A DNA stretch of 64,000 bases from Blastocatellia bacterium. Lineage in GTDB: Bacteria; Acidobacteriota; Blastocatellia; Chloracidobacteriales; Chloracidobacteriaceae. Below the pieces are notes generated by a model. That model was given only the letters and a program-made list of their open reading frames with translations. It did no database searches and had not been told where the DNA came from. Of the stretch, positions 1-64,000 are shown piece by piece. Both the position numbers and the translations under genes were made by a program. Where the stretch lies: the NCBI GenBank assembly GCA_019695185.1, contig JAIBAN010000016.1, positions 1 through 64,000 of the forward strand. The letters run 5' to 3'. Numbering within the stretch: the stretch's first letter is position 1; each line of letters starts with the position of its first letter.

Positions 1-108
1 GACCAGCACCCAATCCCGGTAGGTTGTGGCTGAAAGGTGGTGTGCCTGCAACACATCAACCAGCCAGGGGTTTAATGACTCAGGTTGGAAGAGTTCCGGG
101 GTATCCAT
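1..108 (-). CDS. Hypothetical protein, 5' part only (runs off the window)
   Basis: An open leftward frame of 36 codons starts at an ATG at 106-108 and is still open at base 1. It begins MDTPELFQPESLNPWLVDVL. The first 36 residues are not enough to name a family. It has the same orientation as the next gene (start at 764, end at 180) and lies 71 bases downstream of it, so the two could be co-transcribed. A weak GAGGAC sits upstream as a possible ribosome site. The coding call rests on natural composition and position only. Confidence 0.45.
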   Translation of the reverse strand, partial: MDTPELFQPESLNPWLVDVLQAHHLSATTYRDWVLV

Positions 109-179
109 TTCAGTCCTCGCTCTTGGTTGGGTTGAGTTTGGGGACATTGACAAAAAAACTGAAAACCGATACCCCATAA

Positions 180-764
180 TTATTTTTCAAGTGAGGATGT
201 GTCAGGCTGGTTCCGTTTCCGGCGACGGTCCTGGCGGGACTCCCATTGTCCAATGGTCAGCCAGTACCCTTCCGGACTGCGGTAATAGTTGGGAAACGTA
301 TCCGGGTCAAGGTGCTGGTGGAATCCGGACAGTTCAGATTCGGAAACCGACAACAGAAAGTGTGCCAGCGTGCGCAATCCGGCCTGGTTTCCTGAAACAA
401 ACACCCCGCGCATCTCCTGATACCCGTCCTCCAGGGTACGACCCTGGGAAACCGTGATTTCGATTTTGGCTCCAGCCGGGATTTCCACCATTGGACAGCC
501 ATGCCGGTTCACCCGCAGGGGGACAGTGACCAGGTTACAACCAATTTCCGATTTATTAACCGGTTTCACCTGCGGGTTTTGGTAATAAGCCCACCGGTTG
601 CTCCGGAGCCAAGTTGCCCAGGCTTTCCCATCAGCTCCAAAATCCTGGCCTGAAACGGAACGCAACCAGGCAATCGCTGTTTCCTCACTGATGTGACAAC
701 GTTCCGGGAGGCGTTTCCCTTGAAGCGTCCGAAGCGCAATTGTGACGGGAAGTAGTCGTGCCAT
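180..764 (-). CDS. Imm32-like putative immunity protein
   Basis: A 194-residue cytoplasmic protein with an AGGAG ribosome site a few bases before its ATG. No signal peptide or membrane segment is visible. The C-terminal half (about residues 95-180) carries a strand pattern ending in FHQHLDPDTFPNYY...GYWLTIGQW. This resembles the Imm32 group of immunity proteins, in which a GN..GL...A..L segment precedes a histidine-rich turn. The first ~90 residues are not recognised. The assignment is by eye and tentative. The next genes include other immunity-type families (SMI1/KNR4, Tdi1), which makes an immunity role plausible. No partner toxin is seen. Confidence 0.6.
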   Translation of the reverse strand: MARLLPVTIALRTLQGKRLPERCHISEETAIAWLRSVSGQDFGADGKAWATWLRSNRWAYYQNPQVKPVNKSEIGCNLVTVPLRVNRHGCPMVEIPAGAKIEITVSQGRTLEDGYQEMRGVFVSGNQAGLRTLAHFLLSVSESELSGFHQHLDPDTFPNYYRSPEGYWLTIGQWESRQDRRRKRNQPDTSSLEK

Positions 765-1192
765 AAACTCCTTTTTTCATTTTCAATCAAGTTCAAACAA
801 TTCCAAATACAAACATTCCCTGCAATATTTCCTTGGTTTTGGAATGTGTGGTTCAACCCCTTTTGCCTACGGGAACCTGCTTTGCCAAAATGGAACCAAA
901 GAACTTTACCGTTATTGTACGAAACCACAGCCGGTTGGAAATCAGCCTCTTGGTCATCATCGTATCCAAAACAGAGTTGAAAATCCCTGAGCTGAAAGGC
1001 CCCATCCAGTTGGTACTGACTGTCTGGTGCGCGCCCTCACGCAAAAGTCTGGCCTGTTTGAAAGCAGCATTTTCAGAAAGACTCCAGATTTCCGGAGCAA
1101 CCGCAAAACATATTCTCCAAAGTTGAATTTCTGCCTGTGGGTGACCTTCACTGTTACCGACTCAAGGCAGCGTACCTTGATGTGGTTCCCAG

Positions 1193-1774
1193 TCACTCTG
1201 CTTCAAGCTCATCCTGCCAACTGTTCATAATCCGGTCCCAGAACCGGACTGGTTTGGCGGATTCCGTTTTGGGAAACGAATTGGGAATCGCAAACTCATT
1301 CTCAAAGTAGTCTGACAAATCAAACCCATAATGAACAACGTCGGTCTGGTAGACCGAAAAAACCGGGTTGCCGGCTTGGCATGGTTCGGCGGGCAAATAA
1401 CGATGGCTGAAAACTGGAATCAGAAACGGAGCGGCTTTGAGGTGGTGTCCGGCAATCCGCAACGCCGCTTTCAGGCTGGACGGCTTGGCTCCCCATTCCG
1501 CCAGCCAAAAGGTGTTATGGTAAATATCAAAATACATCCCTTGCGCGGGCCAACGAAAAAACCTGTAGTGTTGACGCGGGTGCAAGTGATGCCAATTGGG
1601 GAAATCGTCTCCCACCGGAACCGCCACGGACAAAAACAAGCGGAGGTCCGGCGGAAAACGAAACCCAAACCGCGTCTCGATTTCCGTGAACTGAGATTCG
1701 GAAAGTCCGGCAGCCAGGGTGATACCTTGTTGCTGAAAGGTTTTGAAAACAGTGAGACAATGTGCTTCGTTCAT
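1193..1774 (-). CDS. SMI1/KNR4 family protein
   Basis: A 193-residue protein. Residues ~20-60 carry the SMI1/KNR4 N-terminal signature GLSESQFTEIETRFGFRFPP followed by DLRLFLSVAVPVGDDFPNW. The C-terminal part has the usual GNPVFSVYQTD-VVHYGFDLSDYFENEF ending. In bacteria this superfamily mostly supplies immunity proteins that bind polymorphic or contact-dependent toxins. That role is known for the family and only inferred here. There are no signal peptide or membrane segments. The gene reads leftward like the Imm32-like gene, with 430 bases between them in which no gene was recognised. The start ATG at 1774 has only a weak upstream purine tract. Confidence 0.85.
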   Translation of the reverse strand: MNEAHCLTVFKTFQQQGITLAAGLSESQFTEIETRFGFRFPPDLRLFLSVAVPVGDDFPNWHHLHPRQHYRFFRWPAQGMYFDIYHNTFWLAEWGAKPSSLKAALRIAGHHLKAAPFLIPVFSHRYLPAEPCQAGNPVFSVYQTDVVHYGFDLSDYFENEFAIPNSFPKTESAKPVRFWDRIMNSWQDELEAE

Positions 1775-1976
1775 GATGAAAACCCAAACCCAATAATCTT
1801 CACGTCGCTTTTACTTGATCCCGTCCCCGAAGTGCCAGCCGGAAAATCGGATTGATAGCTTGGATGGTAAGTTTCATCGGTCGGAAAATTCCGGTGAGTT
1901 TTTTTCAAGGAAAATCTGAAACAGCATGGTTGACGGCAATTCAGGACCGGATGACTTTACGTTTTTCTTAAAGGGT

Positions 1977-2945
1977 ATGAATACCGAATCAAAATTTCTG
2001 ACTGAAATTGCCAATCACCCTGAGGACCGCGAACGCCGATTGCAGTATGCCGGGTGGTTGGAATCAAACCGTGACCCACGTGCTGAACTCATTCGACTGG
2101 AGGAGGAGATGCGCGGGCTTCCCATCTACGGCGACCGGTACTGGGAATTAAAACCCCGCCGCAAAGCGTTACGCTCCCAATGTCAACCGGACTGGCTGGC
2201 GCAGTTGAAATACGGGACCGAGTATGAGCCGGTGTTCCGGGATGTGCCTCAAGGATGGAAGGAAAGGTGGCGGCTGCTCCGCGAATTTGTCGAACAGTGG
2301 TACGGCATTCCCATGCTTGATGTTGGAAGCTACCGGGAACAGGTGGCCGAAACCGAGTTCCGGTTGCAATTGAACCTTCCACCTTCACTCCAGGAATGGG
2401 TTTCCTTTTCCCAGGAACTGAAAGAGAAACAACAGTTTGAAGCCGTGCTGAGGGATGACTACTGGGTTGAAGACCTGGTGGAACACAACGCTGTTTCGTT
2501 GATGATTCATTATGAAAGAGATCATTATTGGGCGGTCAAAAACGAATATCTCTCCGAGGATGATCCGAAAGTCACCGCGTATTCGCTCACTACCAGGGGC
2601 AGTCTTGCTGGCCGTTTTAGGGAAAATGGAATCGTGACTGCCACACTCACCGACTTTGCATTTTGCCTTGTGAAAGGCTGTAGTCATGGACAAGGTGGTG
2701 GATTCATTGTGATGGTTTCTGCTTCCGAGGTGGAACCGAAACTTGAAAAGGTGTTCGGACAAAGTTCAACCCTGGATGACCTTCAGCTGTACGAAGCACC
2801 CAACCTCTTCATCACCTTAAATTCCTCGTCCTATCTTAAGGTCGAGGTTTGGAAAACGGAAGCAGTGGACACCATTCCGAAATTTCTATGGGACTATGCC
2901 AAGGGAAGCCGCGAGTCTCACGGAGTTTTTGCACAGCATTTGTAA
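1977..2945 (+). CDS. TIGR02996 domain plus SMI1-like C-terminal domain protein (copy 1)
   Basis: 322 residues from the ATG at 1977. An in-frame upstream ATG at 1926 exists, but the paralogue at 9165 aligns only from the later start. Residues ~5-50 match the TIGR02996 pattern: FL..I..HPED..RRLQYAGWLE, then RAELIRLEEEMRGLP. The remainder resembles an SMI1/KNR4-type fold, with LPPSLQEWVSFSQEL, a ...DDYWVEDLVEH strand and a C-terminal FITLNSSSYLKVEVWK. Such proteins are probably intracellular binders, likely immunity-type, but no biochemical role is established. The first ~310 bases of the gene are almost identical to those of the copy at 9165, while the C-terminal half has diverged strongly. Confidence 0.8.
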   Translation: MNTESKFLTEIANHPEDRERRLQYAGWLESNRDPRAELIRLEEEMRGLPIYGDRYWELKPRRKALRSQCQPDWLAQLKYGTEYEPVFRDVPQGWKERWRLLREFVEQWYGIPMLDVGSYREQVAETEFRLQLNLPPSLQEWVSFSQELKEKQQFEAVLRDDYWVEDLVEHNAVSLMIHYERDHYWAVKNEYLSEDDPKVTAYSLTTRGSLAGRFRENGIVTATLTDFAFCLVKGCSHGQGGGFIVMVSASEVEPKLEKVFGQSSTLDDLQLYEAPNLFITLNSSSYLKVEVWKTEAVDTIPKFLWDYAKGSRESHGVFAQHL

Positions 2946-3095
2946 GTCCTAACTTCAAACTCATCGCCGATTTTTTTCGAGTCACCCGAGGCTCGTTTCA
3001 CGAACACACCCTTTTTGATTTTGGGAAAACCAAATCCTAGATCGTTTCAGCTTCAGGCTGGGGATTCACCCAACCCGACGTGGTCATCTGGCAGT

Positions 3096-3490
3096 TTATT
3101 GGTCAAGTCCAGCCAGGGATTGTTCATAAAACTGTAAAGCAATTTCGCGACAGCGTTCTGCACCTGTGCGGAGCAGGTCGAGGCACCCGACTGCCGACGC
3201 AAGGTGGTTTTCTTTTCCCTCACACCTGGCAAAGTTCCAAAACAATATCAGAATCTCGATGTTCCCACCGGGGTCCTGGCGCAATTTGTGTTGGACCGGC
3301 ACTACCACCAATGTGGAATCACCATATGGACACAATCCGCTGGTGCCGAAATTGAAATAGTTCCTGTGACAAAGCCCGGACGCAATCGTTCCAGGTATTG
3401 CTCGACCCAGCGGGAGGGCAGGGGACGCCGGTTGACCAACTTCCGTTTTCGCTCACCTGTTTCAATGAATGGTTCAATAATTTTAGATGT
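3096..3490 (-). pseudogene. Frameshifted remnant of an unrecognised gene
   Basis: Two leftward frames look coding but do not connect. The upstream one reads ...IEPFIETGERKRKLVNRR and LPSRWVEQYLERLRPGFV until a TAG near 3302. The downstream one reads VPVQHKLRQDPGGNIEILIL and ends ...CREIALQFYEQSLAGLDQ at 3096. A one-base shift near 3300-3310 would join them into a single ~120-residue protein. No start codon of the usual kind precedes the first part, so the 5' end may also be lost. The family is not recognised. The alternative is two unrelated short frames. Confidence 0.35.
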
Positions 3491-3596
3491 TCAAAATTTA
3501 TGAACAAAATAACATACCCAACTGCCCTGCCATTGCCATGATGACAGAGGAATCAATGCCCTCGATTTCATCCGTATTTACGGAAAGGTCCGTTTC

Positions 3597-3875
3597 TTAT
3601 CCGTCCACTGGAAGCAATTGCGGACCAAACCAATAGGCTGGAAATCCGCTTTCGGTTTCAACCACATAGACGTATTCATACCGAAAGCCATGCCATTCCA
3701 CTTGCAGGACCCGGCGGATGCGTTCGGGTTTTCCGCGCAGACGAACCAAATCACCAACCTGAAACTCCGGAATCTTTTGAAATTCAGTCGCACTTTATGA
3801 GGCCAACCGGCTCCGTTGCGGATAGTAAACCCACATCACTTCCCCTTTCACCAAACCTTCCTGGCTCCATCGCAC
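3597..3875 (-). pseudogene. Small hypothetical gene with an in-frame stop
   Basis: Read leftward from a GTG at 3873-3875, the frame gives RWSQEGLVKGEVMWVYYPQR. It meets a TAA at 3795-3797 and then continues in the same frame as FQVGDLVRLRGKPERIRRVL, QVEWHGFRYEYVYVVETESG and a final ...FPAYWFGPQLLPVDG before a true stop at 3597. The second part looks like a small beta-barrel (KOW/SH3-like). No start codon is available just after the TAA. A nonsense mutation in a ~92-codon gene is the simplest reading. The 220 bases to the right and the segment to 4330 show no supported gene. Confidence 0.35.
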
Positions 3876-4329
3876 AGGGGGCTTTAGCTTTGACTGTTAT
3901 CATTCCTGACCAGTGCCGTTTCATCATTCGACTCCGACATTTGACGAATAACTGACAAAACTGAGGCAGCCCGGCTGGTTCAACCTTTGTTCTTTTTAGC
4001 TAATCCAACCCCAACGTGAGGAGTTGGAAGATAGGCATGGCCAGACGGGAAAAGGTCCGTCACCACAAATCAGCCATAGTTTGAAAGGTTTCCCTGGGTA
4101 AGTTCCTCGTGAAAACATCCTCCGTCGGCTCAATGAACAAGCCTGCATTGACCGCTACTTCCCGAAACCGAATTCGGGAGTATCGTTCGTTGTTTTCGCA
4201 TAACTTTCCTTGTTGTCTTTGCGGTCCGAATTGTGAGGTATGATTGCGGAAGGGTAAAGTCAGTTCGGGAAAGCAAGGGGGACCATCCCCAGTCAAGCCA
4301 AATTTTCACCAGATTGAATTAACGGGAAA

Positions 4330-4692
4330 ATGGAAGATCCCGGCTTTTTTGACATTTGGGGAACTGTCCAGCGCGGTTCCCATCAACCGGCTGTGGCGTT
4401 TTTGTCCATCCACCAACCCCGCCTTGCGGCTCTTGAAATCCGCAAAAGGGTAAACTGTTCCGCTGTTCAGGGGGTCCGGATTCCAATCCTGAAAGAGGTT
4501 GGCTGGCAGGTTGTGCTGGACTTTCGGAAATCGCCGCCTCATTGGCTGCCAAACATCATGGTTATGCAGGAAGCCTGCCACCCGGATTCGTTTGCGGCTC
4601 CCAGCCGGTTTCAAAGTTATTGCGAAAAACACGATTACTATTTTGGCGGTTGCTGCGGTTGCCATGTCTGCAACGGCTTTTTTGTGTGGTAG
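4330..4692 (+). CDS. Hypothetical Cys/His-rich-tailed protein
   Basis: 120 residues with natural codon use on this strand. It is not recognised as a family. The C-terminus is rich in potential metal ligands (YCEKHDYYFGGCCGCHVC, residues ~97-115). There is no signal peptide. It ends 26 bases before the next start and could be co-transcribed with it. An antisense frame of similar length covers the same bases (4306-4716) and cannot be fully excluded as the true gene. Confidence 0.4.
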   Translation: MEDPGFFDIWGTVQRGSHQPAVAFLSIHQPRLAALEIRKRVNCSAVQGVRIPILKEVGWQVVLDFRKSPPHWLPNIMVMQEACHPDSFAAPSRFQSYCEKHDYYFGGCCGCHVCNGFFVW

Positions 4693-4718
4693 GCGGTCGG
4701 AGAGGGGAGGGGGCACAA

Positions 4719-5228
4719 ATGCGATTATCCTTTTCTTTGGTATTCCTTTTTACTTTTGTTCAATGGGCTTCAATCCTGACATGGGGAACTCAAACTCCAC
4801 CCGGCCAGTTACCCGATTGGTGGGTTGAAAGTGGTACTTCGCCACTCAAAATTAAACAAGCTCAGAGTGGTCGCTGGGTAATTCTTGAAAATCAGTCAAG
4901 TGGTCGTGTGATTCAATACCAGCTTGGCTGTGTTTTGGAGCATGGGGCCCGATTCCATGTTGTTTGTAAAATGAAAACCGAGCAGACTGACCTGCCGCCG
5001 TATGTAAAAAGTGACCAAAAAATTTATAGCGTGGTCCACCGAACTCTTGACGGTAAGGAAAAAGATGAGTGTGAAAAGATACATGGAAAATTATCTGTGA
5101 TTAAGGTGTGGTTTGCTGATGGTTCAATCTGGTTGATTTCCAATCCAATGAAAAACGACAAAAGCTCGGTAAGGAGTAACAACCCCAATGAGGGAGCACC
5201 TCACGAAACGGAAAAGATTGGGCGGTAA
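4719..5228 (+). CDS. Small secreted hypothetical protein
   Basis: 169 residues from the ATG at 4719, which follows a strong purine tract (GAGGGGAGGGGG, 4702-4713). The frame stays open upstream to 4542, but only this start places a signal peptide first: MRLSFSLVFLFTFVQWASIL then a likely cleavage after TWG/TQT. The mature part (~145 residues) is beta-rich, with WVILENQSSGRVIQYQLGCV and VIKVWFADGSIWLISNPM. This layout resembles small exported proteins of unknown function. No catalytic motif was recognised. It acts outside the cytoplasm if the signal is correct. Confidence 0.65.
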   Translation: MRLSFSLVFLFTFVQWASILTWGTQTPPGQLPDWWVESGTSPLKIKQAQSGRWVILENQSSGRVIQYQLGCVLEHGARFHVVCKMKTEQTDLPPYVKSDQKIYSVVHRTLDGKEKDECEKIHGKLSVIKVWFADGSIWLISNPMKNDKSSVRSNNPNEGAPHETEKIGR

Positions 5229-5345
5229 GCCGATACATACTTTCTCAATCAAAGATAAACCACTGTTACCATTGGTATTCGCTGGATTCAGCCAGGATTT
5301 TTTATCGATTCAATGGACTTGACCTATTGCAAGCCGGGGTTGGGT

Positions 5346-5858
5346 ATGGACGAAAAGCCTCAAATATTGTTTTGCGCCTTTACTTTCAATTGTCCGAAAC
5401 GCTGGGATGACCTGGAGCCGACCAATAATCCAACTCGCCGATGTTGTGCCCAATGTAGCCAGTCAGTTCAATTTGTGAACAATCGGGATGAACTTCTTGC
5501 TTTTGCTGAAGAGGTGGAATGTTTTGCCGTTCCTACCGAAAGCCAATTTTTCCAGGAGCCGTTGGTTTCAGTTGGTGCAGTTGGGATAGACATATCTGAT
5601 ACCTGGGACCCGCCTTCTTTATTTTTGGAGCCGGTTCGTTCATTGAATTTTGAGCAACTCAAAACACTCCGGCAAATTAGTGAATTGGACGTCAATCTTC
5701 TTGAGATTCGCAGGCGGTTCATGACAGGAAAAAGGGAATTGCTCTATCAGGAAATCCCCGCAGATGAATTGGAAGAAGCAGAACGGTTGCTCCAATCAGT
5801 CGGACTGATGTATTCGATTGAAAAACCATCCGCACGTGAAACAAATTCTCAGGTGTAA
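5346..5858 (+). CDS. CPxxW / CxxC zinc-ribbon-like protein (copy 1)
   Basis: 170 residues from the ATG at 5346. An earlier in-frame ATG at 5313 adds 11 unconvincing residues. The N-terminus has the pattern F.CP+RWDDLEPTNNPTRRCCAQC then SQSVQFVNNRDELLAFAEE and CFAV. Two pairs of cysteines (CP... and CxxC) are spaced like a zinc ribbon. The protein at 18649 shares the same arrangement (CPKTWDEL...RFCEHCSQNVYW...CVAF), so the two are paralogues. The C-terminal ~100 residues contain a helical LRQISELDVNLLEIRRRFMT and a SPASP-like tail without recognised motifs. Function unknown. A metal-binding adaptor or immunity-type role is only a guess. Confidence 0.65.
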   Translation: MDEKPQILFCAFTFNCPKRWDDLEPTNNPTRRCCAQCSQSVQFVNNRDELLAFAEEVECFAVPTESQFFQEPLVSVGAVGIDISDTWDPPSLFLEPVRSLNFEQLKTLRQISELDVNLLEIRRRFMTGKRELLYQEIPADELEEAERLLQSVGLMYSIEKPSARETNSQV

Positions 5859-5964
5859 CCCTTGGATTCTTTGTAACTCGCTGATGGTACAAGAATTTTA
5901 GAGTTAGGTAATCCGCCCGGCACTACCTTCCATGAAACCTAATTCACCAACCAGGAGGCAGCCC

Positions 5965-6330
5965 ATGAAGCACCCGGTTCATTTCAGTGCAGTGATTGAC
6001 CATTTGCGCCAGTGGCAGGCAGACTTGGTTCAGTCCCTCAAGGATTCAAACGGGGACAGCTCACTGACCAACATCAAGCGACAGGTTGACCACGCGATTG
6101 GGTGCCTTCAACTCTGTCAGGAATTCCAGATTCAACCTGATTCGGAAGTAATTCCCATCCCATGGTCAAAGGAATCCTTGGGAGTTTTTCTGGTGGCGGA
6201 TGTGGGTGAAAATGAGGCGCTGGAGTGTGGCACTCCACTGGCAGTTGACGGAAGAAAGGTTATCCTTTCATTTGGAGATTTGATCATCAGGCGCCATCAC
6301 CCACAGATTGGCTCCAGGAAGCCTCGATAA
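5965..6330 (+). CDS. Hypothetical protein
   Basis: 121 residues. The ATG at 5965 is preceded by AGGAGG (5952-5957), which decides the start over an in-frame ATG at 5932. The first ~60 residues are helical (HFSAVIDHLRQWQADLVQSL ... HAIGCLQLCQEF) and the rest is beta-rich (EVIPIPWSKESLGVFLVADV). No signal peptide or known motif. It is in the same orientation as the zinc-ribbon gene 106 bases upstream. Confidence 0.55.
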   Translation: MKHPVHFSAVIDHLRQWQADLVQSLKDSNGDSSLTNIKRQVDHAIGCLQLCQEFQIQPDSEVIPIPWSKESLGVFLVADVGENEALECGTPLAVDGRKVILSFGDLIIRRHHPQIGSRKPR

Positions 6331-6500
6331 CATACTGTTGGTTGGGTTTGATCTCCAAATGGACCTATCAGCAAGTCGAGCAACCCAGAAAGACGATCAA
6401 CAAAAACTTAAGTCAGAATTCAATGGCGCCGAACTACCGTTTCTCTACCCGGATTGAAAGTCAACTCGCATTTAACTATTGCTTTTCCGGGTGCTGCTTT

Positions 6501-7367
6501 TCAGTGGATGGTAAATTTGAACGGCGCTGAAATGTCTGAAGAATAGGTCCAATCCTGGGATGAGTGGCAGTTTTGCACTCGAATTACGGCCTGATACCGT
6601 CCGGACTTCCATCCCCCACGAATTTTGAATTGGGCCAAATCAACTTCCAATCCGGTATAGTGGACCACTTTGAGCTGGGAAACTGTAATCACATGAGCCG
6701 AGTTTGACCTGGGAGTCCGTACCGACCAGGGTACCAGGTTTTTACCTTCGTGGTTGCGATTGATGCTCAACAAAGATATCCGGGCTAATGGGGAGAGTTG
6801 GCGACTGGGCGGGAGTCCCCCGTTTAGCCAAACTCTGATGGGATGGCCGAATTCAACCAAGGTGGTTGGCATGGTGATTTCAATTAGTTGGCGGTAATCG
6901 TCCCCTGGTTGTCGAATCCACCCCCACTCTCCCGGCCCATCTGGTATGTGCCAGCCTTCGTCAACAAAGGTTCCACCCTGAAAACTCAGCGACCGAAACC
7001 GTTTGAGGAATGCATCACGACCCAAATCAGCCAGTCTTCCTTCTGGGGTTACGGCTGAACCCTGTAAAAACGGAAAAGCACAGGTGCCAGCGTAAGAGCC
7101 TTGGGCGTTTTGGGAAAAACAAAGCGTCGCTTCCCAGCAATCCGATTCAACTAAGGGATAAGGATTGCGGGAACGAACTTGCGCACCCAAACCACTCCCT
7201 TGGAATTTTGGATTATCTTCGCACCAATAGGCACCTAAATTGATCCTGGACCGGGTGGCTTCCGAAAGGCGGGCCACCAGAAAATCCAGCATGTTGAGCC
7301 AGTCCTTTTCCTGATGGCCGCGCGGGTCCCGGGGAATATTGACATGAATCTGGAATGGTTTTCTCAT
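6501..7367 (-). CDS. Hypothetical protein, 288 residues
   Basis: I place the start at an ATG at 7367. A TTG seven codons upstream is possible. The protein is cytoplasmic by appearance, with a helical start (KDWLNMLDFLVARLSEATRS) and then alternating strands: FVDEGWHIPDGPGEWGW, VEFGHPIRVWLNGG, VITVSQLKVVHYTGLEVDL. The family is not recognised. The general shape, a mid-sized single-domain protein among immunity genes with no catalytic motif, would fit an immunity-type binder. That is inference from context only. Confidence 0.55.
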   Translation of the reverse strand: MRKPFQIHVNIPRDPRGHQEKDWLNMLDFLVARLSEATRSRINLGAYWCEDNPKFQGSGLGAQVRSRNPYPLVESDCWEATLCFSQNAQGSYAGTCAFPFLQGSAVTPEGRLADLGRDAFLKRFRSLSFQGGTFVDEGWHIPDGPGEWGWIRQPGDDYRQLIEITMPTTLVEFGHPIRVWLNGGLPPSRQLSPLARISLLSINRNHEGKNLVPWSVRTPRSNSAHVITVSQLKVVHYTGLEVDLAQFKIRGGWKSGRYQAVIRVQNCHSSQDWTYSSDISAPFKFTIH

Positions 7368-7638
7368 GGTCCCGTCTTTTTCTCTCAATGCTGGATTTAC
7401 TTTGCAGGTGGGCTGGGATGATCTTTACTCACCACCAATACATGCAGTGGCGCGACAAACAGGGTGTTTTTTTCCTATCCCTCACAAAGTAATATTCCTG
7501 CAGACGTTCAGCAATGATGATTTTTGACCACCGTATCAACCTGGTGTCGCCTGTACTCTAACATTATCGCAACTTGAAGAGCCCAGTGCCCTCTGGTTTG
7601 CTCCACTTTCCGTCTATGTAATGGTTGGGTGTAAAGCT

Positions 7639-8082
7639 ATGAATCCCATCTTCATTGCAACGCCAACAAGGGAGGACGTTGCCAATTCTTTATCCTTGTG
7701 GCCGGAGTTGGCAGGACTTCGTGTTATGCCACTTCTTGTCACTGCCTTTGGCGATATTTATGTTGAAACCCAATCGGGAGAGGTTTGGGTGGTGGACCCG
7801 CTCCAACTCACCAGTGAAATGGTTGCCGGTTCATCGCTTGAGTTACAGGGATTGTTCTCTGACCCGGTCTGGGCAGCAGAAAGGCTCTTGTCTGATTTAA
7901 TCTTATTGGCTGAGGGACAAGGCAAAAGAAGAGCGGCTCATCAGGTCTTTTCGGTTGCCCCTCATCCCTGCTTCACTGGGGAGATACATATCGAACACTT
8001 GGTTCCAGTTGACTTACCCATCTGGCACTACATTTGTGCCCAGCTTCGAACCACATCCCAATCTGGCCAAAGGGATGGTTGA
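7639..8082 (+). CDS. Tdi1/DUF1851-type T6SS immunity domain protein
   Basis: 147 residues from MNPIFIATP. An in-frame ATG six codons earlier is less likely. The C-terminal two thirds follow the DUF1851 (Tdi1) pattern: FGDIYVETQSGEVWVVDPL, a helix before DPVWAAERLLSDLILLAEGQG, then ...HQVFSVAPHPCFTGEIHIEH and VPVDLPIWHYICAQL. This corresponds to the family's ...P.LGG...NV...D..V...I.GQ ending. Tdi1 neutralises the Tde1 DNase effector, and other members are orphan immunity genes. No Tde1-like toxin lies beside it, so the partner is unknown. Cytoplasmic. Confidence 0.75.
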   Translation: MNPIFIATPTREDVANSLSLWPELAGLRVMPLLVTAFGDIYVETQSGEVWVVDPLQLTSEMVAGSSLELQGLFSDPVWAAERLLSDLILLAEGQGKRRAAHQVFSVAPHPCFTGEIHIEHLVPVDLPIWHYICAQLRTTSQSGQRDG

Positions 8083-8274
8083 TTAAACCTGGCTGGTCAA
8101 ATTTACTTTTTCCATGAGGTCCGGCATGGCGCTTTTCTCACTCGACCATGCCATGCAATCGGACTCGCGCAGATCGGGTCATCCATTCTGTGGTGGATTG
8201 GTTTGAGCTGGCTCGCCGGTGATGGCAACTGTTGGCCACCACACAAGTAACAGGACGAGGATTTAGACAGCGGT

Positions 8275-9108
8275 ATGGTTGAAAAACGTGCAACGCAAGC
8301 TAGACCATGGTCGCGGGAAGAACTGCTGCTGGCCATGAATCTGTATTGCTGGATTCCATTTGGCCGTCAACATAGCCACGCTCCTGAGATTATAGAACTG
8401 GCTGGCGTACTTGGTCGAACGCCGAGCAGTGTGGCAATGAAACTCAATAATCTGACCTCACTTGACCCGGAAGAACAGCTGCGTGGCGTTCGGGGCCTGA
8501 CCGGTGCCAGTTTGTTGGACCGGCAGGTGTGGAATGAATTTCACGAAAACTGGGAACGGCTGGCCGCCGAAAGTGAAGGGTTGTGGCATGAAAAGGTAGC
8601 TGGACTCAACGCCACCCATTCTTCGAGTGAGTCCGGCCAAACCGCACACCAACAACCATTCGACTCCAATCTGCCCGAAGTTTCCAACCACTCGGACCGG
8701 ATCACCGAAGGGGAACGAAGGGTCCGGGTGCGGTTAGCCCAGGATTTTTTTCGCCGGACGGTCTTGATTGCCTATCATCACCGTTGTTGCGTTTCTGGTA
8801 TTCCCCTGCCGGAGTTTCTGATCGCGAGTCATATTTTACCCTGGAGTCGTTTTCCGGCCGAGCGGATCAACCCTCGTAATGGTCTTTGTCTGTCCCGTCT
8901 GCATGATGCTGCCTTTGACCGGGGGCTGATGACCTTCGATGAAAAAAACCACCTGGTTCTTTCCGCCTGTTTGAAGGATTACCTTCCAAATGACTCATTG
9001 AACAAAAACTTTCTGGCCTACGAAGGGCGTTTGATGGAACTTCCCGAACGATTTGCACCCGACCCTGGGTTTCTTGAACATCACCGACAGCAGATTTTCC
9101 AAGGATGA
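8275..9108 (+). CDS. HNH endonuclease domain protein
   Basis: 277 residues. The C-terminal domain (about 150-250) is an HNH_2-type nuclease: RRTVLIAYHHRCCVSGIPLP, then IASHILPWS (H186), INPRNGLCLSRLHDAAFDRG (N202, H210) and LMTFDEKNHLVLS. The catalytic H-N-H set is present. The N-terminal ~90 residues contain a WSREELLLAMNLYCWIPFGR helix and LGRTPSSVAMKLNNL. This N-terminal module is common in this subfamily, where it is probably DNA-binding. Such proteins occur as solitary restriction-like nucleases and in mobile or defence islands. No methyltransferase is adjacent. Confidence 0.85.
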   Translation: MVEKRATQARPWSREELLLAMNLYCWIPFGRQHSHAPEIIELAGVLGRTPSSVAMKLNNLTSLDPEEQLRGVRGLTGASLLDRQVWNEFHENWERLAAESEGLWHEKVAGLNATHSSSESGQTAHQQPFDSNLPEVSNHSDRITEGERRVRVRLAQDFFRRTVLIAYHHRCCVSGIPLPEFLIASHILPWSRFPAERINPRNGLCLSRLHDAAFDRGLMTFDEKNHLVLSACLKDYLPNDSLNKNFLAYEGRLMELPERFAPDPGFLEHHRQQIFQG

Positions 9109-9164
9109 TGTCCGGGTGTTGAACCATCACTTTCAATTTGAAGGAAACAAGCAGGAGCAGTGAA

Positions 9165-10154
9165 ATGGCGTTTTCAGAATCAAGGTTCCTGACTGAAATT
9201 GCCAATCACCCTGAGGACCGCGAACGCCGATTGCAGTATGCCGGGTGGTTGGAAGCAAACCGTGAACCACGTGCTGAACTCATTCGACTGGAGGAAGAGA
9301 TGCGCGGGCTTCCCATCTACGGCGACCGGTACTGGGAATTAAAACCCCGCCGCAATGCGTTGCGCTCCCAATGTCAACCGGACTGGCTGGCGCAGTTGAA
9401 ATACGGAACCGAGTATGAACCGGTGTTTCGGGAGGTGCCTCAAGGGTGGAAGGAACGGTGGCGGCTGCTCCGCGAATTTGTCGAACGGTGGCATGGGATT
9501 CCACTTGGCGATGTCGGGAGGTATCAGGAAAAAGTTCAGGAGACCGAATCCCAATTGCACCGCTCTCTTCCGCCAGCGGTCAAAGAGTGGATCGCTTTTT
9601 CCCATGAGTTGTTGGAAGCGGGTTGGTTTGGCGGAGTGCTACGTGACGACTACTGGGTTGAAGACTTGGTGGAGCACAACAATGTTTCGTTGCTGATTCA
9701 GTGTGAAGGGGATTTTTATTGGGCGGTCAAAAACGAATATCTCTCCGAGGACGATCCGCACGTCACCGGGTATCTGCTCGATGACGAGGGCGGGCTTGAT
9801 GATAGTTTTACAGAAAATGGAATCGAGGCTGCCTCAATCACCGACTTTGTCTTTTGCCATGTGAATGGTTGTAGTCATGGGCACGGCGGTGGTTTTCGAG
9901 TGGAGGTTCCCGCTTCCGAGGTGCAGGAAAAACTTGATGTGACGTTCGGTCGGAGTTCAGGCTTCGGAGATTTTCGCGTGTATGAAGCCCCAAATCTGTT
10001 CATCACTCTTCATCCATCCGAAGAGGAAGAGACTGAAGCGTCGCTCCATGTTGAAGTTTGGAAACCGGAGGCAGTCGATACCATCCCGAAATTTTTGTGG
10101 GATTACCTCAAGGGAGGTGGCATGTTTCACGGAGTTTTTGCAGACCATCTGTAA
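9165..10154 (+). CDS. TIGR02996 domain plus SMI1-like C-terminal domain protein (copy 2)
   Basis: 329 residues. The start is the ATG at 9165, with AGGAG at 9153-9157. Residues ~5-110 are nearly identical to copy 1 at 1977, including HPEDRERRLQYAGWLE and RAELIRLEEEMRGLPIYGDR. The C-terminal SMI1-like half (LPPAVKEWIAFSHELLEAGW ... DDYWVEDLVEHN ... FITLHPSEEE) differs at many positions. Copy 2 also has an acidic insert (EEEETEAS) absent from copy 1. Similarity to copy 1 extends about 18 bases past the stop codon (TAACTTCAAACTC), which marks the duplication edge. Confidence 0.8.
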   Translation: MAFSESRFLTEIANHPEDRERRLQYAGWLEANREPRAELIRLEEEMRGLPIYGDRYWELKPRRNALRSQCQPDWLAQLKYGTEYEPVFREVPQGWKERWRLLREFVERWHGIPLGDVGRYQEKVQETESQLHRSLPPAVKEWIAFSHELLEAGWFGGVLRDDYWVEDLVEHNNVSLLIQCEGDFYWAVKNEYLSEDDPHVTGYLLDDEGGLDDSFTENGIEAASITDFVFCHVNGCSHGHGGGFRVEVPASEVQEKLDVTFGRSSGFGDFRVYEAPNLFITLHPSEEEETEASLHVEVWKPEAVDTIPKFLWDYLKGGGMFHGVFADHL

Positions 10155-11624
10155 ATCGTAACTTCAAACTCCACGTCAGGCAGCCCCACCGAAGCCCGAC
10201 CATGCGCCAACCGGGTCGGGGGGCTGGCCCACGCAAGCGGGATCTCCTGCCGCTCCCGTCGTCCCCGAACGAATGCGACCGACCGGGCAGTTGATTGGTC
10301 GATACCGCATTAGCAGGTCCGGCCAGACCCAGCAACTGCCTCCGCCAGCCTCCGGGCGGCGAAGGCAACCGTTCGGCTCATCCCCTCCCAGAGTGATTCA
10401 TCAAGGCTGCGGCGACCCTCCAGGTTGCGAGCTTGAGGAAGCCCCAGTACCGTAACATTTTGCCCACCCCTCTCCAATATGCAAAAAAAGCCGTCAAGTT
10501 GTTGAATTCAGGGCAAAAAACGGAAAATTTTCGTGAAGGAATGTGAATTTTTCGTGAATTCGGCGTCAAAAAGAAAAAAACAGTACCAAAAAGGAAAAAT
10601 CCAGAAATGGAAATTCAGAAAAGGTGGTTGCAAGTTGGTGTACGGGGGCCTTGCTGATTCCAAAAACAAGGTTTGACATTCGTCCGATTTCAGCAAATCG
10701 GGACAGTACCAGGGGAATAGTTTGAAACAAATCACGGAAAAAAAGACGGCAAGATGTGTTCAACCCATGAATGTCCCGGTCGAATTCCGTCCAAAAAAGA
10801 TTGGCCCAGATGCCCGTTGTTTGAAAATCTAGCCAGTGAACAAACCAACTCTTTCAGAGAGAGCCTTGTGTGAACGGAAAAACAATCGGCAACATCCCGG
10901 AACCGGAGCAAGCCGAAATTCTGAAAGAGTTGCCCGGGGACGCTTTGGGTATCAGGTGGCGTTGCAGGTGTTGATGTTGTGTGTGTGGGTTTTTAGCCGA
11001 GCCTGATTGCCGAACTGAAACGTTCACCGATGCCCAATCGGGCTGGAAGCCTTGGGGGGCGAAAAAAGCGCCGGCCAGTTGTTCCAGGAAATCGAGATCA
11101 ATGACAATCTGCTGTCACGATGGAAAAGCCTGTTCAAGAATTGAGTCGGTGTGGTGTTTGAAAAATAACCGGCCGCAGCTCTTCAACAAAGCCAGAGCGA
11201 GGGAAAAAAATCGGGGAACCCCATGTCTTTCACTGCGGTTACAGGACACCAGCTCCACCTTGGTTTCCGGAGTTGAACGAAAATTTTACATCGAATGAAA
11301 TGCCCCATTGAAAGTGTGCCTGCTTTCTTACCAATCCGGCACGAAAGGATTCTTCAGTTTGACGAATGGCTGTCAGCTGAAGCGGTGAGGGTTGTGGTTG
11401 CTCGCGTCGAACACCATGGTTCGGGGAATTCAAGGAACAGATGATAAAGTGTAAATGAATAATCCAATGTGATTGTAAACCAGCCGTTTGGGAATGCACG
11501 GATTGACCCGGACACGGTGAATTGTCAAAAACAAGCGGCGGGTATCATGAAGGGGTCCTCACTTGTTTGTGAATTTGGATTTTCACGCCAAAGTTGCAAA
11601 CCGCATGGGGAAGGTTGAAACAGT
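10155..11624. other. 1.47 kb without a supported gene; decayed sequence
   Basis: The first ~300 bases are GC-rich and the stretch 10470-10800 is AT-rich with runs of A. Around 10870-11150 short pieces look coding, such as IPEPEQAEILKELPGD from a GTG at 10870. A frame near 11075-11145 reads EIEINDNLLSRWKSLFKN, faintly like the recognition helix of an IS3-type OrfA. None continues far enough to call a gene. This looks like an old insertion or decay zone between the second TIGR02996 gene and the gene at 11625. Confidence 0.4.
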
Positions 11625-12032
11625 ATGAGCAGTTCGATCTACGATGAGTTTGATTCGTGGGATGTTTCAAACATGATGTTCTGGAGGGTGATTGATTTCG
11701 CCTGCGAGGTGGGCAGCACTGTTGCCAAGAGCGAGGTCGAAGCACAATGGGTGCAGCGCCTTCGCAACCTTGAGGAAACGGTTGGAACCTACAGTCCAGA
11801 CCTGGAAATCGGCGAGCTTTTTGAAACCGCAGCCGAAATGGAGTTCTGGTGGCATGTGCTGAATGAGGTGGCAACCCAAATTTACCAACGACAACTGGGG
11901 AATCAAAAGGACCAGACCTGGCAGGTATCAACCATTTGGGCCGCCTTTGATCTGGGGCGTTTGCTTTATACCAATTTCAACCGCCTTCAATTTCAGCATG
12001 GCCAGAATGGTCAAACAGATACTTCAACCTGA
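11625..12032 (+). CDS. Hypothetical alpha-helical protein
   Basis: 135 residues, acidic and largely helical (FWRVIDFACEVGSTVAKSEV, WVQRLRNLEETVGTY, ELFETAAEMEFWWHVLNEVA, IYQRQLGNQ). The tail from about residue 100 on (QTWQVSTIWAAFDLGRLLYT) is followed by QFQHGQNGQTDTST. No known motif. The overlapping +2 frame up to 12129 has weaker composition. It sits in front of a DUF6000-like gene in the same direction, which suggests another immunity-type member, but this is not shown by sequence. Confidence 0.5.
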   Translation: MSSSIYDEFDSWDVSNMMFWRVIDFACEVGSTVAKSEVEAQWVQRLRNLEETVGTYSPDLEIGELFETAAEMEFWWHVLNEVATQIYQRQLGNQKDQTWQVSTIWAAFDLGRLLYTNFNRLQFQHGQNGQTDTST

Positions 12033-12203
12033 AGAGTTTGATGTCTGGCTTGTCGTCCAGATGGAAGTCTGGAAACCCGCAGCCACTGACAACCGTTCCG
12101 GAATTTTAGTGGGACTGCACCAGGAATAGTGAAATGTTTCACGGGGCGGTTTGGTACCTCGGTATTTTTTCAAGCAAACCGTTTCACTGGCAGCAAAGTG
12201 TAT

Positions 12204-12512
12204 ATGCACCGCAAATATCTGGAATCCGATCTCAGAGAGGTTTTTGTTATCCCGCTCTATATGAAAATCATGGGTGGAAGAAGTATCCCCCCTCTGGATT
12301 ACGAACGGTCGGAACAACTTGATGTCGTGACCAGGGTGGTGGCAAGTGTCAATCCGCACGTCATTGACCAACTCCTCGAAGGCGGCTGGCGGGAAGTCAT
12401 CACGGCAAGTTGGTTCATTGGCCTGCTCAAACTGGAATCGTACCAGGACGAGATTGGCTGCCGCCTGAAGCCCCGGAATTTGACGAAATCATCTATCGCA
12501 GCCAGGCCATGA
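12204..12512 (+). CDS. DUF6000-like protein, C-terminally truncated
   Basis: 102 residues from the ATG at 12204. An upstream GTG at 12129 is possible. The body matches the DUF6000 layout: [20 protein letters not shown], a [20 protein letters not shown] helix, and the typical [18 protein letters not shown]. Family members continue after this with an ...IG..L..S...YAG... segment. Here the frame leaves homology after [10 protein letters not shown] and ends at 12512, exactly where sigma-54-activator sequence begins in another frame. The gene therefore appears cut by recombination. DUF6000 has no proven role. Its occurrence among immunity genes fits this island. Confidence 0.55.
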
Positions 12513-13458
12513 CCGAGGTCATCACCAAAGCCCGGTATGTCGCCCCCGTTCGATTCCGGTCCTGATTTTGGGTGAATCCGGCACTGGCAAGGAACTGCTG
12601 GCACGGGCCATTCATCAAGCCAGTCCACGAAAAGACAAACCATTCATTCCCGTCAATTGTGGAGCCATCCCCGAAACCCTGGTCGAGTCGGAGTTATTCG
12701 GCTATGGAAAAGGAGCCTTCACCGGGGCGTCGAAGGAACGTAAAGGGTATTTTGAAGCAGCCCACGAAGGAACCATCTTTCTGGATGAAGTCGGAGAACT
12801 GCCGCTCCCAACCCAGGTCAAGCTGCTCCGGGTGCTCCAGGAGCGGAAAGTCTCCCGCGTTGGGTCCAACCAGGAAATCCCCGTCAATGTGCGGGACATT
12901 TCGGCCACCAATCGGAACCTGATTCAGGAAATTTCCGAGCAAAGATTCCGCGACGACCTGTTTTACCGGTTGGGAGTGGCAATTCTGAAAATCCCGCCCA
13001 TTCGTGAACGGCAGGGTGACCTGAGCCTGTTGATTGACAAACTCTGGGAAAAGGTCAATCAGGAAGCCGGCGAAAACGAACCCGGCTTCAAACTGAAGCA
13101 GCTTTCTCCCGCCGCGAAAAATCTCCTGCTGAATTACAGTTGGCCGGGAAATGTCAGGGAATTGATGAATGTATTGACCCGTGCGGCAGTGTGGTCGCCA
13201 GGGGAATCCATCCGCGAAAAAGACATCCAGGAAGCATTGATTCCCATGACTGCCGTGAACAAAACCAACCTTTTGAACCTGCCTCTTCAGGATGGTTTTT
13301 CTCTGCAAAAGGTGTTGGATGAAGTCACCCGTCATTATCTCACAAAGGCCATGGAACAGGCTCAAGGAAAGAAAACAGAGGCAGCCAAATTGCTGGGCCT
13401 GCAAAACTACCAGAAGCTGACCAACTGGATGAAAAAATTTGAATCAGAGGAGGGCTGA
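12464..13458 (+). pseudogene. Sigma-54-dependent activator, N-terminally deleted and frameshifted
   Basis: Recognisable sequence starts with [20 protein letters not shown] ... ITKARYVAP in one frame. It shifts by one base near 12550 and continues as [20 protein letters not shown] in the next. The AAA+ domain is otherwise complete: Walker A GESGTGKE, the sigma-54 contact loop GKGAFTGAS, Walker [12 protein letters not shown], arginine-finger region [12 protein letters not shown] and [10 protein letters not shown]-terminal HTH follows ([20 protein letters not shown]). This AKLLG..NYQ..TNW ending is like that of RtcR-type activators, whose sensory N-terminus is a CARF domain. Here no sensor domain is present. 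Without the leading part and with the shift, a working activator is unlikely. Confidence 0.75.
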
Positions 13459-13531
13459 GTCCGGAATTGCCTAATGGACAGTCACATCTGGCCGTACAGT
13501 TCCAATGCAATTATTTGGTGGGTTCGAACTC

Positions 13532-14188
13532 CTATACCGGGCAGTCGGTGATGAAACCACTCCGTTCTTCAATATTTCGGTGTTTCACGTTAAAAGACAT
13601 TTCCCCATCTTGTTCAACCCGAACCTCAAATGACATCGACACGACATGTGTAAATGAATATCCCCAACCCTGTTCCTCCTGCGGAGTCTGATTGACATAC
13701 ATTCGAACCGAGACCTCACGTTGCCAGGGAGGCGAGCCCTGCCCACTTCGGTAAGCAACCTGTCGCAGGACCATATCCCAGTTTGCCTGCACCAAAGCCG
13801 TAGCCGTTGGAGTTTCGTCATTGAGGAGCAGTGCCACTTGCCTTCCCAATCCTTCAGGCAGGTTCCGGTCCCAATTCTGGAGGCAGGCTGGAAATACCGG
13901 TTGGCTGGGGCTGATTTGCAGTGTGTCGCACTGGTGGAGGGCTGAAATGATACCTTGCACGAAATATGAAGCCAACCATTCGAGTGGCGGCGGACGGTCT
14001 TCATCCCACATTGACAAACCCCCTCCCAATATGACCCTGGCTGAACTGTTTGTATCCGCTGCGAGTGGTACTCGCCCAAAGGTGTAAATCTGTTTTTCCT
14101 TTGGACCTTTTACTTTTACAATCAGATTTGATTGTATTTGCCCAACGTCATTTCGCCAGGAATTCCCAACCTCCTTCAACTGCTTCAA
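13532..14188 (-). CDS. Hypothetical protein, 218 residues
   Basis: A leftward frame with natural composition, not recognised. It contains NLIVKVKGPKEKQIYTFGRV, a tryptophan-rich middle (PPPLEWLASYFVQGIISALH) and a beta-rich C-terminus (VSVRMYVNQTPQEEQGW, VVSMSFEVRVEQDGEMSFNV). No signal peptide or membrane segment. The gene ends 73 bases from the broken sigma-54 gene, facing it. It lies upstream of no obvious operon. Possible immunity-type protein by neighbourhood only. Confidence 0.5.
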   Translation of the reverse strand: MKQLKEVGNSWRNDVGQIQSNLIVKVKGPKEKQIYTFGRVPLAADTNSSARVILGGGLSMWDEDRPPPLEWLASYFVQGIISALHQCDTLQISPSQPVFPACLQNWDRNLPEGLGRQVALLLNDETPTATALVQANWDMVLRQVAYRSGQGSPPWQREVSVRMYVNQTPQEEQGWGYSFTHVVSMSFEVRVEQDGEMSFNVKHRNIEERSGFITDCPV

Positions 14189-14215
14189 TCAAAGGCGGCC
14201 AATCAACTCTGATGT

Positions 14216-14596
14216 TCAATACGAAATCAAAGCCGGTTTGATATTTCTGACTCCTCCGCACGGGTTTTCAACATCATCCTTATACCTGGGAATCACATGA
14301 AGATGCACATGAAAAATCGTCTGACCTGCTTCCGCTCCATCATTGATGCCAAAATTGTAGCCGTCCGGTTGATGGATGCCGTCGAGTTTTCGCGTAACGG
14401 TCAACACCAGTTGATAGAGTTCACCGGCTTCCTGTTCCGAAATGTTGCGAAACGATGCGATGTGCCGCCGGGTGATAATCAGAGTGTGACCCGGATTGAC
14501 GGGAAACGCATCCGCAATCACTACCCAGAGTTTCCCTTCCAGTATGATCCGATCCTGCAGGTCACAAAAAGGGCAGGTTTCATTTGAAGCGGCCAT
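14216..14596 (-). CDS. HIT family nucleotide hydrolase/transferase
   Basis: 126 residues, the usual length of a single HIT domain. It starts CPFCDLQDRIILEG (the CxxC of many HIT proteins), contains AFPVNPGHTLIITRRHIASF and ends with the catalytic triad FHVHLHVIPRY. Members hydrolyse nucleoside phosphoramidates, AMP-lysine or dinucleoside polyphosphates in the cytoplasm. Its ATG overlaps the end of the helicase gene by 17 bases (14580-14596), so the two are in one operon and probably translationally coupled. Confidence 0.93.
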   Translation of the reverse strand: MAASNETCPFCDLQDRIILEGKLWVVIADAFPVNPGHTLIITRRHIASFRNISEQEAGELYQLVLTVTRKLDGIHQPDGYNFGINDGAEAGQTIFHVHLHVIPRYKDDVENPCGGVRNIKPALISY

Positions 14597-16871
14597 AATA
14601 GGAATCCAATGCAGTGTGGGCCAACCGTTTCAAATCGGCTTTGTCAGATTCGGTCAGCGCGTTCCATAACGGTTCCCAGATTTTCAGAACCGTCACGTCT
14701 TTTAACCGGCGGACAAATTTGCGGCGTTCAAATTTCTCGAACGGCATGGCCAGCATGACGGTTTCGATTTCCGAATCCGACATTTCTGTCACCCGGTTCA
14801 AACGGCTGGTCGGAGCCTCAACCAGCAAACCGCTTTCAAGTCGCTGACGGTAGTAATTGCGGAAAAACACCACCAGTTCCCCGGTTTTGACCCGTCCCGC
14901 AGAATCAGCCAGGTTCAACAGGCCAAGCAAAAGCACGGGTTTGTAGGAAGTCCTCATATCCATGGCGCGGACAAATTCAAAAAACCGGGCTTTGACGGTT
15001 TCACCTGTCAGGCGAGGCAGGCCAAACTCTTTCCGGATTTCATCCACCCGGTTCTTATGAAAGTAATGATAGGGGCGGGTTCCCAACTCAATGGAGTGGT
15101 CAGGGATGATTTTTCCCGTTTCAATCCACCGGCGCACCGTGTTTTCCCCGACTCCCAGTTCAGCTTCCAGTTGGCTGGTCTGGAACATGTCCCTGACTTC
15201 CTCCTGCCAGCGGAAAATATCCACAGGTTCATATTTTTCCACCCATACATGCAGGGCCAGTTCAGCCAGGGGTTTTTTACCCAAACCCAGGTTTTGCCTT
15301 TCATCAGTGATCATTTGCGGTGGAGCTGCCACCAGCCCGCCGGGATAATAAAGCTCCTTTCGGAACAACCGGTGAGCACTGAGAGCCTGGGCGTACCGGG
15401 TTGTATTGTCTATGAAATCAAAAACCAGCAGGTGTTTTTTCCCCGGAGCGGTTCGGGTTCCCCGTCCAAGTTGCTGAACATAGACCACTTTGCTGAGGGT
15501 TGGACGTGCCATCAGCAGCACTTCCGTTTCCGGGGAGTCCCATCCTTCAGTCAAAATATCACAGGCGCACAGAACCTGAACCTTTCCGGTCCGATAGGAT
15601 TCCAGTATGTCCAATCGTTGGGATTGATTCATGCGACCGGAAACGTGAGCAGCTTTGATTCCCTTTCGCTCAAATTCGAGTGTCATCCGTTCGGCATGTT
15701 CAACATTGACACAAAAACAGACGGCGTGTTTTCCCAGGGTATGGGTTTGGTACGTTTCGGCAATCAAGGCGTCCCGGCTCGGGAGAAACAGGGATTGACC
15801 CAAATCTGTGCTGCGGTAATCAACCCCATTGAAACGGATGGCTGTCAAATCAACGTTGGTCTTGACCCGAACGCACCGGATTGGAACCAGCAATCCGCGA
15901 CTCACTGCCTCTTCAAGTTCAAGCCGGTGAGCGGTGGTTTGAAAAACCTCAAGGAGCGACCTTCCATCATATCGTTCAGGGGTCGCAGTCAGCCCCAGGA
16001 TAAAACGCGGTTTGAAATGCCGAATCACTTTCCGATAGGAATCAGCGGCAGCATGGTGAGCCTCATCAACAATGATGTATCCGAATTCCTGTGGGTCAAA
16101 CCTGGTGCAGGAATCGGCCAGGGATTGAATGGTGGAAAGCACAACCTGTGTGGCTGGTTTTTCTTTTGATTTTTGAAAGATGGTGCAGGCAGCCTCCGGC
16201 CACAATTCCTGAAAGCGGGTTTGGGTTTGTTTCAACAGGTCCGCCCGATGGGCCAGATACAGCGTTCGCAACCCTAGTTTGCGGGCATCAGAAAGGGCTG
16301 TATGGGTTTTGCCGGTTCCGGTGGCGTGAGTGAGGAGGGCAATGGTGTTGCCTGCGCTGCGTAATTCGTGCAGTTGGTGCAGGGCATCGGATTGGTGCTC
16401 ATGCAGGGAAAATGCCTGACCTTGTTGAAGCGGCAGAAATCCGTCAAGCGCCCCTTCGGTGACCTCCCGTTCCAGAAAAAGCCGGAGTTGTTCCAGAATG
16501 CGGTCGCGTTCAGCAGCCAGTTGGGCGTCGGTCCACCGGTACACTCTCCATCCTTGATACATCAGGCTGTTTTGCCGCAACAGCGAATCCCGAAATTCAT
16601 CGGCACTGACAAATTGACTTCCCGGGAGGTGCCAGGCTTCACCGTCGATTTCAAAAGCGTACTTTGCAAATGAGGAAAAAAGCGCAAAATCGATGTAACG
16701 GCCTTTCCCATAAATATCCTGAGCGGGATACTGTGGAATCAACAACTGGGCCCGCTCAAATCCAAGGGCCTCCTGAAAAATGTCGATGAAAAGGTCTTCA
16801 CTGGAGCTGCTGTGTGAAACCCTTTCGCTTTGTTGGAACGGGGCCAAAGACTCATTCATTTTTCCACTCAT
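14580..16871 (-). CDS. DEAD/DEAH helicase with N-terminal nuclease-like domain
   Basis: 763 residues. Residues ~25-140 resemble a restriction-type (PD-D/ExK, DUF559/VSR-like) fold, with RYIDFALFSS (D61) and FEIDGEAWHLPG (E76). A superfamily 2 helicase core follows: THATGTGKTH (183-189), VDEAHHA (DEAH 269-272), GLTATPER (293-300), and QQLGRGTRTAPGK (466-478). Residues ~562-592 form a MerR/excisionase-like HTH (SQLEAELGVGENTVRRWIET). The C-terminal ~170 residues resemble the tail found in DUF3427-type helicases. This arrangement is typical of restriction- or defence-associated helicases and should act on DNA in the cytoplasm. It is followed by the overlapping HIT gene. Confidence 0.85.
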   Translation of the reverse strand: MSGKMNESLAPFQQSERVSHSSSSEDLFIDIFQEALGFERAQLLIPQYPAQDIYGKGRYIDFALFSSFAKYAFEIDGEAWHLPGSQFVSADEFRDSLLRQNSLMYQGWRVYRWTDAQLAAERDRILEQLRLFLEREVTEGALDGFLPLQQGQAFSLHEHQSDALHQLHELRSAGNTIALLTHATGTGKTHTALSDARKLGLRTLYLAHRADLLKQTQTRFQELWPEAACTIFQKSKEKPATQVVLSTIQSLADSCTRFDPQEFGYIIVDEAHHAAADSYRKVIRHFKPRFILGLTATPERYDGRSLLEVFQTTAHRLELEEAVSRGLLVPIRCVRVKTNVDLTAIRFNGVDYRSTDLGQSLFLPSRDALIAETYQTHTLGKHAVCFCVNVEHAERMTLEFERKGIKAAHVSGRMNQSQRLDILESYRTGKVQVLCACDILTEGWDSPETEVLLMARPTLSKVVYVQQLGRGTRTAPGKKHLLVFDFIDNTTRYAQALSAHRLFRKELYYPGGLVAAPPQMITDERQNLGLGKKPLAELALHVWVEKYEPVDIFRWQEEVRDMFQTSQLEAELGVGENTVRRWIETGKIIPDHSIELGTRPYHYFHKNRVDEIRKEFGLPRLTGETVKARFFEFVRAMDMRTSYKPVLLLGLLNLADSAGRVKTGELVVFFRNYYRQRLESGLLVEAPTSRLNRVTEMSDSEIETVMLAMPFEKFERRKFVRRLKDVTVLKIWEPLWNALTESDKADLKRLAHTALDSYYGRFK

Positions 16872-17097
16872 TCAGAAATTGGGACTGATGTCCCATCAGG
16901 ACTCCACCTGTGAATATGGAATGCCAAGGCAATTTCCGGTGATCATTGTGGAGGTGCTTTAATGAAGGACTTGAACACTAGCCCAGACCGCCTTTCAAAG
17001 ACCAGCCATGACTTGATTTGACATTGGTTTTTTACGTTCCACAACGCGGTTTTTTCCAAATCACCACAGAAACTTGGGAAAGGAGGAAGGGAGCAAT

Positions 17098-18390
17098 ATG
17101 CCCAGGTACATTCAACCCGAGGAAGTTCAAAAAAACGAGTTTGGTGACCGGATGCGCAGAAAACCCACCCCAAGTGAGCAGGCGCTGTGGGCACTGCTGC
17201 ACCAATGGGGAATTGCAGAAAGATTCAACCGGCAAAAGTATATCGGCGGATTTATTGCCGACTTCTATTGTTCACTGGGGCGTTCGATTGTGATTGAGGT
17301 GGATGGTTCATCGCATAAAGGAAGAGAGGCGTATGACCAAAAGCGTGATGAGATTTTTCAACAAAAAAACATAAACACAGTTCGGGTGACAAATCATGAA
17401 GTCATCCATGCTCCGGAACTGGTCAAAACCCGGATTTTTGCCGCACTGGGAATTCCACTGCCGGATAACAGTTCCCCGGTCAGAGATTTCCAGGGCAGGA
17501 AATTCACCTTCAATCATTTCGGGGAGCGGGTCAGTTTTTCCTTCCGGTGCGGAACCAAGTCTTACCGCAACACAATAGCCACTCCGGGAGCGGACGGTTT
17601 TGACAAAAACACGTTTCTGGCCGATGTGGTGAAGCTCTTTGGAGTGGAAAAACTGACGAACCTGAGCCTTGTGATTGCCGAACCAACCCGGGCCTACAAA
17701 AAAAGCATGTTTGTCAATACCGTACCGGCTCAGGGCCCTTCCCGGCAGGTTTCAGGTTTTATTGTTACCCCAAATGAGGTGGTACTGGATTTTGTCCTGG
17801 ATGCCATTGCAGCTCGGGTTACCGATGAACAAGTGGTTGAGTTCATCACCCGCAATTGCGTTTTTGAGAAGGAGGGGGCTCCTGTTTCAGTTGCCCTTCA
17901 TTCCTCCCAAAGACCTCGATTCCAACCTGGAATTCCGGGTAAGTATGTTTCCCAGTTGGTGATTGCCCATCAGACTGCCGGAGGTGTCACCTCCTTTTCA
18001 ACCCTCTATGCCGACGTACGCCGAGTCGATTGTGGCAGGATGATAGAGGACTTTGAGGCTCTGGTCGTTGGCAAAGTGGTCAGCGTTTCCCGCAGGTTGT
18101 TGGTTCCCAGGGAGTTGGACGGCCCCAAACGCGAACCACGGACAGCCAGAATCATCCAGGCCAGTGGACAGGCTTTTATACAGAATTACAAAGTTAAAAT
18201 CTGGAAGCTGGAAGGGGTTGATGAACAGGCGTGGAGAAATCTATCAGGTTTGAAACGATCTTCCATTGAATCGGCCATTGAATGGTTTTTATTGAAATAT
18301 TTGAGGATGGGCGACCCGCCCGACGACACCGAGCGACCTGATAGGATCGTTGTCAGCCGTCTTTCAATTTTGTACTCCAACCGTTCCTGA
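17098..18390 (+). CDS. DUF559 nuclease fused to a large unknown C-terminal domain
   Basis: 430 residues. The ATG at 17098 follows AGGAGG at 17081-17086. The N-terminal ~120 residues are a DUF559 (VSR/restriction-like) domain: PTPSEQALWALLHQWGIAER, FIADFYCSLGRS and the catalytic-type IVIEVDGSSHKGREAYDQKR, then R...F...N.....V...EV. Stand-alone DUF559 proteins are ~120 residues, so the remaining ~310 residues are an unusual extension. That part contains VLDFVLDAIAARVTDEQVVE, RIIQASGQAFIQNYKVKIWK and a final SIESAIEWFLLKYLRMGDPP, none of which I recognise. The gene diverges from the nuclease-helicase operon at 16871. Confidence 0.8.
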   Translation: MPRYIQPEEVQKNEFGDRMRRKPTPSEQALWALLHQWGIAERFNRQKYIGGFIADFYCSLGRSIVIEVDGSSHKGREAYDQKRDEIFQQKNINTVRVTNHEVIHAPELVKTRIFAALGIPLPDNSSPVRDFQGRKFTFNHFGERVSFSFRCGTKSYRNTIATPGADGFDKNTFLADVVKLFGVEKLTNLSLVIAEPTRAYKKSMFVNTVPAQGPSRQVSGFIVTPNEVVLDFVLDAIAARVTDEQVVEFITRNCVFEKEGAPVSVALHSSQRPRFQPGIPGKYVSQLVIAHQTAGGVTSFSTLYADVRRVDCGRMIEDFEALVVGKVVSVSRRLLVPRELDGPKREPRTARIIQASGQAFIQNYKVKIWKLEGVDEQAWRNLSGLKRSSIESAIEWFLLKYLRMGDPPDDTERPDRIVVSRLSILYSNRS

Positions 18391-18428
18391 AGGGAAATGC
18401 GTTAGGGGCAGGGAGTAATGAACTCGGA

Positions 18429-18656
18429 ATGGTCGGACTCTTTGGTTTTATCCAGTCACTTGGACCAGACTATGATTACATTGCAGAGTGTGAAGCATTG
18501 ACCCGTGACTTCAAGGCCTTGCAGGTTTGGGAGTTGGGCGAATTGATTCGGAAAGAAAAAGCAAAGGCCGGGTTCTCACAATTCAAGCCCGACCTTTTTG
18601 GTTCGCTCTCCATACTAAGACGTGGAGCAGTCAACCGCTTGAGGGGTTATGAATGA
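18429..18656 (+). CDS. Small hypothetical protein
   Basis: 75 residues, helical and charged: DYDYIAECEALTRDFKALQV, WELGELIRKEKAKAGFSQFK. It lies 38 bases after the DUF559 gene, and its last 8 bases overlap the start of the zinc-ribbon gene at 18649. It therefore looks like the middle gene of a three-gene unit. No motif recognised. Confidence 0.5.
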   Translation: MVGLFGFIQSLGPDYDYIAECEALTRDFKALQVWELGELIRKEKAKAGFSQFKPDLFGSLSILRRGAVNRLRGYE

Positions 18657-19092
18657 AATCAAATGCACCCTGGCCTTGAGGTGTCCAAAAACATGGGATG
18701 AACTATCAGCCACCAGTGAGCCAAAGGTGAGGTTTTGTGAGCATTGCAGCCAGAATGTTTATTGGGCGGGGAATCAGCAAGAGGTTGATAGATTTGCCGC
18801 TAAAGCAAAATGCGTCGCTTTTCAGACTCTCGAATATGCCATTCTGGGGAGGCCTGCTGGTCCGTTGACAGATTATTCTCTGGTCGTGCTCAAACAGGAT
18901 TTGATAGGGAAAAAATTGGCAGCTTTTAAAAAAATCATGCATTCTGATTTACCATATTTGGCAATCAAGGAAATGTATCATCAGAAAGAAGTGATCATCG
19001 AATTTTGGGATTCATTTGAGGGAGCTGAGAATTTGAGACAAAGGCTTGAAGCAATTGATGTTGTCTGTGAAATCAGAGAAACGACTGCCTAA
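18649..19092 (+). CDS. CPxxW / CxxC zinc-ribbon-like protein (copy 2)
   Basis: 147 residues. The N-terminus reads CTLALRCPKTWDELSAT, then RFCEHCSQNVYWAGNQQEVD and KCVAF. Four cysteines (CP, CxxC, CV) give a probable zinc site. The same pattern occurs in the protein at 5346, while the C-terminal halves share little. The second half here (QDLIGKKLAAFKKIMHSDLP ... IIEFWDSFEGAENLRQRLEA) resembles a small ferredoxin-like fold. Unknown function. It overlaps the preceding 75-residue gene by 8 bases. Confidence 0.65.
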   Translation: MNEIKCTLALRCPKTWDELSATSEPKVRFCEHCSQNVYWAGNQQEVDRFAAKAKCVAFQTLEYAILGRPAGPLTDYSLVVLKQDLIGKKLAAFKKIMHSDLPYLAIKEMYHQKEVIIEFWDSFEGAENLRQRLEAIDVVCEIRETTA

Positions 19093-19213
19093 CCGTTTGG
19101 ATCTTGTGTGAGGTCAGAGACCTCACCATGGTCCAGCTTCCTTCTAGCGCCAACCGGTGTAACTCGAAGCATTTTGCTTACGCTCGCTTCATTTCAAATT
19201 TTTCCGAGGTTTT

Positions 19214-21355
19214 ATGGTCAACCTGACTCAAAGGATGATGACGATGGCGGGTACCGTCTTGTTGGGGCTGTTGGTGGCTTGGGCTCCTGCCTTTGGAATG
19301 CGTATTTCATTGCCAAAGGCTCTTCCTCAGGAAGATGGGCACAAGGTGACCACCACGGTCCTGTTCCCAGTTCAAAGGAACGGCAGATTTGGGTTTCTTG
19401 ATATCAAAGGGACACTCGTGGTCCCCCCACAATTCAGGGAAGTAAAACCTTTTACCGAAGGATTGGCCATGGTGGCGAAGGAGAAATATGGGTTTATTGA
19501 TTCCAGAGGGAAAGTCGTCATTGAATTGAAGTTTGACCGAGCCACCAGTTTTTCGGATGGGCTGGCTTTGGTTTCCGTTCAGGGTAAGTGGGGATTTATC
19601 AATCCGGCTGGGGAAATGGTCATCCAGCCCCAATTCGCCTCGGTTTTTAATCCTGATCAGTACGCAGATATCCGGCAACCGGAGGGCAGAACCCGCACTT
19701 GGATAACTCCAGAAATGGATCCGGGTGGGGTGCCGGGGGGCGTGGTGGGCGGGGTGTTGGGATCAACTGGAGACAATAATCTTTCAAAAGCGGTCAAAAT
19801 CAAGGAGGAAATATACCAGGGGCTGGAGGGGGTGGAGGCTTTCCATGAAGGCTTGGCTTTGGTCGAAAAGGTTGAAAAACGGATAACCACCTACCAGGAC
19901 AGGGAGGGGAAACTCTTTACAACGGAGACCCAGTTGAAACACGCCTTCGGGTTTATCGATAAAACCGGAAAGGTGGTCATTGAGCCCCGATTTTCCGAGG
20001 CCAAGCATTTCTATCAGGGAGTCGCGCAAATCACCTTCGACGGCAATTCCTGGGGTTATGTCAATCAGGCCGGGAAAATTGTATTGGCCCCGCAGTTTGA
20101 CCGAATTGTGGATTTTACCGAAGGACCCGCCCACATCGAAAAAAAAGGCAAGGTTGGATTCTTTGTGAAAACCACCTACCAGTTGGTTGACCCGGTCTTT
20201 GATGAGGTAGGACGGTTCGCCGAAGGCCGGGCTTTGATCAAACTCAATAAAAAATGGGGGTATATTGATGCCACGGGCAAAATAGTGGTTTCGCCTCAAT
20301 TTGAGGATGCCGCTGATTTCAGCAACGGGCTTGCCGCCGTCAGGATGGGAAAACTGTGGGGCTACCTTGCACCCACCGGAAAAATGGCAGTCCCACCCAA
20401 ATTTATCAATGCCGGTGACTTTTCCGAAGGGCTGGCACCGGTCAGTTTGGCTGGTCAGTGCGGCTATATTGATGCAAGTGGGAAATTCCTTTTGAAACTC
20501 ACCCCGACACCCTCAAGGTTTGGGTCGTTTTCAAACGGGCTGGCCCGCATCGAAATTCCGTTTCCCAACTCCAAGGGGGAGGAGGATGGGCTTCAGGGAT
20601 TTATTGACCGCAGGGGAAAAAGAGTTGTCGAACCAAAATACCACTCCACCGGTGATTGGGTGAATGGCCTGTGCGTGGTGCGTACCACTGCCTTGTTGAC
20701 CGATTCGACCTGCGGTGTGATTGACTTCGCCGGAAAATTTATCCTTCCCCCAAAATATAAGGATATCGACATTTTGCCTTCAGGCATCATCCAGGCTACC
20801 CTCTCACGGGAACCGGAAATGATCTGTTTGGCGAATTCCGCTGGCGCTTTGATTTGGGAGCCAACGCCGTTTGACGACTGGCATGTGACAGTCGATAAAA
20901 AATACCGGGTTGAGTTTCTGACTCCCCATCCACCCTTGTGGAAGGACCGGCTGGCTGCGCTTCAAAAAGATGCCGACACGTCGAAAGATGGCGAACGGTA
21001 TTTCAGTTTCGACAACCGGACCAAGATCACGTACGACCTTCGGATTGAGCCTGGGTTCAAAGGGAATCCGGAAACCGTGTTAACCAAAAGCCTCTATGGA
21101 ATCGTTTATGCCACCCAAGGAACGGTCACCTCGCACAAGAGCCTGATGAGCGGGGGGTATCCGGCCAAAGAGGCGGAATTGACCTTTAATGACAAGGCCG
21201 GAAAAGCCACCCTGTTGCGGTTACGACTGGTGTTGGCCGATGAAACCCTGTTTGTCCTGCTGGTTTTTGGCCGGAAAGAGGAAATTTCGCTTCAGCTCTT
21301 TGGTAACTCGGCAGATTTCTATTTTCAATCAATCCAATTACTTGGGAAGAAATGA
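19214..21355 (+). CDS. Exported WG-repeat protein
   Basis: 713 residues with a signal peptide-like start (GTVLLGLLVAWAPAFG, residues ~13-28). Residues ~45-510 are built of WG (KWG) repeats of ~45-50 residues, each with the form (Y/W)GFI(D/N)..GK.V(I/V).P.F......F..GLA.V, e.g. KYGFIDSRGKVVIELKF and KWGYIDATGKIVVSPQFEDA. I count roughly eight. A Gly/Pro-rich loop (GGVPGGVVGGVLGS) interrupts the array near residue 180. The C-terminal ~190 residues are different and unrecognised. WG repeats form propeller-like binding surfaces and are usually extracytoplasmic. The ligand is unknown. The gene stands alone. Confidence 0.85.
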   Translation: MVNLTQRMMTMAGTVLLGLLVAWAPAFGMRISLPKALPQEDGHKVTTTVLFPVQRNGRFGFLDIKGTLVVPPQFREVKPFTEGLAMVAKEKYGFIDSRGKVVIELKFDRATSFSDGLALVSVQGKWGFINPAGEMVIQPQFASVFNPDQYADIRQPEGRTRTWITPEMDPGGVPGGVVGGVLGSTGDNNLSKAVKIKEEIYQGLEGVEAFHEGLALVEKVEKRITTYQDREGKLFTTETQLKHAFGFIDKTGKVVIEPRFSEAKHFYQGVAQITFDGNSWGYVNQAGKIVLAPQFDRIVDFTEGPAHIEKKGKVGFFVKTTYQLVDPVFDEVGRFAEGRALIKLNKKWGYIDATGKIVVSPQFEDAADFSNGLAAVRMGKLWGYLAPTGKMAVPPKFINAGDFSEGLAPVSLAGQCGYIDASGKFLLKLTPTPSRFGSFSNGLARIEIPFPNSKGEEDGLQGFIDRRGKRVVEPKYHSTGDWVNGLCVVRTTALLTDSTCGVIDFAGKFILPPKYKDIDILPSGIIQATLSREPEMICLANSAGALIWEPTPFDDWHVTVDKKYRVEFLTPHPPLWKDRLAALQKDADTSKDGERYFSFDNRTKITYDLRIEPGFKGNPETVLTKSLYGIVYATQGTVTSHKSLMSGGYPAKEAELTFNDKAGKATLLRLRLVLADETLFVLLVFGRKEEISLQLFGNSADFYFQSIQLLGKK

Positions 21356-21463
21356 GCCGATGATCCCAGCAATTCCCGGTTAAGTCGGACCTGGATACCT
21401 GCAGGCACCGCCAACTGTCGCCTCCGTTGTGGGAGAGCACGCACACCAGATGATTTGTGAGGG

Positions 21464-21670
21464 TTGTCGGACTGGCTGCAAGGCAGTGGCGGTGGCGTGG
21501 TGGCAGTGGAAAGCACCGGCAATTATTGGAATATCCAGGAAGCTACAGAGCAGGAGGTCTGGGTCAATGCGGCCCCTGTGAAACGGGTTCCGGACCGCAA
21601 GACCGATGTCAAGGATGCGGCGTTCCTTTCAGCAGCAGTTTTCAACACAGGTGATGCCATCCGCCCTTAA
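21464..21670 (+). pseudogene. IS110-family transposase fragment
   Basis: This short frame reads GVVAVESTGNYWNIQEATEQ, then EVWVNAAPVKRVPDRKTDVK and DAAFLSAAV. It matches the conserved N-terminal DEDD region of IS110 transposases (V.MESTG.YW ... V.NA..VK.VPGRKTDVKDA). Several residues normally present between the YW and EV(W) motifs are missing, and neither the rest of the DEDD domain nor the Tnp_IS116 domain follows. It is therefore a relic between two large secreted-protein genes. Confidence 0.75.
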
Positions 21671-21804
21671 CAGAGGTTTTCCGGCAATTGTGTCTGCGCG
21701 CCCCCGTATCGTTCCTTTCAAAATTCGCCATAACCCGCCTGCCCTTCCCGCGTTGACATGGCATTCACCCTCCAAACTCAAAGAAATGTTCAAGGATACC
21801 TGGT

Positions 21805-24800
21805 ATGCGTCATCTGCTTCGGTTTTTGTCATTGATAGTGGTTATTTTCCTGTTCTCCCTTACCACTCACGCCCAGTGGGTTGATGATTCCAAGCGCATC
21901 GCCTTGACCTTGCTCTGGCAGCGAAAAAACCAGGAGGCGTTTAAATACGTGGCTACCTTTCCAGGGAGTGAGTATGCGACCGCCTATTTGGGCCGGCAAC
22001 AACCAGGCGAGTCACTGAAGTATCTTGAGGACAGCGGGTTGCTGGAACAAAACCCGCGCCTGTGGCTGGTTAAAGGGGATTTGCTCCTTGCTTTAGGGCG
22101 GAACTCCGAGGCGCTGGCTTGTTACCAGAGCGGGGCGAAACGATACACCCATCTCTCCGATTACCCCGCCGAAGTTGAACCTGCGCTGTTTGAAAGAAAG
22201 TGGGCCAGCCTGGTTTTGACGGAATTTCCCTTGTCATTTACGTACGGACCAGGGAGTCATCGTGACAATTGGCTGATTCGCAGGTTTTTGACGTTGGGGG
22301 CAGTTGCAGATGCCAAACAGGAGTTTGAGAGGGTTTGGCAGATTCACGAAGCCTGGCGACAAAAAAGCGCTTATCCACCGGAAACGCTCCAGTTTGCACT
22401 TGATTATGCCTATTTTCTGAAGCGGAACCATTTCGACCTGGCTGCCGAAAAACTGTTGTTGGATGTTTTTTCCGGTTTGGCCTTTTCCTGGCTCCCCTCT
22501 TTCAACCAGGACAAGGGAACTGCGAAATACCGGCTGCAAACCTCCCCATTGGGCCTTGGACCAAAGCAATTTATCCATTCTGCCTATACGGTCCTCAAAA
22601 GCCTGGGAGCCGCCGCCAAAATCAAACCGGTTGTCCTCGAAGCCGCCAAGTATGATTTTCCCAATGTGAGTATTGTGGCCGAAATCCTCCGGATTGAGGG
22701 TGACCCGACCAGTGCTCTGAACCTGGAACTGACGGATTTGGATGCCAGAGTTGACTCGAAAGCCATCCAATACTATCAACGGGGAGTCGTTTTGGAAGAG
22801 AATAAGGAACTCCGGCGGGCGCTCAAGGAATACGAAATGGCGGGTGAGACGCTCCGACAACCCAGCCAATCATATCTCTTGACGACGAGTCAGTTATTTT
22901 ACCGGTACGTTCTTCCGGAAAATTTGCCCAGCCGGCAGCAGCGGCTGCATTTTTTTCAATCCCGTCTTTTGGAACGGCGGAACCGGCTGGCTAAAAGGGT
23001 TGGAACCCCACTCCAGGTTTTGACTGCGGCTTTGGCCGAAGCTGAAACCTTTCCGGACCAATTCTCCGGCAAGGCCCAGATGCATGACCTGGAAGAATTG
23101 TTTGCAAAAGCCAATCGTCAGGTTGATTTCATCCCCTGGGCAAGAAAATTTGCTGCCAACAACCCTGCATCGCCCAGTCTTTTCTGGTTGGGATTACGGC
23201 TTGGTACCCAGGAATTGGGATTTCAATATCTCATCAAGGCTGCTGCCGAGCCCTGGTTTTCCTCTGAAAACCTCAAGGAATGGAAAAGCTGGTTGGAACA
23301 GGAAAGAGTTGACTGGTATCCGGCACTGGTTGAAAGACTGGCGCAAGCCTATCCGCAGAATGGCTGGGTTCAACTGGAACGGCTCAAACTGAAGGGGCTG
23401 CTGAATTCCCCCCAGGTCATTCCGGTTTTGGAGCTTCTCACCCACAACCCTCGGGATTCCGGACGCAGCAATTTCTGGCCCCAAAACAATGTGTTTCCAA
23501 CTGTTTTCTCCGCTGCCCTTGCCTTGCTGAAATACTATCACCAAACCGGGAACGAGGCCCAACTGCTTGAACTTGCGCTCCGGATTGCACGGCGCGAATC
23601 ACCCTTTCACCTTCCTGCTCACGTGGTTGAAGACCATGGGAAGTTTGGCCTGAGTGAAGGGAACCTTGTCCTGGAATTTGCCATCCAGCACCTCTCACGG
23701 CCCGAATTTCTCAAGCAACTTCAGGTTGCCCTGGATGACTCCCCCTGGTTGCGGCCAACCAGTCAAATTCACAATCGGTTGGGGTTGCCTCCGCTCTGGC
23801 CGTTTTCCCCAACTTCTCTGCCGGTGCAACCGACCGCAAACGGGAAGGGAGTGGCTTTGGTTTCCTTTGCTGAGGTATTGAGTTTGTGCCGGGATGAACA
23901 ATGGATGTATGTCGGACATCCCTGGGGAGTGGCGGTTCGTGATTTTCAGGGGAGCCTGGTGAAAACGGTTTTTCTTCCCCAGCCCGCTGAATATTTGGCC
24001 CTCCTGAATGGCGACCTGTGGGTTGGAACGACTGACGGTTTGTTTCGGGTTGACCCCCAAACCGTTCAGGTTGAACACCTCAGGTGTGACCAGGAGCTGA
24101 CCCCCGAAGACAGAAAACTTTCCCGAACCAATCCGAATTCGGTTTTTGGCCTAGCTGTCCAGAACCAGTGGCTGTGGGTCCAGACCTCGCACAGCCTCCG
24201 CCGGTATCATCCTCCAGACCGAACCGTGCGGGTTTTTGAACGTGATGAAATGAACCTTCCTCTCGACCGGGTTCCGGAGAAAATCATGGTTGATGGCAAT
24301 TTTCTGTGGGTGGGTGGCCGTTCTGATGGGATACGTCGCTTTGATGCCAGCCGCGAAAAGTGGGAGTCCGTGCCAAACGAGCCGCTGGGAAGGATCCAAT
24401 TGCTGGGAATCTACCAAAGGAAAATTTGGGGAAAACAAATCAACCCGGATGATGAAACGGTCCGCCTGGTTATGATTGACCCGGATACGTTGCAACCCGG
24501 TTTGGTTCCGGTGGAACCTGAATTTCCCGACCCCGTTTGGTTTGAGGTAAAGGAACTCCATGTGTGTGGGCAGTTGAACGGGAACCCGGTGTTTGGCTCC
24601 CACCTCCCGCTGGCTTGGTTTGACCCGCAAACCGGGCACCTGAGACCTCTCCAACCCCTTGGTTCCCTCAAACCGTTGGACTTTGAGCCGGATGTGCCTT
24701 TTTCCATCCGAAACCGGTGGGATGAGGCAGGAGGTGTGACCCGTTTTGAGCAATGGTCCAATCCGGAAAAAAACCAGCCTCATGCCAGATCCTGGTTGAT

Positions 24801-26667
24801 GCTCCATCTGCCCAATGGCACCCTGGTTGCGGGAGGGAGAAAATATCCAGGTGACGCAGCAAGCCAAACTGCGGGTCTATGGTTTTGGGAAGCGGGAAAG
24901 ACCTCCCCCCGGCAAATCCCGAATGGGTTGTTGGGAACCTCGGTTTTTTCGGTTTCCTATCGGGAAGCGGATAAAACCACCTGGGTCTGCACCAGCGGCG
25001 GAGTTTTGGTATTGGATGCACATTACCAACCAGTCCGCCAATTCACCGAAGCTGTCGGCTTGTTACCGGCTGCTTACGGTTTTGGCGCATGGGTAGGAAA
25101 TCGTTTTATCTGTGTGACTGCCGGAAACTCCAAAATGGCTTTTTCCGTCATTGACGGAACCACCTATCAAGTGCAGACGACCAAGCCGTGCCTGGTCGAA
25201 GGAAATCCCCAGATAGAATCAATTGTTCCGGCGGCAACCTCCAACCAAATCCGGGTGACCTTCAAACCCAGATGGAAGAAAGGTTTCAAATATGAGCTGG
25301 AACAATATCAACCGCTGGAAATTGGTTTGGATCCAGTACAGAGCCCTCCGTCGCTTCTGCTCAAAACACTTCCCCTAAAAGGCTCTGTCCTTCCCCCTGA
25401 CCCTTTGCCCATGCCCCTCTTGGGCGGCACCCAAACCGGTCAGGTCAAGATTTTGGAAAAGTCCTGCCTTTTTGGCACAAACGGGTTGCTGGTCGTTTTG
25501 GAAAATTTTTCCGTCACATCATCCCCCGTGGAAATGACTGCCACCCTGGAGTCGAATCAGCCTCTCGTCAAACAGATGGCGGAGTCTGGAACCCAGCTTC
25601 GTCCGGAGGAATTGGCGGCTCAGTTTGGCCGGTTTTTGAAAAGTCCAAATCCCTTTGTGGTCCGGGAAACCCTGTTTGCCCTCAAAGGCGAAATTCAAAA
25701 TGAAAACCCTGAAGTTCTGGCCGCCGTGGTGGAGCAGCTTGGGAACTCCAACTGGGAGGTCCGGAATCTGGTTGCGGCCCTGCTGGGGAACCAAACCCAT
25801 CCGATTGTGATACGGGGTTGGCAGGCTGCCGCACAGAGCCCGTTTGAAGATATTCGCAACAGCTCCATCATTCATCGGGCCAGTGCAGGAACGCTGGCCG
25901 AACCAGCCGAATTAACCCGTTTGTACAAGACGAAATTCATACCGTCAGTGGCTGGAAACGCTCCCCTCTTTGAGTTTCTGAGCAAAAGCGACCCAGCCGG
26001 CCTGTTGGATATTTATCTTCAGAGCCCTCCAAAATATTCAATTGAAGGAAAGGCATTCCAGGAATTAGCCAAACAATTGGCAGCCAAACCGGAAATGTTC
26101 CTGCCTCGGTTTTTTCCGGTCACAGAAAAACGAAATCTGCTCGAACGGCTGGCCAGAGAGGCGGGAACCCAACTCCTGCCCGCACTCCACCTGCTGCTGA
26201 CATCTCCCGAACCGGTGACTCGGGCCAATGCTGCCCTGGCCTGTGGCGCAATCGGTGAACGGTCCTCAATCCCCTTTCTCATCCAGGCACTTGATCTGCA
26301 AAGCCAGGAGTCCCAAGTCGCCATTTTGGCGGTGCTGGGAACCCTCAAGGCAGCAGAAGCCGTGCCGGCTTTGGTCGGACTGTATCGGCTCAGGCAAAAG
26401 GAAAAACAGTTCAGCGAGGGGATTCCGGCAAACCAGCGGAACCCTGACAAACCGCCTGCGCCAACCGTCCCGCAGGGGGTGGCATCGTTTGGGGAAATGG
26501 ACCTGGAATATGAACTTTTACAGACGCCTCCCCGGCCCCGGTTTCCTGATTTCCGGCAACAAAATGTACACTTGCCAATGGAGGAAATTATCAAGACGAT
26601 AGAAACCATTGGCCCGCAAGCCAAACAGGATTTTTATCAAAAATTGCAGAACCGGCCAGCTTCATAA
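21805..26667 (+). CDS. Giant exported protein with TPR-like, beta-propeller and HEAT-repeat parts
   Basis: 1620 residues. The signal peptide is LLRFLSLIVVIFLFSLTTHA. Residues ~25-640 are helical and TPR-like (LALGRNSEALACYQSGAKRY, ENKELRRALKEYEMAGETLR). Residues ~680-1180 resemble a propeller with repeated LWVGTTDGLFRVD, LWVGGRSDGIRRFD and TWVCTSGGVLVLDAHYQP blades, like the sensor part of Reg_prop proteins. Residues ~1290-1540 are HEAT-like (NWEVRNLVAALLGN, TRANAALACGAIGERSSIPF, LAVLGTLKAAEAVPALVGLY). No kinase or membrane anchor follows. Probably a periplasmic scaffold or sensor. The exact role is unknown. Confidence 0.85.
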   Translation: MRHLLRFLSLIVVIFLFSLTTHAQWVDDSKRIALTLLWQRKNQEAFKYVATFPGSEYATAYLGRQQPGESLKYLEDSGLLEQNPRLWLVKGDLLLALGRNSEALACYQSGAKRYTHLSDYPAEVEPALFERKWASLVLTEFPLSFTYGPGSHRDNWLIRRFLTLGAVADAKQEFERVWQIHEAWRQKSAYPPETLQFALDYAYFLKRNHFDLAAEKLLLDVFSGLAFSWLPSFNQDKGTAKYRLQTSPLGLGPKQFIHSAYTVLKSLGAAAKIKPVVLEAAKYDFPNVSIVAEILRIEGDPTSALNLELTDLDARVDSKAIQYYQRGVVLEENKELRRALKEYEMAGETLRQPSQSYLLTTSQLFYRYVLPENLPSRQQRLHFFQSRLLERRNRLAKRVGTPLQVLTAALAEAETFPDQFSGKAQMHDLEELFAKANRQVDFIPWARKFAANNPASPSLFWLGLRLGTQELGFQYLIKAAAEPWFSSENLKEWKSWLEQERVDWYPALVERLAQAYPQNGWVQLERLKLKGLLNSPQVIPVLELLTHNPRDSGRSNFWPQNNVFPTVFSAALALLKYYHQTGNEAQLLELALRIARRESPFHLPAHVVEDHGKFGLSEGNLVLEFAIQHLSRPEFLKQLQVALDDSPWLRPTSQIHNRLGLPPLWPFSPTSLPVQPTANGKGVALVSFAEVLSLCRDEQWMYVGHPWGVAVRDFQGSLVKTVFLPQPAEYLALLNGDLWVGTTDGLFRVDPQTVQVEHLRCDQELTPEDRKLSRTNPNSVFGLAVQNQWLWVQTSHSLRRYHPPDRTVRVFERDEMNLPLDRVPEKIMVDGNFLWVGGRSDGIRRFDASREKWESVPNEPLGRIQLLGIYQRKIWGKQINPDDETVRLVMIDPDTLQPGLVPVEPEFPDPVWFEVKELHVCGQLNGNPVFGSHLPLAWFDPQTGHLRPLQPLGSLKPLDFEPDVPFSIRNRWDEAGGVTRFEQWSNPEKNQPHARSWLMLHLPNGTLVAGGRKYPGDAASQTAGLWFWEAGKTSPRQIPNGLLGTSVFSVSYREADKTTWVCTSGGVLVLDAHYQPVRQFTEAVGLLPAAYGFGAWVGNRFICVTAGNSKMAFSVIDGTTYQVQTTKPCLVEGNPQIESIVPAATSNQIRVTFKPRWKKGFKYELEQYQPLEIGLDPVQSPPSLLLKTLPLKGSVLPPDPLPMPLLGGTQTGQVKILEKSCLFGTNGLLVVLENFSVTSSPVEMTATLESNQPLVKQMAESGTQLRPEELAAQFGRFLKSPNPFVVRETLFALKGEIQNENPEVLAAVVEQLGNSNWEVRNLVAALLGNQTHPIVIRGWQAAAQSPFEDIRNSSIIHRASAGTLAEPAELTRLYKTKFIPSVAGNAPLFEFLSKSDPAGLLDIYLQSPPKYSIEGKAFQELAKQLAAKPEMFLPRFFPVTEKRNLLERLAREAGTQLLPALHLLLTSPEPVTRANAALACGAIGERSSIPFLIQALDLQSQESQVAILAVLGTLKAAEAVPALVGLYRLRQKEKQFSEGIPANQRNPDKPPAPTVPQGVASFGEMDLEYELLQTPPRPRFPDFRQQNVHLPMEEIIKTIETIGPQAKQDFYQKLQNRPAS

Positions 26668-26781
26668 GGAATCCATCCAGGGGTTCAGCCCTGAGCAAAA
26701 TTGAAGTGGCAGGTTCCAGCCCCGAAACAATGTGGTTTTGGTTACGACTTCCCTTATTTGTCCTGGTACAAACGCCCGTTT

Positions 26782-27438
26782 CTATGCAACTCCAGCCAGT
26801 CGTTTGACCTGCATTGCTTTGAACTTCCCTCCGCGTCGTGCTGGAAACCCAAGCCGGTTGAGTTCAGCGGCAATTTTGCCGTAGCTCCAGCCCTTCTCCC
26901 GCAACGGACCGATGATGGCGGCGGCCTTGCGGTTATGTTCGTGGGTGCGGGCATTGTGGATGCGGACCTGAATGCCCTTGGCTTTGGCTTCAGGTGTCAG
27001 GTTTTCCGGTTTGCCCAGCGTGACACCTCGTTCCTTGAGCGAGTGGAGCGCCTCCCTGGTTCGTTTGGAAATCATTTCCCGTTCCTGCTCGGCCAGGGCT
27101 GCAAAGATGTGGAGGGTGAATTTGTTGGCAGTCGGCATGTCGCCGGCGATGAAATCCACCCCGGATTCCATGAGGTTGGCGATAAAGGCGACATTGCGCG
27201 ACAGTCGGTCAAGTTTGGCAATCAGCAGGGTCGCCCCGGTCTGCCGGCAATGGGCCAAGGCACGCAGCAACTCAGGCCGGTTGTTTTTCCGCCCGCTTTC
27301 AATGTCGGTATATTCGGCCATCACTTGGCCGTCCCGGGCGGTCGTTTCGACAATCCGCCGTTGGGCTTCCAGCCCGAGTCCCGACTGCCCCTGTTTCGGG
27401 GTGCTTACCCGGTAATAGGCAACGTAGGTTTGAGTCAT
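26782..27438 (-). CDS. Serine recombinase (resolvase/invertase family)
   Basis: 218 residues from the ATG at 27436-27438. The resolvase domain starts MTQTYVAYYRVSTPKQGQSG with catalytic S12 and R10. It contains LLIAKLDRLSRNVAFIANLM and FALLAEQEREMIS-like IFAALAEQEREMISKRTREA, followed by a short C-terminal recombinase/HTH part (GWSYGKIAAELNRLGFPARR). It lacks the long zinc-ribbon domain of large serine integrases, so a resolvase or invertase role is more likely than phage integration. Its ATG overlaps the TGA of the AbiEi-like gene (ATGA, 27435-27438), showing translational coupling. Confidence 0.92.
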   Translation of the reverse strand: MTQTYVAYYRVSTPKQGQSGLGLEAQRRIVETTARDGQVMAEYTDIESGRKNNRPELLRALAHCRQTGATLLIAKLDRLSRNVAFIANLMESGVDFIAGDMPTANKFTLHIFAALAEQEREMISKRTREALHSLKERGVTLGKPENLTPEAKAKGIQVRIHNARTHEHNRKAAAIIGPLREKGWSYGKIAAELNRLGFPARRGGKFKAMQVKRLAGVA

Positions 27439-28025
27439 GCCAACGCCTCCAGGTAAGGAGTTATCACCCGTTCGACCCGGCACAGGCGAGCGAAATGGAG
27501 AATTCTGGCCACCGTCACCTGATCCCGTTCCAGGCCGTTGCGGAGGGCTTCCAGCACCACTTCCAGCCCGATCCGGTTGCGGAACTTGAATCCATCGGCA
27601 ATGGTTTTTTCTGCTGAATAGATCCGCACTGGCACTCCATCCACCGGATGGGTCTCAATGCCGGCCTCATAGGCTGTCGGGGCGACGTGAAAGGCCCGAA
27701 TGGACGGATGTTCAACCCGAGGTGTTTTGACCCCTTGCGGGAGCGCAATATCCACCCAATGCGGAATCCGGGTGGTCAAATGATGGAAGGCGAAGGCTGA
27801 AATGAGGCAGATCACAGCTTTGGGAACCCGCACTGACACTGACACCAGATCCGGTTGGTCCGGCCAGGGCAGGTCGGCGGACCGAAAGACACCCCGACTC
27901 AGTTCAATCAGCTTTCCTTCATCGCGCAGGCGGTAGAGGGTGCGGGGATGAATCCCCAGCGCGAGCGCCTGGGAGGTGCGGACGGTGCCGCCCAGTTGGT
28001 GAATCCGTTCCAGTGGCGGGTGCAT
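27435..28025 (-). CDS. AbiEi-type antitoxin / winged-helix repressor
   Basis: 196 residues from an ATG at 28025. An ATG at 28061 is the alternative, with GAGG about 12 bases before the later start. The N-terminal wHTH (GGTVRTSQALALGIHPRTLY, RLRDEGKLIELSRGVFRSAD) is the AbiEi_4 pattern. The C-terminal AbiEi_1-type domain shows SAFAFHHLTTRIPHWVDIAL, PVRIYSAEKTIADGFKFRNR and VVLEALRN. AbiEi normally represses, and neutralises an AbiEii nucleotidyltransferase toxin encoded next to it. Here the overlapping downstream gene is a serine recombinase and no AbiEii is present. AT-rich repeats at 28035-28095 (two GGTCATT copies on the minus strand) may be its operator. Confidence 0.88.
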   Translation of the reverse strand: MHPPLERIHQLGGTVRTSQALALGIHPRTLYRLRDEGKLIELSRGVFRSADLPWPDQPDLVSVSVRVPKAVICLISAFAFHHLTTRIPHWVDIALPQGVKTPRVEHPSIRAFHVAPTAYEAGIETHPVDGVPVRIYSAEKTIADGFKFRNRIGLEVVLEALRNGLERDQVTVARILHFARLCRVERVITPYLEALA

Positions 28026-28480
28026 TTCTTTTGAATGACCTCTTTTTACTAAAATGACCATAGTTATATATAAATATAGCCATTTTTATCCATTTGTCCA
28101 ATTGGTTACCAGTTCTTGCGTCCGATAACCTTTCTTCTTTCTCTTGGTTCCATTATAACATTACTTGAAGGGACCTTTGGGAAATGTTACAACAGACCGA
28201 AATCAGGAAAATCAAGCCCCTCCAATAAAACCCTGGCTGTCATGGAGCTGAACTGGTGGCCTTCTGGGAACTGCCTTTAGAGAGCTGAAATTATCGGAAG
28301 GGGCAGAGGAAGACCCTCATTCATGAAATCCAAGGGATAATTTGGCTGAATGCCGGGCTTGACAAACATACGATTCGTTGCCGCCAGCAAAATGGACTGC
28401 CGCCGGCAGCCTCTGGCAATAGCACTGCACTCTGCGGTAAAAGCCGGTACAATCCGAAAATATGCTGACTGTCGTTCCAG
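28026..28480. other. Intergenic region with AT-rich promoter of the AbiEi-recombinase pair
   Basis: On the minus strand, 28060-28095 contains TGGCTATATTTATATATAAC, a good source of a -10 element for the leftward AbiEi gene. Two GGTCATT repeats lie near its start and could bind the antitoxin. From 28100 to 28480 I see no gene. The sequence runs up to the first attC-like site. Confidence 0.4.
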
Positions 28481-28580
28481 GTTGCACCGCTACCATCACC
28501 GGTTTGCGCCGCCGCGACCAAATTACCCTATAATTTATGCCACCTGCTAAAGCAAATCCGGGCGCATGCCTTGGTTATGT
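28481..28580 (+). repeat. Integron attC-like site 1
   Basis: Left arm CCATCACCGGTTTGC (ending at 28507) and right arm GCAAATCCGGGCGCATGCC (28552-28570) are imperfectly inverted with unpaired bases. They are followed by the core-like GTTATGT at 28574-28580. The internal loop and both arms closely resemble sites 2 and 3. The 5' core (expected RYYYAAC near 28481) is degenerate (GTTGCAC), so recombination activity is doubtful. Confidence 0.55.
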
Positions 28581-28596
28581 GGTAGCTTCAGGAGGT

Positions 28597-28686
28597 GTAG
28601 CCATCACTGGTTTGCGAAGCGGCACCCAACTCACCCTTCATTGATGCCACCCGCTAAAGCAAACCGAGTGCATGGCAGGGTTAGCT
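28597..28686 (+). repeat. Integron attC-like site 2
   Basis: Left arm GCCATCACTGGTTTGC (28600-28615) pairs with right arm GCAAACCGAGTGCATGGC (28659-28676), leaving extrahelical bases as in genuine attC hairpins. It ends with the core GTTAGCT at 28680-28686. The 5' core is not recognisable. The GTTAGCT is exactly complementary to the AGCTAAC that opens site 3, as expected for the two ends of one cassette. Confidence 0.65.
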
Positions 28687-29073
28687 TTTCCTCTTCTCAA
28701 CCACGTGTTCAGGCACCCACACAATAAACTCCGGGCGTTTCATGTGACCGCTTGCCACCGCCAAAATAATCCGCTCCTGCTCATCAACGTGGGCTTGAAT
28801 CTCAAAACCATTGATGACCAGCAAGACTTCCAGGGCTGCGTGCCCAATCCGTTTATTGCCGTCAACGAAGGGATGGTTGGCGATCAGTGAGTGGCCCAGG
28901 GCGGCTGCTTTTTCAGCCACTGTCGGGTATAAATCGAGGCCATCAAAGGTGAGAAGTGGTTGTGCCACCGACGACTCCAAGGCTCCTTCAGCTCGAATTC
29001 CCGCTCCACCCCCGGAAACCTCAATGACTTTCTGATGCAGCCGGACGACCTGTTCCTTGGTCACATGTTTCAT
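28681..29073 (-). CDS. doc: Doc-type toxin (Fic fold kinase/AMPylase)
   Basis: 130 residues, the usual Doc length. The Fic/Doc motif HPFVDGNKRIGHAALEVLL lies at residues 67-85. The N-terminus (VTKEQVVRLHQKVIEVSGGG ... IRAEGALESSVAQPL) is typical of death-on-curing proteins. Doc phosphorylates EF-Tu and stops translation. Its ATG overlaps the stop of the antitoxin gene by one base (29073). The toxin and antitoxin are transcribed leftward inside a cassette bounded by attC-like sites 2 and 3, and the 3' end overlaps the edge of site 2. Confidence 0.93.
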   Translation of the reverse strand: MKHVTKEQVVRLHQKVIEVSGGGAGIRAEGALESSVAQPLLTFDGLDLYPTVAEKAAALGHSLIANHPFVDGNKRIGHAALEVLLVINGFEIQAHVDEQERIILAVASGHMKRPEFIVWVPEHVVEKRKS

Positions 29074-29270
29074 TAAGCCAGCCTTTGGTAAAGCTCGGTA
29101 TTTTTGGCCACCACGTAATCTACCGCCTGTTGAAAGTCATGTTCTACCTCAGCTAATTTGGCCTCTAGGCTGAAGCGTAAAAAATCTTCCGGGGTCATAT
29201 TCAGTTGCAGGGCTGCGTTCTGAACGCGCTCACCCAAGGAAGTATCGAGATCAATTTCAAGAATTGGCAT
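29073..29270 (-). CDS. Antitoxin of the Doc toxin
   Basis: 65 residues from MPILEIDLD at 29270. GGAGAC lies just upstream, and an in-frame start 12 codons earlier is less likely. An N-terminal ribbon-helix-helix-like part (LGERVQNAALQLNMTPEDFL) is followed by the toxin-binding tail EVEHDFQQAVDYVVAKNTEL-YQRLA, which is characteristic of antitoxins paired with Doc. It likely autorepresses the operon and blocks the Fic active site. It is the first gene of the cassette operon, and its promoter must lie in the ~45 bases up to attC-like site 3 or within that site. Confidence 0.88.
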   Translation of the reverse strand: MPILEIDLDTSLGERVQNAALQLNMTPEDFLRFSLEAKLAEVEHDFQQAVDYVVAKNTELYQRLA

Positions 29271-29316
29271 ATTGTCTCCTTTCCTTGCATTGTCGTTCAT
29301 TCGCACATTTTTGAAA

Positions 29317-29415
29317 AGCTAACGGCAGCCATCACCGGTTTGCGAAGCGGTAACCAACTGTCCCTTCAATGAATCTGCCTGCTGGAGCAAATCCACGCGT
29401 ATGGCTTTGTTGGGC
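29317..29415 (+). repeat. Integron attC-like site 3 (complete)
   Basis: A 99-base site with 5' core AGCTAAC (29317-29323) and left arm AGCCATCACCGGTTTGC. The right arm GCAAATCCACGCGTATGGCT is complementary apart from a few bulged bases. The 3' core is GTTGGGC (29409-29415), a perfect GTTRRRY. The loop (GAAGCGGTAACCAACTGTCC...) resembles sites 1 and 2. The 5' core is the exact complement of the 3' core of site 2, the expected signature of one inserted cassette. Confidence 0.7.
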
Positions 29416-29484
29416 TTGTGTATTTTTAAAATAGTATCCTTTACAACAGCCAATGCAAAATAACCCCGCTTGTTGTAGCGACCT

Positions 29485-29874
29485 GCGATCATCCGGGCCA
29501 GAACCTGCAATCATCCGAGGTTTTGAACCCACATTATTTGCAACGATCCGACGCGCCGACCCACATTAGCTGCAACTGAGCCCACATTATTTGCAACCAG
29601 CCCGCCATCATCGACCCCTGGCCCAGATTGGGTGCAACTGAGTTGTCCCGCGCCTCCAGTGGTTCGGAAAAACGCTTGTCTTTCCGAACTCCGTTCACCC
29701 GGTTCAGCTCCGGCCGGAAAAAAGGGAAAGGGGATTACGTGCAGCGAAGGTGGGTTTGGGGTGGATGATTGCAAGCTGGTTGCAATGATTGTGAGCAGGA
29801 TGGTTTTTGAGGTGCATTGATTGTGAGCACAAAACCCCGGATGATTGCGAGCAGAACCAGTTATGATTGCAAGC
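29485..29874. repeat. Cluster of IS21-like terminal repeats without transposase genes
   Basis: The left part has four copies of a 17-mer, CCCACATTATTTGCAAC (29528, 29560 variant, 29581, 29622 variant). It also has GCGATCATCC and GCAATCATCC at 29485 and 29507. The right part has five copies of ATGATTGYRAGC (29765, 29785, 29817 partial, 29841, 29863), the reverse complement of the left GCAATCAT. Multiple short terminal repeats in opposite orientation are typical of IS21-family ends. Only ~130 bases of unrelated sequence lie between, with no istA/istB, so this is a miniature or deleted element. Confidence 0.5.
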
Positions 29875-30076
29875 TGTACAATTACAGGCGCAAACCCCAG
29901 GCTGAATCCATCACGGTTGACGGGCTTTTGGAAGCGCAGTCAACGACTGCCTACCTTGAGGCGACGGAAATTTCACGGATTAAGGCCTTGATTCAACTGG
30001 CCGAACTGCGGGGAATGCCGGTGGAGGAAGTGATGCGCCGATTGGGAATCAAAAAAACTCCACGAAAAATTCATAA

Positions 30077-30289
30077 ATGCCGCTCAAGCCCTGCCACTAC
30101 GTCACCATTCCCCAGGCAGATGTGCGCAAAGGAAAACCGCGCGACACTTTTGATTTCGCAATCCATCCAAAGCATATCCAAGCCGAGCCCGCCCGTGACC
30201 TTGAGGGCCAGGTTCTTTTTTTAAGCGCGCATTTCGGTCGTGAACTGAGATTATCCCGTCTGAAACCACCGAAATATATGGAAGGTTGA
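30077..30289 (+). CDS. Small hypothetical protein (uncertain)
   Basis: 70 residues: HYVTIPQADVRKGKPRDTFD ... LEGQVLFLSAHFGRELRLSR. It overlaps, in a different frame, an upstream open frame whose last convincing part is EISRIKALIQLAELRGMPVE-EVMRRLGIKK (about 29970-30060). The two may be pieces of one frameshifted gene or a small two-gene unit. Family not recognised. Confidence 0.3.
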   Translation: MPLKPCHYVTIPQADVRKGKPRDTFDFAIHPKHIQAEPARDLEGQVLFLSAHFGRELRLSRLKPPKYMEG

Positions 30290-30317
30290 CCAGGGGGCTG
30301 GAGACATCAAACAATAT

Positions 30318-30344
30318 TTGACAATAAACGAATGATCGTTTATT
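30318..30344 (+). promoter_or_regulatory. Promoter and TetR operator of the TetR gene
   Basis: A TTGACA -35 (30318-30323) overlaps the palindrome AATAAACGAATGATCGTTTATT (arms 30323-30330 and 30337-30344). The core 16-mer AAACGAATGATCGTTT (30326-30341) recurs in reverse orientation at 30943-30958 before the SDR gene. The palindrome lies just 10 bases before the GTG start. It is almost certainly the binding site of the adjacent TetR protein, giving autorepression. Confidence 0.75.
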
Positions 30345-30353
30345 TTAGAAATT

Positions 30354-30923
30354 GTGCGACACAAAGACGACAACAAACACCTGGCCATCTGTGATGCAGC
30401 CATTGAATTGATTACCACCAATGGTTTTGCAGACAGTTCAATGGCAAAAATCGCCAAAGCGGCGAATGTGTCACCCGCCACCATCTATGTTTATTTTGAA
30501 AACAAGGAAGACCTGCTGAAAAAGGTCTATTTGTTGGTCAAACAGGAATTGAGCACGAAACTGTTGCACGGCTTCAGTGAAAGTCTTCCGGTGGCAGCCG
30601 GTTTTAGGGTCATCTGGGACAATTTCTATCGCTATGCACTTGAAAATCCGGTCCGGTTTGCTTTTACCGAGCAGTTTGCCAACTCGCCGCTGGTGGATGG
30701 TTGTCGGGAAGAAAGCATGAACTTCTTTCACCCGTTGTTGCGGTTGATTGAACGGGGTCAGGCGGAAAAAATCATCAAGGATATGCCGCTTGAAATTTTT
30801 ATCGCTTTCACTTTTTCCCCACTGACCGGATTGATCAAGGAACAGTTCAGCAACCGGATAGTTTTGGATCAGCAGACCCTGGACATGATTTTTGAAATTG
30901 CGTGGGACGCAGTCACGGTTTAA
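30354..30923 (+). CDS. TetR/AcrR family repressor
   Basis: 189 residues from a GTG start. The N-terminal HTH is standard: AICDAAIELITTNGFADSSM, AKIAKAANVSPATIYVYFEN and KEDLLKKVYLLVKQEL. The C-terminal ligand domain is of the common TetR_C type (FRVIWDNFYRYALENPVRFA). Identical palindromes flank the gene, one before it and one before the following SDR, so it probably represses itself and the SDR-aldo/keto reductase unit. The inducer is unknown. An electrophilic or carbonyl compound would fit the target enzymes. Confidence 0.92.
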   Translation: MRHKDDNKHLAICDAAIELITTNGFADSSMAKIAKAANVSPATIYVYFENKEDLLKKVYLLVKQELSTKLLHGFSESLPVAAGFRVIWDNFYRYALENPVRFAFTEQFANSPLVDGCREESMNFFHPLLRLIERGQAEKIIKDMPLEIFIAFTFSPLTGLIKEQFSNRIVLDQQTLDMIFEIAWDAVTV

Positions 30924-30938
30924 TTTTTTTTGAGAAAT

Positions 30939-30962
30939 AATTAAACGATCATTCGTTTAATT
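30939..30962 (+). promoter_or_regulatory. TetR operator before the SDR gene
   Basis: A perfect 24-base palindrome AATTAAACGATC/ATTCGTTTAATT-type site. Its core AAACGATCATTCGTTT (30943-30958) is the exact reverse complement of the core at 30326-30341. It lies 19 bases before the SDR start, with AAAAAGGAG as ribosome site immediately after. Confidence 0.75.
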
Positions 30963-30980
30963 AAAAAGGAGTACAAACAT

Positions 30981-31904
30981 ATGAGGCAAGGAAACTGGAC
31001 AGCGGAACTGATCCCGAAGCAGATGGGAAAAGTGGTTATTGTAACGGGCTCATCAAGTGGCATCGGTTATGAGACCGCGCGGGTCTTGGCCAACCAAGGG
31101 GCTGAAGTGATCATCGCGGTCCGAAACCAGGAGAAAGGCAAACGGGCGCTCCAGCAGATTTTGGGACAGAATCCGGCTGCCGATGTCAAGGTGATGGAAC
31201 TTGATCTGGCAAATTTGGCTTCGGTTGAGCAGTTCGCTGTTACTTTCCGGAAAACGTTTACCCGGCTGGATATATTGATTAACAACGCCGGGGTGATGAT
31301 TCCGCCTTATGAAAAAACCCTTAACGGTTTTGAATTGCAATTCGGCACCAACCACCTTGGTCATTTCGCATTGACGGGACACCTGCTGGAGGTTTTGACC
31401 AGTACCAAAGGTGCCCGCATCGTCAATGTCTCAAGCAGCGCTCACCGCTGGGGGAAAATCAATTTTGGGGATTTGACCTGGGAGAAAAGAAAATATTCCC
31501 CTTGGAAGGCATACAGTGACAGCAAAATTGCCAATCTGTACTTCACCTCCGAACTGACCAGAAAACTGAAGGAAAACAAGCTTGATCTGCTGACCACAGC
31601 CGCTCATCCGGGGTGGACGGCGACCGACCTGCAACGTCATACCGGGGTGGTCGAATTCCTCAACCGGTTCCTGGCAATGGACATTGCCCAGGGCGCGTTA
31701 CCGACCTTGCGGGCCGCCATTGACACAGGTGTCACCGGTGGAGAGTTTTTTGGTCCCAACGGCCTGTTTGAACTCTGGGGTTTTCCGATTGAAGTTCAGC
31801 CCAACCAATTATCCCAGGATGAAACCATCGCCCGGCAATTATGGTCCATTTCCGAGGAATTGACGGGAGTGAAATTTGTGTTTTCCCAAAGAATGAGAGC
31901 CTAA
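30981..31904 (+). CDS. Short-chain dehydrogenase (retinol dehydrogenase-like)
   Basis: 307 residues. It has the Rossmann motif TGSSSGIG (22-29), NNAG (101-104), a catalytic serine in NVSSSAHRW and Y178-SDS-K182. The long insertion after the active-site serine (GKINFGDLTWEKRKYSPWKA) and the HPGWTATDLQ segment are typical of retinol/WW-oxidoreductase-like SDRs that reduce aldehydes or ketones with NAD(P)H. A ribosome site AAGGAG precedes the start. It lies behind a TetR operator and ahead of an aldo/keto reductase in the same direction. Confidence 0.92.
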   Translation: MRQGNWTAELIPKQMGKVVIVTGSSSGIGYETARVLANQGAEVIIAVRNQEKGKRALQQILGQNPAADVKVMELDLANLASVEQFAVTFRKTFTRLDILINNAGVMIPPYEKTLNGFELQFGTNHLGHFALTGHLLEVLTSTKGARIVNVSSSAHRWGKINFGDLTWEKRKYSPWKAYSDSKIANLYFTSELTRKLKENKLDLLTTAAHPGWTATDLQRHTGVVEFLNRFLAMDIAQGALPTLRAAIDTGVTGGEFFGPNGLFELWGFPIEVQPNQLSQDETIARQLWSISEELTGVKFVFSQRMRA

Positions 31905-32004
31905 GCAAATTTTAAATGAAGTCCGGAGGGGCACAGCTCTTTCCCGGCTGCCAAGAGAAACAACACCGGCCTGAGCTTTGGGCCGAATTCAACAGGAGAA
32001 TCAG

Positions 32005-33051
32005 ATGCAATACAGACTTTTAGGAAACAGCGGACTTCGTGTTTCGGAAGCGGCGCTTGGGGCCATGACCTTTGGTGACGATTGGGGCTTCGGCTCCTCC
32101 AAGGAAGAGGCCCGCAAGGTGTATGACGCCTTCCGCGAAGCCGGGGGAAATTTCATTGACACCGCCAACATCTACACGAACGGAACCAGCGAAACGTTTC
32201 TGGGCGAGTTCATGCAGGGCCATCGGCAAAGCGTGGTCATGGCCACCAAATACTCGAATGCCATGCCGGGAACTGACCCGAACGCCGCCGGCAACCACCG
32301 CAAAAATATGGTGCAGGCAGTCGAAGCCAGCCTTAAACGGCTGGGAACCGACTATATTGATCTCTACTGGGTCCACATCTGGGACCAGATTACACCGGTC
32401 GAGGAAGTCATGCGCGGACTTGATGACCTGGTGCGCGCCGGAAAAATTCTCTACGTCGGCATCTCGGATGCCCCGGCCTGGTGGATTGCGCAGGCCAATA
32501 CGTTGGCTGAGTTGCGTGGCTGGTCGTCCTTCATTGGGTTGCAGCTTGAATACAGTTTGATCGAACGAACCGTCGAACGGGAACTGATTCCGATGGCCAA
32601 AGCATTGAACCTTGGGGTGACAGCCTGGGGTCCGCTTTCGGGTGGGGTGCTGACCGGCAAATACCACGGTCAGGGAACGTCTGAGGCGGGCCGCATGCAC
32701 AGTGACATGTTAAAAGGGCTGATGCCCGAGCAAAACCGGGCCGACCGGGTGGTTGCTGCGGTCAAGGCAGTGTCAGACGAAACTAGCCGGAGCATGGGGC
32801 AGGTTTCGCTGGCGTGGCTGCGCCACCGCGCAGTGCCGGTCATTCCCATTCTTGGTGCGCGCAAGCTGTCACAGTTACAGGATAACCTGGCGAGCTTTGA
32901 CCTGACCCTTTCCGCCGACCAATTACAGACCTTAGAGCAGGCCAGCCAAATTGAACCGGGCTTCCCCTACAGCATGTATACCAAGGATTTGGCCCGGTCC
33001 GTTGCTTATGGCGGAATGCGGGACCGAATCCTGGCCGAAAATCTGAAATGA
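32005..33051 (+). CDS. Aldo/keto reductase
   Basis: 348 residues from the ATG at 32005, with AGGAG upstream. An in-frame start at 31978 lacks a site. The TIM-barrel signature is complete: MQYRLLGNSGLRVSEAALG, FIDTANIYTNGTSE (catalytic D and Y), VVMATKYSN (catalytic K), TDYIDLYWVHIWD (H), and the NADPH-binding IPILGARKLSQLQDNL. It belongs to the YhdN/tas-like group of NADPH-dependent carbonyl reductases. It follows the SDR by ~100 bases and is probably under the same TetR control. Confidence 0.93.
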   Translation: MQYRLLGNSGLRVSEAALGAMTFGDDWGFGSSKEEARKVYDAFREAGGNFIDTANIYTNGTSETFLGEFMQGHRQSVVMATKYSNAMPGTDPNAAGNHRKNMVQAVEASLKRLGTDYIDLYWVHIWDQITPVEEVMRGLDDLVRAGKILYVGISDAPAWWIAQANTLAELRGWSSFIGLQLEYSLIERTVERELIPMAKALNLGVTAWGPLSGGVLTGKYHGQGTSEAGRMHSDMLKGLMPEQNRADRVVAAVKAVSDETSRSMGQVSLAWLRHRAVPVIPILGARKLSQLQDNLASFDLTLSADQLQTLEQASQIEPGFPYSMYTKDLARSVAYGGMRDRILAENLK

Positions 33052-33261
33052 TCGTCGATTCAGTTTTTTCTATCATGGGATTGCGCCACCGCCGCATTAG
33101 GTGCCTTGTGGTGGCGGTCATCAAGCGAAACCTCCACCCGGTTGGGGGCAATTCCGGAGAGAATTGTCCCCATTTTAGGTTCCTTCCAGGTGAAAGGAAA
33201 ATCCATTCATGGAATTCCGGTTGAACCATTGTCGAAGTTGCAAACACTATAACTCATCTGA

Positions 33262-34668
33262 TTATGATTGGTGGGGCAATCGGACCAGAAAGCGGGTTTC
33301 TCCCGGCTGCGAATGGCACTCGATATCTCCCCGGTGCCGCCGGATAATACGGCAGGCAATATCGAGACCGAGCCCGCTGCCTTCACCGACCGGCTTGGTG
33401 GTGAAAAACGGTTCAAAAATGCGCGATTGGATTTCCGCAGGAATTCCGGGGCCGTCATCGATAAATTCAACCAAAATGCTTTCTTCGTCGAAAGAGGTCC
33501 GGATGGTCAGCCTGCCTGACCCGTTTAAGGCATCCAGGGCATTGTCAATCAGGTTGGTCCACACCTGATTGAGTTCTCCCACCATGGCCATCAGGGGAGG
33601 GAGGTGGGGATCAAATTCCCGCACGACCTTGATGCCACGTTTGGTTTCGTGGGCAAACATTGTCAGGGTGTTGTCAATCCCGTCATTGAGGTTGACCTCC
33701 TGGACGGCAGCCTGATCCATATAGGAGTAGGATTTCACTGCTTTGACCAGGTTGGAAATGCGTCCGGCAGCCTCCTCGATTTCCTCCACCATACGGGCCG
33801 CAGTCAAATCCGCTTCCAACCGGGCCACTGTTTCAGGAAAGCCTTCTTTCGCCAGGACCGTTGCCATTGGCTCCAGTTCAAACGGGGAAAGACCACAGCT
33901 CACCAGAACGGGAGTCAGATTCCAGGCTTCCTCCACGCCCCGGTCCTCCAACCAAGTGGAAAGTTCCTCTTCACGGTCGCTTTGGGTGATTGCGTCAAGC
34001 CGGAGGGGCGGGCGGGAAAGCGCCATGGCCCGCAGTTCGGTATAGGCGGCGCTGGCCGGACATTGTCTGAGGGCGGCATTATTGACCGAGCCCGAAAACC
34101 GGGCCAGAACTTCGCGCATCTGTGCCGAAGCCCGGGCGATGGCTGCTGCCGGGTTGTTGAGTTCGTGGGCCAGTCCGGCTGAGAGTTTCCCCAGTGCGGC
34201 CAGTTTTTCCCGTTGGTGGACCACAGCCAGGGCCTCGGGTCGCCGGTGAATCAAGGCCGGCATGATAATTGAGGCAAACGACGGGCACTGGCCAATCAGC
34301 TTTTTGAGGACGCTGGTGGGAATCTGCAGGGCGTTGACCGGCGTCATGGCGCGTGCCGTGGCAATCGCCCGCTCATCGGTCAGAATCCCGATTTCCCCAG
34401 TGAACTGGCCGGCTTCGTGCGTGACCAGCGTGGTCTCACCGTCCGCCACCCGTTTGGTCACTCGGACCTTTCCCGAAAGCAGCACAAAAAAACAATCCGA
34501 GCCAGGGTCTCCTTCGGAAAACAAACGGTCACCGATGTCAAAATGCAGTTCGGTGCCATATTGACGCAGACAGGCGAGATCCTCCGGAGTCAGTTTGGGA
34601 AACAGCAGGTCGTGTTGATGGTCATTCATAGGCACATTTGTTGGGACCGATTTGAAAAATTGCGTCAC
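33262..34668 (-). CDS. Histidine kinase with N-terminal cyclic-nucleotide-binding-like domain
   Basis: 468 residues. Residues ~22-150 form a CNB-like beta barrel (FDIGDRLFSEGDPGSDCFFV, FTGEIGILTDERAIATARA). The DHp H-box is KLSAGLAHELNNPAAAIARA (H168). The ATPase domain has NLIDNALDAL, FIDDGPGIP and GSGLGLDIACRIIRRHRGDI. There are no membrane segments, so it is soluble. The start may be this GTG/ATG region at 34668 or MNDHQHDL at 34629. It directly follows the receiver/thioredoxin-reductase fusion with a 2-base gap, and probably phosphorylates or is gated by that protein. Confidence 0.9.
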   Translation of the reverse strand: MTQFFKSVPTNVPMNDHQHDLLFPKLTPEDLACLRQYGTELHFDIGDRLFSEGDPGSDCFFVLLSGKVRVTKRVADGETTLVTHEAGQFTGEIGILTDERAIATARAMTPVNALQIPTSVLKKLIGQCPSFASIIMPALIHRRPEALAVVHQREKLAALGKLSAGLAHELNNPAAAIARASAQMREVLARFSGSVNNAALRQCPASAAYTELRAMALSRPPLRLDAITQSDREEELSTWLEDRGVEEAWNLTPVLVSCGLSPFELEPMATVLAKEGFPETVARLEADLTAARMVEEIEEAAGRISNLVKAVKSYSYMDQAAVQEVNLNDGIDNTLTMFAHETKRGIKVVREFDPHLPPLMAMVGELNQVWTNLIDNALDALNGSGRLTIRTSFDEESILVEFIDDGPGIPAEIQSRIFEPFFTTKPVGEGSGLGLDIACRIIRRHRGDIECHSQPGETRFLVRLPHQS

Positions 34669-34670
34669 CC

Positions 34671-36326
34671 TTAACGCACCAGGGTCAGATACTGATGCAC
34701 AAACTGCACTGCAATTGAGCCTTGTCCCACAGCGGAAGCCACCCGCTTCACCGAGTTTGAACGGACATCGCCGGCTGCCAGGACGCCCGGCAGGCTGGTT
34801 TCAAACATAAAAGGTTCGCGCTGCCCGAAACTCTTCGGAATCGGTCCGCCCTGGCGCAGGTCGGGGCCGGTCAGGATAAAACCATGCGCATCACGGCGGA
34901 TGGTTTCCGGCAACCAGTTGGTGTGCGGATACGCCCCGATAAAAATAAAAAGCGAGGAGGCCGGGACGGTTTCCTCACCACCCGTATGGACATCTGCAAT
35001 GGTCAGCGTTTCCAGGTGCTCAGTGCCTGAGACCCCGACAATTTGTTTGCAACATTCCACCTGGATGTTGGGGGTTCCCGCAATTTGTTCAATCAGGTAA
35101 TGGGACATGCTTTGTTCGAGTCCAGCGGCCCGCACCAGCATCACCACCTTGCGGGCAAATTTGGCGAAGTGCATGGCTGCCTGACCGGCAGAATTGGCTC
35201 CCCCGACAATGTAGACGTCTTCATTGCGGCAGGAAATCGCCTCCGTCATGGCCGCCCCGTAGTAAATTCCGGCTCCCTCCAAATGGGCACTGCCAGGAAG
35301 ATTGAGCTTCCGGTAGGAAACACCCGTGGAAAGAAGGACCGCAAATCCCGGCAGTTCGGTGCCATCGGCCAGTTTGACGATCCGGTAAGGGTCGGCTGCC
35401 ACAATCCCCACCGCCGTTTGCGGTGTGAGAATATCAACCCCAAAGCGCCGGGCCTGAGCAACCGCCCGCCGGGCCAGGTCTCCGCCGCTTAATCCCACCG
35501 GGAACCCCAGGTAGTTTTCAATCCGCGAGCTGGTGCCTGCCTGGCCGCCGGGCGCGTGTTTTTCAACAATCACGGTGCGAAGTCCTTCAGAGGCTCCATA
35601 CACGCCGGCTGCCAGCCCGGCAGGACCGCCTCCGATGATAATCAAATCGTAGAACTCATTTTGAGCACTGGTGCGCAAACCAATCCGTTCGGCAATTTGC
35701 TCCGGCAGGGGAGCGGAAAGGACCACCCCGCCCGGAAAAATCACCAGGGGGAGTTCCGCCTCGCTCCCCACGGAAGCCAGCACCCGTTGGGCCTCTTCGT
35801 TGCTATCCACATCCAGCCACCGATAGATGACCTGGTTGCGGGCCAGAAAGTCCTTCAGCCGATGGGTGGCGGGTGACCAGCGATGGCCAATCAGGCGCAC
35901 TCCTTCAAAGGGCGGAGTGTAACGTTCGCCCCAATCTTCGAGCAGGTCGGAAAGCGCCGGATACAGGTTTTCTTCGGGCGGGTCCCACGGTTTGGTGAAA
36001 TAATAGTCGAGTTTGATTTCGTTGATGGCCCGGATGGCGGCGTCCGTGTCGGCGTAGGCGGTCAAGAGCGCAGATTTGGCTTCCGGATAAAACTCCTTGG
36101 CCGCCTGCAGAAATTCGATGCCGTTCATGTGCGGCATGCGCTGGTCCGAAAGGAGCAGCGCCACGGCTTCGTCACGGGCCTTCAATTGTTTGAGCACGTC
36201 CAGCCCTGCCGCTGCAGAATCCGCCCGCAGAATCCGGTATTGACCCCCGAAGCGCTTGCGCAGGTCGCGTTCAATCACCCGCAGCACCTGCAAGTCGTCA
36301 TCAATTGTGAGCAGGACTGGTTTCAT
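34671..36326 (-). CDS. Response-regulator receiver fused to a thioredoxin reductase-like flavoprotein
   Basis: 551 residues from MKPVLLTIDDD. The receiver is at 1-130 (acid pair D9-D11, phospho-Asp D61 in LLSDQRMP, K112). A thioredoxin-fold-like middle spans 140-215 (VIYRWLDVDSNEEAQRVLAS ... LPLVIFPGG). A FAD/NAD(P)H reductase follows, with IIIGGGPAGLAAGVYGASEG and VYIVGGANSAGQAAMHFAKF. The CxxC found in true thioredoxin reductases between these motifs is absent (GAGIYYGAAMTEAISCRNED). The reductase may therefore act on another substrate or pass electrons to the middle domain. It forms a pair with the adjacent histidine kinase. Confidence 0.9.
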   Translation of the reverse strand: MKPVLLTIDDDLQVLRVIERDLRKRFGGQYRILRADSAAAGLDVLKQLKARDEAVALLLSDQRMPHMNGIEFLQAAKEFYPEAKSALLTAYADTDAAIRAINEIKLDYYFTKPWDPPEENLYPALSDLLEDWGERYTPPFEGVRLIGHRWSPATHRLKDFLARNQVIYRWLDVDSNEEAQRVLASVGSEAELPLVIFPGGVVLSAPLPEQIAERIGLRTSAQNEFYDLIIIGGGPAGLAAGVYGASEGLRTVIVEKHAPGGQAGTSSRIENYLGFPVGLSGGDLARRAVAQARRFGVDILTPQTAVGIVAADPYRIVKLADGTELPGFAVLLSTGVSYRKLNLPGSAHLEGAGIYYGAAMTEAISCRNEDVYIVGGANSAGQAAMHFAKFARKVVMLVRAAGLEQSMSHYLIEQIAGTPNIQVECCKQIVGVSGTEHLETLTIADVHTGGEETVPASSLFIFIGAYPHTNWLPETIRRDAHGFILTGPDLRQGGPIPKSFGQREPFMFETSLPGVLAAGDVRSNSVKRVASAVGQGSIAVQFVHQYLTLVR

Positions 36327-36375
36327 GTGATTTTTCACCTTTCCAACGGTATCGGCGGCATCCCCTCCCCAGGGG

Positions 36376-38013
36376 TCAATGGGCTGCACCGCCGCCTTCG
36401 CCCGGTCTAATCGGCTTGCAAAGCAGGATGGTCGCACCGATGGCAATCAGCAGGCTTCCCATCAGAAAAAAACAATCGTTATAGGCCATGACGGTGGACT
36501 CGCGCCGGATGGATTGGTCAACCAGGGCCACGGCTTTGGCGGATGCTTCCCTTGGGGCCACGCCTCGGGTCACCAGAAACCGCTCCACCGAATTCAGGCG
36601 GACCTGGACCTGCGGGTTTGACGGATTGATAAATTCGCCTTGCCGGCTGGAGTGAAATTTTTCCCGTCGGGTGAGCAGGGTGCCAATGATGGCGATGCCC
36701 ACCGAACCGCCCAGGTTTCGCAGCATGTTAAAAAGGGAAGAAGCCGACCCGGCATTTTCCTTTTCAATTCCAGCCGTGGCCAGCGACGAAAGCGGCACCA
36801 GAATCAGAGGCTGCCCACAGGCCCGGACCAGTTGGGCGGCAAGCAACTGGTTGTAACCGTAGAGGTTGGTCATGTTGGAATTCATCAAACAACTGACCCC
36901 AAACAGCACCATCCCAATGACGACCAGCACCCGCGTATCAACAAACTTCATAAACCGTGGAACCAGCGGAATCAGCAATAACTGCGGCCCTCCGGACCAT
37001 GCCACGACGGTGCCGATGTCGTACGCGTTGTACCCCTGAATCTGGCTCAAATAGAGCGGCAGGATAAAAACGCTCCCATAGAGTCCCACCCCGAGGGTAA
37101 AATTGACCAGCGAACTGATGCCAAAGTTCCGCCGGGCAAAGAGCCGCAGATTGAGAAACGGATTGGTGCGGGTCAGTTCAATGACCACGAACGCGGTCAA
37201 TCCCACTGCGGCAGCAATGGCACAATCCCGGATATACTCGTCGCCAAACCAGTCCTTGCGATTGCCTTCCTCCAAAAACACGGTGAAACTGCCCAGTCCC
37301 ACCGCCATGGCCAGAATACCCCAGTAATCGCCGCCTTTCAGCAGGTTGAGCTGCAAGGGCTGGGCCGCAATGGCGTACCACACGGCAGCAATCAGGACCG
37401 CGCCGGGAATAATGTTGAGATAAAAAATGTACTGCCACCCGAATTGTTCCGTCAGCCAGCCGCCAATGGCCGGACCGATGGCCGGCGCAAAGGTCGCCGT
37501 CACTGCAAACATTGCCAATCCCATCGGTTGCCGGGAAGGAGGCAGCGTGGTGAGAATAATCGAAAAGGACATCGGAATCAGCACGCCACCCGTGAAACCC
37601 TGACCCGCCCGAAAGAAAATCATGCTGCTCAGGTCCCAGGAAAAAGCGCATAAAACCGAGAAAATCAAAAACAGCACCGCGTTCACGAGCATATATCTTC
37701 GGATCGAAAAAACCCGTGAAAGCCAGGCCGTGAGCGGAATGACGATTATTTCGGCCACCAGATAGGAGGTTGAAATCCAGGCCCCTTCGTCGGGCGTGGC
37801 CGCCAGCGCGCCCTGAATGTCCTTGAGCGAGGAATTGGTGATTTGAATGTCGAGCACCGCCATAAAGGCCCCCAGCAGGGAGCCGCAAACGGCAATCCAG
37901 CATTTCAGGGTGGGCTTTGCCTCGGCGGATTTCCGGTCTCCGATGACGCAACCGGTTTGCGAAGCGACGATGGCAGTTTCGCCTTCAATTCGGGTGACGG
38001 TAGGCATATTCAA
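36376..38013 (-). CDS. DHA2-type (EmrB-like) MFS drug exporter
   Basis: 545 residues with about 14 membrane segments. The family marks are present: LLGAFMAVLDIQITNSSLKD in TM1, ISTSYLVAEIIVIPLTAWLS, the motif C region MFAVTATFAPAIGPAIGGWL, and SSLATAGIEKENAGSASSLF near TM11. EmrB proteins exchange protons for hydrophobic drugs and work with an EmrA-type adaptor. That adaptor is encoded just upstream (38136-39536). No TolC gene lies next to this copy, so the TolC at 58291 or another outer-membrane channel must serve it. Start MNMPT or MPT, two codons apart. Confidence 0.93.
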   Translation of the reverse strand: MNMPTVTRIEGETAIVASQTGCVIGDRKSAEAKPTLKCWIAVCGSLLGAFMAVLDIQITNSSLKDIQGALAATPDEGAWISTSYLVAEIIVIPLTAWLSRVFSIRRYMLVNAVLFLIFSVLCAFSWDLSSMIFFRAGQGFTGGVLIPMSFSIILTTLPPSRQPMGLAMFAVTATFAPAIGPAIGGWLTEQFGWQYIFYLNIIPGAVLIAAVWYAIAAQPLQLNLLKGGDYWGILAMAVGLGSFTVFLEEGNRKDWFGDEYIRDCAIAAAVGLTAFVVIELTRTNPFLNLRLFARRNFGISSLVNFTLGVGLYGSVFILPLYLSQIQGYNAYDIGTVVAWSGGPQLLLIPLVPRFMKFVDTRVLVVIGMVLFGVSCLMNSNMTNLYGYNQLLAAQLVRACGQPLILVPLSSLATAGIEKENAGSASSLFNMLRNLGGSVGIAIIGTLLTRREKFHSSRQGEFINPSNPQVQVRLNSVERFLVTRGVAPREASAKAVALVDQSIRRESTVMAYNDCFFLMGSLLIAIGATILLCKPIRPGEGGGAAH

Positions 38014-38135
38014 TCTGACCGAATGGGTTCAGGATTCAGGGGCTCGGGTTCCGGGATTTCTGTGGACGAATGTTGATTGGAAAATCAATTCCGGGGAGTG
38101 AGAAAACCCCGAAACCTAGGCCCGGAACCCGGTCA

Positions 38136-39536
38136 TCAGTTAATCTTGACCGAAACAATGGTTGACATCCCCGGCACAATCTGACGGGCGTTGCCTTTGA
38201 CACTTGCAGGGTCCAGCACGATTTTCACCGGCACCCGTTGGACCACCTTGGTAAAATTTCCAGTTGCGTTGTCGGGCGGCAGCAACGCAAACTTGCCGCC
38301 GGTCCCGGCCTGAATACTGTCCACTTTGCCGTGAAACGACCTGCCCAGGGCATCAACTTCGATTTCGACTTCCTGGCCAGGCTGCATTTTTTTCAGTTGG
38401 GTTTCCTTGAAATTTGCCACCACCCACACTTCGTTGGGAACCAAAGAAAGCAGGGTCTGGCCTGCCGAGACGAAATTTCCCTCCTCCACGGTCCGTTTGG
38501 CCACCAGCCCTGTTTCCGAGGCATAGATTTTCGTGTAGGACAGATTGAGTCGGGCACGCTCCAAATCAGCCTCGGCGCGTTTGATTTCGGCTTCGGTACT
38601 AGCGGCATTGGCGCGGCTGACAGCGAGTTGCTGGGGGGCGGTGTTGGCCTGGGTCAACCGGCCACGGGCTTCGCTGATTAAGGATTGGGTTTGGTTCACC
38701 ACCGAACCGGCGGCCCGTTGTTCCTCCAGGGCCTGTGACACCTGGGCTTCGGCTGCCTGTCGCTTCTTTTTGGCCGCCTCCAGATTGGCGGTGGCGGTTT
38801 GAAAAGCGGCTTTGGCCTGTTCCAGTTTTTGGCTGGAAATATCCTGATGGTTAAACAGGTTTTGATAGCGGTGGGCATCGGCACTGGTCCGCATCACCTC
38901 CGCTTCGGCAGCTACAATCCCGGCCTGGGCCTGCGCCAGATTGGCTTGGGCGGCTTCAATCTGGGCTTTGACCTGTTCCAGCCGGGCGCGGGAAACATCC
39001 GATTGCGCCTGCGCGGTGGAAACCCCCGAGGACGCCTGTTCCAGCACGGCCTTCCCGGTGGCACCGGTGAGCGCCACCGTTTCCTGCGCCGCCTTGTGTT
39101 TGGCGTGGGCGGTGGCCAGGGCCGCTTCGGCTTGCAGGACCTGCACTTCGTAATCTTTGGGGTCAATTTCCAACAGCAGGTCCCCCTTTTTTACTGCCTG
39201 ATTGTCCTGCACCAGCAGTTTGACCACATGGCCAGAGACTCGCGGGCTGACGGCAATGATATGGCCTTCCACAAAGGCATCATCGGTGGTTTCGTGGGTA
39301 AAGGCATGAATGGCAGCCCTTCCGCCGAACAAAAGCCCGCCCAGAATCACGAACAAAAGGGTGATCAGCACGGCTGGTCGGCGAAAGACCGGTGGTTTGG
39401 GATGTTCGGGAGGGGAAAGCAACGGAGAATCCGGTTCTCCTCCCTGGTTGGGTTTGGGTTCCGTTTGGGCGGCAGCATTGACGGCTTGAGCTTCCGCTGA
39501 CTGATTGGAAAGTTCTTTTACTTCCATGGCAGGCAT
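38136..39536 (-). CDS. HlyD/EmrA-type membrane fusion protein
   Basis: 466 residues. A proline-rich cytoplasmic N-terminus is followed by one membrane segment (AVLITLLFVILGGLLFGG, ~55-72), then the lipoyl half-motif TTDDAFVEGHIIAVSPRVSG. A long alanine-rich coiled coil spans ~120-330, and the second half-motif and beta barrel include GLVAKRTVEEGNFVSAGQTL and VWVVANFKETQLKKMQPGQE. It links the EmrB pump to an outer-membrane channel. The MFS gene lies 122 bases downstream. The stretch 39537-39838 holds no gene. Confidence 0.93.
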   Translation of the reverse strand: MPAMEVKELSNQSAEAQAVNAAAQTEPKPNQGGEPDSPLLSPPEHPKPPVFRRPAVLITLLFVILGGLLFGGRAAIHAFTHETTDDAFVEGHIIAVSPRVSGHVVKLLVQDNQAVKKGDLLLEIDPKDYEVQVLQAEAALATAHAKHKAAQETVALTGATGKAVLEQASSGVSTAQAQSDVSRARLEQVKAQIEAAQANLAQAQAGIVAAEAEVMRTSADAHRYQNLFNHQDISSQKLEQAKAAFQTATANLEAAKKKRQAAEAQVSQALEEQRAAGSVVNQTQSLISEARGRLTQANTAPQQLAVSRANAASTEAEIKRAEADLERARLNLSYTKIYASETGLVAKRTVEEGNFVSAGQTLLSLVPNEVWVVANFKETQLKKMQPGQEVEIEVDALGRSFHGKVDSIQAGTGGKFALLPPDNATGNFTKVVQRVPVKIVLDPASVKGNARQIVPGMSTIVSVKIN

Positions 39537-39838
39537 TCCTTTTCAGTTAGAACGGGGTCTGGTTGCAAAGACGCATTGCCTCGATTTCGGGCGGTGACTC
39601 CCGGGGAAGGTTCGTGTCTCACTCATTATTGGTGGGGGGAGAGTCGGGATTTGGATTGGCATCTTCCCACGTTGTTTTCGTTTTGGATAGTTGCCCTTCC
39701 GGGTGCCCCAGCCAAAAAACCGGCGGCCTGCGGGTGGCTCCAAAAGCAGGAGGTGGAACCGGAAAAGGCGGTTTCAACCAAAAACCCGGCGATTGGGTTT
39801 TGTTTTGAAACCCAAAGCGCAACCTCTCCACACAGCCG

Positions 39839-40648
39839 TCAGGTTGTGGATTCCTTTTCAGAGTCACTTGGGCTGATGGCCAATCCCGGCTGGGTTGAGC
39901 GGTTGAGCCAGTCATCAAAACGGGACGGGCCAAGCCGTGGATTTGCGCCCGGAGTCAGACTGTGGTCATCCACCGGGGTACCAAAGTAGCCGGTCTCATC
40001 AGCGGTAATGACCTCCCGGGCGTCATGGTGGGCCCGCAGGTAACGACGGACGAGTTCGTCCATCCGGATTGGTTCGGGACCGGCCAGGTCGAGTGTGCCA
40101 TTCAGCGGCGCTCCCACGGAGATGTCAGCCACAGCGGCGGCCACATCATCCGCCAGAATGGGCTGCATCAGGGCCGATGACAGACGCACCGTTTGCCCGT
40201 CAGTGGCACCTTGCGCAATGCTTCCCACGAACTCAAAAAACTGCGTGGCCCGAATGATGGTGTAAGGAATGCCGGCTGCCTTGATCATGTTTTCCTGGAC
40301 CAGTTTGGCCCGGAAGTAACCGCTCGCCTGGAGGCGGTCGGTGCCCACCACCGAAACGGCCACATGATGGCCGCTGCCTGCCGCCGCCGCTGCCGCCAGG
40401 AGGTTGCGGGTTGAGGTTTCAAAGAATTCCATGACGGCCTGGTCTTCAAACGAAGGTGAGTTGGAAACGTCAATCACCACCTGGGTCCCGGTCATGGCTT
40501 CAGCCAGCCCTTCACCGGTCAGCACATTGATGCCCGAAGCCCGCGAGGCCGGAATGACCTCGTGGCCCTCCTCGCGCAGGATTTTCCCGAGTTTGGTGCC
40601 AATCAGCCCGCTGCCGCCAATGATGACAATTTTGAGTTTTGGGGTCAT
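39839..40648 (-). CDS. NmrA/atypical SDR family protein
   Basis: 269 residues. The N-terminal nucleotide-binding motif is KIVIIGGSGLIGTKLGKIL (GGSGLIG). It also contains TQVVIDVSNSPSFEDQAVME, SVVGTDRLQASGYFRAKLVQ and GIPYTIIRATQFFEFVGSIA, typical of the NAD(P)-binding NmrA/YesF-like group. The classical YxxxK is replaced by Y-F-R-A-K. Such proteins act as NADP(H) sensors or quinone/aldehyde reductases. It is part of the leftward redox-gene series. Confidence 0.88.
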   Translation of the reverse strand: MTPKLKIVIIGGSGLIGTKLGKILREEGHEVIPASRASGINVLTGEGLAEAMTGTQVVIDVSNSPSFEDQAVMEFFETSTRNLLAAAAAAGSGHHVAVSVVGTDRLQASGYFRAKLVQENMIKAAGIPYTIIRATQFFEFVGSIAQGATDGQTVRLSSALMQPILADDVAAAVADISVGAPLNGTLDLAGPEPIRMDELVRRYLRAHHDAREVITADETGYFGTPVDDHSLTPGANPRLGPSRFDDWLNRSTQPGLAISPSDSEKESTT

Positions 40649-40724
40649 TGCAATTCCTTTTTGGTTGGAACGGTCACCTGTTTGGGGTTCCCGGGTTTCA
40701 AGAACCTGGGGTCCGTTTAGCGGT

Positions 40725-41012
40725 TTATGTCAGTGGATATGTGTTTTCTCCGGAACGAAACGGCCCCTCCTTTTGGTTGCCGGCAAAATTGGCATACAGG
40801 GTGATAGCCAAAGGAAACCCTGACCTGCCTTCCCCGGACCCGGCGGAGCCGATGGCCAGGATGGTGGCCGTGACATCGGCAAACAACAGCAAGGCTCCGG
40901 CGTGCGTCACGCCAAACGGATTTAAAATACCTGCCTGAACCGGCATTTGGGCAACCACCTGGTCAGGTCTTTGTTCGCTAATCGTAAATTCGATTGAGCC
41001 TTCGACTTTCAT
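40725..41012 (-). CDS. PaaI-type hotdog thioesterase, shortened
   Basis: 95 residues from MKVEGSIEF, with AGGTC close upstream. A longer frame to 41075 would overlap the preceding broken SDR. The hotdog core NPFGVTHAGALLLFADVTAT includes the HxG substrate motif. PaaI proteins are usually 130-150 residues. After ITLYANFAGNQKEG the expected second half (GRL.A.A..V..GR....W) is missing, replaced by PFRSGENTYPLT. It may be a truncated, inactive enzyme. Confidence 0.7.
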   Translation of the reverse strand: MKVEGSIEFTISEQRPDQVVAQMPVQAGILNPFGVTHAGALLLFADVTATILAIGSAGSGEGRSGFPLAITLYANFAGNQKEGPFRSGENTYPLT

Positions 41013-41064
41013 GGGAGACCTCGCGGGCTTCAGCGTCAGGGACCGGAAAAGGCCGGTCGGGGGT

Positions 41065-41454
41065 TCATTTCCCAATGGGCACCAGGCAACGCAAGCCCCC
41101 GATGAGGTAAAAGGTTTCGGCAGTCATCCAGCTTGAATCGGCAGAGGCGAGATAGACCGCTGTTGGGCAATCTCCTGAGGCTGGCCAATCCGGCCCAGCG
41201 GAGTGATTGAAGCCACGACTGGACGCCGTTCATGATTGCTCATGGTATTGAGCCCTTCTGTTTCCACCATTCCCGGATTGATGGAATTGACCCGGATTTT
41301 GCGTGGTCCCGATCCCTCTTTGCTGGAAGCGTAATTGACCACCACGGCTGTGACTTCGGAGCCCAGGTGGAGGGCGACTTCGGCTCCGATGCCCTGTGGA
41401 GGCTCCCGTCACCACCACAACTTTGCCCGCCAGTTTTTTTGCATTCGTACCCAT
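41065..41454 (-). pseudogene. SDR gene with internal deletion and frameshifts
   Basis: It starts MGTNAKKLAGKVVVVTGAST (complete dinucleotide motif start) and changes frame to ...VVVNYASSKEG. It then jumps directly to RKIRVNSINPGMVETEGLNT, SNHERRPVVASITPLGRIGQ and, after another shift, DSSWMTAETFYLIGG. A normal SDR has ~250 codons. Here ~130 remain, and the part with NNAG, the catalytic serine and YxxxK is missing. Both ends are kept while the middle is lost. Confidence 0.8.
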
Positions 41455-41541
41455 GAGGGTTCTCCTGTTGGAGCGGGCAGGCCAACAAATGACCTTCTGG
41501 TGCTTTGTCCCGGCTGGTACTTTCCAAGGTTCAATGTACCA

Positions 41542-42003
41542 TTACCGTCCGGGGAACCGCTCAGTAACTTCCTGAATCAGCCAGCCGTTGCCGTCCGGAT
41601 CGCTGAATGAGGCGTAACTAAAGTAGGTGGCCCGGTTGGGTTCCAAACCCGGGGTTTTACCTTCTGGTCCGAAATAGAACGGCTCACTCACATCCACCCC
41701 ACGGGCGACCAACTCCGTGCGGGTTGCCGCCAGATCGGAGGTGACCAGGTACATTCCCTGACTGCTGCCGGGCTGAGCCTTCGTGATGCCGGTGCCGATA
41801 TGAATTGAACAACCTGATCCCGGCGGGGTGAGCTGCACCACATGATAACTTGGAAACCCAGGGTGGCGAAAGGCGATTGCCTCCTCATAGGTAGCGGCGC
41901 GAAATTCAGCTTCCAAGCGGAAACCGAGCGCTTCCTGGTAAAATTTCCGGGCCCGATCCACGTCTGAAACGGGAATCATAATGACTTCTAATTTGAGATC
42001 CAT
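41542..42003 (-). CDS. VOC (glyoxalase/bleomycin resistance) family protein
   Basis: 153 residues. Paired beta-alpha-beta-beta-beta modules are visible: IMIPVSDVDRARKFYQEALG, then GMYLVTSDLAATRTELVARG and YASFSDPDGNGWLIQEVTER, where the final E is a usual metal ligand. This subgroup (YCEI-like lactoylglutathione lyase-related proteins) is of undefined substrate. It lies in the leftward detoxification series, 88 bases upstream of the broken SDR. Confidence 0.9.
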   Translation of the reverse strand: MDLKLEVIMIPVSDVDRARKFYQEALGFRLEAEFRAATYEEAIAFRHPGFPSYHVVQLTPPGSGCSIHIGTGITKAQPGSSQGMYLVTSDLAATRTELVARGVDVSEPFYFGPEGKTPGLEPNRATYFSYASFSDPDGNGWLIQEVTERFPGR

Positions 42004-42117
42004 ACGGGTAACTCCTCACGAAATCGGTTGAATCTGCCGGGGGCGGACCTCGGCATCAATGTTCCTGCGGTGAGACCTGCTCCATCTTCCAAAATTGGGA
42101 ATCCAAAATCCTGTTTC

Positions 42118-42714
42118 CTAATCCGGGGCCCCTAACGTTTGGGCGTAGGTTTTGCCGTAAGGATAGAAGAGATCCTTGCGGCCCTCCTGCCACGCGGCTT
42201 TCAGCTCCGGGGTGGTGATGTCCCAGTCGGTCCGACATTTTTGGTTGACCGCCCGTAAATCCTGGCGGAGGTCCTCCATGATGGGCCGGCCAAAGTACCA
42301 GTAGCCCTGGTAAATCCGGTAAATGACCAGGCCGGGTTCGAGCACAATCACGTGGGGAATCATGGGATTGTGAACCGGATCGGTGTATTCGACGATGTCG
42401 AGGTCTTTTTGGACCTTCCGGCCCGGGTCTGAGAGGAAAGGCCAGTGGGCCCCGACTCCCGAACGGTTGTCATTGGTCTCTGTGAGATTATCAGTGGTAA
42501 TGGTGACCAGACGGCAAAAGCCAACCTCCAGCTCCCGGTGGAGCTGGACCAGCCCTTCAGCCTGGCGACGGTCCTTGGGGCAATAGCTTCCCCGGCCCAG
42601 GACCAGCACCATTGGATCCGGGCCTTGCAAGCTGGAGAGGGTACGGCGTTTGGCGTTGTGGTCAGTCAGTTCATAGTCGGGGAAGCGCGCCCCGGGAACC
42701 ATGTCGGATCGCAT
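42118..42714 (-). CDS. Redoxin (AhpC/TSA-like) protein
   Basis: 198 residues. The thioredoxin-fold start DMVPGARFPDYELTDHNAKR is followed by MVLVLGRGSYCPKDRRQAEG, where C (~45) sits at the position of the peroxidatic cysteine, although the usual PxxxT/SxxC is altered. Further motifs are FLSDPGRKVQKDLDIVEYTD and IPHVIVLEPGLVIYRIYQGY. It probably reduces peroxides or serves as a thiol-dependent redox protein. It sits 15 bases after the RidA-like gene. Confidence 0.88.
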   Translation of the reverse strand: MRSDMVPGARFPDYELTDHNAKRRTLSSLQGPDPMVLVLGRGSYCPKDRRQAEGLVQLHRELEVGFCRLVTITTDNLTETNDNRSGVGAHWPFLSDPGRKVQKDLDIVEYTDPVHNPMIPHVIVLEPGLVIYRIYQGYWYFGRPIMEDLRQDLRAVNQKCRTDWDITTPELKAAWQEGRKDLFYPYGKTYAQTLGAPD

Positions 42715-42729
42715 AGAAAACCACCTTTC

Positions 42730-43224
42730 CTATTCTTTTGAGGACACCTCAAAGATGAGTTCCAACAAAACGGGACAGCCGAGCGGCAGGCTGACGACGC
42801 CCGCAACCAGCCGGGTTGGGTTCTTTTCTTTCCCAAATACCTGCTGGAGCAGTTCCGAAGCGCCGTCCGCCACTTGCGCGTGCGACCGGAAATCATCGAT
42901 GGTGACCACCGAAACACCCAACCGGACGACCCGCATCACCCGGTCAAGCGAACCCAACTGCTTTTGAACCAGTGCCAGCGCGTTGAGCGCCGCCCGGCGT
43001 GCTGCCTGTTGCCCTGTTTCCACGTCCAGTTCGGCCCCGAGCCGCCCAACGAAGGCCGCCTTCCCGTTTTCAATTGGCAGCATGCCGCTCAGGAACAGCA
43101 GCGTGCCGGTTTGGACTGTAGCCACATAGGTGCCCAGCGGTTCCGGTGCCGCCGGTAGCTGAATGCCAGATTCCTTCAACCGCTGCTCGGCGCTGGCAGG
43201 CCCGGCAGGGTCCTGGTTCACCAT
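42730..43224 (-). CDS. RidA/YjgF family protein
   Basis: 164 residues. It contains the YjgF pattern GTYVATVQTGTLLFLSGMLP, GQQAARRAALNALALVQKQL and VVRLGVSVVTIDDFRSHAQV, then ARLVAGV-like TRLVAGVVSLPLGCPVLLEL. The catalytic arginine of true RidA (R105) aligns with TRLVAG, and the C-terminal PVLLE is conserved. RidA deaminates reactive imines/enamines. This is the longer subgroup of unknown substrate. Its start overlaps the SDR stop by 7 bases. Confidence 0.9.
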   Translation of the reverse strand: MVNQDPAGPASAEQRLKESGIQLPAAPEPLGTYVATVQTGTLLFLSGMLPIENGKAAFVGRLGAELDVETGQQAARRAALNALALVQKQLGSLDRVMRVVRLGVSVVTIDDFRSHAQVADGASELLQQVFGKEKNPTRLVAGVVSLPLGCPVLLELIFEVSSKE

Positions 43225-43946
43225 TTTCCCGCGTGCGCACCGCCATCCACGTGCAGCACCTCCCCAGTCACCTGTTTGGCTTCCGTCAGATAGACAATGG
43301 CGTCGACGATATCCTGGACGTCTGAAATCTGGCCCATCGGTTGGAGGGTTTTCAGGAATTCCCGGGGGTTGTCTTTGTGCATCGGCGTATCGACAATCCC
43401 CGGCGCAACAGCGTTCACCCGAATGCCCGATTTTGCGTATTCAATCGCCAGGCTGCGGGTGGCGGCTTCCAGTCCGCCTTTGGTAATCATGGCCACGGCT
43501 GAGTTTGCGCCGGCAATCGGCTGGTCAACCAGCGTCGAGGTGATATTGACGATGCTCCCGCCTGTTTCCTGCACCAGCATCTGTTTGATGGCAAGCTGGC
43601 TGATGAAAAGAAATCCTTCGATATTGACAGAGGTCAGCGCCCGCAGGTCTTCCAGTTTGTAATCGGTGAAATTCTTTGAAATATAAATCCCGGCGTTATT
43701 GACCAGGGCGTCGATGGACCCAAACCGCCCCAAGGCGGTGTTAACGACCTGGGTTGCCGTGGCCGGGTTGCCGATATCGCCATCGACCAGGGCGAGGCGG
43801 TCAGACACCTTGAACGCACCCGAGTCGGTTATATTGCGCGAAGTTGCCACCACGTTGTAACCGCGTTCGAGGAAGGCATTCACCACTCCGGCACCAATCC
43901 CTTGGGAACCGCCGGTGACAATCATGGTTTTCTGTTTCTGTGTCAT
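43218..43946 (-). CDS. SDR family protein lacking the catalytic tyrosine
   Basis: 242 residues. The cofactor motif TGGSQGIG (11-18), NNAG (83-86) and the serine in ITSTL (S137) are present. The lysine K156 (MITKGGLEA) is in place, but position K-4 is alanine (A152) instead of tyrosine. The C-terminus (VAPGIVDTPMH ... VTGEVLHVDGGAHAGKW) is standard. It is the first gene of the leftward series and sits behind the promoter module at 43984-44074. Confidence 0.92.
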   Translation of the reverse strand: MTQKQKTMIVTGGSQGIGAGVVNAFLERGYNVVATSRNITDSGAFKVSDRLALVDGDIGNPATATQVVNTALGRFGSIDALVNNAGIYISKNFTDYKLEDLRALTSVNIEGFLFISQLAIKQMLVQETGGSIVNITSTLVDQPIAGANSAVAMITKGGLEAATRSLAIEYAKSGIRVNAVAPGIVDTPMHKDNPREFLKTLQPMGQISDVQDIVDAIVYLTEAKQVTGEVLHVDGGAHAGKW

Positions 43947-43983
43947 TGATCTGCTCCTTTTCTTCAGTTGAGGCCGAACCAGC

Positions 43984-44074
43984 TCGGCGTTTTACGATGA
44001 CCGGAAGATACAGCCAAAACCGCTTTGGTGCCGTTCGCAGATTGCGGTGACTGTCGCAGGATTGCGATTATCGA
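43984..44074 (-). promoter_or_regulatory. Promoter module of the leftward SDR-RidA-redoxin series
   Basis: Read leftward, it holds CGATAATCGCAAT then CCTGCGACAGTCACCG (44045-44074). After GAACGGCA, the core promoter TTGGCT-17 bp-TAAAAC spans CTTCCGGTCATCGT (43994-44007), followed by AACGCCGA (43984-43991). The same parts with the same 37-base spacing recur at 46716-46806 in the opposite orientation. The 29-base upstream box is the likely binding site of the AraC-family regulator encoded between them. Confidence 0.65.
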
Positions 44075-44734
44075 AAAAGCCAAGGCAAAACCAGGAAACC
44101 CAAATGGCATTTTTGATTTTTCTCAGGGCCATCGGTTGACTTTCCATGGCTGCCGCCCGGCTGTGAAAAAGAGGTGACAGAATAAAGGGTCCAGGCGGCT
44201 CGGAACACCGCTTGCCCTCCCTCCCACTATGCAAAAAGGAGCAAAAAAGCAAAACCCGAAATAGAAGGGTTTGGGGCTACCAAATGTGGCTCATTGGGGA
44301 ATCACCCGAAAGAGGTAGGCAAGTTGGAAAACAAAGCGGACGCAAGGGTTTCAGTGGGGGAGCGGCGAGCAAAACCTCAAAAATCAAACTGTCCGGTACA
44401 ACCAGGGGGGAAAAATCAAATCAAACTCTGGATTCGTTCCTCCACCTACCCCTTTTGAGGTACCCATTTCCTTCACCCAAAGGAGTAGGCAATCAACCCA
44501 CCATCTTGTGATGCGGATTTGTGTTTTATCCCCTATATTAGGCAGGCAATCGGGTTCGGCAACCCATGCCCGGCAACCGATTTCCTTTAACGGAAGCGCC
44601 TTTCCTGTGCCGGGAGTGGCTGCAATCAGCCTGCCATCCAACACAAACCGGGAACCCTCAATCGTGGTTGCAAGATGCGTTCTGCAACCACGGTTCCACC
44701 ACCGAAAAACAATTGACCAAAAGGAGACAATCTC
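44075..44734. other. 660 bases without a gene; contains a dispersed repeat
   Basis: No coding frame with convincing composition on either strand. The stretch 44224-44330 is a repeat shared with 58090-58200 (annotated separately). The last 40 bases before the catalase gene include its ribosome site (AAAAGGAGA). Confidence 0.5.
44224..44330 (+). repeat. Dispersed ~110 bp repeat, copy A
   Basis: It begins CACTATGCAAAAAGGA and contains CTACCAAATGTGGCTCAT, followed by CCCGAAAGAGGTAG. The same three blocks occur in the same order on the minus strand at 58200-58090. Between the blocks the two copies differ moderately. It could be the end of an insertion sequence or a miniature element, since copy B directly follows an IS630 remnant. 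Confidence 0.6.
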
Positions 44735-45694
44735 ATGCCATTGCCACAGGATGAACGGGTCGTTGCCCTGGCCGACGACCTGCTTCGGGTTTTTGACAAA
44801 ATCTTCGGGTTCCATCCCGGCTTTCGCCCGGCTCACGCCAAAGGCGTGATGTTGACCGGAGTCTTCACGCCGGCGGCCAGCGCGCAAAGCCTGACCAATG
44901 CTGAGCACGTGACGAGGGAAACCACCCCGGTAACGGTGCGCTTCTCGAACTCAACCGGTCTCCCGGCCTTGCCGGACACCGCTCCCGAAGCAAATCCGCG
45001 CGGACTGGCAATTCGCTTTCATCTGGCCGAGCATGTCCATACCGATATGATCTGCCATTCCACTGACGGTTTCCCGACCCATGACGGAAAGGAGTTCCTC
45101 GAATTGCTGGAGGCGGTGGCGGCCAGTACGCCGGAAGCCCCCTCGCCGAAACCAGTTGAGCAATTTCTTGGCTCCCACCCGGCTGCTTTGGCCTTTGTGC
45201 AAACTCCCAAACCCTTTTCCTCCAGCCTGGCGCGGGAAACGTATTTTGGCGTGACAGCCTTTGCCTTCACTAACGCGGATGGGGAAACGCGGTTTGGCCG
45301 TTATCGGGTTATTCCCGAGGCCGGGAATGATTACCTTTCCAATGCAGCGGTTTTCGCCCTTTCCGCCAATTACCATTTTGATGAAATTGCAAAGCGGGTG
45401 GCCCAGGAGCCGATACGCTTCAGGATCCTGGTGCAGGTGGCCGGAGCGGACGACCAGACTGACGATGCAACGGTTCACTGGCCGGAGGACCGTGCGCAAA
45501 TCGAGCTGGGCACCCTCGAGCTGACCGAACTTGTTCCGGACAATCTGGCCCAACAGAAACACATTATTTTTGACCCCATTCCACGGGTGGAAGGAGTCGC
45601 ACCTTCGGCTGATCCGTTACTGGAATTGCGGGCCGCGATTTATCTGTTGAGCGGACGGCGGCGGCGGCAGGCTCCGGCTCCGCTTTCCAAGTGA
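44735..45694 (+). CDS. Catalase-family peroxidase (small, mono-domain)
   Basis: 319 residues, typical of the short catalase-related peroxidases. The distal histidine lies in FRPAHAKGVMLTGVF, the strand VTVRFSNSTGLPALPDTAPE follows, and NPRGLAIRFHL and STDGFPTHDGKEFLELL are conserved. The proximal region ends DPLLELRAAIYLLSGRR, with the haem-ligand tyrosine. It uses hydrogen or organic peroxides in the cytoplasm and has no signal peptide. The AraC regulator follows 66 bases downstream in the same direction. Confidence 0.93.
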   Translation: MPLPQDERVVALADDLLRVFDKIFGFHPGFRPAHAKGVMLTGVFTPAASAQSLTNAEHVTRETTPVTVRFSNSTGLPALPDTAPEANPRGLAIRFHLAEHVHTDMICHSTDGFPTHDGKEFLELLEAVAASTPEAPSPKPVEQFLGSHPAALAFVQTPKPFSSSLARETYFGVTAFAFTNADGETRFGRYRVIPEAGNDYLSNAAVFALSANYHFDEIAKRVAQEPIRFRILVQVAGADDQTDDATVHWPEDRAQIELGTLELTELVPDNLAQQKHIIFDPIPRVEGVAPSADPLLELRAAIYLLSGRRRRQAPAPLSK

Positions 45695-45760
45695 ACCAAT
45701 TTCCATTCCGGAATTGTGCTTTCCGATGTGACAAACCTGAGGCGGGCTCACTGAAACAGC

Positions 45761-46654
45761 ATGGAACAACGTCGCCCAACTGACCGCCCCACCAGCGAGG
45801 AAATCGGGGAAATTCTTGACCGTCCGCCGGTTTTGATTGAGGAAACGATGCGGTGCGGAACTCGCCTGACCCAACGCTGGCAGCACGGGGCGGTGCACAA
45901 TTCGCTGCCGGCCCTGGCCGATCATGTCATCATGACGTACTACGGCCAGGACCGGGAAATCCGCTTCCAGGGAGATGAGGGGCGGTTTGCTTCACGGACC
46001 CGGCCCGGCTCCATCACCATTATTCCGGCAGGGTCTGCCGGCAGGTGGGATGTGGCCGGCTCGATAGAAGTGTCGCATGTCTATCTGCCGGCTGAACGAC
46101 TCCGGGCGGCAGCCGAGATTCTGAACACAGGGCAACGGATTGAACTGCTTGGCCGGGTTGGCTTTGCCGACCCGGTGGCAGCCGGCATCCTGGAACTTCT
46201 CAGCCGGGAGGCGGGGGCCGATGACCCTTCCGCCCGGCTTTTTGTAGAACAGGCAATTGACCTGCTCAACACCCAACTGATCCGGGGCCATTCATCCGTG
46301 CGGGCCTTGCCGACTCCCGAAGTCAAGCGCGGGCTGGCTCCCTGGCAGATCAAACGGGTCACCGAATACATGAACGAGCATCTGGGCGACGAAATCAGCC
46401 TCAACGAACTGGCCGGTGTCGTTCACCTCAGCCGATTTCATTTTGTTACCGCCTTCCGTCTGGCCACTGGCAAAACCCCGCATGAGTGGCTGGTGCTGCA
46501 ACGGATCGGGCGGGCCAAACAACTGCTGGGAGACCTCTTCCTCAACATCACGGAAATCGGGTTGTCGGTCGGTTATGGCACTCCTTCGGCGTTCACCGCA
46601 GCGTTCCGTAAGGTGGTGGGAGTTCCTCCAACTGAGTTCCGCCGCGCCCTCTAA
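45761..46654 (+). CDS. AraC-family transcriptional regulator
   Basis: 297 residues. The N-terminal cupin-like sensor (to ~190) contains SRTRPGSITIIPAGSAGRWD and VSHVYLPAERLRAAAEI. The C-terminal double HTH starts LAPWQIKRVTEYMNEHLGDE with ISLNELAGVVHLSRFHFVTA, FRLATGKTPHEWLVLQRIGR and ITEIGLSVGYGTPSAFTAAF. It lies between two outward-facing, nearly identical promoter modules and is the obvious candidate to control both. The sensor ligand is unknown. Confidence 0.94.
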   Translation: MEQRRPTDRPTSEEIGEILDRPPVLIEETMRCGTRLTQRWQHGAVHNSLPALADHVIMTYYGQDREIRFQGDEGRFASRTRPGSITIIPAGSAGRWDVAGSIEVSHVYLPAERLRAAAEILNTGQRIELLGRVGFADPVAAGILELLSREAGADDPSARLFVEQAIDLLNTQLIRGHSSVRALPTPEVKRGLAPWQIKRVTEYMNEHLGDEISLNELAGVVHLSRFHFVTAFRLATGKTPHEWLVLQRIGRAKQLLGDLFLNITEIGLSVGYGTPSAFTAAFRKVVGVPPTEFRRAL

Positions 46655-46715
46655 CCTCTGGGAAAGCGCCACCGACTGCACCCTCCTTGCCCCTTTCCTC
46701 AACCCGGAGCTTTTT

Positions 46716-46806
46716 TCGATAATCGCAATTCTGCGACAGTCACCGAAATCCCCGAACGGCAGCCCTCTTCCTTTGACAGTACCTTCCGGTCATCGTTGAA
46801 CGCCGA
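46716..46806 (+). promoter_or_regulatory. Second copy of the promoter module, driving the 63-codon gene
   Basis: It contains CGATAATCGCAAT and TCTGCGACAGTCACCG (46717-46745), GAACGGCA, the core TTGACA (46773-46778)-17 bp-TTGAAC over CTTCCGGTCATCGT (46783-46796), and AACGCCGA. Order and spacing (37 bases between box and core) equal those of the copy at 43984-44074. The upstream 29-mer differs at a single base. It lies ~40 bases before the ATG at 46843. Confidence 0.65.
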
Positions 46807-46842
46807 ACTGATTCGAACTCAACTGAAAAAAGGAGTGCTGTT

Positions 46843-47034
46843 ATGAAAATTCAAACAATTTCCCGCTCACAACGCTACGGCTATGAATCTGGGGTTGCCC
46901 AACTGTGGTATGCCAAGGGGCTGCATGAACAATCTCAAGGCAACTGGGAGGCAGCCGAAGCCTGTTTTGCCAGGGCCGACCAGCTTGAACGCCAATACCA
47001 GCTCCAAACCACCCGCCTGGCCCAAGCCGCATAA
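46843..47034 (+). CDS. Small TPR-like hypothetical protein
   Basis: 63 residues: KIQTISRSQRYGYESGVAQL ... WYAKGLHEQSQGNWEAAEAC-FARADQLERQYQLQ. It looks like a single TPR-type helix pair (A.GN..AA...A...). AAAAGGAG is the ribosome site. It has its own copy of the promoter module and so is probably induced together with the SDR series. Function unknown. Confidence 0.65.
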   Translation: MKIQTISRSQRYGYESGVAQLWYAKGLHEQSQGNWEAAEACFARADQLERQYQLQTTRLAQAA

Positions 47035-47827
47035 GGCGTGCCAATGAAATCCAAATTGGTTTCAGGCGCATATTCGGTGTTTTGCAGGAGAACTGTCGTG
47101 GTGGGCTGGTCGGGCGGTTTTTTGCGCTGGGAATGGTGGCCACAATTCAACACAAAAAGACAGGGCGCGATGTTGGACAAAGATTGGAACCGTTTGAATT
47201 TTTTCCCCGCCGCAGGCGCAGAGGATGCGGAGAAAACCAGGGAATCACGGCTGCGACACAACTGCAAAGACTCCGTGTCTGGGGCGGGGAAAAACCGGAT
47301 CAATCATATGTGGCTCGATGTCGCCCACCCAGCCGGCACCGGAGTCGAACTGGAGCATAGTCTGGGGCAAACCCAATGGACTTTTGGAGGTTACAAAACC
47401 GGCACCGGCCCTGGCGAACCCGCTCCATCCACCCAATGCGGTTTTATTCTGTTTGAACCCTTGCTGGAAGGTATTGACTGAAAACCGAATCCTGCCGCCC
47501 AAGCCCTTCCCCTATCCGATTGACCAAACGAATCCCCTGGTTTTGAGTCATCCTGGTGGTGTGCTGCCTCTCATTTGACCTGACTCTGGGAACCGGGAGA
47601 ATTTCCGGATCCAAAGGAAGGTTGGTTCACGCTTTTCTGAAATTCGTAGTACACTCCTGCCCGCCGTTCGGATTCAATTATCAAAAAGAAAAGAATTTCA
47701 GACCTCACTCTGAATCGTCGGTTTTCATGGCAAAGAGAACTGAAAGTTGGATTTTGCGGCTTTGTCACCAATAAAAACATGCTGCCGTATGCCGTTCCCC
47801 CCAGGCACGAGTGATTGAGGCACTTCC
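47035..47827. other. ~790 bases without a supported gene
   Basis: An open frame of 147 codons (47038-47481) has unconvincing composition and no ribosome site. No mobile-element or RNA-gene signature was recognised. The last 100 bases should hold the promoter of the NarL-type regulator. Confidence 0.45.
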
Positions 47828-48457
47828 ATGAACCCTAACAATCCCATTCGAATTCTGATAGTGGACGACCATCCGATCCTGCGGGAAGGAATTGTCGCCA
47901 TTTTGAGCTGTGAAACAGATCTGGCAATTGTGGCTGAGGCCACCAATGGATTGGAGGCCATCGAGCAATTCCGGAACCACCATCCTGATGTCACCTTGAT
48001 GGACCTGCAAATGCCCCAAATGAACGGGACCGATGCCATTCTGGCCATCCGGGGGGAATTTTCCGATGCCCGGATAATTGTGTTGACGACCTACAGCGGG
48101 GACGTCCTGGCTGTCCGGGCTTTCAAGGCCGGGGCGGTCGGCTACTTGCTCAAAAGCATGCTCCGCAAAGAATTGGTTGAAACCATCCGGAGTGTCCATG
48201 CCGGGAAAAAGCGAATTCCCCCCGAGGTTGCCCAGGCGATGGCGGAACACATGGCGGATGATCCCCTGACCGACCGCGAGGTTGAGGTTTTGCAGCAGGT
48301 GGCGGCTGGTAATGCCAACAAAATCGTGGCTGGCCTGTTGGCCATTTCTGAAGAGACGGTCAAAGCCCACATGCGGAATATCCTCTCCAAACTGGGAGCG
48401 AACGACCGGACTCATGCAGTCACCATCGCCTTGAAACGCGGTATCATCGAAATCTAA
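47828..48457 (+). CDS. NarL/FixJ-type response regulator
   Basis: 209 residues. The receiver has D13/D14 (ILIVDDHPILREGIVAIL), phospho-Asp D59 (VTLMDLQMPQMNG), T87 (VLTTYSG) and the lysine in GYLLKSML. The LuxR HTH follows (LTDREVEVLQQVAAGNANKI ... SEETVKAHMRNILSKLGAND). It binds DNA when phosphorylated. The likely partner is the HisKA_3-type kinase encoded downstream (49169-52211), although that gene is interrupted by a frameshift. Confidence 0.95.
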   Translation: MNPNNPIRILIVDDHPILREGIVAILSCETDLAIVAEATNGLEAIEQFRNHHPDVTLMDLQMPQMNGTDAILAIRGEFSDARIIVLTTYSGDVLAVRAFKAGAVGYLLKSMLRKELVETIRSVHAGKKRIPPEVAQAMAEHMADDPLTDREVEVLQQVAAGNANKIVAGLLAISEETVKAHMRNILSKLGANDRTHAVTIALKRGIIEI

Positions 48458-48505
48458 GGGCGGTTCACCTTTCAATCCTGGCTTTGAGGAGAAACGCCAC
48501 TCCCT

Positions 48506-49031
48506 TCAACATTGGAGTTTCAGGGCCAACTGGATCGAACGCGCCTCACCCACTTGATAGAGCTGGTTGAAACCGCCATTTGTCCCGTGGGGGGCAGTTG
48601 GGTGTTTGGCCGGTCTTCCAACCCCACCATCGTGAAGGGGTTGTTCTGCCGGGTTTTCCCTTCCAAAGTTCACTTTCAGCGTGCCCTGAACGTGCAGCAT
48701 CACTCCTGGTTTAACCAGTTTTTGAACCCGGCTTTTTAGCTTTCGATGCGGTATTGGCTGGACGGAGGGGCGACAGGTGAAATTCACCCAGGTTGTTGTT
48801 GCCGGTTTCATAACGTGCGTTGGTACGTTCGTTTTAAACCGCAATCCGGGCCTCCCCAAGATCGGCTTTGGTGAGGTCTGTAACGCGACTGGTGAGCGGG
48901 GCGTTGGTGGATTGGGCGCACACCAAGGCCGAAACCAAAACCAGGAGCGGGAAAATAAGTAACGGAATCCGGCGTACACGGCAAACCGAGTGGTGATTTG
49001 GTAAGAACGGAAGCCACCCCTGACCTGCCAC
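48506..49031 (-). pseudogene. Oar-like TonB-dependent receptor: both ends kept, middle deleted
   Basis: Read leftward it begins with a signal peptide (IPLLIFPLLVLVSALVCAQS) and the start of a carboxypeptidase-regulatory domain (LTSRVTDLTKADLGEARIAV). After a frame change, pieces of that domain continue (KLVKPGVMLHVQGTLKVNFG). Then GGFNQLYQVGEARSIQLALK-LQC, a C-terminal beta-signal, ends the frame at 48506. Intact Oar-like receptors have ~1000 residues. About 175 codons remain. The pattern points to a large internal deletion followed by frameshifts. Confidence 0.6.
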
Positions 49032-49168
49032 TTGGTCAAACTCCAGAATGAGGCATGCCCCGCCGCCGCCTGCCGGGACTTACAATCAGTCTTTCCGGCA
49101 GAATGTCATGGAACCCGCTCCCAGGAACCCTGATTGCAGTTTTGAGCAGGAAAGTAAGGATGTGCATT

Positions 49169-51679
49169 ATGGAGCAACCGCACTGGTGGAGACGAAACTC
49201 AATCGTGTTTGGCATCGTGCTGATCTGGGTCCTGTGGGCCGGCTGTCCAAATGCGTTTGCCTTGAACCCGGAGCTTGATGTCAGCCAGTACGCACACTCC
49301 TCGTGGAAAATCCGCGACGGCTTTACCAAAGGACAGATCAGTTCTCTGGCCCAAACGGCGGATGGGTATCTCTGGCTGGGAACCGGATTTGGTTTGTTTC
49401 GCTTTGACGGAATGCGGAATGTTCCCTGGCAGCCCCCCACCGGCCAAGTGCTCCCCTCCAACTTTATCATGTCCCTGCTTACAGCCCGCGACGGAACTCT
49501 GTGGATTGGCACCGACAAAGGGCTGGTCAGTTGGTCCGGCGGAAGGCTCACCCCGTACCCTGCCGCGGAAGGACATTTTATCTTTGCCCTGTGCGAGGAC
49601 CGTCAAGGAACCATTTGGGTTGGCGCGTCGTCGGTGCGCAACGGAAAGCTTTTCGCCATTCGGCAGGGCAGGCTGGAAAGTTACGGGGCCGATGGCACCT
49701 TGGGAAAAGGTGTTTTCAATGTGTATGAGGACCGGAAAGGCAACCTTTGGGTGACCGTGCCAAACGGTATATGGCGCTGGCAACCCGGTCCCGCCGCCTT
49801 CCTGCCACTGCCGGACGAGATTGTCGCCAGCCAGCAAATGATTGAAGACCACAACGGGGAACTCATCCTCAGCTTGGGCAACGGGATCAAACGGCTGGTG
49901 AATGGTAGGCTCAAAGACCATCGCCTGCCGGGTGTGGTTTCACCATTTCGGCACGCCAAAATGCTGCGGGATCGGGAGGGTGGTCTTTGGCTTGGCACCT
50001 CCACCGGGTTGATTCATGTCCACCAGGGAAGAACTGACCTGTTTTCAGTACCGGACGGTCTTTCAGGTGAATCCGTGAATGGGCTTTTTGAGGATCGTGA
50101 GGGCAATATCTGGGCAGCGACAGCCAACGGCCTTGACCGCTTTCGGGATGTGCCGGTTCCCACCTTTTCAGTGAAACAGGGTTTGGCCAATTCCTTCGTC
50201 AATTCCGTCCTGTCCGCTCAGGATGGAAGTCTCTTGTTGACCACCGCCAGCGGGGTGAACCGCTGGCGGGAAGGACACATTACCATCTTCGACAACGGGG
50301 GCAGGGTCCCGGACCGGAAAACTGTCCCCCAATCTCTGTTTCAGGACCGGCAGGGAACAATCTGGGCGGTCACGGTCCGTGAGTTCGGTTACCTGGAAAA
50401 CGAACGGTTTGTCCCTATCAATGGCATCCCCGGCGGAGTCGCTTGGGGCATGGGGGAGGACGCTGCGGAGCATCTTTGGATTGCCAACCAGGATGCCGGG
50501 CTCCTGGAGTTGTCGCACGGAAGCCTGGTCCAACAAATTCCCTGGACCAGGCTGGGACACCAGGACTTTGCCTCTTCCCTGCTGGTTGACCCGGTGCAGG
50601 GTGGCCTGTGGCTTGGTTTTTTCAAAGGAGGCCTGATCCAATTTAAGGATGGGCAAGTCCGTGCGTCCTACACGGTTGCGGATGGGCTGGGCGAGGGTTT
50701 GGTGAGCGACCTCCGGCTGGAACCGGACGGCACCCTGTGGGTTGCTACTGCGGGCGGGCTCAGTCGTTTGAAACAGGGGCGAGTGGTCACAATGACCCAA
50801 AAGAACGGGTTACCATGCAATGAGGTCCAATGGGTGCGGGAAGACCAGGCTCATTCGTTCTGGATGTACACAGCTTGCGGTTTGGTGCGGATAGCCCGCC
50901 CGGAACTCGATGCCTGGACGGCAGCCATGGACCTCCTGAAAGAACCGCCGCGACCGGTCCAGTTGACATTTTACGACATTACCGAAGGGGTCAGCAGTCG
51001 GGCTTATCCGCTTGGGTACTACCCGCAGGTGGCCGAGTCTCCGGATGGAAAGTTGTGGTTTCCGGGTGTAGGGGGCGTCAGTGTGGTTAATCCCCAGCAC
51101 CTGCCTTTCAACCGGCTGCCGCCACCCATCCAGATTGAGCAGATGATCGCCGACCATCAGAGCTATGACCTTGTCTCCCTGGCCAATGGGACTGTGTCTT
51201 TGCCAACGCACGTCCGGGATCTGGAAATTGACTATACGGCACTCAGCCTGGTGGCACCGGAGAAAACCCTCTTTCGCTACAAACTGGAAGGCCATGACAG
51301 CAACTGGCAGGAGGTTGGAACCCGGCGTCAGGCGTTTTTCAACGACCTGCCACCGGGCTCCTACCGCTTTCGTGTCATGGCCTGCAACACCAACGGGGTG
51401 TGGAACGAGGCGGGCACGTTTTTGGATTTCTCCATTGCTCCAGCCTATTACCAGACAAGTTGGTTTCGGTTTCTGGGTACAGTCGCGTTTCTGCTCCTGG
51501 TTGGAACGCTCTATCAACTAAGGTTGCGGCAGGTCGCTCAACACGCACAAGGCTGCAGGGAGGCACGGATGGCCGAGCGTGAACGGGATTGCCCGCGATT
51601 TGCACGATACGTTGCTGCAGAGCGTTCAGGGGTTAATTCTGAAATTTCATGCCATCTCCATCAAAATGCGTCGGGATGA
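49169..51679 (+). pseudogene. Reg_prop/Y_Y_Y sensor part of a hybrid histidine kinase (5' part of a frameshifted gene)
   Basis: 836 residues from an ATG at 49169. The upstream frame to 49055 has no ribosome site. A signal peptide (NSIVFGIVLIWVLWAGCPNA) is followed by about 12-14 propeller repeats of the Reg_prop kind (GYLWLGTGFGLFRFDG, GTLWIGTDKGLVSWSGG, GNIWAATANGLDRFRD). A Y_Y_Y domain (LEGHDSNWQEVGTRRQAFFN ... LPPGSYRFRVMACNTNG) and a membrane segment (FRFLGTVAFLLLVGTLYQL) follow. The frame leaves homology at ...RMAERER, where one extra G near 51588 shifts translation and gives a stop at 51679. The kinase part continues in the other frame. Confidence 0.85.
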
Positions 51680-52211
51680 CCCGGCTTACTCTGCCCTTGA
51701 GAAAACGCTTGATCAGGCCGACTTGATTCTGGCGGAAGGCCGGGACCGGGTGAGCAATCTGCGCGCCACCACAATCCCCGTCGGGGGTTTGCCGGCTGCC
51801 TTCCAGCGTTTGGTGAAGGAAACCCCGCAAGGGCAGGGGGTAGGCTTTAAAGTTGTGGTCGAGGGCAGCCTGCTGGTCCTCCATCCCCTGATTCGGGAGG
51901 AGGCGTATTCCATTGGGAGGGAAGCTCTGGTCAATGCACTGACTCATTCCGGGGGCCAGCAAGTGGAAGTGGAAATTGCCTACGACCCGCGCCATTTTCG
52001 GTTACGCGTTCGGGATGACGGGCAAGGCATTGACCCCGCAATTCTCCAGGATGGCCGCCCCAATCACTGGGGATTGCGCGGGATGCGCGAACGGGCGCAA
52101 CGGATGGGCGGAAAACTGAATGTCTGGAGCGGACCCGAAAAAGGCACTGAAGTCGAATTGAGCATTCCCGGAGCCATTGCCTATGAGGTGCCGTCCGCCT
52201 CTTGGAATTGA
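51579..52211 (+). pseudogene. HisKA_3/HATPase part of the frameshifted hybrid kinase (3' part)
   Basis: 210 codons in the frame reached by removing one G near 51588. The dimerisation domain is ERERIARDLHDTLLQSVQGL once corrected (catalytic H). The ATPase part has EAYSIGREALVNALTHSGGQ, LRVRDDGQGIDPAIL and HWGLRGMRERAQRMGGKLNV. This is the standard kinase of the NarL pathway. A GTG at 51579 could in principle allow separate translation, but it would give a soluble kinase without sensor. A sequencing or assembly error is an alternative to a true mutation. Confidence 0.85.
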
Positions 52212-52370
52212 GAATGGTTGGAACGGTCATTCAACCCGTCACCGTAAAAGCTCCCGATCATAACCACATGTGGGTTGACCTGTTTGACAAGGGGTCCCTC
52301 TATGCAGCAACCGCCTCCAGATAGGTTGGCGCTTTGCCTGCAATTGTGGTTTGGCTGCGAAAAAGAAAAA

Positions 52371-52739
52371 TCAATGATGGTTCGGGCTTTTGCGTGGTGG
52401 GACCACGATGACCCGGCGGCCAAACAACCTGGCATCAAGCGAATAGGCCCCTGGCCCCAGCAGGGTGAGGGCGATGCCGTTCAAAATTGCCAAGGAGGAA
52501 AGGAATCTATCGGGTGGAGCACCCAGCAACAGGTTGGCACAGGCAGCCAGACAGGTGATTCCAGCCATGAGGGGGATGAGAAAACCAATGCTCAACGCGA
52601 AGGCGACAATACAGCCACCGGCGAGCAGGAAATGGTAAGAGGTCTCACCCGAGCGGTTCGCCACGTTCGTCAGGAGAATCGCAGCTACGGAGAGTCGAAG
52701 CAGCAATAGGCCGAGTCCCGGCCATCCTTGAGGAAACAT
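52371..52739 (-). CDS. DoxX-like small membrane protein
   Basis: 122 residues from MFPQGWPG with four predicted membrane segments (GLLLLRLSVAAILLTNVA, LLAGGCIVAFALSIGFLIPL, AGITCLAACANLLL, SLAILNGIALTLLGPGAYSL). The ending GPGAYSLDARLFGRRVIVVP is characteristic of DoxX-like proteins. Members are linked with oxidative and thiol stress or thiosulfate oxidation, but this subgroup has no proven activity. It stands alone on the minus strand, convergent with the kinase gene. Confidence 0.8.
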   Translation of the reverse strand: MFPQGWPGLGLLLLRLSVAAILLTNVANRSGETSYHFLLAGGCIVAFALSIGFLIPLMAGITCLAACANLLLGAPPDRFLSSLAILNGIALTLLGPGAYSLDARLFGRRVIVVPPRKSPNHH

Positions 52740-52790
52740 TGAGAATAATCTTTGCACCGGAAAAGCATACCGATAGTTTGCACATCGCAA

Positions 52791-53484
52791 TACCCAAATT
52801 CAGTGGATTCAAGTATCCCTCTTTTGAGGGATGCAGACGGGACTGGGGTGCGTGGACCCGGTGGTGGAGGTGAACCATTCGGCCAGACCTGTTCCTGCCG
52901 GCGAACTCAATCATGGTCATGGGCTGAGATGATCCCAACCCATCGGGACAGAAACGCAGGTTGACCGGGGAGCATAACCCAAACCGGTTGCCATGGCTGG
53001 GGTTCTCTGGAGGTACCCACTGAATTCGGATTTGAGCCTCAGGCTATGATGACAACCAGGAACATTGGCAACAATCAGTGCCATCAATTCCCGGCCTGTA
53101 CTGGAGATTTTTCACAGGACTTGGTGGGGTGAAGTTTCCCTACCCTAATTGAGGGAGAACCCACTTGTTCTATCCAGGGTTTCAGCCTGGATGCCAAACG
53201 GTGAAGATATCTCCATCAGCCAAGGCAGCCCAATTCCTGGGACAATCCCCCCAGGACTGGGAATCCGGAATGGAACATCAATGAGGAAGCACTGATTGCG
53301 AAGAAATCCCTCACTGGCTGGATAATCTCCCAATGGTGCTGAAACACCAGGTGATTGTGTCGAAAGGAGGCCAGACCGCCCAAGGTCCTTGATTTTCACA
53401 AAAGCACTTTTCAGTACTCGAACCTGATTGGCGGCAACGCCATCATGGGTTTTAGCGCTTTGGGGTAACCTGCCAGGAGGTGGT
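52791..53484. other. ~690 bases without a supported gene
   Basis: Short frames only, none with natural composition or a ribosome site. The last ~30 bases contain GCCAGGAGGTGGT, the ribosome site of the hydrolase gene. Confidence 0.5.
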
Positions 53485-54393
53485 ATGTCAACTCACAATG
53501 GTAATGATTGGATGGCTCCAACCACTGAATTTCACTTTTCCAGCAGTGACGGATTAACCATTGCCTCCTTCCGGTGGGAGGGGCGGACCCCCATCAGGGG
53601 AGTGGTTCAGATTGCCCACGGAATGGGAGAACATATGGGCCGATACCTTGATTTGATTGAGGTGTTGACTTCCGCCGGCCTGACAGTCTACGGAAACGAT
53701 CACCGTGGCCATGGCCGGACCGCTCCCTCACCAACCCAATTCGGAGATTTTGGTCCGGGGGGCTTTGATTTGCTGGTGAAAGATATGGTGAAGCTCAGCC
53801 GTATCGCCCGCGCGGAAACCCCCAACCAGCCCTTCATCCTGTTGGGGCACAGCATGGGGTCCTTTGCCGCCCAATCATTTGTGCTGGAACACAGCCTGGA
53901 AATGAGCGGCCTCGTCCTTTCGGGATCGGGTATCCTCGATACTCTGGCGCAATTGGGGAGCGCAATGCCTCCAGGCAGCAATTTGCTGAACGCCCCTTTT
54001 GAGCCTGTCCGAACTGCTTTTGACTGGTTGAGTCGTGAAAGTAGCGTTGCAGATGCTTTTATCAAGGATCCACTTTGTTTTGCGGAATTGCAGCCGGCTG
54101 CCGCCCGCTCGTTTTTTGCCGCTGCGCCTCAGTTGGCCGATCCGGTCAAGTTGCAACAAATCCGGAAGGATTTGCCCGTGTACCTGTTCTCAGGCAGTGA
54201 AGACCCGGTGGGCCAACAACTGGCGGGCGTTAAAAAATTGATAGAACGCTATCAAAAAGCCGGTATTACCAACATCTCCTACAATTTCTACCCTGGCGGA
54301 CGGCATGAGATGCTCCATGAAATCAACCGCCTTGAAGTCCAAGCGGACCTGCTTGACTGGTTATTTTCGGTTTTGGAAAGAGGGCGAGGGTAA
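53485..54393 (+). CDS. Alpha/beta hydrolase, monoacylglycerol lipase/lysophospholipase type
   Basis: 302 residues from the ATG at 53485, with AGGAGG upstream. An earlier in-frame ATG at 53428 has no site. It carries the Hydrolase_4 signature: VVQIAHGMGEHMGRYLDLIE (oxyanion HG), GNDHRGHGRTA, the nucleophile elbow LLGHSMGSF, acid D in SGSEDPVG and catalytic H in PGGRHEMLHE. No signal peptide, so cytoplasmic or membrane-peripheral. It probably cleaves monoglycerides or lysophospholipids. The next gene (DUF4760-like) is 135 bases downstream. Confidence 0.92.
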   Translation: MSTHNGNDWMAPTTEFHFSSSDGLTIASFRWEGRTPIRGVVQIAHGMGEHMGRYLDLIEVLTSAGLTVYGNDHRGHGRTAPSPTQFGDFGPGGFDLLVKDMVKLSRIARAETPNQPFILLGHSMGSFAAQSFVLEHSLEMSGLVLSGSGILDTLAQLGSAMPPGSNLLNAPFEPVRTAFDWLSRESSVADAFIKDPLCFAELQPAAARSFFAAAPQLADPVKLQQIRKDLPVYLFSGSEDPVGQQLAGVKKLIERYQKAGITNISYNFYPGGRHEMLHEINRLEVQADLLDWLFSVLERGRG

Positions 54394-54528
54394 TCCATTT
54401 GTTTCCAAGTGCGTTAAAAACTTGTCGGAGCGCATTTGTTCAACCCTGAGTACCAGCGCCCCCAGGGTTGATGCAAGACTCTCCAGTTTGAAAGAGGCGG
54501 AACGCCGAATGTTCCGTCGGTTCAACCA

Positions 54529-54942
54529 ATGATCCTCATGACCACTCTCTCGATCATTCAGCTTATCATCCAGATTGCCAGTGCCGTGGCATTGTTCCTC
54601 ACCCTTTTGATCAATTACCGGCAATTGCGCACCATGTCGCTCCAGGTGGCGGAAATGGGGCGACCGACCGACGCGCAACAAATCCTCTCCCTGTTGAACT
54701 TCATTGAGTCGAACGAGGTGCGGGAAGCCCGGACCATCGTGCGCCGGAATCTTCCGGGGAAGCCTTTCAGTGATTGGACCGAGAGCGAATTCATGGCGGC
54801 GGTGCGCATCTGCACGACGTACGCTGCCACTGGAGCTGTACTCAAATCCGGTTTGGTACCACTTGAGCCCTTTTGGGAAGGTTTGGATCCCAGCTTCCGG
54901 CAATGCTATCGGATTTTGGAACCCTTGCTACGGGAGATGTAG
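54529..54942 (+). CDS. DUF4760-like membrane-anchored protein
   Basis: 137 residues. One N-terminal membrane segment (IQLIIQIASAVALFLTLLIN) is followed by the family pattern LLNFIESNEVREARTIVRRN, PFSDWTESEFMAAVRICTTY and ILEPLLREM. The DUF4760 function is unknown. The soluble part faces the cytoplasm if the anchor is N-out. ATG at 54529 or 54538. Confidence 0.7.
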   Translation: MILMTTLSIIQLIIQIASAVALFLTLLINYRQLRTMSLQVAEMGRPTDAQQILSLLNFIESNEVREARTIVRRNLPGKPFSDWTESEFMAAVRICTTYAATGAVLKSGLVPLEPFWEGLDPSFRQCYRILEPLLREM

Positions 54943-55240
54943 AAGCCCGAAAACGGCGGGCCGCAGTATTGGAGCGGGTTTGAGTGGCTGCACCACCAGC
55001 TTGGTAAAACTGAGTCTTAACCCAAGTTGAATCAACCCAATTGTTTTTGCTTCCGGAGGCTCCGGTCCTCGTTGGCAACGGCGAAGTGTGCCTCAATTTT
55101 CCCAGTTGAAGCCGTTAGGCAAAATCAGTCTACGACCTTCGGCAGCCGGAGGTTCTTTTTCCCAGGGTCAATCCAGACCCAAAGCCAAATTGAGGAAAGG
55201 AAGGACGCATGTTCCCCAGGTCCTGTTGGGCCAGGATTTC

Positions 55241-56623
55241 ATGCGTCATTGTATGATTGCCACAAATCTCACTGATCCTTCGTTTTGGAGCCGCTTGCAA
55301 TTCGGTTTCACGCTTACCTACCATTATCTCTTTCCCCAGCTCACTATGGGGCTTGCGTGGTTTCTGGTCTATTGGAAATTGCGTGCGCTCCGGACGGGTG
55401 ATGAAACCTACAATCAGGCGGCCCGTTTCTGGGCCAGGATTTTTGGCCTCAATTTCGCGGTGGGTGTCGTTACGGGCATTCCTCTGGAGTTCCAGTTCGG
55501 TACCAACTGGGCCGGCTTTTCCAGGTATGCGGGTGGTGTCATCGGCCAAACCCTGGCCATGGAAGGCATGTTTGCCTTCTTTCTGGAAAGCGCCTTTGTC
55601 GGTGCCCTGATCTGGGGTGAAAAGCGGTTGGGGCCCCGGTACCACTTTCTGGCCGCGTTGGGGGTGGCCACTGGAAGTTGGCTGTCGGGATATTTCATTC
55701 TGGTCACCAATGCCTTTATGCAGCATCCAGTGGGGTACCAGATCGAAGCCGACGGAACACTGGGTATCAGCAGTCTCAGCGCCTACCTGCTCAACCCGTG
55801 GGCCTTGGTCCAGTTTCTCCATAACCAGATGGCGGCCCTGGTGACCGGTTCCTTTGTGGTGGCTGCGGTAGGAGCCTTTTACACCCTGCGGGGTCTTCAT
55901 CCGGTCCAGGCCCGGCTTTACCTGCGGGCAGGTACCTACACGGCACTGGTTTCCTCCCTGCTGGTGGCTTTTCCCACCGGTGACCAGCAGGCCAAAATGG
56001 TGGCCCGCCACCAGCCTGTGACGCTCGCCGCCATGGAAGGGAAATTCGTGGGTGGTCCCATGGCCGGAATCGCCATGATTGGCCAACCCAACCTGAAGAC
56101 CCGCCGGCTCGATAATCCGATTGAAATTCCCGGAGCCTTGAGTTTTCTCGCCTATGGCACCTTTGCCAGTGAGGTTCACGGACTTGAGGAATATCCCGAG
56201 GATACCTGGCCCGACAATATTGAGCTTTTGTACTACGCCTTTCACCTCATGATCACCTTGGGCACCATCTTTATCATGCTGATGGGCTTGGCCAGTTTGC
56301 AGCAATGGCGTGGACGGTTGCATTCCAGTTCCTGGTTGCTCTGGATTTTGATGCTGGCGTTTCCTTTTCCATACATCGCCAACACGCTGGGTTGGATGAC
56401 AGCCGAACTGGGCCGCCAGCCCTGGCTGATTTACGGCCTGTTTCGCACGAGTGCGGGCTACAGCACAGTGGTGAGCAATGGTGACACAATTTTCACCCTG
56501 ATTGGTTTCACTGGTCTCTATTTTGTCCTTGGACTGCTTTTCCTCTTTCTGGTGGGCCGTGAAATCGCCCATGGTCCGGACCGAAACGGAGCCGCCGGTC
56601 ACGGAGAGGAGGCACTGGTATGA
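55241..56623 (+). CDS. cydA: Cytochrome bd quinol oxidase subunit I
   Basis: 460 residues from MRHCMIATN. The frame is open further upstream, but only here does the family N-terminus begin. Haem ligands are visible: H in LTYHYLFPQLTMG (b595-type) and H in FLHNQMAALVTGSF (b558). ELGRQPWLIYGLFRTSAGYS is the conserved GRQPW region. The Q loop is short, as in the cyanide-insensitive subfamily. About nine membrane segments. It oxidises quinol and reduces oxygen to water, supporting respiration at low oxygen. It overlaps cydB by ATGA. Confidence 0.96.
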   Translation: MRHCMIATNLTDPSFWSRLQFGFTLTYHYLFPQLTMGLAWFLVYWKLRALRTGDETYNQAARFWARIFGLNFAVGVVTGIPLEFQFGTNWAGFSRYAGGVIGQTLAMEGMFAFFLESAFVGALIWGEKRLGPRYHFLAALGVATGSWLSGYFILVTNAFMQHPVGYQIEADGTLGISSLSAYLLNPWALVQFLHNQMAALVTGSFVVAAVGAFYTLRGLHPVQARLYLRAGTYTALVSSLLVAFPTGDQQAKMVARHQPVTLAAMEGKFVGGPMAGIAMIGQPNLKTRRLDNPIEIPGALSFLAYGTFASEVHGLEEYPEDTWPDNIELLYYAFHLMITLGTIFIMLMGLASLQQWRGRLHSSSWLLWILMLAFPFPYIANTLGWMTAELGRQPWLIYGLFRTSAGYSTVVSNGDTIFTLIGFTGLYFVLGLLFLFLVGREIAHGPDRNGAAGHGEEALV

Positions 56624-57669
56624 TCGCAACCTGGTATGGAATTGTCGGTTTGATGCTCATCATCTACGTGGTATTGGACGGACGCAATTTCGGGGCCGGG
56701 ATACTCCACTGGCTGGTGGCACGCACTCCCGAGGAACGACGGCAAGTGGTGGCGGCGATTGGACCCTTGTGGTCCTGGCATGAAGTGTGGCTGGTGGGGT
56801 TTGGCGGCACTCTGGTGGCGGTTTTTCCCAAGCTGCTGGCTGCTGCCTTCGCCGGATTTTACCTCGCCCTCTTTCTGATTTTGTGGGGCCTGATTCTGCG
56901 CGGTATTTCCCTCGAAGTGGGCGGGCATATCAACGACCGCCTGTGGCAGAGTTTCTGGGATTTCGTTTTCGTGTTTTCCAATTTTCTGTTGGCTATTCTG
57001 TTTGGAGCGGCGGGCGGCAACCTGGTGCGCGGGGTGCCGCTGGGGGCGGACGGTACATTCTCTATGGCCTTTTTCACGAATTTCAAGGTCCACGGCTATG
57101 TGGGGCTGCTTGACTGGTACACCGTTTCCGTCGCAACTTTCACGGTGGTTTTGCTGGCCGCTCACGGCGCAACCTATCTTACTTTGAAGACCGAAGGTCC
57201 GGTGCATGAACGGAGCACCACCTGGACGAATTATCTCTGGTTGGCAGTGGTCCCGCTTTTTCTGGGAATTTCAGTTGAAACCTGGCTGATCAGGCCGGAA
57301 CTGCTGACCAGGGCGGTTTCCAATCCGGTTTGCTGGTTTGGGTTTCTCATCCTGACTGGAGCCGTTTTTGCCTTAATTACGGGTCTGGTGCAGGGAAAGG
57401 AAAGGCGGGCTTTTGCGGGGTCAAACGGGATCATTGTCGGGCTACTGGGAACCGCCGCCGCCGCCTTCTTCCCGGTCATGCTTTATTCCTCTTTGAACCC
57501 GGAGCACTCGTTGACTGCCGATACAGTTGCCGCTGGTCCCAAATCGTTTCAAATCGCTTCCATTTGGTGGCCGTTCGGATTTGCCTTGGCAACCATTTAT
57601 TACCTCTTCATTTCACGCCATTATTCCGGAAAAGTCAGTCTCCAACGGGATAACCAGGGTTTTTACTAG
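56620..57669 (+). CDS. cydB: Cytochrome bd quinol oxidase subunit II
   Basis: 349 residues, eight to nine membrane segments. Typical motifs: MLIIYVVLDGRNFGAGILHW, IGPLWSWHEVWLVGFGGTLV (usually GPVWDGNEVW; here altered to WSWHEVW) and SLEVGGHINDRLWQSFWDFV. The start overlaps the cydA stop (56620-56623). No cydX-like small gene was seen. The altered N-E-V-W region is shared by some short-Q-loop oxidases. Confidence 0.95.
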   Translation: MIATWYGIVGLMLIIYVVLDGRNFGAGILHWLVARTPEERRQVVAAIGPLWSWHEVWLVGFGGTLVAVFPKLLAAAFAGFYLALFLILWGLILRGISLEVGGHINDRLWQSFWDFVFVFSNFLLAILFGAAGGNLVRGVPLGADGTFSMAFFTNFKVHGYVGLLDWYTVSVATFTVVLLAAHGATYLTLKTEGPVHERSTTWTNYLWLAVVPLFLGISVETWLIRPELLTRAVSNPVCWFGFLILTGAVFALITGLVQGKERRAFAGSNGIIVGLLGTAAAAFFPVMLYSSLNPEHSLTADTVAAGPKSFQIASIWWPFGFALATIYYLFISRHYSGKVSLQRDNQGFY

Positions 57670-57754
57670 TTTCGGAAGCCAGCGTTCACCAACATTGGTG
57701 GTCACCCGGATCGGGGACTTTGATAGGGTTTCGTCGCCAAGGCGCTGAGGCCAA

Positions 57755-58033
57755 CTTTGCGGCCCGGCCAAACGGTCGTCATGGACAAGTTGCAGGCCCT
57801 TGCAGGGGACGAGGCACGGCGGTGGATTGAAACCAGGGGCGCAGGAGTGGTGTTTTTTACCCACTTTCACACCGGCACTCAACCCGATTGAAATGTGCTG
57901 GCCGAAGCTCTATGCACTCACCCTTCGCTGTGAAGCGCGCCCAGCGGAGGCATTGGACAAAGCGATCACGCAGGCTTGGTGGGGGTGGCCGCCTCGGATG
58001 CTCACAGGTGGTTCGCCCAATCTGGCCCCTTGA
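57755..58033 (+). pseudogene. IS630-family transposase C-terminal remnant
   Basis: In one frame LRPGQTVVMDKLQALAGDEA ... RRWIETRGAGVVF is the DDE-region strand. After a one-base shift near 57850, FLPTFTPALNPIEMCWPKLY and ALTLRCEARPAEALDKAITQ follow. This matches the ...VMDNLPAHK...YLPPYSPDLNPIE..WS..K end of IS630 transposases, including the catalytic final E. The first ~200 codons are absent. The following ~110 bp repeat may be the element's end. Confidence 0.8.
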
Positions 58034-58089
58034 ATCCTCATTACTCCCAGGTCTTGTTGGCAGAGGTCTGGCTTCCTCCTCATCAAACC

Positions 58090-58200
58090 TGGTTTCCTGG
58101 TCGGCTACCTCTTTCGGGGTAGGTCCCCATGAGCCACATTTGGTAGCTCCCACCCATTCTTTCTTGGGATGTGGTTTTTTCGTCCTTTTTGCATAGTGGA
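58090..58200 (-). repeat. Dispersed ~110 bp repeat, copy B
   Basis: On the minus strand it reads CACTATGCAAAAAGGA, then CTACCAAATGTGGCTCAT, then CCCGAAAGAGGTAG, in the same order and spacing as copy A at 44224-44330. It lies ~60 bases after the IS630 transposase remnant and ~90 bases before the TolC gene. Confidence 0.6.
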
Positions 58201-58290
58201 AGTGTTGCCAGCCGGTATCCGGGCCGCCTGGAACGTTCCTGTTGGTCCCGAACACCGGCAGCAAAGAAAATGGGGTTTGAAGATTCGATT

Positions 58291-59637
58291 ATGCAGAAGC
58301 CGAAAATAGCCAAGCTGGTCTTATTGTTCTGCCTGTTCCAGCCGCTTATGGCCTGGGGCCAACAAGAGGCTTCCGCTCCCGGTGAACAGTTGACCCTCGA
58401 AGAGGCGATTGCTCTGGCTTTAAGGGAAAATCATCACATCAAAATCGTCGAACTAGGCGTCCGCAAGGTGGAAGACGAGCTGGCAGCAGTCCGGATTTTC
58501 CGCCTGCCTGCGGCGCATGTCTACAGCGTCTTCTCCCAACAGTTGGTCAAGCAGGAAGCCAACATCAACAACCCTTTGTCGAATGTGATTCCCGGTCTCG
58601 GCCCTTTCTTTTCCCTCAGTGTGCCACGGCGTCCGACGGCTATCTTTGGAGCCCAGTTGCTGCAACCGGTTTCACAGCAATACCGGATTGGCCTGACCAT
58701 TGAACAGATCAAACTTGCCCGCGAACTGGAACGGGAGGAACTGCGGTTGCGGCGGCAGTCAACGGTGGAAACAGTGAAACGGACCTACTACGGTATCATG
58801 CAGACCCAAAGCGGTTTGGAAAGCCTCCGGGAAGCCATCCGGCTTTACCGCGAATTGGACCGTGTCACAGGCGAAAATGTGGCGCATCAGGTGGCGTTGA
58901 AATCCGACAGCCTGGAAGTCAAAACGAAGCTGGCCAAAGCCGAGTACGAAGCGCTCACGTTGGATAACCAACTGGCCACCCAAAAGGAACAGCTCAACCA
59001 TCTGCTGGGCCGCGATGTGCGGACGGAATTCCGGGTAAGCACGGTTCCTCGCATTGATGAAGCAGGAATTGACCTGATTTCCGCCCGCCGGCAAGCCCTT
59101 GAACAACGCCCCGAGGTTCGCCAATCCCGGTTGAAATCCAAGCAGGCCGAATTTGACCGTCGGATTAAAAAATCCGAATACATCCCCGAAGTGAGTGTGG
59201 GCCTGACTTACCTTTCGCTCCGGAATTTTGACGAGGTGATACCAAAGAACTTCGCCACTTTGGGAGTGGTGGTCAAATGGGAAATCTTTGATTGGGGCCG
59301 CAAAAGACACCAACTGGCGGAAAAGGATAAAACCTTGGAGCAAGCCAAATATGGGGTTGAGGAAGCCGAAAGCCAGGTTTTGATTGAGGTAGGGGACAAG
59401 TTCCGCAGGCTTCAACAGTCACGCCAGGCCCTGGTGGTGGCTCAATTGGGACAGGAGACCGCGCGCGAAGCGGTCCGCATCAGCGCCAACAAATACAAGC
59501 TGGAAGCGGCTTTGTTGACTGATGTCCTGCAAACGCAAGCGGTGCTGGCCGAAGCCAATCACCATTTTCAGCAGTCGCTGCTCGGATATTGGACGGCCAA
59601 AGCCCAATTCGAGCAAGCCATAGGGGCTGAACAGTAA
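58291..59637 (+). CDS. TolC-family outer-membrane efflux protein
   Basis: 448 residues from MQKPKIAKL, with a signal peptide (VLLFCLFQPLMAWGQ). MGFEDSI seven codons earlier is possible. Two OEP repeats are visible: LTLEEAIALALRENHHIKIV with EREELRLRRQSTVETVKRTY, and GVVVKWEIFDWGRKRHQLAE with DVLQTQAVLAEANHHFQQSL. It forms the trimeric outer-membrane channel of the pump encoded next (EmrA-like 13 bases later, EmrB-like overlapping that). One operon. Confidence 0.93.
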   Translation: MQKPKIAKLVLLFCLFQPLMAWGQQEASAPGEQLTLEEAIALALRENHHIKIVELGVRKVEDELAAVRIFRLPAAHVYSVFSQQLVKQEANINNPLSNVIPGLGPFFSLSVPRRPTAIFGAQLLQPVSQQYRIGLTIEQIKLARELEREELRLRRQSTVETVKRTYYGIMQTQSGLESLREAIRLYRELDRVTGENVAHQVALKSDSLEVKTKLAKAEYEALTLDNQLATQKEQLNHLLGRDVRTEFRVSTVPRIDEAGIDLISARRQALEQRPEVRQSRLKSKQAEFDRRIKKSEYIPEVSVGLTYLSLRNFDEVIPKNFATLGVVVKWEIFDWGRKRHQLAEKDKTLEQAKYGVEEAESQVLIEVGDKFRRLQQSRQALVVAQLGQETAREAVRISANKYKLEAALLTDVLQTQAVLAEANHHFQQSLLGYWTAKAQFEQAIGAEQ

Positions 59638-59659
59638 TTTTCCCGGAGGAATGAACGAT

Positions 59660-61045
59660 ATGGCCGAACCCACCCCGCCACCCAAGGTCGAAAACCCTGC
59701 ACCCGAGGAAGCCAACCAGCCACGCACACCCCAGGTGGAACCAAAAGCACCGAAAGAAACCGCCACCCCCAACCCGGCTCCAGCGCCGGAAGCAACCAGG
59801 GGACAGCCGGCCAGTGTGGGACAGTTCGTTCCGCTGGTCATTTTGCTGTTGGCGGGAGCCATCCTGTTTCTGATTGCCACCAACTGGAATTCCTGGGTGG
59901 GCCGGCCTGGGAACCAGAAAACCGATGACGCTTACCTGCGGGCTGACATTACCCCTTTAAGCACCAGGGTTTCCGGTACGGTGGTCAAGGTGGCGGTGGA
60001 GGATTACCAAAAGGTCAAGGCCGGTGACCTCCTGGTGCAGTTGAAAGACGATGATTACCAAGCCCAGCTTGAACAGGCTGAGGCTGGCGTGGGGGCCGCG
60101 CGGGCCGCGCTGGAAAGCAATGCCAGTCAAAAGGCGCTTCAGGAAACCCGCATAGCCCAATCCCAGGCGGGGATTGAAGCGGCCAAAGCAGACATTGCCA
60201 AAGCCGAAGCCGGTATCGAGGCGGTTAAAGCAGATATCAGCAACGCCCAGGCTGGCGCGGAGGCGACCAAAGCCGATGTGGTGCGGACTCAATTGGAAAA
60301 AAAGCGGCAGGCAGCCCTGGTTGAATCGGCTTCGGCCACCAGCCAGAAACTGGAACAGGTAACGGCGGACGAAGAGCGTTTTCGGGCAATCTGGGACAGT
60401 CGGAAGGCGGAACTGGCAAAAACTCAGGCCTTGCTTGCCCTGCGGGGGGCGGAACTGCGACAGGCTCACGCCGGACTGGCCGCCCGTGAAGCTGACCATC
60501 AGGCTCAGCACAAGCAACGGCTCCTGCTTAACAACACCGAACAACAACTGCGGGCCGACCTGCTGGCCAAGGAAAGCGCGGTCAAGATCGTCCGGACCAA
60601 CTTGGAATACACCCGAATTGTCGCCCCCAATGACGGCATTGTGGGTGAACGAAAAGTCCGGGTGGGACAACTGGTGAGTCCTGGTACCCAGGTCATTTCC
60701 CTGGTGGAATCCAAAATGTGGGTGCAGGCCAATTACAAGGAAACTCAATTGACCAATGTCAGCCAGGGGGATTCGGCCCAAATCACGGTGGACTCGTTTC
60801 CAGGCCTGAAGCTCAGAGGCCGGGTGGCCGAAATCGCACCAGCCAGCGGTTCGCAATTTGCCTTGCTGCCTCCTGACAATGCCTCTGGGAATTTCACTAA
60901 AATCGTGCAGCGCATCCCAGTCAAGATTGAATTGGATCCGGACCAACGCCTGGCTGGCAGGTTGCGTCCGGGAATGTCTGTAATTGTTGAAATCAATGCC
61001 TCGGGCAGGGCCGTAGGTAGCCCGGTTTCCAGGAAAGAGCCGTGA
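59660..61045 (+). CDS. HlyD/EmrA-type membrane fusion protein (second system)
   Basis: 461 residues. I take the ATG at 59660 because the GGAGG at 59644-59648 is too close to the ATG at 59651. A Pro/Ala-rich N-terminus, one membrane segment (VPLVILLLAGAILFLIATNW), the lipoyl part KTDDAYLRADITPLSTRVSG, and a long coiled coil with repeated AGIEAAKADIAKAEAGIEAV follow. The barrel part is IVAPNDGIVGERKVRVGQLV and MWVQANYKETQLTNVSQGDS. It bridges the EmrB-like pump and TolC. The stop overlaps the next start. Confidence 0.93.
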   Translation: MAEPTPPPKVENPAPEEANQPRTPQVEPKAPKETATPNPAPAPEATRGQPASVGQFVPLVILLLAGAILFLIATNWNSWVGRPGNQKTDDAYLRADITPLSTRVSGTVVKVAVEDYQKVKAGDLLVQLKDDDYQAQLEQAEAGVGAARAALESNASQKALQETRIAQSQAGIEAAKADIAKAEAGIEAVKADISNAQAGAEATKADVVRTQLEKKRQAALVESASATSQKLEQVTADEERFRAIWDSRKAELAKTQALLALRGAELRQAHAGLAAREADHQAQHKQRLLLNNTEQQLRADLLAKESAVKIVRTNLEYTRIVAPNDGIVGERKVRVGQLVSPGTQVISLVESKMWVQANYKETQLTNVSQGDSAQITVDSFPGLKLRGRVAEIAPASGSQFALLPPDNASGNFTKIVQRIPVKIELDPDQRLAGRLRPGMSVIVEINASGRAVGSPVSRKEP

Positions 61046-62661
61046 ACGCCATGGCCAACTTCAGCCGCCAAATCAATCAAGCCGATGGGACGGTTCATCC
61101 CAACCCTTATATTGGAACCCTCGGAGTGTTCCTCGGAGCGGGAATTACCACCCTGTATGGGCGCTTGCTCAGCGTGGGCCTGCCGGACCTGCGTGGGGTG
61201 TTGGGGCTTGGAATTGATGAGGGAGCGTGGTTGCTGACGACCTACAACATGACGCTCATGCTGATGGGACCTCTTTCGGTCTATCTGGGGGCTCTGCTCG
61301 GAGTCAGACGGGTGTTGCTATTTGCGGCACCGCTTTTTTTGTTGGTTTCGTTGCTGCTGCCGTTTTCACCTAATTTGGGAGTGATGTTTGGGTTGCAGGT
61401 GCTGGCCGGAATTTCATCCGGGACTTTTTACCCGCTCACGATGAGCCATGCCCTCCGCAGCCTCCCGTTGCGCTTCACCATCTACGGCATTGGAGTCTAT
61501 TCTATCGACATCCTGGCCGCGACCTCGGTGGCCGTGCCACTGGAGGGTTGGTTTACCGAACATCTCTCTTGGCATTGGATTTTCTGGTGCGGTGCGATTT
61601 TGGCTTCGCTCATGGTCTGGTGTATCCACCAGGCAATTCCGCCGCCGCTGCCTCGCACTGGACCGAAACCGGTTATTCGGTGGGACGGCTTTCTCTATGC
61701 GAGTTTTGGGTTGAGCCTGCTTTTCGGCGCGCTTGACCAGGGTGAGCGACTCAACTGGATGGAATCGGGCGTCATTGTCGGATTGGTGGCAGCGGGCGGT
61801 TTTCTGCTGGTGGCCGCCCTCGTGAGGCGATGGCTGACGCCCAATCCCCTGGTCAATCTCAGGTTTCTCAAAGACCGAAACACCTTGATGTTGGGGGCAA
61901 GTTTATTCTCCTTCCGGTTTGTCATATTGGCCATTGCCTTGCTGATTCCGGGATTTCTCGGAGTCATCCATGGGTATCGGCCGCTGGAAACCGGGCGGGT
62001 GCTGCTCTGGGTGGCCGTACCGCAACTGCTGGTTGCAATTGTTTCAGCCCGGTTGATGCGCAGGGTTGAGGGCCATCTCGTGTTGGCCGGCGGATTTGCC
62101 ACCGTGGCGGTGGCCTGCTGGCTCAACGCCCATCTGACCAGCACCTGGATTGGAGACAATTTCTGGATTCCCCAACTAGTCATTGCCTTGGGGCTTTCCC
62201 TGGCTTTTGTGGCCTTGGTGGGTTTGTTTGTCCAGCAAGGGGTTGCCTCCGGAGCCGTGGCCAGGCCGGTTGATATATTGACGTTTTCAGCTTTTATTCA
62301 CGTCGTCCGATTGTTTGGCGGTGAAGTCGGAACGGCGGGGATGCAGTATTTCATTCGGACCCGCGAGCAATTCCATTCAAATCTGACCGGTCTCCACTTG
62401 GAGGTTGGCACCTGGGTGACCGATGACCGGATGAAACTGCTGACCGCCGGGTTGACCGGGCAATCCAATGGAATTGATGAAGCCCAACGACGGGCACTGG
62501 CGCTCATGGGCGGACAGGTCCGGCAACAGGCTTTCACTTTGGCCTATGGAGACGGGTTTCTGGTGATTGCCTGGGTCTGTGTGGGAATCATCGCACTGTT
62601 GGCTTTCCTGAAGCCGATGAAGGTGCTGTTTGATTCAGACTCGCCCAATCCTCCGGGTTAA
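61042..62661 (+). CDS. DHA2-type (EmrB-like) MFS exporter (second system)
   Basis: 539 residues from a GTG overlapping the EmrA-like stop. An ATG lies three codons later. About 14 membrane segments. Motifs include LGIDEGAWLLTTYNMTLMLM, GISSGTFYPLTMSHALRSLP and GVYSIDILAATSVAVPLEGW. It is divergent from the copy at 36376-38013: the TM1 acidic motif (AVLDIQITN) is replaced by GRLLSVGLPDLRG. Substrate unknown, probably hydrophobic drugs or aromatic acids. Confidence 0.92.
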   Translation: MNAMANFSRQINQADGTVHPNPYIGTLGVFLGAGITTLYGRLLSVGLPDLRGVLGLGIDEGAWLLTTYNMTLMLMGPLSVYLGALLGVRRVLLFAAPLFLLVSLLLPFSPNLGVMFGLQVLAGISSGTFYPLTMSHALRSLPLRFTIYGIGVYSIDILAATSVAVPLEGWFTEHLSWHWIFWCGAILASLMVWCIHQAIPPPLPRTGPKPVIRWDGFLYASFGLSLLFGALDQGERLNWMESGVIVGLVAAGGFLLVAALVRRWLTPNPLVNLRFLKDRNTLMLGASLFSFRFVILAIALLIPGFLGVIHGYRPLETGRVLLWVAVPQLLVAIVSARLMRRVEGHLVLAGGFATVAVACWLNAHLTSTWIGDNFWIPQLVIALGLSLAFVALVGLFVQQGVASGAVARPVDILTFSAFIHVVRLFGGEVGTAGMQYFIRTREQFHSNLTGLHLEVGTWVTDDRMKLLTAGLTGQSNGIDEAQRRALALMGGQVRQQAFTLAYGDGFLVIAWVCVGIIALLAFLKPMKVLFDSDSPNPPG

Positions 62662-62856
62662 GGTGAACTCGGCCAGGGATTCCCCGCGAGCTGGGTTCAG
62701 CGACGAATTGCCGCCCAGTTCTGAGGACGCTGGCCGGAAGGGGACCTGTGTGCCAGGCATGATTGACAGCTTGGGGGGAAAGTCGCCTCCCCAACCTGAT
62801 GGAGGTGAAGGGTTAGCGAAACGCAAGAGCGGCAGCGCAAGGAGGGGTCTGCACCC

Positions 62857-63455
62857 TTGCGGTCCAACCTCCTGCTTGATGAACTTGACCAAGAACTTGA
62901 GAAACGGGGCCTCCGTTTCTGTCGCTACGCCGATGACTGCAACATTTATGTCAAAAGCCGCCGCGCCGGAGCACGAGGCATGACCAGCACCAGCCGGTTT
63001 CTGGCCACCCGCCTCAAGCTCACCGTCAATCGGGAGAAAAGCGCCGTGGGCAGCCCGACGCACCGCCCCTTCCTGGGGTTTTACATTGGGAACTGGACCA
63101 ATCGACCACCAAACGACGGATTGCTCCTCCAGCCATCCGCCGTTGCAGGCTCAAGGTCCGGACCCTGACCCGGCGTGTCAACGGAAAGGGGTTGCACCAG
63201 ACCGTAACCGAACTGGCCGCCTACCTTCGTGGTTGGAAGGCGTATTTCGGATTCTGTCAAACCCCGACTCTGCTCAAAGACCTTGATTCCCGGATTAGAC
63301 GCCGCTTGCGGAGCATGATCGGGAAACACTGGCAGACCTTCCGCAACCGTTTTGCCCAACTCGCCAAACGGGGCGTGGTGGAGCATAAGGCAGTTCTGAT
63401 TGCGTTGCCGAACCGCTTCTTTCAGGAACTCGGCCTGCCTTCGCTGGCGGCCTGA
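62857..63455 (+). pseudogene. Group II intron reverse transcriptase/maturase, truncated and frameshifted
   Basis: SNLLLDELDQELEKRGLRFC and RYADDCNIYVKSRRAG contain the catalytic YADD of domain 5. RLKLTVNREKSAVGSPTHRP and FLGFYIGN follow. After a frame change near 63105 come RIAPPAIRRCRLKVRTLTRR and the maturase domain VTELAAYLRGWKAYFGFCQT ... IRRRLRSMIGKHWQTFRNRF. The N-terminal ~250 residues are missing. I could not identify a domain V/VI RNA fold downstream by eye. Confidence 0.85.
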
Positions 63456-63536
63456 TTGGTGTTGGACCAGCCGAACCGCTGTGTACGGACCCGTTTGCAC
63501 GGTGGTGTGACAGGGAAAGCTCATGAGGGCCTACCT

Positions 63537-63957
63537 TTGTCGATCAAATCCACTCCCACCGCAGCCTGAGCGAGGCCTATTTCCAAAAGCACGCGTACCC
63601 TGAAGCACTGGCCGCATCGTTTCGCGCCAACCGTTTGGCCGGGCTCCCGGAGGAACTCAACACCGCACTCAAACAGGCGTATGAAACGAGAGGGGTCAAG
63701 GGGTATTGGCGCAAGCGGCTGGAGTTGGCCGAGCAGCAAAAAAACCGAATGCCTGGGTCCTGGCCCGCCTTCATATCGAGTTAGGCAACCCCGACCAAGC
63801 GCTCCGCTTTCTGCACCAAGGTTATGAGGAACGCTCCAGCCAGATGACCTTTTTGTCGGTCAACCCCCTCTTTGTCTCCCTTCATTCCGATCCGAGGTTT
63901 CAGGAACTGCTGCATCTGATCCAGACTCCGAAGCAGCGGGAACCTTTGCCATCCTGA
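63537..63957 (+). pseudogene. C-terminal remnant of a TPR protein, frameshifted
   Basis: One frame reads HSHRSLSEAYFQKHAYPEAL ... NTALKQAYETRGVKGYWRKR to LELAEQQKN. At the A7 run (63739-63746) it shifts to AWVLARLHIELGNPDQALRF, LHQGYEERSSQMTFLSVNPL, FVSLHSDPRFQELL. The LA..Y..LG..D.A...L..AYEER....L...P.FD.LRSDPRF pattern is the usual C-terminus of TPR-containing kinases or wHTH regulators. The N-terminal part is absent, being replaced upstream by the intron RT remnant. Confidence 0.75.
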
Positions 63958-64000
63958 CTTGGGTTTCCGGGACTGGTGACGGTTGTGCGGGAATCAAATC

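Follow-up and report, generated by a model that had tools for sequence, protein, structure and literature searches.

A duplicated promoter module around a catalase-AraC gene pair as the predicted target of a local AraC-type activator in a Blastocatellia bacterium

In a 64,000-nucleotide stretch of DNA from a Blastocatellia bacterium (the whole of which we call the window), two outward-facing copies of one promoter module enclose a catalase gene and the gene for an AraC-family regulator, and each copy holds a 37-bp site that recurs beside orthologues of this regulator in Alphaproteobacteria. Because the same operator stands beside the same regulator in such distant bacteria, the AraC protein very probably switches on both promoters, that of an SDR-led detoxification operon on the left and that of an orphan 63-codon gene on the right. 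Computation shows the module to be duplicated, identifies the operator, ties that operator to AraC orthologues, and establishes the promoter geometry. The genes at the locus are as follows.

42118-42714, minus strand: AhpC/TSA-like gene, 15-bp gap after the Rid/YjgF gene
42730-43224, minus strand: YjgF/Rid-family gene, 7-bp overlap with the SDR gene
43218-43946, minus strand: SDR oxidoreductase, first leftward gene (Pfam adh_short_C2, E 1.5e-48)
44735-45694, plus strand: catalase-family protein, 319 aa (Pfam PF00199, E 1.4e-26), with a 66-bp gap to AraC downstream
45761-46654, plus strand: AraC-family regulator with a cupin-like N-terminal domain, dimerisation helices, and two HTH motifs (PF12833, E 9.3e-20)
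46843-47034, plus strand: 63-codon gene with a good Shine-Dalgarno sequence and no family match

Module, operator, and core promoter

The two copies are inverted relative to each other and align without gaps over 124 bp, both reaching as far as the ribosome-binding site. Their elements are listed here, those of the operators and -10 hexamers as predicted.

43955-44078, minus strand: left module, comprising operator, -10, leader, and Shine-Dalgarno region, with 98/124 identities to the right module
46712-46835, plus strand: right module, found by repeat detection, BLAST, and ungapped alignment
44031-44067, minus strand: left AraC-type operator, TCGCAATCCTGCGACAGTCACCGCAATCTGCGAACGG, a perfect match to the cross-species consensus, its two direct half-sites set at a period of 20 bp
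46723-46759, plus strand: right AraC-type operator, TCGCAATTCTGCGACAGTCACCGAAATCCCCGAACGG, 0 mismatches to the cross-species consensus
44005-44010, minus strand: -10 TATCTT of the SDR promoter, 20 bp past the operator
46780-46785, plus strand: -10 TACCTT of the right promoter, 20 bp past the operator

An initial annotation of the window had placed two outward-facing copies at this locus, and repeat search and alignment confirm them there, although the module is larger than the approximately 90 bp that had been proposed. The 29-base box said to differ at one position was recovered at 46717-46745 (plus strand) and 44045-44073 (minus strand), with 28/29 positions identical; the box is real, but the functional unit would be the 37-bp operator plus the -10 element. 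Likewise, the blocks GAACGGCA, CTTCCGGTCATCGT, and AACGCCGA are common to both copies at the identical spacing that had been claimed, because the alignment is gap-free up to the Shine-Dalgarno sequence, and the genes behind the copies are indeed unrelated (an SDR and a 63-codon frame that matches no family). The repeat search returned the inverted arms at 92% identity for 44029-44078/46712-46761 and at 83% for 43959-44018/46772-46831. Conservation between the copies is uneven, with 44/48 identities over a T-run and the operator, 6/15 in the spacer, 19/24 over 46775-46798, and 29/37 in the 5' leader. Shuffled windows give a chance expectation of 0 for such a pair. When the whole 8.33-Mb genome was searched by BLAST, the second copy was found at E 1.8e-27 and the next match at 0.57, leaving only two copies, and pattern scans of the same genome at up to three mismatches returned these two sites only (reversed-pattern control, 0). 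The regulator is thus local, the genome having just these two sites for it, and the suggestion that the module consensus would uncover the rest of a regulon fails here, as none is left to find. Outside its own genome, the module DNA gave just one match among 58 relatives and 162 class genomes, of 29 bases (E 0.0015) and near chance, and the window has no match in Rfam.

The 37-bp site common to both copies reads TCGCAA-N4-GCGAYAGTCRCCGMAA-N4-CGAACGG. It contains conserved direct half-sites of the type CGCAA-N4-nCGA at a period of 20 bp, where they match at 61%, compared with 16%-35% at other periods. From the end of the operator to a conserved -10 element the distance is exactly 20 bp, and at this fixed offset the -10 signal across 14 promoters had a mean score of 5.0, while 3000 shifted controls gave 4.0 at most (0/3000 as high as observed). 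Given a 17-bp spacer, the -35 elements would be CGGCAC/CGGCAG, overlapping the downstream half-site; GAACGGCA corresponds to this half-site over -35, and the end of the -10 element forms the beginning of CTTCCGGTCATCGT, which then extends into the start region. The sequence TTGACA at 46773-46778 was considered as a -35 element and rejected, as it is not kept in the left copy and directly abuts the -10. With an operator that overlaps -35 and stands at a fixed distance from -10, the predicted layout is the geometry of a class II activator. Neither -10 hexamer matches TATAAT well, and a scan with the sigma-70 consensus found no promoter, a combination that suits dependence on an activator.

The same poor hexamers, taken with a 63-codon product that has no convincing homologue, allow for the right promoter being a relic. 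The promoter would then have been segmentally duplicated, with the left (SDR) copy alone functional and controlled by AraC and the right copy stranded before a spurious frame. Among 57 related genomes the 63-aa product has no full-length homologue, its one weak partial match lying inside a large frame, and the GC3 of its gene (0.547) is below the 0.61-0.73 of neighboring genes. However, the right copy, despite its diverged spacer, still has a perfect match to the cross-species operator, a -10 in the same position, and a good Shine-Dalgarno sequence, and Sphingopyxis and Sinorhizobium likewise have two sites flanking AraC. We consider the relic unlikely, if worth taking seriously, and infer that the 63-aa product is real.

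A further question is the sign of control. AraC might bind these sites as a repressor, or as a ligand-switched repressor and activator like AraC itself, and the computed results are compatible with either sign; class II positions are also able to exclude RNA polymerase. Weak -10 hexamers and the lack of a good sigma-70 promoter nevertheless argue against repression, and the 20 bp from site end to -10 fits known AraC-family activators (AggR, 21-22 bp; PMC6392122). Repression at these promoters, plain or ligand-switched, seems improbable to us.

The window holds other repeats as well. A second pair, at 44190-44318 (plus strand) and 58105-58232 (minus strand), is approximately 130 bp long and 78% identical, with two copies only in the genome. 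Each copy is oriented the same way toward an outward operon (the SDR operon and a TolC/HlyD/EmrB-like operon), ATGAGCCACATTTGGTAG and TTTTTGCATAGTGG are conserved, and RNA folding of the pair was no better than that of shuffled sequence; it is possibly another shared promoter module. In the left part of the window, 1986-2962 and 9177-10171 are direct repeats of a duplicated sequence (80%-95% identity, approximately 7.2 kb apart), and a 65-nt repeat occurs in three copies within 28492-28663 and 29327-29391, one being 80% and one 60% identical to the reference copy.

The operator and AraC orthologues across genomes

The regulator has a C-terminal domain of approximately 100 aa with two HTH motifs, as is characteristic of the AraC/XylS family (PF00165, E 1.1e-13, beside the PF12833 match), and the DNA-binding domains of AdpA and AraC match it by both sequence and fold. 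Full-length AraC-family activators are the best matches to its predicted fold, in which the placement of domains is unreliable (pTM 0.52). None of the 396 genomes of its own phylum contains an orthologue. When about 85,000 species genomes were scanned, however, orthologues at 49%-67% identity emerged in Alphaproteobacteria, namely in Sinorhizobium, Rhizobium, Bradyrhizobium, Methylobacterium, Rhodomicrobium, Reyranella, and Sphingopyxis. In a maximum-likelihood tree these group with the window protein in a single clade (99/99), separate from the homologues in relatives of its own class, and the second HTH distinguishes paralogues (VGYxTPSAF) from orthologues (LGYASQTAF). Given this distribution and grouping, araC and its operator were probably gained horizontally from an Alphaproteobacteria-like source. 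If so, the DNA flanking the foreign loci should be unrelated to that in the window, save for what selection has kept.

This makes a match at the foreign loci informative. We searched with the 46 positions shared by the two window copies, a query built from no foreign locus, and the best match fell at the corresponding site in 18/18 orthologue loci, with 14-19 mismatches of 46, compared with a simulated median of 21-22. At nearly all 18 loci the site is next to the AraC gene or precedes the adjoining oxidoreductase gene; in the Bradyrhizobium, Rhizobium, and G248 loci the best match is only 3-45 bp from the AraC gene, and in Rhodomicrobium (L052) it is approximately 3.9 kb from the main orthologue, beside a second, partial AraC copy. 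Sites with at most three mismatches to the consensus occur in 12/16 orthologue-carrying genomes, one or two in each (reversed control, 0), always in the AraC region and coinciding with the sites in the orthologue loci; some of the loci counted had also served to refine this consensus, an overlap of which the window-only test is free. Sites in Methylobacterium (eight mismatches) and genome G260 (seven) are weak taken alone. Among 199 genomes of the Bradyrhizobium family, sites at this threshold appear in two only, both with an orthologue, and the other two carriers (at least 52% identity) have weaker sites, of five and seven mismatches, beside the gene. The 195 genomes of the family without an orthologue, including 21 that have paralogues at 31%-39% identity, contain zero strict sites.

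At two loci of paralogues that are 34%-37% identical (L073:2353-2389 and L080:2290-2326), we observed degenerate, similarly built sites, CCGCAATCGC..CGATAGCCGCCGCAATCGC, hinting that the paralogue group may use a related operator.

The initial annotation had taken the match between the promoters to be regulatory and the intervening AraC protein to be the activator, and comparative sequence evidence supports both: the window-only test at 18 loci, the restriction of strict sites to the AraC locus, and the apparent class II geometry. Adjacency by itself is no proof of binding, and the module might instead be bound by an AraC paralogue, given that the genome may hold more AraC-like proteins (25 first-look candidates, one at E ≤ 1e-20), or by the LuxR-type response regulator at 47828-48457. 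Yet the site follows the AraC orthologue across genomes that share little other neighborhood, is absent where the orthologue is absent in the 195 family genomes, and has direct repeats at 20 bp, which is AraC-like geometry, so that another regulator is very improbable. Inverted copies of approximately 124 bp, lying 2.6 kb apart around two genes of which AraC was probably acquired horizontally, might suggest the terminal repeats of a small mobile element with catalase and AraC as its cargo. This reading was rejected and is hardly credible, since only this pair exists in the genome, no transposase is present among the ORFs between the copies, the repeats reach the Shine-Dalgarno sequences of unrelated outward genes, and the site in other bacteria is a promoter element that is not arranged as an inverted pair.

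Genes under predicted control and a proposed mechanism

The closely packed SDR, Rid/YjgF, and AhpC/TSA-like genes are very likely co-transcribed. The leftward series continues with a glyoxalase-like gene after a 114-bp gap, a 466-bp stretch, a thioesterase-like gene, and an NmrA-like gene, the last about 48% identical to that of Methylobacterium. The 466-bp stretch holds what is left of a second SDR gene (41124-41454, minus strand), a degraded remnant with fragments in different frames and the middle missing. A half-site scan found no operator upstream of the catalase gene, so the catalase of the catalase-AraC unit is no obvious target.

In other bacteria the site precedes different genes. Behind it, Sinorhizobium, Sphingopyxis, Reyranella, and G260 have SDR genes, preceded in G260 by an HbpS-like gene. 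Bradyrhizobium and Rhodomicrobium have a 2Fe-2S/FAD/molybdopterin oxidoreductase operon in this position, a Rhizobium has an epoxide hydrolase, and Methylobacterium has an NmrA-like gene with efflux genes after it. The labels HbpS-like, efflux, and molybdopterin subunit are based partly on reading translations. In Rhodomicrobium, the second, partial AraC copy (L052:10129-11459) has its own operator upstream of the molybdopterin-type oxidoreductase operon. The common theme of these putative targets is oxidative or carbonyl detoxification, and the inducer is perhaps a reactive carbonyl or another electrophile.

The account we favor, and hold to be highly likely, is that of a local AraC-type activator with two targets. 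The modules would be paralogous copies of one AraC-dependent promoter, and in each an AraC dimer would bind the two direct half-sites. With the downstream half-site over -35 and 20 bp ahead of a weak -10, the bound protein would recruit RNA polymerase as a class II activator. Leftward, AraC would drive the SDR - Rid/YjgF - AhpC-like operon and probably further genes; rightward, it would drive the 63-codon gene; and in Alphaproteobacteria its orthologues would control other oxidoreductase operons through the same operator. Binding, activation and its sign, the extent of the operon, and the ligand are steps that this explanation supplies. A broader and more tentative idea, which may well prove wrong, is that araC and its 37-bp operator form a portable cassette that crosses phyla and is reused for unrelated detoxification enzymes (SDR, molybdopterin oxidoreductase, epoxide hydrolase, NmrA-like), with promoter duplication recruiting new genes, here an unseen 63-aa stress protein.

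Relation to known systems

A literature search, with most subscription journals outside its reach, found no described operator of this type; the arrangement is familiar in type, and this regulator-operator pair appears undescribed so far. A regulator family for which no described operator was found would thereby gain a defined predicted DNA target, and an operon and an orphan small gene would be assigned to a regulator in a little-studied lineage. An operator-regulator pair kept between phyla while the controlled genes are swapped would also offer a clean case for the transfer and rewiring of local regulons.

RclR, the reactive-chlorine AraC-type regulator (NF040475), shows weak similarity (42.8 bits over residues 80-295, reaching into the sensor domain) and has target genes of oxidative-stress type, as are predicted here; assignment of the regulator as RclR was rejected, as 42.8 bits compares with a cut-off of 400. 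XylS at Pm and AraC at I1-I2 are class II activators with tandem direct half-sites, spaced in both at a period of 21 bp. The predicted system resembles them in having two direct half-sites approximately two helical turns apart, the downstream one over -35, with weak core elements, and in a cupin-like sensor domain with two HTH motifs. It differs from them in its period of 20 bp, its own motif CGCAA-N4-nCGA, and what would be another class of inducer and other target genes. AggR promoters offer a further parallel, with a site over -35, 21-22 bp upstream of -10, that has been read as a contact with sigma domain 4 (PMC6392122); the site here is similarly close to -10, with a gap of 20 bp. Unlike AggR, which has a single site per fimbrial promoter (PMC6392122), the regulator described here would act through two half-sites at each promoter of a local, two-promoter regulon.
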